DNA of 25,824 nt from IMG/VR virus record IMGVR_UViG_3300032282_002475, positions 1 through 25,824 of that record. One strand, written 5' to 3'. This DNA is from a virus. The translations under genes were made by a program, and so were the position numbers. Below, in pieces: positions 1 to 25,824 of the stretch; position 1 is the first letter of the stretch, and every line of letters begins with the position of its first letter. Under the pieces are notes generated by a model. The model did no database searches and was not told the origin of the DNA. It was given only the letters and a program-made list of their open reading frames with translations.

Positions 1-1
1 C

Positions 2-3000
2 GCGGCGGTCGAGCGCGGCGACATGGAAGCGGCGCAGCGCATGGTGGACGAGGCGTCTGGTCAACCCGGACAAGAAGCCGTTACCAGCGACGAGCAGGGC
101 AACATCGTCCCGCTGTCGCGCCGTTTCGACATCACCAGCCCGAAGTTGTTTGAGCAGGCAGCGGTGCAGCGAGGCGAGCCAGCAACGCTGGAGCGGTTGC
201 AAATGCAGGCCAAGCGTGGCGTCAGAAGGCAGGCGCGAAAAGTTGAATTGTCGCCGAATGAAGAGGCTGCAATATCAACAGCGGCTAGCGAATTTGGAGA
301 ATCAGCCGAAGAAATCCGCGAGGCAGTGCTGAATCACAAGAAGGCACACCCAACCGCACAAGGATGGGCTCCTCTTGAGTTCGTCAAGGTGTCCGTGAAG
401 GATCGCAAGGACAAAGGAAAGAAGGGGCTTGGGCTTGAGAAGTTGGAATTGCAGTATCGCCAAATCCCTTATGGGTTCCACCGCGACAAAACAGGAACGG
501 CTTTGCTTCCAGGAACGCCAGAATATCAAACTGCCGTTACCGGAATAGCACGCCGCATGGTCGATGAAGTTCGGGCTGTATTGCGACGAGCAAATGCCGG
601 CGACCAGAATGCCCTGCGAATCATCAACCAGTCCACTTGGTACAAAGCAATGCGGGAGGCATTGCGCCGCGAGTTTGGAGGTCTAGGAGACTTGTTTGCC
701 GACTTGCTCGGCGCAACGAGCCCGAATACGCCCGTGCGAGGGAACTGGGATTTCGCGCTAGATGTATTGCGGCGCGCCACCCGTGGTGATTTTGATGTTG
801 TCATCACGAAGTGGGAAGCGTGGGTCGAAACTATTGAGCGGTTGGAAACTGATCTTCGTGCCTATGTCAACGACGAAATGCTGGCGATGGAAGCGCGTGG
901 CGAGAAACCAACGCAAGCTTCAATTCAACGGAAGCCTGAATACGTTTCGAAGTTGACGGCGCTCAAGGAAGCTCGTGAGCTTCCAGACGATTTATTGCCG
1001 CGGCAAGAAAATGGCAAGAAATATGGTTTCAACGGCGGGAACGTGGTTCGCGCAATGGTTGGCCTGTGGCGTACTGTGCGAGAGCAGAACACACTGCTCG
1101 GAACTACGGCACAAGCACCGAAGGCTCTGAATTTTTCCGGCAATCTTATTGGCTTCCGGTCACGGGCAACTATTGACGTGTGGGCAGCGCGGATGCTTCA
1201 GCGTCTTGCTGCGCTCTTGCGAATTCCGTCAATGGCAGAAACGGGCGTTGCCGGAGACATGCTTCCTGATGGGTCAACGACGGGACAGTTTGGATTCGGA
1301 CAAGATGTATTTGCGGAGGCGGCGCAGCGCGTTCGCAACGATGCAGAACTCAATCAGAATCCGCAACTCTCGCAACTCAATGACGATGACCTTCAGGCAC
1401 TTGTTTGGTTCATCGAAAAGGAACTGTGGACGATCAACAACTGGACGAGCGTTGCTGGCGAGGGCGGGTCGTTTGAACTAGAGGCAAGTTTGGCCGGCAT
1501 CAGTGACCAAGAGATGGTCACGCAACTTCGCAAAACGATTGATGCCGGCGTCCCTCGCAAGATTCTTGCGGATGCCAATCGTTTGCCCGCAGCGCAACAA
1601 GCTCTCATCAATTGGAAACTTGATCCGGCAAAGGCTGGGTGGCGCCAACGTATCGCAGATTTGCAGTCTGAACTAGCCGCAATTCCCGCGACGCTAACAA
1701 AGAAAGAACAGCGCGAACGTCGATCTGAAATTTCCAAGCGACTAGACGCTGCATTCCAAAAGTCTGGTTTGGAGAAGATTGAGCAATCGCTCGCCGACGC
1801 CACCAAGGCTGACACGAAAGTCGCGCAAATTGAGGAGGCAAGAAAGGCAGCGCAAGCGAAATTGATTTCAATGGAGCGCCGTGTTGATAGATATACGGCG
1901 GGCCTTTCGCAACAGCAGTCGCTCGACTCGCAGGGCGTGGACTACGTTCCAACGGACGCGGACCAGGCACGGTTGGCCGACAATGTCCGTTTGCGGGCAT
2001 ACCGTGCAGACCTTGGCGAATTGCTCGTCGCCATCAAGTCGATGTCCACCGAAGGTCGCTATGGATCGATTGAACGATCAATCGATCTTGAGGTCATTGC
2101 GCGGCAAGGCTGGAGTCCAGCAGAACTGTGGAATGTCATGCTCGAGGAAGCCAGTGCCGCACGGCAGGAGAGCACATTCCTGTCTCGCGTGCTTCGGGCC
2201 GACGAGTCTATTGACCCGGCACGGCACAGGCCGGGATTGGAGATTTACTTCAAGTCGCCGATCCCTCGAGACAAACTTGATGCGCTCATTGAGAAGCTCA
2301 ACGCGAACGGGGTCGACTTCTTTACGGTCATTGTCGATGCCCGCCGAAGTGCTGAGGCACAATCTGGAGCGATGGCTGATGCGGTCGGAATCCGCATGCA
2401 GTACGTCCCGGAGTTCATGCAGCGATATGGAATTGAGGATTTTTCGGGCTTGTCGGAGGAGGAACTTGCGAGTAAAGTAAAGTCGAAAGAGGCAGAGTGG
2501 CTACTACTGGCCGACCAAATACTGCGGGTCATGCCAGAAGTGTCATTTGCTGGCGTGTTCTGGCACGAGACGCGGGTCGCATTTGCGGATGCCTACGAAA
2601 GAGAAATCGATGCAATCACAACAGGAACGGCTACAGGAGATGGTGGACAACTTGCTGGAACGGAATGGGCCGGACAGTCCGTTAGCGAAGGCCTTGCAGC
2701 AGCAAATCGTTTCGTTGAATCGCGGGCAGTCCAGGCCGAACCCGATGGGAGAGGACAGGTACCTGGGGGGGTTCAAGAAGGGAATCGTGGCGAATTCGCC
2801 CAACCAAGCGTAAGAACGGTATTTGAGCAGGCCGCTCCCGGCCCAGCCCGTGGCGGCTTTGACCCGCGCACCCTGACCGTACTCGTCGGGAAGGGCGGCG
2901 ACGTATCGACGCTCGTCCACGAGCTGATCCACCTCCGCATCGGCGAGTACCTCCGCATGGCGCGAAGCGCCACGCCGCCGGCGCGTGTGATCGACGACCT

Positions 3001-6000
3001 CGACATCCTGTTCAATTTCATGGGCGTGAAGGGCGACACGTTCCAGGAGCGCCTTGACAACTACGAGACGATGCAGCTTGAGCAGCGCAAGCCGCTCGAA
3101 GAGAAGGTCACCTACAACGCGGAGATTTACGTCTACGAGGGCAAGGCTCCGAGCGTGGAGCTGCGCGGCGTATTCGAGCGCCTGTCGGCCTGGATGCGAC
3201 GGGCGTACAAGTCGATCCGCGATGACCTGAACGCGATCTACCGCCGCGAGTTCGGCACCGACTTGCCGATCCTCACGCCCGAGGTTCGTGCCGTGTTCGA
3301 CCGCATGCTCGCCTCCGAGGAGCAGATCAAGAGGCAGCAGGCCATCGAGGGGATGAAGGGTCTGTTCCAGACGCAGGCCGAGAGCGGGATGGACGATGCC
3401 GAGTGGGCCGCGTACCAGGCCATGCAGCAGGAGGCAACGGAGGCCGCCGTCACCGACATGAATACCGCCAGCATGCGGCAGGTGCAATGGCTTGGGAACG
3501 CCCGCGCACGCATCCTGCGCGACCTCCAGAATAAGCACGACGCCAAGCGCAAGGAGGTCACCGCCGAGGTGGCCGCCGCCGTCAAGGTGGAGCCAGTGTA
3601 CCGGGCCATGACCTACCTGCGTTACGGTCGGTTCGTGGACGCGGATGGTGCCGAGGTCGATGTCGAGGGCACGCACCGCCTGGACATCGAGAAGGTGCAA
3701 GCCATGTATGCAAACTTGCCGTCTGCTGAATCCGTGGCATTGATTCGCGCCACTGGCATGGGTGTTCCGGCGAACGTGCGCCCGGATATCACTCCGCTTG
3801 GTACCGGCAAGTACGGGATGCTCGGTAGTGGTGGATTGAATCCGGATGTGGTCGCGGAGACGTTTGGGTACTCAAGCGGTGACGAGATGGTCCGCGCTTT
3901 GTTGGCCGCCAAGCCCATGAAGGATGCCGTAGCCGAGCGCACGGACGCCGAGATGCTGCGGCGTTACGGCGACATGAACACTCCGGCGGCGCTTGAGGCC
4001 GAGGTGCAGAAGGCGCTCCACAACGAGGCTCGCGCCCGGTTCGTGGCCGTGGAGCTGCGGCACATCGCCAAGGCGACGCAGCCCGTGCGCGTTATACTCG
4101 AGACGGCAAAGCAGGTCGCCGCCGACATGATCTCGGATACGACGATCCGTGATCTTCGCCCGGGCGAGTTCGTGGCAGCGGAGGCCCGCGCTGCCCGCGA
4201 CGCCGAGCGCATCCAGCGCACCTACGGGATCACAGAGCCAGCGCCTGAACTGGCGCAGCGGTACGGCACCGACCGTCAGCAGGCGCTGATCCGCGCCAAG
4301 CGGGCGCAGCTCTACCAGAACCAGCTCGCAGCCGAGGCGCTCCGCGTGAAGGAATACGTGGACAAGCAGGTCAAGTACCTGCGCGGCGTGATGCGCGACA
4401 GCAACGTCAAGCGAATTGGCGCTGCCGCGGCAGACCAGATTGCCGGCATTCTCGAGCGGTTTGAGGTGGCCCCGGTCAGCCTCAAGCGTCTTGACGAGCG
4501 TCGGTCGATGGCGAAGTATCTCGCCGACCTCGAGGCAGCCGGCGTGGTGCCGGACATTGCCGATGAGATCGCCGACGAGGCCCGCCGCGTCAACTACAAG
4601 CAGCTCAAGGTCAGCGAGTTCCGCGACCTGGTGGACGCCGTCAAGCAGATCGAGCACATCGGAAAGAACGAGCAGAAGATGCGTCTGGCCGAGGAGCGTG
4701 CCGAATTCGTGGAGGTGCGTGACGATATCGTCGCTCGCATCCTTGCGGTCGGCAAGGTTCGCGGCCTGAAGGTGGACCCACGCACTCCGCTGACGGGAAT
4801 CGGCCGTTCAGCCGCGTTCCTGCGCGGGTTTGCGGCGCAGCACCTGAAGGCGGCATCCGTTGCCCGCGTCCTCGACGGAGGCAAGGAGGACGGGCCGCTG
4901 TGGAACGCCATCATCCGCACGGCGAACGACGCCTCCGACATGGAGACGCGCATGCGGGCCGAGGCGTCCTTGAAGCTCGGCGAGATCCTGAAGCCTGTGT
5001 TCGCGCTCGGCAACATGGGTGGCAAGGGGATGTTCTTCCCGTCCATCGGACGCAGCCTGAACCGCGAGGCCCGGATCGCCATCGCCCTGAACCTCGGCAA
5101 CGACGGCAACCGCCAGCGCCTGCTTGACGGCGAGGGCTGGACGCTCGAGCAGCTCCAGCCCGTGCTTGAGAGCCTGACCGAGGCCGAGTGGCAGGCCGTA
5201 CAGCAGGTGTGGGACTTCATCGACGGATATCGCCCGGAGATCGCCGCCAAGGAGCGCCGGCTGTATGGAAAGGAGCCGACCTGGGTGACGCCAGTGCCGT
5301 TCACCGTCCGCACGTCGGACGGCAAGGAGGTCGCCTTGCAGGGCGGCTACTACCCGGTCAAGTACGACCCGGTGGCATCCGACCGGGTGGCGACCGTGGA
5401 CGCCGCCGATGATGCCAAGCGCGACCTTCAGGGCGCGTACACGGCGGCCACGACGCGGCGCTCGTTCGTCAAAGCACGTGCCAAGGAGGTCCGCGACAGG
5501 CCGATCCTGTACACGCTCGACGCCGCCTTCAGCGGTGTCAACGACGTGATCCACGATCTAGCGTGGCACGAGTGGCTCATCTCGACGAACCGCCTGCTGC
5601 GCGATCCCAAGTTCGCCAATGCCGTGCGCGAGACGCGGGGGCCGGAGTTCCTGAAGCAGCTGCGCGACTGGACGAAGGACAATGCCACCGGGGCGCGTGG
5701 TCAGCAGGTCGCCGGCGAGTCAGTGCTGTCCTGGCTGCGGCAGGGGATCAGCGCGTCGGGACTCGGGTTCAACGTTGTCAGCGCGGCCATGCAGGTCACC
5801 GGGTTCAACCAGAGCATCGTCAGGGTCGGCGCCAAGTACATCGGGCAGGGCATCGTGCAGTTCTCGACGAGCCCGTTTGAGTCAGCCAAGACGGTCGCCG
5901 AGAAGAGCTCGTTCATGGCCGAACGCGGTCGTACGCAGTTCCGAGAGATCAATGAGATCAAGAACCGTGTACGCGGACAGACAGAGGTGGCACGCCGGGT

Positions 6001-6751
6001 GACGGCAGGAACCTACTTCCTGATGATGAACATGCAGCGGTCGGTGGACATCCCGACCTGGCTCGGCGCGTACCAGAAGGCGCTCGACGCCGGGAAGGAC
6101 GATGGCAAGGCCGTGGCGCTCGCCGACCAGGCGGTGCGAGACTCGCAGGGCAGCGGCCTCGTCTCGGACCTCGCGGCCGTGGAGCGCGGCGGGCCTGCCA
6201 TGAAGCTGTTCACGGTGTTCTACTCGTACATGAACACCGTCTACAACATGACCGCCGTGCAGACGATGACGGCCCGCGGCAAGGGCAAGTTGGCCGCCGA
6301 CTACGCCATGCTGCTGGTGGTTCCGGTGGTGCTCGGCTACGCCATCAAGAGCGCCATCCAGCCCGACGCCGGCGATGACGAGCTCGACCCAGAGGCAATC
6401 GCCCGTAAGCTTGCTGCCGAGGAACTGTCGTACCTGATGAGCACGATGGTCATCGTCCGCGAGTTTGGTGGTGCATCGCAGCTCTTGACGGGCGCAGAGG
6501 GTGCCCGCATTGGCTACGGTGGCCCCGCCGGCCTCCGGGCCGTTGGCGAGGTCTACGGGCTCGCCACGCAGGCTGGACAACTTGAGTTCGATAGAGCCTT
6601 CCGCAAGGCAGCCATCAACACACTCGGTGCGTTCAGCGGACTCCCGAGCGCACAGATCAACCGCACCATCGACGGCATCGAGGCGTTGGTGGAAGGCGAG
6701 GTCAGAGGACCTACCGCCGTGCTCGCGCCGCTGACTGGCGTGCAGCGTTAG
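2..6751 (+). CDS. Giant polyvalent virion protein (partial at 5' end) with zincin-like motif
   Basis: The frame is open to the left edge, so the true start lies outside the window; the first internal ATG is at base 23 and residue numbers here count from it (2242 residues). Residues about 225-400 contain LLGATSPNTPVRGNWDFAL and a later NFSGN...TIDVWAARML stretch, resembling a helical domain seen in phage polyvalent proteins (DUF7178-like, from memory). Residues 966-970 are HELIH, an HExxH zinc-protease motif, preceded by FDPRTLTVLVG, the usual context of the zincin-like region in these proteins. Residues about 1900-2120 resemble C-terminal large polyvalent protein domains, with a hydrophobic stretch near 2093-2113. 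Long charged helices fill the middle. Such proteins are usually packaged in podovirus capsids and ejected with DNA; that role is inferred. Codons 50-930 are visibly lower in GC than the rest. The overall class is fairly certain; individual domain names are not. Confidence 0.85.
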   Translation, partial: AAVERGDMEAAQRMVDEASGQPGQEAVTSDEQGNIVPLSRRFDITSPKLFEQAAVQRGEPATLERLQMQAKRGVRRQARKVELSPNEEAAISTAASEFGESAEEIREAVLNHKKAHPTAQGWAPLEFVKVSVKDRKDKGKKGLGLEKLELQYRQIPYGFHRDKTGTALLPGTPEYQTAVTGIARRMVDEVRAVLRRANAGDQNALRIINQSTWYKAMREALRREFGGLGDLFADLLGATSPNTPVRGNWDFALDVLRRATRGDFDVVITKWEAWVETIERLETDLRAYVNDEMLAMEARGEKPTQASIQRKPEYVSKLTALKEARELPDDLLPRQENGKKYGFNGGNVVRAMVGLWRTVREQNTLLGTTAQAPKALNFSGNLIGFRSRATIDVWAARMLQRLAALLRIPSMAETGVAGDMLPDGSTTGQFGFGQDVFAEAAQRVRNDAELNQNPQLSQLNDDDLQALVWFIEKELWTINNWTSVAGEGGSFELEASLAGISDQEMVTQLRKTIDAGVPRKILADANRLPAAQQALINWKLDPAKAGWRQRIADLQSELAAIPATLTKKEQRERRSEISKRLDAAFQKSGLEKIEQSLADATKADTKVAQIEEARKAAQAKLISMERRVDRYTAGLSQQQSLDSQGVDYVPTDADQARLADNVRLRAYRADLGELLVAIKSMSTEGRYGSIERSIDLEVIARQGWSPAELWNVMLEEASAARQESTFLSRVLRADESIDPARHRPGLEIYFKSPIPRDKLDALIEKLNANGVDFFTVIVDARRSAEAQSGAMADAVGIRMQYVPEFMQRYGIEDFSGLSEEELASKVKSKEAEWLLLADQILRVMPEVSFAGVFWHETRVAFADAYEREIDAITTGTATGDGGQLAGTEWAGQSVSEGLAAANRFVESRAVQAEPDGRGQVPGGVQEGNRGEFAQPSVRTVFEQAAPGPARGGFDPRTLTVLVGKGGDVSTLVHELIHLRIGEYLRMARSATPPARVIDDLDILFNFMGVKGDTFQERLDNYETMQLEQRKPLEEKVTYNAEIYVYEGKAPSVELRGVFERLSAWMRRAYKSIRDDLNAIYRREFGTDLPILTPEVRAVFDRMLASEEQIKRQQAIEGMKGLFQTQAESGMDDAEWAAYQAMQQEATEAAVTDMNTASMRQVQWLGNARARILRDLQNKHDAKRKEVTAEVAAAVKVEPVYRAMTYLRYGRFVDADGAEVDVEGTHRLDIEKVQAMYANLPSAESVALIRATGMGVPANVRPDITPLGTGKYGMLGSGGLNPDVVAETFGYSSGDEMVRALLAAKPMKDAVAERTDAEMLRRYGDMNTPAALEAEVQKALHNEARARFVAVELRHIAKATQPVRVILETAKQVAADMISDTTIRDLRPGEFVAAEARAARDAERIQRTYGITEPAPELAQRYGTDRQQALIRAKRAQLYQNQLAAEALRVKEYVDKQVKYLRGVMRDSNVKRIGAAAADQIAGILERFEVAPVSLKRLDERRSMAKYLADLEAAGVVPDIADEIADEARRVNYKQLKVSEFRDLVDAVKQIEHIGKNEQKMRLAEERAEFVEVRDDIVARILAVGKVRGLKVDPRTPLTGIGRSAAFLRGFAAQHLKAASVARVLDGGKEDGPLWNAIIRTANDASDMETRMRAEASLKLGEILKPVFALGNMGGKGMFFPSIGRSLNREARIAIALNLGNDGNRQRLLDGEGWTLEQLQPVLESLTEAEWQAVQQVWDFIDGYRPEIAAKERRLYGKEPTWVTPVPFTVRTSDGKEVALQGGYYPVKYDPVASDRVATVDAADDAKRDLQGAYTAATTRRSFVKARAKEVRDRPILYTLDAAFSGVNDVIHDLAWHEWLISTNRLLRDPKFANAVRETRGPEFLKQLRDWTKDNATGARGQQVAGESVLSWLRQGISASGLGFNVVSAAMQVTGFNQSIVRVGAKYIGQGIVQFSTSPFESAKTVAEKSSFMAERGRTQFREINEIKNRVRGQTEVARRVTAGTYFLMMNMQRSVDIPTWLGAYQKALDAGKDDGKAVALADQAVRDSQGSGLVSDLAAVERGGPAMKLFTVFYSYMNTVYNMTAVQTMTARGKGKLAADYAMLLVVPVVLGYAIKSAIQPDAGDDELDPEAIARKLAAEELSYLMSTMVIVREFGGASQLLTGAEGARIGYGGPAGLRAVGEVYGLATQAGQLEFDRAFRKAAINTLGAFSGLPSAQINRTIDGIEALVEGEVRGPTAVLAPLTGVQR
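149..162 (+). repeat. Left copy of 14-bp FEQAA-coding repeat flanking low-GC module
   Basis: TTTGAGCAGGCAGC encodes FEQAA at residues 43-47 of the giant protein. It matches the copy at 2822-2835 in 13 of 14 bases, in the same reading frame. The two copies bracket the low-GC part of the gene. Confidence 0.5.
2822..2835 (+). repeat. Right copy of 14-bp FEQAA-coding repeat flanking low-GC module
   Basis: TTTGAGCAGGCCGC encodes FEQAA at residues 934-938, just before the FDPRTLTV segment that leads into the HELIH zincin motif. It pairs with the copy at 149-162, and base composition changes sharply to GC-rich codons here. Confidence 0.5.
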
Positions 6752-6763
6752 TACCCGTAACCG
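6750..6763 (+). repeat. 14-bp intergenic repeat, copy 1
   Basis: AGTACCCGTAACCG begins in the stop codon of the giant gene and runs into the gap before the tailspike. An exact copy lies at 23514-23527 at the end of terL. Here it continues into further CCGTA-type direct repeats up to about 6778. Function unknown. Confidence 0.45.
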
Positions 6764-6806
6764 TACCCGTGATCCGTAGCCTCCGATACGCCGAGGAACA
6801 CCGAAT

Positions 6807-9287
6807 ATGACGATCAGCAGCACGACACGAGTGAATGGTCCATATACGAGCGGAACGGCACTTCCGTTCACGTTCAAGGTGTTTTCCACGTCCGACATGG
6901 ACGTGATCCGCCTCAACACCACGACTGGCGTGGAGACGGTTCTCGTCCTGAACAGCGACTATACGGTCGCGTTGAACGGCAACCAGAACACAAACCCAGG
7001 CGGGACGGTGAACCTGACGGTGGCCGCCTCGGCGACGAGCACGGTCACGATCACGTCGGACATCGCCAACCTTCAGCCGACCGACCTGACGAACCAGGGC
7101 GGGTTCTATCCCGAGGTCATCACGGATGCGCTTGACCGGGCGACGATCCAGATCCAGCAAATGTCCGAGGACGTTGGTCGCAGCCTGAAGGGGCCGATCT
7201 CGGACGGCAGCCTGAACATGGAGCTGCCGACCGCCGCGCAGCGGGCGAACAAGTACCTGGTATTCGATGCCAACGGCCTTCCAATCTCCTCGGCAGGAAG
7301 CGGCACGGACACCGCTCTGCGGACGGATCTGGCGAATACCGTGGTTACAACCGCCGGTGCCGGACTCGTCGGATTTAGATCAAACGATGCAACGTCGGTC
7401 GGACGCACGGTGCTTGAGAAGCTCCGCGATGTCGTGAGCGTCAAGGATTTTGGTGCGGTGGGTGATGGAACGACAGATGATATTGCGGCGTTCAATCTTG
7501 CCACGACGTATTGCGAGGTGAACGATGTTCATCTATTGCATATCCCACCCGGTCGATATCACCTGTCATCCTATTGGCGAGCGCCGTCGCCGGCAGCATC
7601 ATCTGGTGTTGACCCAGATTCTTTCCAACCGTGCATCGTCAAGGGCTATGGGGCGATTCTCGACAACACGGTGCTGTTCGAGAACTCTGTCGGAGCGGAA
7701 GGAATTCGCGTCAAGGGAAGTCCGGATGTCGGGTTTTGCTTTACCCGCGGACAGGGTGGATCGTTTCACAATCTGATTGCCGAACGATGCGTGCATGGTT
7801 TCTATTTCGGAACCACCAGCAGGCAGAATGTCACGGTGGCGTCCACCACAGGATTCGCGGCAGGTCAAACCGTGCTTGGTGGAACAAGTGGTGCAACCGG
7901 AAAAATTGACTTGATTTCCGGGAACGTTCTCAAGCTAGTTGGCTGTAACAAGGCAAGAGACAAGACGGCGACAGTGACCATCTCAAACGCCTCACCAGGA
8001 GTCGTGTCATGGACGGGACATGGACTCGTCGCCAACTCGAAGGTCTATTTCTCCACGACTGGAACTCTCCCGAGTCCGCTTGTCGCTGGACAGACCTATT
8101 ACGTCGTGTCGCCTGCTGTGAATACGTTCAATGTGTCTGATACCTCTGGCGGATCGGCGATCAACACGACAACCGCAGGGTCCGGAACGCACTCCGCATT
8201 CACTGAGCATGAGAACACGGTGGCTGCAAACGTGTTCACTGTTGCAGAGACAATCACATCGTCTGGAGGCGGATCGACAACCGTGTCGGCAACCACGACA
8301 CCGTACGGTACGAATAACCAGGTCACCCGTGTAACGTTCGTCAATTGCATTGGATATCAGAATGAACGGAACGGGTGGCTGTTCGACGGATGCTCGCCGT
8401 CCACCAAGAGTTGGATGAATGCGAACACATTCGTGTGCTGCGGTGGTACATACAACTCGTTCAATCTGTCATCGTCCACCGCCGACGCGACACTACTTGG
8501 TCAGGGATTCACGATCAAATCTGGCACTGGACCGGGTGGAGCAAATGAAGCGAACTACAACACGTTCGTAGGAACGAATGTTGAGGGTAACAGCGCGACG
8601 GTTCCGGCATTTGAGGACAGAACTGGAAGGCAGAACACCCACATCGGCGGTCACTTTGCTGCCGGTAGCTCGACATCGTTTTCGTTCCGATGCACCGACG
8701 CCCTCAATTTCATGTTCGGTGGCAGACACGAGGGAATTCAATACCTTGGCGGTGTCGCGTGTTACGTCTACAACGATGACACGACGGCAATCGTCGGACT
8801 GTTCGCCCCGCTATTTGAGACAAGTGGAACTGGCAGCGGCGTCAAGATGACATCAACGACTACGGCAAGCGATGCAAACACGCTTGACTGCTATGTTGAG
8901 GGGACGTTCACGCCTGTGTTCACGCCGGCCTCCGGATCATTCACGTCAGTCACATATGACGTTCAATCTGGAAATTACACACGGGTCGGCAATACCGTTA
9001 CTTTGAACATCGTGATGAGAACAAGCGCCATCACTGTTGGCACTGCAACAGGTGCACTGACTGTCAATGGCCTTCCAGCAGCAATCGTTCCTAGTTCAGG
9101 AATTGCCAATCAGAAATCCGTATCAGCATTGGGTGCCAGTTATTCAACGAATCCTCCGACCAGTGCATACTTGAATAATTCAGGAATTCAATTGATTCGT
9201 GCAACCGGCGCATCAGTCGCTGTTTCCGATCTTGCAACTGGAGCTGCATCCAATGTTACGAACCTTTCAGTTTCGTACACACTGTGA
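6807..9287 (+). CDS. Tailspike with T7-gp17-like adaptor and beta-helix (depolymerase candidate)
   Basis: 826 residues. The N-terminal 150 or so resemble the T7 gp17 N-terminal domain (LQPTDLTNQGGFYPEV, then ALDRATIQIQQM) that anchors fibres to podovirus tails. Residues 213-225, KDFGAVGDGTTDD, are the hallmark start of a pectate-lyase-3-type right-handed beta-helix, as in capsule- or LPS-cleaving spikes. Around residues 391-466 a domain with GHGLVANSKVYF and AGQTYYVVSPAVNTFNVS resembles a small beta-domain seen in many phage virion proteins. From about residue 697, VEGTFTPVFTP and GNYTRVGNTVTL look like a C-terminal trimerisation domain. A GAGGAAC ribosome site precedes the ATG. The adaptor DNA is GC-rich; from about 7370 it becomes AT-richer, suggesting a swapped receptor-binding part. 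The substrate is unknown. Confidence 0.88.
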   Translation: MTISSTTRVNGPYTSGTALPFTFKVFSTSDMDVIRLNTTTGVETVLVLNSDYTVALNGNQNTNPGGTVNLTVAASATSTVTITSDIANLQPTDLTNQGGFYPEVITDALDRATIQIQQMSEDVGRSLKGPISDGSLNMELPTAAQRANKYLVFDANGLPISSAGSGTDTALRTDLANTVVTTAGAGLVGFRSNDATSVGRTVLEKLRDVVSVKDFGAVGDGTTDDIAAFNLATTYCEVNDVHLLHIPPGRYHLSSYWRAPSPAASSGVDPDSFQPCIVKGYGAILDNTVLFENSVGAEGIRVKGSPDVGFCFTRGQGGSFHNLIAERCVHGFYFGTTSRQNVTVASTTGFAAGQTVLGGTSGATGKIDLISGNVLKLVGCNKARDKTATVTISNASPGVVSWTGHGLVANSKVYFSTTGTLPSPLVAGQTYYVVSPAVNTFNVSDTSGGSAINTTTAGSGTHSAFTEHENTVAANVFTVAETITSSGGGSTTVSATTTPYGTNNQVTRVTFVNCIGYQNERNGWLFDGCSPSTKSWMNANTFVCCGGTYNSFNLSSSTADATLLGQGFTIKSGTGPGGANEANYNTFVGTNVEGNSATVPAFEDRTGRQNTHIGGHFAAGSSTSFSFRCTDALNFMFGGRHEGIQYLGGVACYVYNDDTTAIVGLFAPLFETSGTGSGVKMTSTTTASDANTLDCYVEGTFTPVFTPASGSFTSVTYDVQSGNYTRVGNTVTLNIVMRTSAITVGTATGALTVNGLPAAIVPSSGIANQKSVSALGASYSTNPPTSAYLNNSGIQLIRATGASVAVSDLATGAASNVTNLSVSYTL
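7419..7447 (+). repeat. 29-bp exact repeat, copy 1 (inside tailspike)
   Basis: Identical to 9421-9449. It encodes KLRDVVSVKD at the junction between the tailspike adaptor and its beta-helix, in the same frame relative to the protein motif in both copies. Confidence 0.9.
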
Positions 9288-9339
9288 TTATGACCATACA
9301 CAGTTGAAAAAACTATTGTTGGACTAACGGACTCACCAC

Positions 9340-9480
9340 ATGCCAATGACAAAGCCAACCTCCGAACGGGTCACGTTCCTCGCCGCCGGCACGGGCGCGA
9401 CCCAGCGCACGGCGCTCGACAAGCTCCGCGATGTCGTGAGCGTCAAGGACTTTGGCGCAACCTATTTCGTCGCAACTTGA
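9340..9480 (+). pseudogene. 46-codon remnant of a second tailspike
   Basis: The open frame starts at ATG 9340 and ends at TGA 9478-9480. Its product contains VTFLAAGTGATQRT followed by LDKLRDVVSVKDFGA, the linker that normally precedes a tailspike beta-helix. It then breaks off into YFVAT and stops, so neither adaptor nor helix is present. The KLRDVVSVKD part is 29 bases identical to the tailspike upstream, while the part before it differs from that spike, which points to a different donor allele. The stop overlaps a possible TTG start at 9477 of the next gene (TTGA), so the remnant could act as a coupled leader. No convincing ribosome site precedes it. Confidence 0.65.
9421..9449 (+). repeat. 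29-bp exact repeat, copy 2 (inside tailspike remnant)
   Basis: Second copy of the 29-bp sequence at 7419-7447, 2 kb downstream and in direct orientation. Recombination between them would delete or exchange the tailspike's receptor-binding part. Confidence 0.9.
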
Positions 9481-9482
9481 CC

Positions 9483-9707
9483 ATGACCTCCCCACACCAC
9501 GACGAGTTGTTCCTCGCCATTGGCCGCCTAGAGGGAAAGGTCGATTCCCTGCTCGCCATGCAGCAGAGGACGCAGGAGGAGCTCAAGGACCACGACATTC
9601 GTCTGCGCTCGCTCGAGCACTCCCGTGGGTACATGCTCGGCTGGGCTGCCGCCATTGGTGCGTTTGTCAGCTTCGCCGCCAACTATCTCATCAAGCACTT
9701 CTCGTAA
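9483..9707 (+). CDS. XhlA-like holin candidate
   Basis: About 74 residues from ATG 9483; a TTG at 9477 would add two residues and overlap the previous stop as TTGA. The N-terminal 50 residues are charged and helical (IGRLEGKVDSLLAM, EELKDHDIRLRSLEH). One hydrophobic segment, GWAAAIGAFVSFAANYLI, is followed by a short basic tail. This layout (coiled coil, then a single C-terminal membrane span) and the length match the haemolysin XhlA family and similar phage holin-like proteins in lysis cassettes. The position after the tailspike fits a lysis role. Base composition is GC-rich, unlike the genes on both sides. No endolysin is adjacent, so the holin role is inferred. Confidence 0.6.
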   Translation: MTSPHHDELFLAIGRLEGKVDSLLAMQQRTQEELKDHDIRLRSLEHSRGYMLGWAAAIGAFVSFAANYLIKHFS

Positions 9708-9716
9708 GGACACAAC

Positions 9717-10280
9717 ATGTCTGCCGACATCATCATCGCCACCGACAAGCCGAATTTCCTCACGACCGGACTTCGATCCATTACTTCCGCAGCGGCGTAT
9801 GACGCTGCAAAGCCGACTGCGACGATCCCGTCTACGACCAGTCAGACGGTGCTTATTCCGACGAATCTCGGAGACAAGCCGACGTTGCTTCGCATTGTCC
9901 CGTTCTGTGGATCGTCGAGCCCAGTAACTTCAGTAAACTTCACAGCTGCTGCCGTCCGTGTTGTCGGATGGTCTACCTACGTGCAGACGAGCGGAACGCC
10001 GATCTATGTCCCTACTATCCTCGCCGATCTGGCGTTGACGATTGGTTCGTCCGTTCCGACGCTGACAATTGATGGCGTGTCGCAGTATTTCTTCAACACC
10101 ATTGTTAGTGGCGCTGGAGTTCCAACTGTCAACGTGTACAGCCCTGGTACGGTGTCGGGCGCAAATGACAACAACGCAAGTGCCGTCATTGACACCATCG
10201 GAATGCAGTATGTGACGTTTCAGTTCAAGGGAACGAACGCGAACAGCCCGACGATGGGTGCATTCTACGCCTTCCTCTGA
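9717..10280 (+). CDS. Structural-type protein of unknown function
   Basis: 187 residues with an AAGGA ribosome site 6-10 bases before the ATG. The sequence is rich in Thr, Ser, Val, Ala and Gly, with alternating hydrophobic strands and no long helices, consistent with an all-beta virion protein such as a decoration, cement or tail-tip protein. No signal peptide or membrane segment is visible. It sits between the holin candidate and the SGNH-type gene and shares their lower-GC codon use with the tailspike tip, so it may belong to an exchanged receptor-binding cassette. I do not recognise a family. Confidence 0.75.
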   Translation: MSADIIIATDKPNFLTTGLRSITSAAAYDAAKPTATIPSTTSQTVLIPTNLGDKPTLLRIVPFCGSSSPVTSVNFTAAAVRVVGWSTYVQTSGTPIYVPTILADLALTIGSSVPTLTIDGVSQYFFNTIVSGAGVPTVNVYSPGTVSGANDNNASAVIDTIGMQYVTFQFKGTNANSPTMGAFYAFL

Positions 10281-10292
10281 TCGGAGTTTCCG

Positions 10293-11705
10293 ATGCGCAG
10301 CCTTCTTGGCCGGCGGCATAGATCATTCGCCAGGGGCGTGGTGAACAACATCATGCTCGGCAACAACATCGCCGGTAACCAGTTGTCAATCAGCGGGTTT
10401 GCCGGAAGTGATCTGGCGCGAAACATTCTGCGAACGGCTGATTCCAATGCTGACAGCGTTGACATACTGACCATCGGAGATTCCAACATTGGATTCAACG
10501 AGTATGGGTATGCGGGCGGAATCTACAAGGCGATGCAGCCGCTTTGCTCTGAATATGCAACGGGAATCCTTCCGAGTGCCCTGTCTGGTGGTAGTGCTTC
10601 ATTCACCGGGACGATTCTTGGCGATGGGTTGACCCTGTCGTATATCAGCAATAACGAGGCATCTGCAAGTGGATCGGGTGCCCAGATCAAGTTGCTTGTC
10701 ACTGAAGCAGGAACCAATTCGACTGCCGCGCAGATCACCACTGCTCTCGGCATGAATTTGTCTTTGCTTCCATCCGTTCTTGGAGATGCGAAAACCTACC
10801 AGGGCGTGTATCTCGATTCAGACATCAACACCACGACCAAGATTTGGACATCCGCAGCAAACAAGAACTGCATCATCTTCGGAGCTTCCGGATGCCCGAT
10901 GAATGTCGCAAATGCATCCATGCAAAGCAGAATCGTGCATGGAAAATTCTCCACTGGAAGCGGCTCGTTCAAGCACATCACTTGGCCTACGGTAAATAGT
11001 TCTTCGTCTGTGCTAACAAGCGGCGGTCCATCGGTGACCACATCGACTTGGCCGTTCACTGCTCCGGCAAGTGGTTCGTATCGGGTCGGATGGGATGGAT
11101 TTTCTCAGGGAGCAAGCTTTTACCCGACCGGGCCGATTGCCGTCATTTTGCAAAGCGTGATTCGACTGTCCACGAAGGGATTCGCTCATACGAATGTGAT
11201 GCGCGATCCGGGAAAGACAACGACGCAACTTGCCGACCGAATCGAAGCGATGGACAAACTGCTGGACGAATATCTGCGCGAGAGCAGAGATCGACAGATC
11301 GCAGCTGGTGGTTCCGGGAATGTCGTTGTAGCAACGTGCAGCGGCATCAATGGAACTGAAACGGCATCAAGCTTCATTGCTAACACGCAGAGAATTGTTG
11401 ATCGCGTTCGATTGCGGTGGGCTGCCATCGGTGGAGACATGAACAAGTTGGCGTTCATCGTGATCCCAACACATCCGGTCACGACCGTCATCAATCAGTG
11501 GCTCACAGACAGAGCTGCAATTGTTTCTGCCGCCAATGCATGGTCCGCGACACAGCCAGGTGTATGCGTTCACGACATTGCTGTTCCGTATCCAGGAGCG
11601 ACCATCCTCGCAAATGGTTGGTATGACGCAGGTGGACAGGCGCATCTGACGCAAACAGGATATTCAACGATCTCTGCAAACTGCATCAATACGCTCGTCG
11701 CATGA
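10293..11705 (+). CDS. SGNH/GDSL-type hydrolase, probable virion-associated esterase
   Basis: 470 residues. ILTIGDSNIGF places G62-D63-S64 as the GDS(L) block I with S64 as candidate nucleophile. G351-I352-N353 in VATCSGINGTE fits block III (G-x-N), and the C-terminal AHLTQTGYS with H451 fits block V. The usual Asp three residues before the catalytic His is absent (residue 448 is Gly); D445 may substitute. Residues 90-300 form a large Ser/Thr/Gly-rich beta insert, probably carbohydrate-binding. The first 15 residues are Arg-rich and a second ATG at 10353 is possible. With its position near the tailspike, this suggests a deacetylase or esterase acting on surface polysaccharide, but the substrate is inferred. 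It overlaps the next gene by four bases (ATGA). Confidence 0.7.
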   Translation: MRSLLGRRHRSFARGVVNNIMLGNNIAGNQLSISGFAGSDLARNILRTADSNADSVDILTIGDSNIGFNEYGYAGGIYKAMQPLCSEYATGILPSALSGGSASFTGTILGDGLTLSYISNNEASASGSGAQIKLLVTEAGTNSTAAQITTALGMNLSLLPSVLGDAKTYQGVYLDSDINTTTKIWTSAANKNCIIFGASGCPMNVANASMQSRIVHGKFSTGSGSFKHITWPTVNSSSSVLTSGGPSVTTSTWPFTAPASGSYRVGWDGFSQGASFYPTGPIAVILQSVIRLSTKGFAHTNVMRDPGKTTTQLADRIEAMDKLLDEYLRESRDRQIAAGGSGNVVVATCSGINGTETASSFIANTQRIVDRVRLRWAAIGGDMNKLAFIVIPTHPVTTVINQWLTDRAAIVSAANAWSATQPGVCVHDIAVPYPGATILANGWYDAGGQAHLTQTGYSTISANCINTLVA

Positions 11706-12190
11706 GGATCGTGATTCTGTTGTTTGGTATGTGCCTGTGTGGTTGCAATCCGGTCGCACGGATTTCGGCGAACGCGACGGCGATCCGCAATGAGGCGCAG
11801 GCGCTCATTGACCACGGTAATGCCACCGGCGACCAGGTCGTGGTGCATGGCGCAACGAGCATTGACGAACACGCGGCGGCAATTCACGGCGACATCCCGA
11901 ACGTGCAGGCGATCACCCCTGCTTGGCTGTCAACTCTGAAGTGGTGGGGCATCGCGCTGGCGGTCGCCGGCGTGGCGTTCGTCCTGTGGCAAAGCGGTGC
12001 CTTTACGGCCGTCCGCATCGCCATCGGGTGGCTGCCGAGGCGGAAAGTGGCCGCCGCTGAACTTGCTGCGGATACACTCGACGAATCGCGCCCGGAAGGC
12101 GAGCGCGAGCTCATTGCCGCCTTGCGCTCCGATCCGGAGTTCGACGCGGCGTTCAAACGCGCCAAACGGCGCAGAAAGATGCAGTCATGA
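11702..12190 (+). CDS. Lipoprotein-like membrane protein (possible lysis function)
   Basis: 162 residues, starting within the stop of the SGNH-type gene (ATGA overlap, translational coupling). The N-terminus MRIVILLFGMCLCGC is a short signal with a lipobox-like LCGC ending at C15, so lipidation is plausible. A second hydrophobic stretch, WWGIALAVAGVAFVLW, lies near residues 80-96. The C-terminal 60 residues are charged and end in KRAKRRRKMQS. Signal, periplasmic part, membrane span and basic tail resemble a spanin-like or holin-accessory protein, but no family is recognised. It overlaps the next small gene as ATGA, forming one unit. Confidence 0.65.
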   Translation: MRIVILLFGMCLCGCNPVARISANATAIRNEAQALIDHGNATGDQVVVHGATSIDEHAAAIHGDIPNVQAITPAWLSTLKWWGIALAVAGVAFVLWQSGAFTAVRIAIGWLPRRKVAAAELAADTLDESRPEGERELIAALRSDPEFDAAFKRAKRRRKMQS

Positions 12191-12297
12191 TTCTCGCTGA
12201 CTTCCTCGGTACCACGTGGTTCATCGCTCTCATCGGCCTAGTCGGCATCATCGCCGGCGCATGGCTGTGGAAAATGTATGGGCACAAGATCCGCTGA
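12187..12297 (+). CDS. 36-residue single-span membrane peptide
   Basis: Starts inside the previous stop codon (ATGA overlap) and ends at TGA 12295-12297. The product has one hydrophobic span (WFIALIGLVGIIAGAWLW) and a basic end, KMYGHKIR. Size, coupling and position at the end of the tail/lysis unit suggest a small holin or holin-modulating peptide. It is the last rightward gene before the convergent leftward operon. Confidence 0.55.
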   Translation: MILADFLGTTWFIALIGLVGIIAGAWLWKMYGHKIR

Positions 12298-12375
12298 CCA
12301 GCCCCGAGGCGTTCGCGCCGACGGCACTGCGGGCGGGCGTGGCCTACGAGCTGCGCCCGCTTCGCCAATTGAAAA

Positions 12376-12414
12376 CCCCCGCCCGGATCTCCGTCGTGAG
12401 GAGTCGGGCGGGGG
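12376..12414 (-). terminator. Intrinsic terminator of the leftward early operon
   Basis: CCCCCGCCCG (12376-12385) and CGGGCGGGGG (12405-12414) form a perfect 10-bp GC stem around a 19-base loop that can pair further (CTCC/GGAG). Read on the minus strand the stem is followed by TTTTC, so it ends transcription from the Gp157-like gene. The plus-strand side has no T run. The stretch 12298-12431 otherwise holds no supported gene. Confidence 0.8.
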
Positions 12415-12431
12415 GAGGAGAGGATGGCGGT

Positions 12432-12938
12432 TTAGCGGATTCGCAGGCTTGTGCCGCGTGGCAAGAGCGTCACGCCGTGGATCGTAGCACCCGCTGCCAG
12501 CGCCTCGCGCAGCGCGGCCTTGTCGGCTTCGACGCGCACGGCCTGGTACTGCTGCGGGAGCTGCTCGGGCGGGACGGTGACCTCGAGCGGCTGTGCGCCG
12601 CCGTTGGCCTGCACCGACAAGCGGAACCGGGCCGTCTCGAGCTTGCCCTTCCCGGTGGCCTCCATCGCGTCCTTCAGTCGCTGCTTGAGGCGGTCGGCGA
12701 GCGCCTCGTCGGCGGCGGCCAGGTCGCGCATGCGCTTGGCCTCCTCGGCGCGGCTATCAGCGCGGCTGCGGAGCGACTGGATCAGGGCGGCGTAGTCATC
12801 GGCCTTGGCCTCGAGCTCCTCGTCGAGGCCGGCGAGCGCCTCGTCGAGCGCAGCCTGCGCTTCGGTGCTGTCTCCTGCCCCGTCGAGAATGGCCTCAACG
12901 AGTGTGGCAATTTCGGTCTGAATGGCGTACAGGTTCAT
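12432..12938 (-). CDS. Gp157-like phage protein
   Basis: 168 residues. It starts MNLYAIQTEIATLVEAIL, has a long coiled-coil middle with DEELEAKADDYAALIQSL and a following Ala/Glu/Arg-rich helix, and ends with VTLLPRGTSLRIR. This order (NLYEIQ-type start, EKADAYAAVI-type helix, GTSLRIR end) is the signature of the siphovirus Gp157 family. These genes commonly sit beside single-strand annealing recombinases, as here; the molecular role is not established. The start overlaps the upstream gene's stop by four bases and is preceded by an AAGGAAAAGGAAA purine tract. It is the last gene of the operon, 18 bases before the terminator hairpin. Confidence 0.8.
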   Translation of the reverse strand: MNLYAIQTEIATLVEAILDGAGDSTEAQAALDEALAGLDEELEAKADDYAALIQSLRSRADSRAEEAKRMRDLAAADEALADRLKQRLKDAMEATGKGKLETARFRLSVQANGGAQPLEVTVPPEQLPQQYQAVRVEADKAALREALAAGATIHGVTLLPRGTSLRIR

Positions 12939-13189
12939 TCGATTTCCTTTTCCTTGGCGTTTCCAATAATGGTAGCCATTGCTTGCATGTCATCAACTAC
13001 GGTGCCTTCATGGCAGACTTTGTATTGATCAACAAGCAGGGATTCAATTCGTTTGCCAAGGTCAACCAGCAATCCAGCCTCGTCAACAACTAGATAAAGC
13101 ATGCGAACATCATTCATATTGTATGCCGTGACTGAACCCATTTGTTTTTCGCCATCATCTGGGTTGCCAACAACAAGAAAGTAAGCCAT
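12935..13189 (-). CDS. Hypothetical protein, 84 residues
   Basis: MAYFLVVGNPDDGEKQM at the start, then an acidic, Val/Leu-rich region (MLYLVVDEAGLLVDLGKRIESLL) and a helix ending KEKEIE. No family recognised. DNA is noticeably lower in GC than its neighbours, suggesting a separate origin. GAGGAGAATCACGC lies just before the start, the same leader as for the upstream bet gene. It overlaps the Gp157-like gene by four bases. Confidence 0.65.
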   Translation of the reverse strand: MAYFLVVGNPDDGEKQMGSVTAYNMNDVRMLYLVVDEAGLLVDLGKRIESLLVDQYKVCHEGTVVDDMQAMATIIGNAKEKEIE

Positions 13190-13210
13190 TGCGTGATTCT
13201 CCTCGTATGG

Positions 13211-14230
13211 TCAGAAGGGCAGATCGTCGGCGTCGATGACGGCTGCGGATGGCGCGTTGGTCGGTGCCTGCTCGGCACGGACCACGCGCATGATGGTGAG
13301 CGCATCACCGACGCGGGCGATATTGAGGCACAGTTCGGCGTTGATGGCTTGCTCGCACAGGTCGGCGTACTCGGAGACGGTGGTGGCGATCCAGGCGGTG
13401 CCGTGCTCGCCGGCGGCCTGCACGGCGATGGGCTTGCCGGGACGGCGGACCACGCGCTGGATCAGGAACAGCCCCTCGTACTCCTCGGGGTACGAGTCAG
13501 CGGGCGCGGGCGCTGCCGTGGCAACGGGAGCGGGCGCAGCGAGCGCCTGCCGCGTCGTGCGCTTGCGGACGGGCTTGGGGTCGTCCGCGACCGCGGGCGC
13601 GTCCTGGGGCATCGTGGTGGCTTCCACGGGTGCCGGGGCGGGCAGGGCAGCGACGGCCGGGACGGCAGGGGCCGCCGGCGGATTATCTTGCTGACCCATC
13701 TCCTCGGGCGTATACAGGCCCGACAGCTCGGCGGGGAACGCCTTGCGGAGAGCAAGCGCCTCGGCGCACTTGGCGATCATCACGGTGGGCATCTTGCCCC
13801 ACATCCCGGTCAGGTAGCCGTCCTTCGACCGCTGCGCGTACTCGCGGAAAAGCGCGATGGCCCCGACCGCCTCAACGAACCCCTTGCGGTAGACGCCGAC
13901 GCGGGCGGCTGCCGGCGGCTCGTCGTGGAGCCACACGTCCACCCACTTGCCGTCCGTGCCGCAGTAGGCGACGGCGGTCTGGCCGGCGTACTCGCCGCTG
14001 CGCTGGGCGACCAGGCGGAAGCCGTCGATGCTGACCTGCGTTTGCATCACTTCGCGGCCGGCACGCTTGTCCCAGCGACGGACCGCGTAAATCTGCCGTG
14101 CGAACGGGTCAAGCCCGGTGCGTTCGCAGATGTTGAAAAACAACTCCAGTTCGTCGCGGCTCGCCCCCGAGCAAAGGGTGCGTGCGAGCAGCTCGCGCTT
14201 CTCGTCATCAAGCCTTGCCAATGCAGTCAT
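13211..14230 (-). CDS. bet: Bet/RecT-type single-strand annealing recombinase with extra C-terminal domain
   Basis: 339 residues from ATG 14230, chosen because GAGGAGAA lies 7-14 bases upstream; an earlier in-frame ATG at 14278 lies within the promoter. Residues 1-175 match the Bet-type annealase core: TGLDPFARQIYAVRRWD near 38-54, QVSIDGFRLVAQRSGEYAG near 65-83 and KCAEALALRKAFP near 154-166. Residues 180-247 are a Pro/Ala linker. Residues 250-320 form a compact, strand-rich segment (GLFLIQRVVRRPGKPIAVQ, TVSEYADL, LNIARVGDALTIMRVV) that could be an OB-fold. The protein ends DADDLPF, like the tip of bacterial SSB. It would anneal DNA during replication-linked recombination with RusA next door. 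The core assignment is firm; the OB-fold and SSB-tail reading is my inference. Confidence 0.88.
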   Translation of the reverse strand: MTALARLDDEKRELLARTLCSGASRDELELFFNICERTGLDPFARQIYAVRRWDKRAGREVMQTQVSIDGFRLVAQRSGEYAGQTAVAYCGTDGKWVDVWLHDEPPAAARVGVYRKGFVEAVGAIALFREYAQRSKDGYLTGMWGKMPTVMIAKCAEALALRKAFPAELSGLYTPEEMGQQDNPPAAPAVPAVAALPAPAPVEATTMPQDAPAVADDPKPVRKRTTRQALAAPAPVATAAPAPADSYPEEYEGLFLIQRVVRRPGKPIAVQAAGEHGTAWIATTVSEYADLCEQAINAELCLNIARVGDALTIMRVVRAEQAPTNAPSAAVIDADDLPF

Positions 14231-14287
14231 CGTGATTCTCCTCTCGTGACTCGTCGCCTCGGGCACGCGCCCGATCACGACAGGAAT

Positions 14288-14316
14288 ACTATACGAGAGA
14301 GAATGGTGTGTGTCAA
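14288..14316 (-). promoter_or_regulatory. Sigma70-type promoter for bet and downstream genes
   Basis: On the minus strand: TTGACA (14316-14311), 17-base spacer, TATAGT (14293-14288). The -35 is perfect and the -10 has five of six consensus bases. It overlaps the end of rusA and would give a leader of roughly 50 bases. That leader contains a 6-bp hairpin (TCGGGC/GCCCGA, 14259-14274). A TCGTGAT at its 5' end can pair with TCACGA before the ribosome site or with ATCACGA overlapping the start codon. Confidence 0.8.
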
Positions 14317-14723
14317 GCCCACACTTTCACGATGGTTTCGGCGCGGTCGCCGTATTCCTTGCAAGCCGACAAGATGGCGATCTGCCCGTCATCGACGTAG
14401 ACGATGCCGGTCATGGCGTCGCCGGCGCTGCGGACGAGTTTGTCGAGGTCTGGACGCCTCGGTGCGAGTGGCGCGGTCGCCTTCAGTGAACCCTTCGCCG
14501 TGTAATGGCTGGCGGGGCGGACGAATCGGAACAGCAACTCAACCGCCACGGTTCCAGTCGCCGGCGGTTGCGTCCATGCCTGCCTCGCCGCCAAAGCGAA
14601 CACGGCACGGTACGGCTTGACCTTGGCGGATGACTCGAGCAGCAGGATGCGGCCGGCCCTCGAGCGCACGGCCCGTTTCGATCCTTGGGGGGCTGCCTCG
14701 CCGGGGACGCTGAAAGTAATCAT
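14313..14723 (-). CDS. rusA: RusA-type Holliday junction resolvase
   Basis: 136 residues. The RusA signature is clear: N-terminal ITFSVPGEAAPQGSKR, then RRPDLDKLVRSAGDAMTG and IVYVDDGQI. Candidate metal-binding acidic residues are D92, D94, D102, D111 and D112, with a basic CKEYGDRAE after them. Length is typical of phage RusA (about 120-140). The enzyme cuts four-way junctions formed by annealing-driven recombination, which fits the bet gene downstream. It overlaps the upstream 61-residue gene by four bases, and its 3' end carries the -35 element of the bet promoter. Confidence 0.88.
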   Translation of the reverse strand: MITFSVPGEAAPQGSKRAVRSRAGRILLLESSAKVKPYRAVFALAARQAWTQPPATGTVAVELLFRFVRPASHYTAKGSLKATAPLAPRRPDLDKLVRSAGDAMTGIVYVDDGQIAILSACKEYGDRAETIVKVWA

Positions 14724-14905
14724 TCCCGCCTCCTATGGTTCGTGTCGCGCATGATGAAGGCGTTCACCTGTTTCATCGCCTTTGCCAACTCGAGCCGCAG
14801 GTACACGACCTCCTGCATCAATTCGATGGTAAGCGGATCGTCTGTCCCGCTGACACGCACACGGTCCACGATGTCCTCATCCGTTTCCCCTCGACCAGGC
14901 TTCAT
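14720..14905 (-). CDS. Hypothetical protein, 61 residues
   Basis: Starts MKPGRGETDEDIVDRVRV and continues as an amphipathic helix (IELMQEVVYLRLELAKAMKQVNAFI), ending basic (NHRRRE). No family recognised. It overlaps rusA by four bases and lies two bases after the preceding gene, so it is co-translated with the operon. A coiled-coil dimer or accessory factor is possible but unproven. Confidence 0.6.
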   Translation of the reverse strand: MKPGRGETDEDIVDRVRVSGTDDPLTIELMQEVVYLRLELAKAMKQVNAFIMRDTNHRRRE

Positions 14906-14907
14906 GG

Positions 14908-15108
14908 TTAGCCGGACCCTTCGTAGAGGATGCGTTCGATCCGCTTTGGCAACAATGACCGAAGTCTCCTCACTTCATCGCGCAGGGCGCGGATCTCGCG
15001 TGCGGCCTCGCGGCGCTCCTCAAGCGCCATCTCTCCCATGCCATCCCACACGACATCGAGGCGATGGAGGATGTCGCTGTCGTGGTGTTCATCACCCGGA
15101 TCGGTCAT
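14908..15108 (-). CDS. Hypothetical coiled-coil protein, 66 residues
   Basis: The start at 15108 overlaps the stop of the HTH gene (ATGA); the frame is open much further upstream but that part is antisense-like noise over other genes. The product starts with an acidic segment (MTDPGDEHHDSDILHRLD) and continues as a helix rich in Glu, Arg and Ala (ALEERREAAREIRALRDE). No family recognised. The four-base overlap repeated along this operon supports this start. Confidence 0.6.
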   Translation of the reverse strand: MTDPGDEHHDSDILHRLDVVWDGMGEMALEERREAAREIRALRDEVRRLRSLLPKRIERILYEGSG

Positions 15109-15404
15109 GGTTGCATTCCTTCGCATTCGCAGAGCAGGGCGTGCAGGGCGTAGAGACTGATGCGCTGTCTGCCGTTGGCGACGAGCGACAGGTAGGTTGG
15201 GGACAGGCCGGTATTGCGTGCGAGATTCCGCAGGCTTCGACCGCGCTTTGCCATTTCGATGGCCTTTGGCCCGTGCCATTCCAGCGCGTGGCGGTCGTAT
15301 TCGGCGTGAGATGCGAGCTTGCACACGACGGCGGCAAGTGCCTTCGTGCCCTTTGGGGCATCCTTCAGCATGGTTGCTGGCTTGAGCTTGCGGGTGGTGC
15401 TCAC
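15105..15404 (-). CDS. HTH DNA-binding protein (XRE/Cro-like)
   Basis: 99 residues. The C-terminal half contains a helix-turn-helix (SLRNLARNTGLSPTYLSLVA then NGRQRISLYALHAL, residues about 56-90) of the type in XRE/Cro regulators, where NTGLSPTYLSLVANG fits turn and recognition helix. The N-terminal 50 residues are basic and not recognised. It lies mid-operon with four-base overlaps on both sides, so it is made with the early genes. It may autoregulate this operon or repress the divergent or late genes; the operator is unknown. No paired C-terminal repressor or protease domain is present. Confidence 0.7.
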   Translation of the reverse strand: MSTTRKLKPATMLKDAPKGTKALAAVVCKLASHAEYDRHALEWHGPKAIEMAKRGRSLRNLARNTGLSPTYLSLVANGRQRISLYALHALLCECEGMQP

Positions 15405-15649
15405 TTGCCGTCCCTTTCAAATTGACCAAACTCTCCGCCGTGGTCCCAAGTTTCCTTTCGCAGTTCTTCCGCTTCCCGCCTCGCCTCGTCGCGCTCGGCG
15501 GTGAGGAGAGCGATGGCGTCTGCGGCTTCGCGGGTGATGGCGGTGCATTCCATCCATTGCGCCTTTTCCACCATGACCCACAATTGCTTCGGCGAGGCGG
15601 CTTGGGTTGCCATCCATTCGCGGCGCAGGCGTTGAACAAGTTCTGTCAT
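15401..15649 (-). CDS. Hypothetical coiled-coil protein, 82 residues
   Basis: MTELVQRLRREWMATQAA, then a Trp-containing stretch and a long helix (AADAIALLTAERDEARREAE) ending FGQFERDGK. Proteins with an AADAIALLTAERDEA-type segment are frequent in phage early regions without known function. Overlaps both neighbours by four bases. Confidence 0.6.
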   Translation of the reverse strand: MTELVQRLRREWMATQAASPKQLWVMVEKAQWMECTAITREAADAIALLTAERDEARREAEELRKETWDHGGEFGQFERDGK

Positions 15650-15903
15650 CGCAGTCCTTTCAGGATTTCTGGAAGTGGTCGGGAATTTCCATCAGAACCA
15701 GCTCTGTCCAATACACGATTCATTCGTTCCTTGACAATATCGTGCTGAAGTTGCTCGATGCAATCGGCGACGCCATTGAAGAATCTTGCCTCTGATCGAC
15801 AATGAATCGCAAAGTCCTTGTGGATCTTCGATTGTCGCTTTGCGGCGGAAAGCCGATCATTGGCACGTTGTCGAAGAAGATAAATCGCATGGTCAACATT
15901 CAT
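15646..15903 (-). CDS. Hypothetical protein, 85 residues
   Basis: MNVDHAIYLLRQRANDRLSA followed by basic helical segments (AAKRQSKIHKDFAIHCRSEA) and CIEQLQHDIVKERMNRVL. No motif recognised. Its DNA is lower in GC than most of the operon, like the next gene upstream, suggesting a recently acquired pair. Four-base overlaps on both sides. Confidence 0.6.
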   Translation of the reverse strand: MNVDHAIYLLRQRANDRLSAAKRQSKIHKDFAIHCRSEARFFNGVADCIEQLQHDIVKERMNRVLDRAGSDGNSRPLPEILKGLR

Positions 15904-16238
15904 CGCTCGACATCTCCTTTAGGACCAATTCGCTCAAGGTCATCCCGCAATGCTCCACCATCGGCGATGGACAGTACCTCCTGCATTGGGAATCCTTGAG
16001 GCATGTGGTCTGGCGTGACTGTCTTGCCATCAAGCGATATCTCGACAATTGTCCAATCGCGGAGTGTCCAATACTTGCGTACCAGTGATCCGCCGTGCTG
16101 GTCGAATTGCTCATCTTCCTCAAGCGTCCATTCCGCTTCGACGGTCACATCGACGGCATGGTCTTGAAGATAAACACGCAATTGCTCATTGTTGGTAGCA
16201 AAGTCGCTGATGACTGCCACGGTGATCTCTGCCTTCAT
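15900..16238 (-). CDS. Hypothetical protein, 112 residues
   Basis: The start at 16238 is chosen because GGAGG lies 6-10 bases upstream and it overlaps the previous stop by four bases; the frame is open further upstream but that part is antisense-like noise over the next gene. The product begins MKAEITVAVISDFATNNEQL and has an acidic middle (AEWTLEEDEQFDQHGG) and aromatic strands (KYWTLRDWTIVEISLDG). No family recognised. A small acidic mixed alpha/beta protein in a phage early operon could be a host-takeover or anti-defence factor; this is speculation. DNA is low in GC. Confidence 0.6.
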   Translation of the reverse strand: MKAEITVAVISDFATNNEQLRVYLQDHAVDVTVEAEWTLEEDEQFDQHGGSLVRKYWTLRDWTIVEISLDGKTVTPDHMPQGFPMQEVLSIADGGALRDDLERIGPKGDVER

Positions 16239-16543
16239 GCAATCCTCCAAACCCGGATCAGCCGGCCATGCGAGGCGGGGCGGCGTGACGGCACGACATC
16301 TCCGGTCCATGAGAACTTCTCGTCGAACACGCTTCCGGCGGCGTTGCCGAGTTTGGTGTAGTCGAGGCCGTTCTCGGCCATGATGGCCGCGACCTCGTCG
16401 CTGTTCACGGTCCCCTGCTGGTCGGCGATGAACGCCGCGAACCCGCGTGCCGCGGTCAGCAGTTCGATGCGTTGGTCGGCGGCGAGCGCCTTGCCGACGA
16501 TCTTGCGCCGCTCGGCCTCTGCTGCGTCGAAGAGGCTGGTCAT
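16235..16543 (-). CDS. Conserved phage protein, winged-helix-like, 102 residues
   Basis: Helical N-terminus (FDAAEAERRKIVGKALAA), an ADQQGTVNSDEVAAIMAENG stretch resembling the helical part of a winged helix, then LGNAAGSVF and a C-terminal SHGRLIRVWRIA. The LGNAAGSVF plus HGRLIRVWR pair recurs in small early phage proteins, from memory, without assigned function. It may bind DNA. Four-base overlaps on both sides. Confidence 0.65.
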   Translation of the reverse strand: MTSLFDAAEAERRKIVGKALAADQRIELLTAARGFAAFIADQQGTVNSDEVAAIMAENGLDYTKLGNAAGSVFDEKFSWTGDVVPSRRPASHGRLIRVWRIA

Positions 16544-16791
16544 GCCGCACTCCTCGTCCGCAGCTTGCTGATGTCGATGATCCCGGTGTCGAGGATCACG
16601 TATCCGCGATCACCTTGGTACGCGACCAACACGCCGAACAAGTCGTATGCCCGGTCGATCACGTGGCTAACGGAGCGGGTACTGATGCCCCATCTGCGTG
16701 CCAGATCGGCGCGGCTCATTGGTTCGAGCCTGCATGTTGCCACCAGGTCGATGATGTGCCGGACCATGGCATCAGTGGTGCGCCGACTCAC
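16540..16791 (-). CDS. Small winged-HTH protein
   Basis: 83 residues. MSRADLARRWGISTRSVSHV (residues about 24-43) is a helix-turn-helix, followed by YDLFGVLVAYQGDRGYVILD, which fits the wing strands of a winged-helix domain. It could be a second early regulator. Four-base overlaps with both neighbours. The target is unknown. Confidence 0.65.
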   Translation of the reverse strand: MSRRTTDAMVRHIIDLVATCRLEPMSRADLARRWGISTRSVSHVIDRAYDLFGVLVAYQGDRGYVILDTGIIDISKLRTRSAA

Positions 16792-17033
16792 AGTTCCACC
16801 TCCGCGTCACCGTAGATATCAAGAAACACGTCCTCGGCCTCTGCCAATTCATCGGCCGCCAAGTGCAATTCGTGCGTGGCATCGATGCTCACCTCGGCAA
16901 GGCGCTGGTGCGCGACAATGACACGTGCGGCGATGCCGGTCTTGATCTGCGCAGCAGCCACCTGGAACAGGTCGCCATGAACGCTGTTGCGGATCTCCTT
17001 GTCGGCCAGCGCCTCTCGGAATTTGATCTTCAT
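16788..17033 (-). CDS. First gene of the leftward operon, hypothetical (81 residues)
   Basis: The start at 17033 is chosen because GAGGAG lies 7-12 bases upstream; ORF extension to 17147 would cross the control region. The product starts MKIKFREALADKEIRNSV, is largely helical (QVAAAQIKTGIAARVIVAHQ) and ends acidic (DELAEAEDVFLDIYGDAEVE). No family recognised. As the promoter-proximal gene of the early operon it is probably made first after infection. Its leader shares ACGAGAGGAG with the leader of bet. Confidence 0.65.
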   Translation of the reverse strand: MKIKFREALADKEIRNSVHGDLFQVAAAQIKTGIAARVIVAHQRLAEVSIDATHELHLAADELAEAEDVFLDIYGDAEVEL

Positions 17034-17170
17034 CGCTGTCTCCTCTCGTCTCGCACGCCCTCTGCAACGCGCATCGGTCCGTGCGGTCGGTGTTGTACCG
17101 ATGCGTATATCGACGCGCAAGAGGCAACCCGTGAGAAATTCTGACAATTTTTCCTTACAACCGGAAATTC
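17034..17170. promoter_or_regulatory. Divergent control region between leftward and rightward operons
   Basis: The 137 bases between divergent genes contain an AT-rich core (about 17133-17175) in otherwise GC-rich DNA, with two direct GAAATTC copies at 17135-17141 and 17164-17170 and a TGACAATTTTT stretch between them. I found no good -35/-10 pair on either strand; TATATC/GATATA near 17106-17111 is the best -10-like element. It is probably the early promoter/operator region, perhaps activator-dependent. Confidence 0.5.
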
Positions 17171-18109
17171 GTGATTCAGTCGCTATGGTGCGGCGGGATG
17201 GGCGTCGCCATCACGCAGCACCAGCCAGGATCGTTCACGGTCGAGATGGCCGAGGATTCCGATTCGGCAACTCCGTCGGTGGCGTGGAGTCAGGAATACC
17301 TGCTGATTTCCGACGCGCACATCGACAACGCTCACGCGGATCGGCAGATGTTCGAACGCCACATGCGCCAGTGCCGGGAACGTGGAGCCAAGTGGATCTC
17401 GAACGGCGACTTCCTGTGCTGCATGCAAGGGAAATGGGACCCGCGGTCGGACACTTCGGCGTGCCGTCCGGAGCACCGAGAGGGGCGCTATCTCGACTCC
17501 ATCATCAACACGACCGCCGACTACCTTGCTCCATGGGCAGATATGGCGCTCCTGTTGGCACCTGGAAATCACGAGACAGCGATCAAGCGTCGCCACGAAA
17601 CGGACATGAACGAACGCCTGGTCGAGGCACTCAAGGCACGCAATCCGGCGTCATGCCAGTTGTATGCAGGCAGCTACGCGAATTGGGTGCGGTTCGTGGT
17701 CAGGAGCAAGGTCCGCCGGCAGCTCGTCGCCAACAGCGTCCTGATGTACATGCACCACGGCTACGGCGGCGGCGGCCCGGTCACCCGCGGCACGATCCAG
17801 ACCGCCCGCATGGCCGTGTACCTGCCTGACGCCGACATCATCTGGACTGGACACACGCATGACGAATGGATCATGCCGATCCAGCGGGCAAGGCTGTCTG
17901 TGCATGGCCGGCCCTACCTCGACCGCGTCCTGCACGTCCGCAGCCCGGGGTACAAAGACGAATTCAGCGAGCAGAATGGGTGGGCCGTCGAGAAGGGCAT
18001 GCCGCCAAAGCCGAAGGGAGCTCTCTGGTTGCGGTTCTACATGGAGCGCATCCGGAAGAATGGAAAGCCGACCTGCACGCTTCGCTTTGAGGTCCGCGAG
18101 GCGCAGTAA
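17171..18109 (+). CDS. Calcineurin-like metallophosphoesterase
   Basis: 312 residues from GTG 17171; ATG 17198 is an alternative start. All five metallophosphoesterase blocks are present: D48-A-H50 (LLISDAHIDN), G79-D80 (SNGDFLC), G132-N-H-E135 (APGNHETA), H195-H196 (MHHGYGGGG) and G227-H-T-H230 (WTGHTHDEW). These bind two metals and hydrolyse phosphoesters. A glycine-rich loop follows block IV. In phages such enzymes may act on nucleic-acid ends, nucleotides or host signalling molecules; the substrate cannot be told from sequence. It is the first rightward gene after the divergent region, so it is likely expressed early. Confidence 0.85.
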   Translation: MIQSLWCGGMGVAITQHQPGSFTVEMAEDSDSATPSVAWSQEYLLISDAHIDNAHADRQMFERHMRQCRERGAKWISNGDFLCCMQGKWDPRSDTSACRPEHREGRYLDSIINTTADYLAPWADMALLLAPGNHETAIKRRHETDMNERLVEALKARNPASCQLYAGSYANWVRFVVRSKVRRQLVANSVLMYMHHGYGGGGPVTRGTIQTARMAVYLPDADIIWTGHTHDEWIMPIQRARLSVHGRPYLDRVLHVRSPGYKDEFSEQNGWAVEKGMPPKPKGALWLRFYMERIRKNGKPTCTLRFEVREAQ

Positions 18110-18144
18110 CTGGCCGTTTCACAAAGACAGATCAAGGAGCACAC

Positions 18145-18411
18145 ATGCCGACGCCAGCAAAGGGCAAGCGATTCGTGAAGGTCGTGCGGAACCCGGAGAC
18201 GGGCCGCACCCGCAAGGTTTCCTACGGTCAGGCCGGAAAGGCCAAGGGCGGTGGCGACCGCATCAAGCCGGGGACTGCCAAGGGCGACGCCTACTGCGCC
18301 CGCTCGTTCGCCCAAATGAAGGCGCACTCGGCGGCGGCACGCAACCCCAACAGCCCGCTGCGGCTCTCGCGTGCGAAGTGGAAGTGCAGCGGCAAGACCT
18401 CGAGGGGATGA
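18145..18411 (+). CDS. Small basic Cys-containing protein
   Basis: 88 residues with a strong AAGGAG site before the ATG. Very basic; contains RNPETGRTRKVSYGQAG, PGTAKGDAYCARS and a C-terminal LSRAKWKCSGK. The pattern of a G-R-x-R-K-V start, a central YCARS and a final KWKC recurs in small podophage proteins without known function, from memory. Two Cys residues and high charge suggest nucleic-acid or metal binding. The stop overlaps a possible upstream ATG of the next gene. Confidence 0.65.
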   Translation: MPTPAKGKRFVKVVRNPETGRTRKVSYGQAGKAKGGGDRIKPGTAKGDAYCARSFAQMKAHSAAARNPNSPLRLSRAKWKCSGKTSRG

Positions 18412-18413
18412 AC

Positions 18414-18545
18414 ATGGCGAAGAAGAAGGCACGCGGCCTGTACGCGAACATCAACGCACGACGTGCGGCTGGCACCAGCCGCCCGAAGTCGAAGTCCACC
18501 GTCAGCCCCTCGGCCTGGAAGGCGATGAAGCGCGGATTCAAGTGA
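18414..18545 (+). CDS. 43-residue basic protein (YANI-type small phage protein)
   Basis: ATG 18414 is preferred over ATG 18408 because GAGGGG lies six bases upstream. The product begins MAKKKARGLYANINARRAAG and ends KAMKRGFK. The start KKxxGLYANIxAxR is common in tiny conserved phage proteins. Very basic and probably binds nucleic acid or acts as a minor virion component; the role is unknown. Confidence 0.65.
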   Translation: MAKKKARGLYANINARRAAGTSRPKSKSTVSPSAWKAMKRGFK

Positions 18546-18552
18546 GGCACCC

Positions 18553-18816
18553 ATGCGCGTCCGACTCGGCGGAAAGTACTGGACGCTTCGGTTCTCGCCG
18601 AACCTGCACGACTACGGGAACATGGTCGATCCCGGCAAGGCTGCCGGGAGGGTGCTGCGCGTCGCCACCTGGCAAAGCGAGGAGGAGCGGCTTGATACCA
18701 CGCTCCACGAGGCGATCCATTGCTGCCGGCCAGAACTCGATGAGCAGGCCGTGACCGACCTCGCCAACGACCTGTCGCGCCTGCTGTGGCGTCTGGGATA
18801 CAGGCGCGAGCAATAA
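18553..18816 (+). CDS. Mini zinc-metalloprotease-like protein
   Basis: 87 residues. H52-E53-A54-I55-H56 in TTLHEAIHCC is an HExxH zinc motif, with E64 downstream as possible third ligand, followed by helices (DLANDLSRLLWRLGYR). The first half has strands (VRLGGKYWTLRFSP). This is much shorter than normal metallopeptidases but resembles small phage proteins with HEAxH plus LLWRLGY. It may be a minimal SprT-like peptidase or only a metal-binding fold. It ends the rightward unit and converges with the next, oppositely oriented gene 17 bases away. Confidence 0.7.
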   Translation: MRVRLGGKYWTLRFSPNLHDYGNMVDPGKAAGRVLRVATWQSEEERLDTTLHEAIHCCRPELDEQAVTDLANDLSRLLWRLGYRREQ

Positions 18817-18833
18817 GTTCAACGAAGTGGAAG

Positions 18834-19409
18834 TTATTCTTCCCAGTACACGTCCTCGCCACGACGGTATTTGGCGAGGTCGGCATCGCGATCGTGCGAC
18901 GTGAAGTGCTTGTCGAGGAATCGGCAGTAGTTGTTGGGGAACAACAGGAATCTGCCGTCCGTTCGTTCGATGAGATTCAGCGGCTTGTGCTCCTGCGGAT
19001 AGCGGCTGAACCCGTCCGACCAGTCGATGACGATCCCGGTGTGCAGCCCGCAGAACCCTCGCTCGGCGCTGGTTCCCATCACGGACATCCCCTCGAGGTA
19101 CCTGATATGCAGCGCCTCGAGATGTTCGCCCATCGCGCCCCAAGGCTGGAGGTCGCTCGGCTGGCAGAATCCGGGGAGTGGGCTGCGCTCGAACGCCTTG
19201 GGGTCATGCGCGAGCTTGTGGAATGGGATGCCGCACCATTCAGCGCCCGTCTCGAGCAGGACGTGCGCGAGGACGATCTGGCCGGGGCGGGCGTACACGG
19301 CGTGCCAAATGCCGCGTGTTGTGCCGGTTGGCATGGTCGGCCCGAGGGCGGTGTTGCAGACATGCACATACAGGTGAAACGGAAGATTGGCGTGGCGAAG
19401 CATATGCAC
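18834..19409 (-). CDS. Lone leftward gene, hypothetical 191-residue protein
   Basis: GTG 19409 or ATG 19403 (two residues shorter); no clear ribosome site precedes either, and a TATACC at 19418-19413 would place transcription start very near the ATG, so a leaderless message is possible. The product has many His, Cys and Trp: GIWHAVYARPGQIVLAHVLL, CGIPFHKLAHD, LQPWGAMGEHLEALHIRYLEG, RGFCGLHTGIVIDW and FPNNYCRFLDKHF. This looks like an enzyme or metal-binding protein, but I know no family. It is the only leftward gene between two rightward blocks, as moron-type cargo often is. A near-palindrome (AATAAGTTC/GAAGTTATT) spans the gap to the convergent gene. Confidence 0.7.
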   Translation of the reverse strand: MHMLRHANLPFHLYVHVCNTALGPTMPTGTTRGIWHAVYARPGQIVLAHVLLETGAEWCGIPFHKLAHDPKAFERSPLPGFCQPSDLQPWGAMGEHLEALHIRYLEGMSVMGTSAERGFCGLHTGIVIDWSDGFSRYPQEHKPLNLIERTDGRFLLFPNNYCRFLDKHFTSHDRDADLAKYRRGEDVYWEE

Positions 19410-19411
19410 GA

Positions 19412-19420
19412 TGGTATACT
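19412..19420 (+). promoter_or_regulatory. Extended -10 promoter candidate
   Basis: TGGTATACT fits TGnTATAnT; no -35 at the right distance. The ten bases ATGGTATACT recur exactly at 19805-19814. Transcription would start near 19427. The GTATAC core is palindromic and could also serve the leftward gene at 19409. Confidence 0.5.
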
Positions 19421-19440
19421 TGCTGTGCGGTGATGCGGGA

Positions 19441-19581
19441 ATGCGGGAGTCGGAGCCCTATGACCCGCAAGGGGATCGCCTGAAGGCCGCGAGGTACGCC
19501 GCGATCCAGCGCAACCTTTGGGGTAAGAACAACCTACCGCCAGGGGCAGACCGGGCGAAGTCCCGGTGCTGTCCCGCGTGA
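19441..19581 (+). CDS. Possible 46-residue protein
   Basis: ATG 19441 to TGA 19579-19581, downstream of the extended -10 at 19412-19420 and before the terminator at 19611. The product begins MRESEPYDPQGDRLKAARYA, then IQRNLWGKNNLP, a soluble helix-like start as in small phage proteins. The C-terminal third is read from the stem-loop at 19543-19575 and looks less protein-like. The ribosome site is weak. The transcript could instead be non-coding. Confidence 0.35.
   Translation: MRESEPYDPQGDRLKAARYAAIQRNLWGKNNLPPGADRAKSRCCPA
19543..19575 (+). ncRNA. Stem-loop resembling part of a cobalamin riboswitch core
   Basis: GGGGCAG (19543-19549) pairs with CTGTCCC (19569-19575), and ACCGGG (19550-19555) with CCCGGT (19562-19567), around the loop CGAAGT. 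The string AAGTCC, then GCTGTCCCGC, resembles the conserved AAxTCC...GCTGTCCCGC core of cobalamin riboswitches. I cannot find the other conserved boxes, so a resemblance is all I claim. A terminator hairpin lies 35 bases downstream. Confidence 0.3.
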
Positions 19582-19610
19582 TGAAGTCTCGCCAATTGGA
19601 GCGAAAGTGC

Positions 19611-19638
19611 TACAGATGCACACATCTGTACGCTTTTT
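19611..19638 (+). terminator. Rightward intrinsic terminator
   Basis: TACAGATG (19611-19618) and CATCTGTA (19623-19630) form a perfect 8-bp stem with a CACA loop; CGC and TTTTT (19634-19638) follow. It would end the short transcript started near 19427. The stem is only moderately GC-rich. Confidence 0.6.
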
Positions 19639-19683
19639 GGTGAACGCATACAACGTTTGCGAAGATTCTGTGCTGGCGTAAGT

Positions 19684-19719
19684 AAAACGCCCTGCGGACC
19701 GCGAGGTCTACACAGGGCG
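19684..19719 (-). terminator. Leftward intrinsic terminator without an obvious upstream gene
   Basis: CGCCCTG (19688-19694) pairs with CAGGGCG (19713-19719), and inside it GACC with GGTC around GCGA. Read on the minus strand the stem is followed by TTTT (19687-19684). No leftward gene is found to its right, so it may end a small leftward RNA from the 19720-19900 region. Confidence 0.65.
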
Positions 19720-19734
19720 CTTCCGGGGGCAAGA

Positions 19735-19800
19735 TTGTCGGGTCGCGCCGCGCTTGGCGGTTCCAACCGCCTCGCCTCGTCAGAGAGGCACGCCCGACAA
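19735..19800. other. Multi-armed inverted-repeat structure
   Basis: TTGTCGGG (19735-19742) and CCCGACAA (19793-19800) form an 8-bp outer stem that encloses two hairpins: GGCGGTT/AACCGCC (about 19756-19771) and GCCTC/GAGGC. It resembles a tRNA-like clover but has no acceptor/T-arm geometry. It could be an RNA structure on either strand or a DNA site upstream of the replication genes. Confidence 0.6.
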
Positions 19801-19805
19801 GGACA

Positions 19806-19814
19806 TGGTATACT
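19806..19814 (+). promoter_or_regulatory. Extended -10 promoter for the replication genes
   Basis: TGGTATACT again fits TGnTATAnT, in an exact copy of the decamer at 19411-19420. A start near 19821 would give a leader of about 95 bases before the DUF1376 gene at 19916. Confidence 0.5.
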
Positions 19815-19821
19815 GGCGGCA

Positions 19822-19898
19822 GAGCGGGTGCAACTGCTCAAACCAATCAAGGCCGGCGGTGGGGTAGGTGCGCCGCACCCGCTCCCTGCCCCACCCCG
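19822..19898 (+). promoter_or_regulatory. Structured leader with competing hairpins upstream of the DUF1376 gene
   Basis: GAGCGGGTGC (19822-19831) pairs perfectly with GCACCCGCTC (19875-19884). The same GCACC can instead pair locally with GGTGC in a short hairpin (about 19867-19879), and GGTGGGG (19858-19864) with CCCCACC (19889-19895). These pairings exclude each other in part, as in leaders that switch between two folds. 19582-19915 holds no supported gene. Confidence 0.5.
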
Positions 19899-19915
19899 GT
19901 CGTTTCGAGGCGCTT

Positions 19916-20392
19916 ATGGCGACGAATTACCCGTGGTTCCCGTTCTACGCGGCTGACTGGACGCTGTCCGTGGTCGGGATGAATGCCACTCAGCGCGGGA
20001 TCTACATCTCACTCCTCGCCTACCAGTGGGCGAATGGCTATGCGCCCGCAATGCGCGAGCAATGCGCCCGCATAGCGGGCGCACACCCGATGCAGGACGA
20101 AGATTGGGATGCGGTGCGCGTCAAGTTTGCCGTCGAGGGCGACCGAATGCGGAACCTTCGGCTCGAAGAATGCAGGGGTGTGTGTAAGTCACGCTCCGAC
20201 AACGCGAAGCGAGCGGCGGCCGCTTCATGGGAGAAGCGAGCGCATAGCGACCGCAATGCGACCGCAATGCAGTCGCAAAGCGACGGCAATGCTAGTCAGA
20301 GTCATAGTCATAGTCACATATCTCAATCCCCCCCTCCCCCCCCTTCGCGGAAGGGGGGGAAGAGGAGAGGTGCTGATTCACTTCCGTTCTAG
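19916..20392 (+). CDS. DUF1376 replication-like protein with SSB-tip-like C-terminus
   Basis: 158 residues. ATG 19916 starts at the family's conserved beginning, NYPWFPFYAADWTLSVVGMN, followed by ATQRGIYISLLAYQWANGYA: a clear DUF1376 domain over residues 1-90, found in phage and prophage replication-initiation-type proteins. Residues 100-145 are low-complexity (SQSHSHSHISQS, then PPPPP and basic residues), and the end is GADSLPF, like the acidic-PF tip of SSB. The coding DNA contains an 11-bp iteron array at 20236-20290. By analogy with lambda O, it may be an origin-binding initiator; that is inference. No wing or HTH is seen outside the domain. An AGGAG site leads into the next gene. Confidence 0.75.
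   Translation: MATNYPWFPFYAADWTLSVVGMNATQRGIYISLLAYQWANGYAPAMREQCARIAGAHPMQDEDWDAVRVKFAVEGDRMRNLRLEECRGVCKSRSDNAKRAAAASWEKRAHSDRNATAMQSQSDGNASQSHSHSHISQSPPPPPSRKGGKRRGADSLPF
20063..20083. repeat. 9-bp perfect hairpin inside the DUF1376 gene
   Basis: TGCGCCCGC (20063-20071), loop ATA, GCGGGCGCA (20075-20083). A further copy of ATGCGCCCGCA lies at about 20040-20050. It could form a stem in DNA or RNA within the initiator gene. Confidence 0.6.
20236..20290. repeat. Five in-register 11-bp iterons (candidate replication origin)
   Basis: Units at 20236, 20247, 20258, 20269 and 20280, each 11 bases. Units 2 and 3 are identical (GCGACCGCAAT); unit 5 differs at one base, unit 1 at three, unit 4 at four. 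Because 11 is not a multiple of 3, the protein reading does not repeat, so selection appears to act on the DNA. A lower-GC stretch with AGTCAT repeats follows (20291-20325), as AT-rich DNA follows iterons in lambda ori. Confidence 0.6.
20337..20359. repeat. C/G homopolymer hairpin inside the DUF1376 gene
   Basis: C7 (20337-20343) plus TTC pairs with GAA plus G7 (20353-20359) around GCG, a 10-bp perfect stem. C7 at 20328-20334, T, then C8 at 20336-20343 precede the loop. These runs encode PPPPP and the following basic residues. No T run follows, so it is not a typical terminator; it is a slippage-prone tract before the DSLPF tail. Confidence 0.65.
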
Positions 20393-20403
20393 GAGAACCA
20401 TCC

Positions 20404-20865
20404 ATGCCTGACCACGAAGCGTTCCTTGAAACCAAGAAGCTCATGCACCGCCTCTGGCCGAAGTGGAAGGCGGATGAGGAACTCGCGGCCCTGCTGAACG
20501 GGCGGTGGGTTCATCTCGACCAGGACAAGCTCCGGGAATGCATCCGCTCCCACCGATTCGAGCGCAACACCGTGCCAGACGTGACGGCCATTCACAAGGC
20601 GTACTGCCGGATCACTGGCGCAAACTATTCCGAGGTGCAGTCGCCGAAACCACGCCTGTACACGGTCGAGACAGGGCCGAACGAACAGGAGATCGCTGAC
20701 TGGCAGTCATGGGCCGACGATCTGCTGGAAACGGCGACGGCGACGGAACTGGCAAACTGCCGCGAACGGCTCGGACTGCTGTCGTTGCACACCGACACAC
20801 CATCCCGCCGGCGGCTGGCCGCAGTCGCAATCGAGTACTGTCGCAAGAATCCACAGATGCCGTGA
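20404..20865 (+). CDS. Replication-neighbour protein, helicase-loader-like position
   Basis: 153 residues; AGGAG lies 8-12 bases before the ATG. Helical protein: FLETKKLMHRLWPKWKADEE, NGRWVHLDQDKLRECIRSHR, then VTAIHKAYCRITG and a long C-terminal part with LETATATELANCRERLGLLS. No nucleotide-binding motif is seen. Its place directly after the DUF1376 gene, like lambda P after O, suggests a replication partner or helicase recruiter, but the family is not recognised. Starts 11 bases after the DUF1376 stop, so the two are co-expressed. Confidence 0.65.
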   Translation: MPDHEAFLETKKLMHRLWPKWKADEELAALLNGRWVHLDQDKLRECIRSHRFERNTVPDVTAIHKAYCRITGANYSEVQSPKPRLYTVETGPNEQEIADWQSWADDLLETATATELANCRERLGLLSLHTDTPSRRRLAAVAIEYCRKNPQMP

Positions 20866-20887
20866 TGGTGAACGGTAAACTGCCGCC

Positions 20888-21166
20888 ATGCGACGGCGGC
20901 GAAACCCAATTCTGCTAGCCAACCTGGACGATTGTCTGTTGGGGGTCATGTATCCAAAGTCAACCGACCGAGCAGGAATACCCGTCGCCGTATATTCGGC
21001 CGACATGATTGCCGCCCGCCTGCGCGACGAGCACGACATGTCCATCGGCGAAGCTCGGACATTCGTGACCGACAACATCGAAACGAACGAACTCGGACCG
21101 GGAACCCCCAGAGTCATCTGGGCAGCAACCGCCGAAGATTTCGGCGAACCATTGTGCAATTCCTGA
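20888..21166 (+). CDS. Conserved phage protein of unknown function, 92 residues
   Basis: ATG 20888 (22 bases after the previous stop; no strong ribosome site), or ATG 20948 (MYPKSTDR). LLANLDDCLLGV, then VAVYSADMIAARLRDEHDMS and ARTFVTDNIETNEL with PGTPRVIW. This arrangement (LDxxLLGV, VAVYSxxxI, DNIE, GTPxVIW) is frequent in small phage and prophage proteins, from memory, with no known function. The ending sits against an extended -10-like element at 21164. Confidence 0.7.
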   Translation: MRRRRNPILLANLDDCLLGVMYPKSTDRAGIPVAVYSADMIAARLRDEHDMSIGEARTFVTDNIETNELGPGTPRVIWAATAEDFGEPLCNS

Positions 21167-21172
21167 TATACT
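21164..21172 (+). promoter_or_regulatory. Extended -10 promoter candidate, third copy
   Basis: TGATATACT fits TGnTATAnT and begins in the previous stop codon. A start seven or eight bases downstream would fall at about 21179, next to ATG 21174/21180, so the message could be leaderless. No -35 is visible. Confidence 0.35.
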
Positions 21173-21173
21173 C

Positions 21174-21425
21174 ATGGCAATGGATATCAGTTCGTATGAC
21201 GATTTCAAGGCTGCCGTCACCACGGCAGTTGTCGCACAGGGACGTACCCGCAGCCAAGTCGCACGCGACCTCGAGCAGCAGGGCAGGCTTCGCGCCCACA
21301 CCGTAATGTGCCTGCTGTCCACCGCCCCGGTCATCGGGAAGCGAACCGCCACGTTCGATTCAGCCATCACACTTGCCGATGCAGCAGGACTCCGCATCAC
21401 CCTCACCCCAAAGGAAACCACGTAA
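21174..21425 (+). CDS. Small HTH-like regulator candidate
   Basis: 83 residues from ATG 21174 (or ATG 21180). SSYDDFKAAVTTAVVAQGRT, then SQVARDLEQQGRLRAHTVMC, TATFDSAITLADAAGLRITL. The helix pattern and the ending TFDSAITLADAAGL resemble small phage proteins related to XRE-type regulators, weakly. The stop TAA shares its last base with the next ATG (TAATG), so the following gene is coupled to it. Confidence 0.6.
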   Translation: MAMDISSYDDFKAAVTTAVVAQGRTRSQVARDLEQQGRLRAHTVMCLLSTAPVIGKRTATFDSAITLADAAGLRITLTPKETT

Positions 21426-21571
21426 TGCCCAGCAAGTCACCCGCCCAGCGACGCCTCATGGCGGCCGCCGCCCACAGCCGCAGCTTCGCCAAGAAGGTCG
21501 GCATCCCCATGTCCGTCGCCAAGAAGTTCAACCGCGCAGACGTGAAGGCCAAGGGCCGAAAGCGCAAGTGA
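21425..21571 (+). CDS. 48-residue basic phage protein
   Basis: MPSKSPAQRRLMAAAAHSRS, then FAKKVGIPMSVAKKFNRADV and a basic end. The start SPAQRRLMAAAAH is a recurring signature of small conserved phage proteins near packaging genes. Starts at the shared base of the TAATG junction. Role unknown. Confidence 0.65.
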   Translation: MPSKSPAQRRLMAAAAHSRSFAKKVGIPMSVAKKFNRADVKAKGRKRK

Positions 21572-21822
21572 CCAGACTCGCGGCCTACGGCGAGAACGGC
21601 CGCCGCGTCGGTGAAACACATCACAATGCCACGATCCCCGAGGCCATCGTCCAAGAAATCCGGGAGCTCCACGAAGAACACCGATGGGGCTATCGTCGTA
21701 TCGCCAAAGCCCTCGGACTCCGCTGGACCACTGTCAGCAAGATTTGTCGATATCAGCGCCGTGCCTCTCTCCCAGCCGACTGGAAACGCCCCCGTCAAGC
21801 GAAAGGTCGGCCGGCCGCCTGA
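21568..21822 (+). CDS. HTH DNA-binding protein, 84 residues
   Basis: GTG 21568 overlaps the previous TGA (GTGA). Residues about 24-60: IPEAIVQEIRELHEEHRWGY, then RRIAKALGLRWTTVSKICRY, a helix-turn-helix of the resolvase/HTH-7 kind. The start is preceded by basic residues of the earlier gene. Such proteins occur just before terminase genes and may be regulators or packaging-related DNA binders; the role is unproven. Its end overlaps the start of terS. Confidence 0.6.
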   Translation: MTRLAAYGENGRRVGETHHNATIPEAIVQEIRELHEEHRWGYRRIAKALGLRWTTVSKICRYQRRASLPADWKRPRQAKGRPAA

Positions 21823-22195
21823 ACCAGTGCCAGAGCACCACGCCGCCGATCTCATCGCGTGGCTCTCCAACGGAAAGCCACTCCGAGAATGGTGCCGGCA
21901 GGATGGAAGGCCGCATTTCACTGCGGTTTACGATTGGATGGATAAGGACGAAGAATTCGCTCTACGCATCGCACGCGCACGCGAGGACGGCCACGACGTA
22001 ATCGCTGACCAATGCGTGACCCTCGCCGACACCCAGCCCGTTGACCAGGTCGAGGTGGCATGGCGCAGGCTTCAGGTTGAGACACGCCTAAAGCTCCTCG
22101 CCAAGTGGAACCCCAAGAAATACGGCGACAGGCAGCAGCTTGAGCATGGCGGCGGGGTCATCCTGAACGTCATCACGGGCGTCCCCGATGCGTAA
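21761..22195 (+). CDS. terS: Terminase small subunit
   Basis: 144 residues from GTG 21761, chosen because an upstream extension to GTG 21611 or ATG 21626 would overlap the HTH gene with Ser/Pro-rich, shadow-like sequence. Residues: VKRKVGRPPEPVPEHHAADL, an HTH-like helix pair (GKPLREWCRQDG, HFTAVYDWMDKDEEFALRIA), a helix REDGHDVIADQCVTLADT, then TRLKLLAKWNPKKYGDRQQL, the ending typical of Sf6 gp1-type small terminases. It binds phage DNA and recruits TerL for packaging. It overlaps terL by eight bases. The start is less certain than the identity; there is no strong ribosome site. Confidence 0.75.
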   Translation: MPLSQPTGNAPVKRKVGRPPEPVPEHHAADLIAWLSNGKPLREWCRQDGRPHFTAVYDWMDKDEEFALRIARAREDGHDVIADQCVTLADTQPVDQVEVAWRRLQVETRLKLLAKWNPKKYGDRQQLEHGGGVILNVITGVPDA

Positions 22196-23531
22196 GACCA
22201 TCCGCCTCGGCTACGAGCCGCGGGCATGGCAGCGTCGATGCCACCTTGAGCGCCGACGGTTCACCGTCCTTGCCCTGCACCGACGCGCCGGCAAGACCGA
22301 ACTCGCCCTCATGGAACTCCTCCACCGGGCGGTGAAATGCACCTCGGACCTCGGATTCTTTGTGTACGTGGCCCCGTTCCTGAAGCAGGCCAAGGCCATC
22401 GCATGGGCGCGGCTCAAGCAGAAGCTCGACCCGTTTATCCGCACCGGGTCCGTGGACATCAACGAGGCCGACCTTGCCGTCACGTTCAAGTCGAACAAAG
22501 CAACGATCCGCCTGTTCGGCGGCGACAACCCGGACGCCCTCCGTGGCGTTCGGCTCGACGGATGCGTCATCGACGAGGTCGCGCAGATCAAGCCAGAAGT
22601 ATGGGAGGCCATCATCCAGCCAGCCCTCTCCGATCGACAGGGGTGGGCGCTGTTCATCGGCACGCCCGCAGGAATCAACCTGTTCAGCGAGCTGTACTAC
22701 CGCGCCGCAAGCGGCTCCCTTGAGGACTGGTATGCGGCGAAGTACACGGTCTACGATACCGACGCCCTCGCGCCCGACGAGGTCAAGCGCCTCGAGCGCG
22801 ACATGCCAGAGGCGGCGTTTGCACGCGAGTACCTGTGCGATTTCAGCGCCGCCGGCGACGATCAGCTCATTGCCCTCGCCGACGCCGAGAATGCCGCGCA
22901 GCGCGAATACCAGGACGGCGACATCGTCGACCAGCCCCTCATCGTGGGCGTGGACCCGGCCAGGTTCGGGGATGACCGCAGCGTGATCGTCCTGCGCCAG
23001 GGGCTACGCATGGAGCCTCCCATCGTCCACCACGGGATCGACAACATGGCGCTCGCCGCAGCCATCGCCAACATCATCGAGGACCGCGACCCGGACGCCG
23101 TATTCATCGACGCAGGGGCAGGTGCCGGCGTGATCGACCGCCTACGGCAACTTGGCTACGACGTGACTGAGGTCGCGTTCGGCGGAAAGGCCACCTATGC
23201 CAACCTGTTCGTGAACAAGCGCACCGAGATGTGGTGGGCCATACGCGAGTGGATACAGGCGGGCGGCTCGATCCCCAACGACATCACGCTGAAGCAGGAG
23301 ATCAGCACCCCGATCTACTGGTACGACGCCGCCGGCAAGCGCGTGCTCGAGTCGAAGGACGAGATCAAGAAGCGGCTCCAGGGCGGCGGCAGCCCGGACA
23401 TGGCCGACGCGCTCTGCCTCACGTTCGCGTACCCAGTCGCCAAGATGCTGCCGCGTGAGGTACGCGAGAAGCTCGATCATCGCCCAACGGACTACGACCC
23501 GTATGAGGAGATCAGTACCCGTAACCGCTAG
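22188..23531 (+). CDS. terL: Terminase large subunit (packaging ATPase-nuclease)
   Basis: 447 residues. ATPase: Walker A R32-R-A-G-K-T37 (ALHRRAGKTE), Walker B D129-E130 (GCVIDEVAQ), and a following GTPAG coupling motif. Nuclease: D256 (GVDPARFGDD), D308 (FIDAGAGAG), D404 and D407 (GSPDMADAL) supply the acidic metal ligands of the RNase-H-like fold. Length and order match small podovirus/Sf6-type TerL. It cuts concatemers and pumps DNA into the prohead through the portal encoded downstream. It overlaps terS by eight bases. The last codons run into the 14-bp repeat at 23514. Confidence 0.93.
   Translation: MRKTIRLGYEPRAWQRRCHLERRRFTVLALHRRAGKTELALMELLHRAVKCTSDLGFFVYVAPFLKQAKAIAWARLKQKLDPFIRTGSVDINEADLAVTFKSNKATIRLFGGDNPDALRGVRLDGCVIDEVAQIKPEVWEAIIQPALSDRQGWALFIGTPAGINLFSELYYRAASGSLEDWYAAKYTVYDTDALAPDEVKRLERDMPEAAFAREYLCDFSAAGDDQLIALADAENAAQREYQDGDIVDQPLIVGVDPARFGDDRSVIVLRQGLRMEPPIVHHGIDNMALAAAIANIIEDRDPDAVFIDAGAGAGVIDRLRQLGYDVTEVAFGGKATYANLFVNKRTEMWWAIREWIQAGGSIPNDITLKQEISTPIYWYDAAGKRVLESKDEIKKRLQGGGSPDMADALCLTFAYPVAKMLPREVREKLDHRPTDYDPYEEISTRNR
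23514..23527 (+). repeat. 14-bp repeat, copy 2
   Basis: AGTACCCGTAACCG, identical to 6750-6763, here inside the last codons of terL, with the stop CTAG immediately after. Confidence 0.45.
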
Positions 23532-23547
23532 ACGGAGGTCTACAGTC

Positions 23548-23994
23548 ATGGTCAGGCAGGCAACCGAGCAGGACATCGACCAATTGACCGCAATGGCCCG
23601 CGATTTCATCGGCTACAGCGCGTACGGCACGATGATCGAGCCGTCCGACGATGACATTCGTACGGGCATTTCGACAATTGTCCGCTCTGGCGGCATGTTC
23701 GTCGCGGAGGTCGAAGGCAAGGTGGTCGGAGCCATCGCCGGTGCCATCGCGCCTATGTGGTTTGCGCCGAGCATCCTGTGCGCCATTGAACTGGCCTGGT
23801 GGGTGGAACCTGCTCATCGAATGACGCGCATCCCGTTCCGCCTCATGGCGGCGCTCGAGGTATGGGCAAAGGACGCAGGCGCGAAGTTCCTGTGCATGAG
23901 CGAACTCGTCGTGGACGGCGAAACGCCCATCGCCAAGATGCTCGCCCGCATGGGATACGTCAACACTGAACGCTCTCACGTGAAGGAGATTTGA
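23548..23994 (+). CDS. GNAT-fold acetyltransferase-like protein
   Basis: 148 residues; GGAGG lies 9 bases before ATG 23548. Layout fits GNAT: RQATEQDIDQLTAMARDFIG at the start, central strands GMFVAEVEGKVVGAIAGAIA, ELAWWVEPAHRM as the motif A strand, and a helix ALEVWAKDAGAKFLCMSELV followed by LARMGYV. The motif A loop (normally R/Q-x-x-G-x-G/A) reads HRMTRIPFRL without Gly, so acetyl-CoA binding may be altered. GNAT genes between terL and portal are common in podoviruses. It starts 16 bases after terL and ends one base before the next gene. Confidence 0.75.
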   Translation: MVRQATEQDIDQLTAMARDFIGYSAYGTMIEPSDDDIRTGISTIVRSGGMFVAEVEGKVVGAIAGAIAPMWFAPSILCAIELAWWVEPAHRMTRIPFRLMAALEVWAKDAGAKFLCMSELVVDGETPIAKMLARMGYVNTERSHVKEI

Positions 23995-23995
23995 C

Positions 23996-24340
23996 ATGGC
24001 AGCGATTTCGTCCATCCTCGCAGGCATTGCAGCCGGCGCAGCAGCAGCAGGAACGGGGTACGCCATCGTTGCCGGCGAGCGCGGTGCGTCGATGCAGAAG
24101 CAGGCAATGAGCCAGCAGCGGCAGGCGCAGGACGCCGCCGCGGCGCAGGCACGCAGCCAGCAACGCCGTAGCCAGCAGGCAATGGCCGCCGCCAACCGCG
24201 CCGAGCCCGCCGTCGCCGACATCATGGGACGTGCCGCCGCCGAGATGGGTGGCGGCCCCTCGAGCACCATGCTCACCGGGCCGATGGGCGTGAACCCGCA
24301 GGATCTCCAGCTTGGCCGCACCTCTCTTCTTGGGGGCTGA
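23996..24340 (+). CDS. Small conserved podovirus protein beside the portal
   Basis: 114 residues. Hydrophobic N-terminus (ISSILAGIAAGAAAAGTGYA), a Gln/Ala/Arg-rich coiled coil (MQKQAMSQQRQAQDAAAAQA, then AQARSQQRRSQQAMA), and a C-terminal SSTMLTGPMGVNPQDLQLGR TSLLGG segment. The LTGP-GV/LLGG ending is characteristic of small proteins next to podovirus portals, which may be minor capsid or ejection proteins. The TGA stop is directly followed by the portal ATG. Confidence 0.7.
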   Translation: MAAISSILAGIAAGAAAAGTGYAIVAGERGASMQKQAMSQQRQAQDAAAAQARSQQRRSQQAMAAANRAEPAVADIMGRAAAEMGGGPSSTMLTGPMGVNPQDLQLGRTSLLGG

Positions 24341-25824
24341 ATGAGCGAATACACCGGAGACAGCTCGTCGTATCCCGGCGCTCCCACGCGGGATCGACTG
24401 TTCACCCGGTGGGGTCAGCTCAAGAGCGAGCGGGCGTCGTGGTACGCGCACTGGCAGGAGCTCACCTCCTACATCCTGCCGCGCAACGGGCGCTACTTCC
24501 GCCAAGACCGCGACCGCGGATACCGCCGCCACAACAACATCTACGACTCCACGGGCACCCGTGCCCTGCGTGTCCTCGGCGCAGGCATGATGTCGGGCGC
24601 AACCTCGCCGGCACGGCAGTGGTTCCGCCTTGCCACGCCGGACCCGGAGCTCAACTCCTACGATCCGGTCAAGCTCTGGCTCGATGACGTAACCAAGCGC
24701 ATGCAGCGCGTGTTCCAGAAGTCGAACACCTACAACGCGCTGCACCAGATGTACGAAGAGCTCGGCTGCTTCGGCACCGCTGCGACCGTCCTGCTCCCCG
24801 ACTACCAGAACGTCATCCACCACTACCCGCTGACCTGCGGCGAGTACTGCATCTCGACCGACGCGAAGGGCCGTGTCTGCACCCTGTACCGCGAGTTCGA
24901 GATGACCGTCTCGCAGATGGTCAAGGAGTTTGGCCTCGAGAAGTGCAGCGTGTCCGTGCAGAACATGTACCGCACCGGGAACCTCGACCAGTGGGTGCCC
25001 GTGATCCACGCCATCGAGCCTCGCGCCGACCGCGACATCGGCAAGCGCGACGCCAAGAACATGCCGTGGGGTTCGTATTACTTCGAGGTCGGCGGCGAGG
25101 AAGGCGTGTTCCTGCGCGAGAGCGGGTTTCAGTACTTCCCGGCGCTCTGCCCGCGTTGGTCGGTAGTTGGCGGCGACATCTACGGCAACAGCCCAGGCAT
25201 GGAGGCGCTCGGAGACATCAAGCAGCTCCAGCACGAGCAGCTCCGCAAGGCGCAGGCCATCGACTACCAGACCAAGCCGCCGCTTCAGGTGCCGGCGTCC
25301 ATGAAGAACCGCGACGTGGAGACGCTACCGGGTGGCGTGTCGTACTACGACGGGCAGTCGAACGGGATCAAGACCGCGTTCGAGGTGAACCTGAACCTTC
25401 AGTACCTGCTGAACGACATCATGGACTGCCGCGAGCGCGTGCGCGGATCGTTCTATGCCGACCTGTTCCTGATGTTGTCCAATATCCCGAACAGCAGAAT
25501 GACCGCTACCGAGGTTGCAGAGCGTCACGAGGAGAAACTCCTCATGCTCGGCCCGGTCCTCGAGCGCCTGCATAACGAACTGTTGTCTCCGCTAGTGGAC
25601 ATCACGTTCAATCGCATGGTCGCGTCCGGCGCAATCCCGCCGGCACCGCAGGAATTGCAGGGTATGGACCTGAACGTCGAGTTCGTCAGCATGCTGGCGC
25701 AGGCGCAACGTGCCATTGGCACCAACGCCGTGGACCGCTTCGTCGGGAACCTTGGTGCCATTGCCCGCATGAAGCCGGACATCCTCGACAAGTTCGACCA
25801 GGACCAGTGGGCCGACGTGTACGC
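24341..25824 (+). CDS. Head-tail connector portal protein (partial, 3' end outside window)
   Basis: Begins at ATG 24341 directly after the previous stop and stays open to the right edge, about 494 codons. N-terminal: TRDRLFTRWGQLKSERASWY, HWQELTSYILPRNGRYF, then NIYDSTGTRALRVLGAGMMS GATSPARQWF. Later: SPGMEALGDIKQLQHEQLRK, the helix block of podovirus connectors, and MTATEVAERHEEKLLMLGPV. These match the podovirus head-tail connector family (gp8 type of T7-like phages). It forms the dodecameric ring at one capsid vertex, through which TerL packages DNA and the tail attaches. About the last 40-80 residues are missing. Confidence 0.92.
   Translation, partial: MSEYTGDSSSYPGAPTRDRLFTRWGQLKSERASWYAHWQELTSYILPRNGRYFRQDRDRGYRRHNNIYDSTGTRALRVLGAGMMSGATSPARQWFRLATPDPELNSYDPVKLWLDDVTKRMQRVFQKSNTYNALHQMYEELGCFGTAATVLLPDYQNVIHHYPLTCGEYCISTDAKGRVCTLYREFEMTVSQMVKEFGLEKCSVSVQNMYRTGNLDQWVPVIHAIEPRADRDIGKRDAKNMPWGSYYFEVGGEEGVFLRESGFQYFPALCPRWSVVGGDIYGNSPGMEALGDIKQLQHEQLRKAQAIDYQTKPPLQVPASMKNRDVETLPGGVSYYDGQSNGIKTAFEVNLNLQYLLNDIMDCRERVRGSFYADLFLMLSNIPNSRMTATEVAERHEEKLLMLGPVLERLHNELLSPLVDITFNRMVASGAIPPAPQELQGMDLNVEFVSMLAQAQRAIGTNAVDRFVGNLGAIARMKPDILDKFDQDQWADVY

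Follow-up and report, generated by a model that had tools for sequence, protein, structure and literature searches.

Contiguous 11-bp iterons inside a phage DUF1376 gene: a probable replication origin and a candidate origin-binding domain

In phage lambda, the iterons of the replication origin sit in the middle of the initiator gene O, between the part encoding the N-terminal domain and the rest, with an AT-rich tract and a helicase-loader gene adjoining (PMC7466680). At oriL of phage SPP1, the origin-binding protein G38P acts together with the helicase loader G39P and the helicase (PMC5615212). A third system is the Rac prophage, which has been reported to carry an active origin, oriJ (PMC3945230), and whose YdaU protein has been tied to replication by a proteomic study: deletion of YdaU sensitises Escherichia coli to a replication inhibitor, and the protein is linked to DnaT, DnaA and DnaE (PMC2672614). 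YdaU of E. coli K-12 belongs to the DUF1376 family, and its gene shares its layout with the gene described here. The latter lies in a 25,824-nt (25.8-kb) virus record, IMGVR_UViG_3300032282_002475, which we analysed whole and refer to as the window. A first-pass annotation of the window had pointed to a short repeat array within the DUF1376 gene as a candidate origin. Our analysis supports this proposal, and we consider it very probable that the array provides the iterons of a phage replication origin placed inside the gene of its own initiator. The features discussed below are collected in the table.

Table. Features of the DUF1376 locus and its surroundings (window coordinates)
Feature	Position	Strand	Remarks
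DUF1376 gene, 158 aa, candidate origin-binding initiator	19916..20392	+	Pfam domain at residues 6-85
Second group of the same 11-mer, incomplete, within the DNA coding for the domain	20040..20083	+	Found by TRF; two 10/11 matches; function doubtful
Five contiguous 11-bp iterons, consensus ATGCGACCGCA	20236..20290	+	In consensus phase, units begin at 20234
AGTCAT simple-repeat tract, candidate unwinding tract	20293..20316	+	TRF period 6; 40% GC across 20291-20325
Paired C-tracts with hairpin, C7-T-C8-TTCGCGGAA-G7	20326..20359	+	Edge of the exchanged module
Downstream gene, conserved, 153 aa; may encode a partner or helicase loader	20404..20865	+	39 relatives
Sf6-like terminase small subunit gene	21611-22195		1.3 kb downstream of the array

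The array is composed of five 11-bp units in register (GCGAGCGCATA GCGACCGCAAT GCGACCGCAAT GCAGTCGCAAA GCGACGGCAAT), two of which are identical while the remaining three differ by 3, 4 and 1 bases. Tandem Repeats Finder (TRF), run on the window, returned the same array at 20234-20289 with a period of 11 and 5.1 copies. At lag 11 the array matches itself at 32 of 44 positions, which makes it, jointly with the adjacent 6-bp tract, the best five-unit array in the whole window when all periods from 5 to 30 are considered; the best lag match in 60 Markov-simulated windows was 27. When synonymous codons were redrawn with the protein held fixed, the array was reproduced in about 1 in 20,000 redraws (P = 5e-5), and shuffling the order of the codons reached its level in none of 20,000 trials. 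Only three matches of at least 10/11 to the consensus exist on either strand of the window, all of them within the DUF1376 gene. The 11-bp array is thus confirmed as a real feature at the DNA level, produced neither by chance nor by codon effects. The first-pass annotation had described five in-register units with 1-4 changes and taken the DNA repeat to be the selected feature; position and change counts agree with ours, and the synonymous-codon null, together with the lack of silent changes in the array among the nearest relatives, bears out the second point. It had also noted a less GC-rich AGTCAT stretch behind the array, and this too was recovered, as a TRF tract within a region of 40% GC, compared with 62% for the array.

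This tract is short, and simple tracts comparable to it come after the iterons in many relatives. It is followed by the C-tract hairpin, with a predicted DNA folding energy of -13.8 kcal/mol (z -2). Pairs of C-tracts, defined as C5 or longer, a short gap and again C5 or longer, are present in 9 of 104 DUF1376 linkers, compared with about 0.003 per 300 nt in control ORFs. They are found on the coding strand just 3' of the repeats, often with a matching G-tract hairpin; besides the window, examples are L234 (about 6631-6655), L021, L096, L097, L489 and L466. The repeats in the O gene of Gifsy-2 are likewise trailed by a C-tract hairpin, in a weaker form. The second group of the 11-mer, within the domain-coding part, was considered as part of the origin; it carries silent changes in one close relative (L002), and we therefore do not count it as constrained.

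With regard to the protein, the Pfam family PF07120 matches at E 5e-8 with 33.7 bits, above the curated cut-off of 30.1, and a PHROG search relates the protein to "primosomal proteins". Its AlphaFold2 model (pLDDT 90; H24-40/H47-54/H61-68/E72-74/E77-79/H81-128) predicts a winged-helix-like fold for DUF1376, with three helices and a two-strand wing leading into a long helix. Structural alignments with VIA-align gave mostly winged-helix DNA binders, including ORC2, the DnaD N-terminal domain and plasmid Rep domains, at Z 4-6, values that may reflect only a common arrangement. A Foldseek search of the PDB with the model had no match at E<0.001, and a sequence search of solved structures gave no believable relative; matches in a library of viral structures were DUF1376 and Lin1244-like proteins and one "replication protein". 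DUF1376 is the sole domain found in both the window protein and YdaU, with no Phage_rep_O N-terminal domain (PF04492) in either, and the window protein has no Pfam match to Rep_3, the domain of iteron-plasmid initiators. An O-like C-terminal half of the kind that recruits P or DnaC is absent as well, the 158-residue chain stopping soon after the hairpin-coding part. As a side observation, the proteins of the window, L002, L007, L012, L015, L016, L020 and L021 all terminate in -PF (tails DSLPF, DPNWIPF, DPNWSPF, DPNWVPF and ERLPF), an ending shared by 34 of 5,636 control ORFs. We take this tail to resemble the tip of bacterial SSB, and it could serve as a docking tail for the host replisome.

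Twenty viral loci carry the gene. In the close relatives, the order of iterons, AGTCAT-type repeats and C-tract hairpin is the same, and the core 11-mer is kept in the array of all but the most distant one, L021, whose units are 12 bp; some units elsewhere are stretched to 12 bp as well. In L002-L005 the iterons are unchanged, while the remaining gene or domain has 12-14 silent changes. Between the window and L002, L003 and L005, iterons plus tract show 0 changes in 99 nt as against 14-15 changes in the 310 nt that encode the domain, made up of 12-13 silent codons and one replacement; in this comparison, identity in the next gene is 81%. The peptide encoded by the array differs between groups of close relatives even though the 11-bp register is kept, and L007 and L019, nearly identical otherwise, differ in one array block that alters the peptide and leaves the repeat units in place. 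The first-pass annotation had proposed asking whether units are kept in relatives while codons change, and these comparisons answer in its favour.

For a family-wide view, DUF1376 genes from viral contigs, bacterial genomes and annotated phages were grouped into 104 clusters at 70% domain identity, and DNA self-similarity over the synonymous null was measured by lag in the 70 codons 3' of the domain. Lag 11 forms the peak (mean Z 1.34 for 101 non-redundant genes), with harmonics at 22/23 and raised values at 6, 7 and 12 as well; at the same lag, the value is 0.47 for domain DNA and about 0.1 for the remaining ORFs of these loci. Among 39 genes less than 50% identical to each other, the combined Fisher p at lag 11 is 1.3e-15. 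Individually, 17 of these 39 are significant (p<0.05), and in some genes the spacing is 12 bp or irregular. The 11-bp form is thus common without being universal. Lambda O, put through the same procedure as a positive control, peaks at 20, 23 and 24, its annotated iteron spacings. An analysis of whole genes from only 22 clusters had been weak, and it was the restriction to the post-domain region and the larger number of genes that gave the signal. The repeats themselves can be unrelated in sequence, as illustrated by the 11-bp arrays CGCCAACATCT (L085), TTCAACGGACG (Sinorhizobium phage phiLM21) and TTACGAACGCA (L202), and 12-bp arrays double as 4-residue peptide repeats. Tandem repeats inside the coding sequence and 3' of the N-terminal domain, first met in the window gene, occupy the same place in its relatives, a layout shared by cultured phages of Paracoccus, Flavobacterium, Rhizobium and Sinorhizobium. 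Taken together, these results show that the DUF1376 family has kept the repeats as a feature of the DNA itself.

A search with the next gene retrieved phages in which a different DUF1376 domain occupies the same position. Here, the next gene is 96-98% identical and the segment from the C-tract to the stop codon 96-100%, while domain, iterons and tract are all different, the swapped module having 12-bp iterons, AATGGCCACCCC. In one pair (L002 and L497), identity falls from 87% in the 5' flank to 49% in the domain and 47% in iterons plus tract, then rises to 99% from C-tract to stop and 98% in the next gene; in another (L015 and L504), the corresponding values are 68%, 46%, 48%, 97% and 98%. A further phage (L528) has yet another repeat type, 12-bp CGGTGACCGTGA, with the C-tract hairpin layout unchanged. 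In two lineages, DUF1376 domain and repeats have therefore been exchanged between phages as one unit. A protein and the sites it binds would be expected to be replaced jointly in this way.

The E. coli relatives connect the family to known initiators. In ydaU, which spans 1,421,119-1,421,976, irregular 11-13 bp repeats are followed by a 6-bp tract, a C-tract hairpin and then the DnaC-like gene ydaV, and the C-terminal half of YdaU shares homology with the corresponding half of Gifsy O proteins, including Gifsy-2 O. In two E. coli prophages (L532, 1116-2640; L533, 1167-2631), a DUF1376 domain with repeats of the K-12 type is fused to a DnaT domain (PF17948), and a truncated-looking lambda P-like gene (PF06992) comes next. 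Conversely, the Rac prophage of E. coli 442/2 (L478, 1228-2016) has a third type of N-terminal domain, phrog_2509, with its own GTTAC-containing repeats joined to the YdaU C-terminal half. Since the latter keeps the C-terminal half and the two fusions keep the K-12 domain with its repeats, the N-terminal part together with the repeats, and the C-terminal part together with the loader, behave as two exchangeable modules. DNA similar to ydaU is present in 854 of 5,426 complete E. coli genomes. No oriJ annotation exists in the Rac stretches we examined, which makes the placement of oriJ in ydaU a prediction.

In the window, the product of the conserved downstream gene had no Pfam or PHROG match and, in a Foldseek search of the PDB, nothing at E<0.001 and no recognisable loader fold. 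Loci that have this gene and lack a DUF1376 gene are L507-L526 (except L508, L523 and L528) and L530; L507, L511 and L526 are examples of phages in which no DUF1376 gene stands just upstream of the homologue. Elsewhere in the family, several neighbours of DUF1376 genes encode DnaB, DnaC, primase or DnaA-like proteins. Besides the terminase small subunit, the window encodes a terminase large subunit and a head-tail connector (portal-type) protein. Two contigs together (L029 and L030, G013) make up a relative of 36,276 bp whose terminal repeat measures 123 bp, and so probably a complete genome. Cumulative GC skew, which the first-pass annotation had suggested consulting, does not support an origin at the array: in the window and five longer contigs, one of which has a 123-bp end repeat and is probably complete, the minimum lies elsewhere, and the gene is near a local maximum. 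For phage genomes of small size, GC skew gives weak guidance.

As the best explanation of these patterns, we propose that DUF1376 is an origin-binding initiator domain. The winged-helix-like domain would bind the 11-bp iterons, and because these abut at about one helical turn, the protomers may be aligned on one face of the DNA. By analogy with oriLambda, the assembled complex would then open the adjacent lower-GC simple-repeat tract. Finally, the C-terminal part or, in the window, a partner, for instance the product of the next gene, would recruit the replicative helicase, a step supported in the E. coli relatives by the O-like or DnaT C-terminal halves beside DnaC- or P-type loader genes.

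Could the repeats serve another purpose? A DUF1376 regulator might use them as operators, repressing or autoregulating an early operon from inside its own gene with no replication start involved. The predicted fold would suit such a role, CRP and Fur being among the structural matches, and co-exchange of domain and repeats is compatible with any protein-site pair. However, the array lies deep in the coding region, away from a promoter, and is followed by a simple-repeat tract; several neighbours are helicase, loader or primase genes; and the fusions with O-like and DnaT C-terminal halves and the replication-linked phenotype of YdaU (PMC2672614) speak against this reading as well. We regard operators as improbable.

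Less likely still is a low-complexity linker shaped by replication slippage or peptide selection, with no role for the DNA. The linkers are indeed polar and of low complexity (e.g., SQSHSHSHIS), turnover of units can be seen between L007 and L019, and the 12-bp arrays are peptide repeats too. Yet 11 is not divisible by 3, the signal stands above the synonymous null both in the window and family-wide, other ORFs of the same loci lack it, and the array is free of silent changes, by which this explanation is already largely refuted. The faintest prospect is a packaging (pac) site for the nearby terminase. In phages with Sf6-like terminases, pac sites lie near the small subunit gene, as the array does here, but the same arrays exist with no annotated terminase nearby, e.g., in E. 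coli Rac and Rhizobium phage RHph_N28_2, and when the DUF1376 domain is exchanged, they go with it.

Returning to the origin, the recurrence of the layout in many DUF1376 genes suggests that this family of unknown function probably starts DNA replication. Earlier hints in the same direction are the PHROG label "primosomal protein", the GenBank label "replication protein O" and the YdaU study (PMC2672614). In the literature searched, neither a link between DUF1376 and "origin of replication" nor an origin inside a DUF1376 gene was described; the first-pass annotation, too, knew of none of the latter. With somewhat better than even confidence, we extend the proposal as follows: DUF1376 would be an origin-binding domain that is widespread in phages and prophages but has so far gone unrecognised, and together with its 11-12 bp iterons it would form a plug-in module that is swapped whole between initiators which otherwise keep their C-terminal half and loader (O-like with DnaC, DnaT with P, or none). 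The C-tract hairpin would be both a shared origin element and the exchange point, and oriJ of K-12 would lie inside ydaU. If true, a common domain of unknown function would gain a function, the origins of many phages and prophages could be predicted straight from sequence, and oriJ, an E. coli K-12 origin known for decades, would obtain a testable site. The exchange pattern would further imply that phages switch origin specificity in one recombination step while the helicase-loading machinery is kept.

Among the systems compared, the Rac prophage pair ydaU-ydaV resembles the window in having repeats in a DUF1376 gene, a 6-bp tract and a C-tract hairpin, with a DnaC-like gene next in Rac. SPP1 G38P belongs to another protein family, and the likeness is at the level of the protein's role. 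The V. cholerae chromosomal initiator RctB has 11- and 12-mer iterons at ori2, likewise short direct iterons near one helical turn; it is, however, of a different family, and its sites lie outside its gene. To lambda O and oriLambda, the likeness is that of iterons within the initiator gene, 3' of the N-terminal domain, and the analogy drawn by the first-pass annotation is stronger than it claimed, since E. coli DUF1376 proteins have O-like or DnaT C-terminal halves adjoining DnaC- or P-type loader genes. The differences are equally clear: Phage_rep_O (PF04492) in lambda as opposed to the unrelated DUF1376, 18-bp iterons spaced 20-24 bp as opposed to contiguous units of 11-12 bp, and a window protein devoid of an O-like C-terminal half. 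The contiguous 11-bp geometry also departs from that of classical plasmid iterons. In kind, then, this is the lambda arrangement; new in detail are the unrelated DNA-binding domain and the contiguous 11-12 bp iterons.
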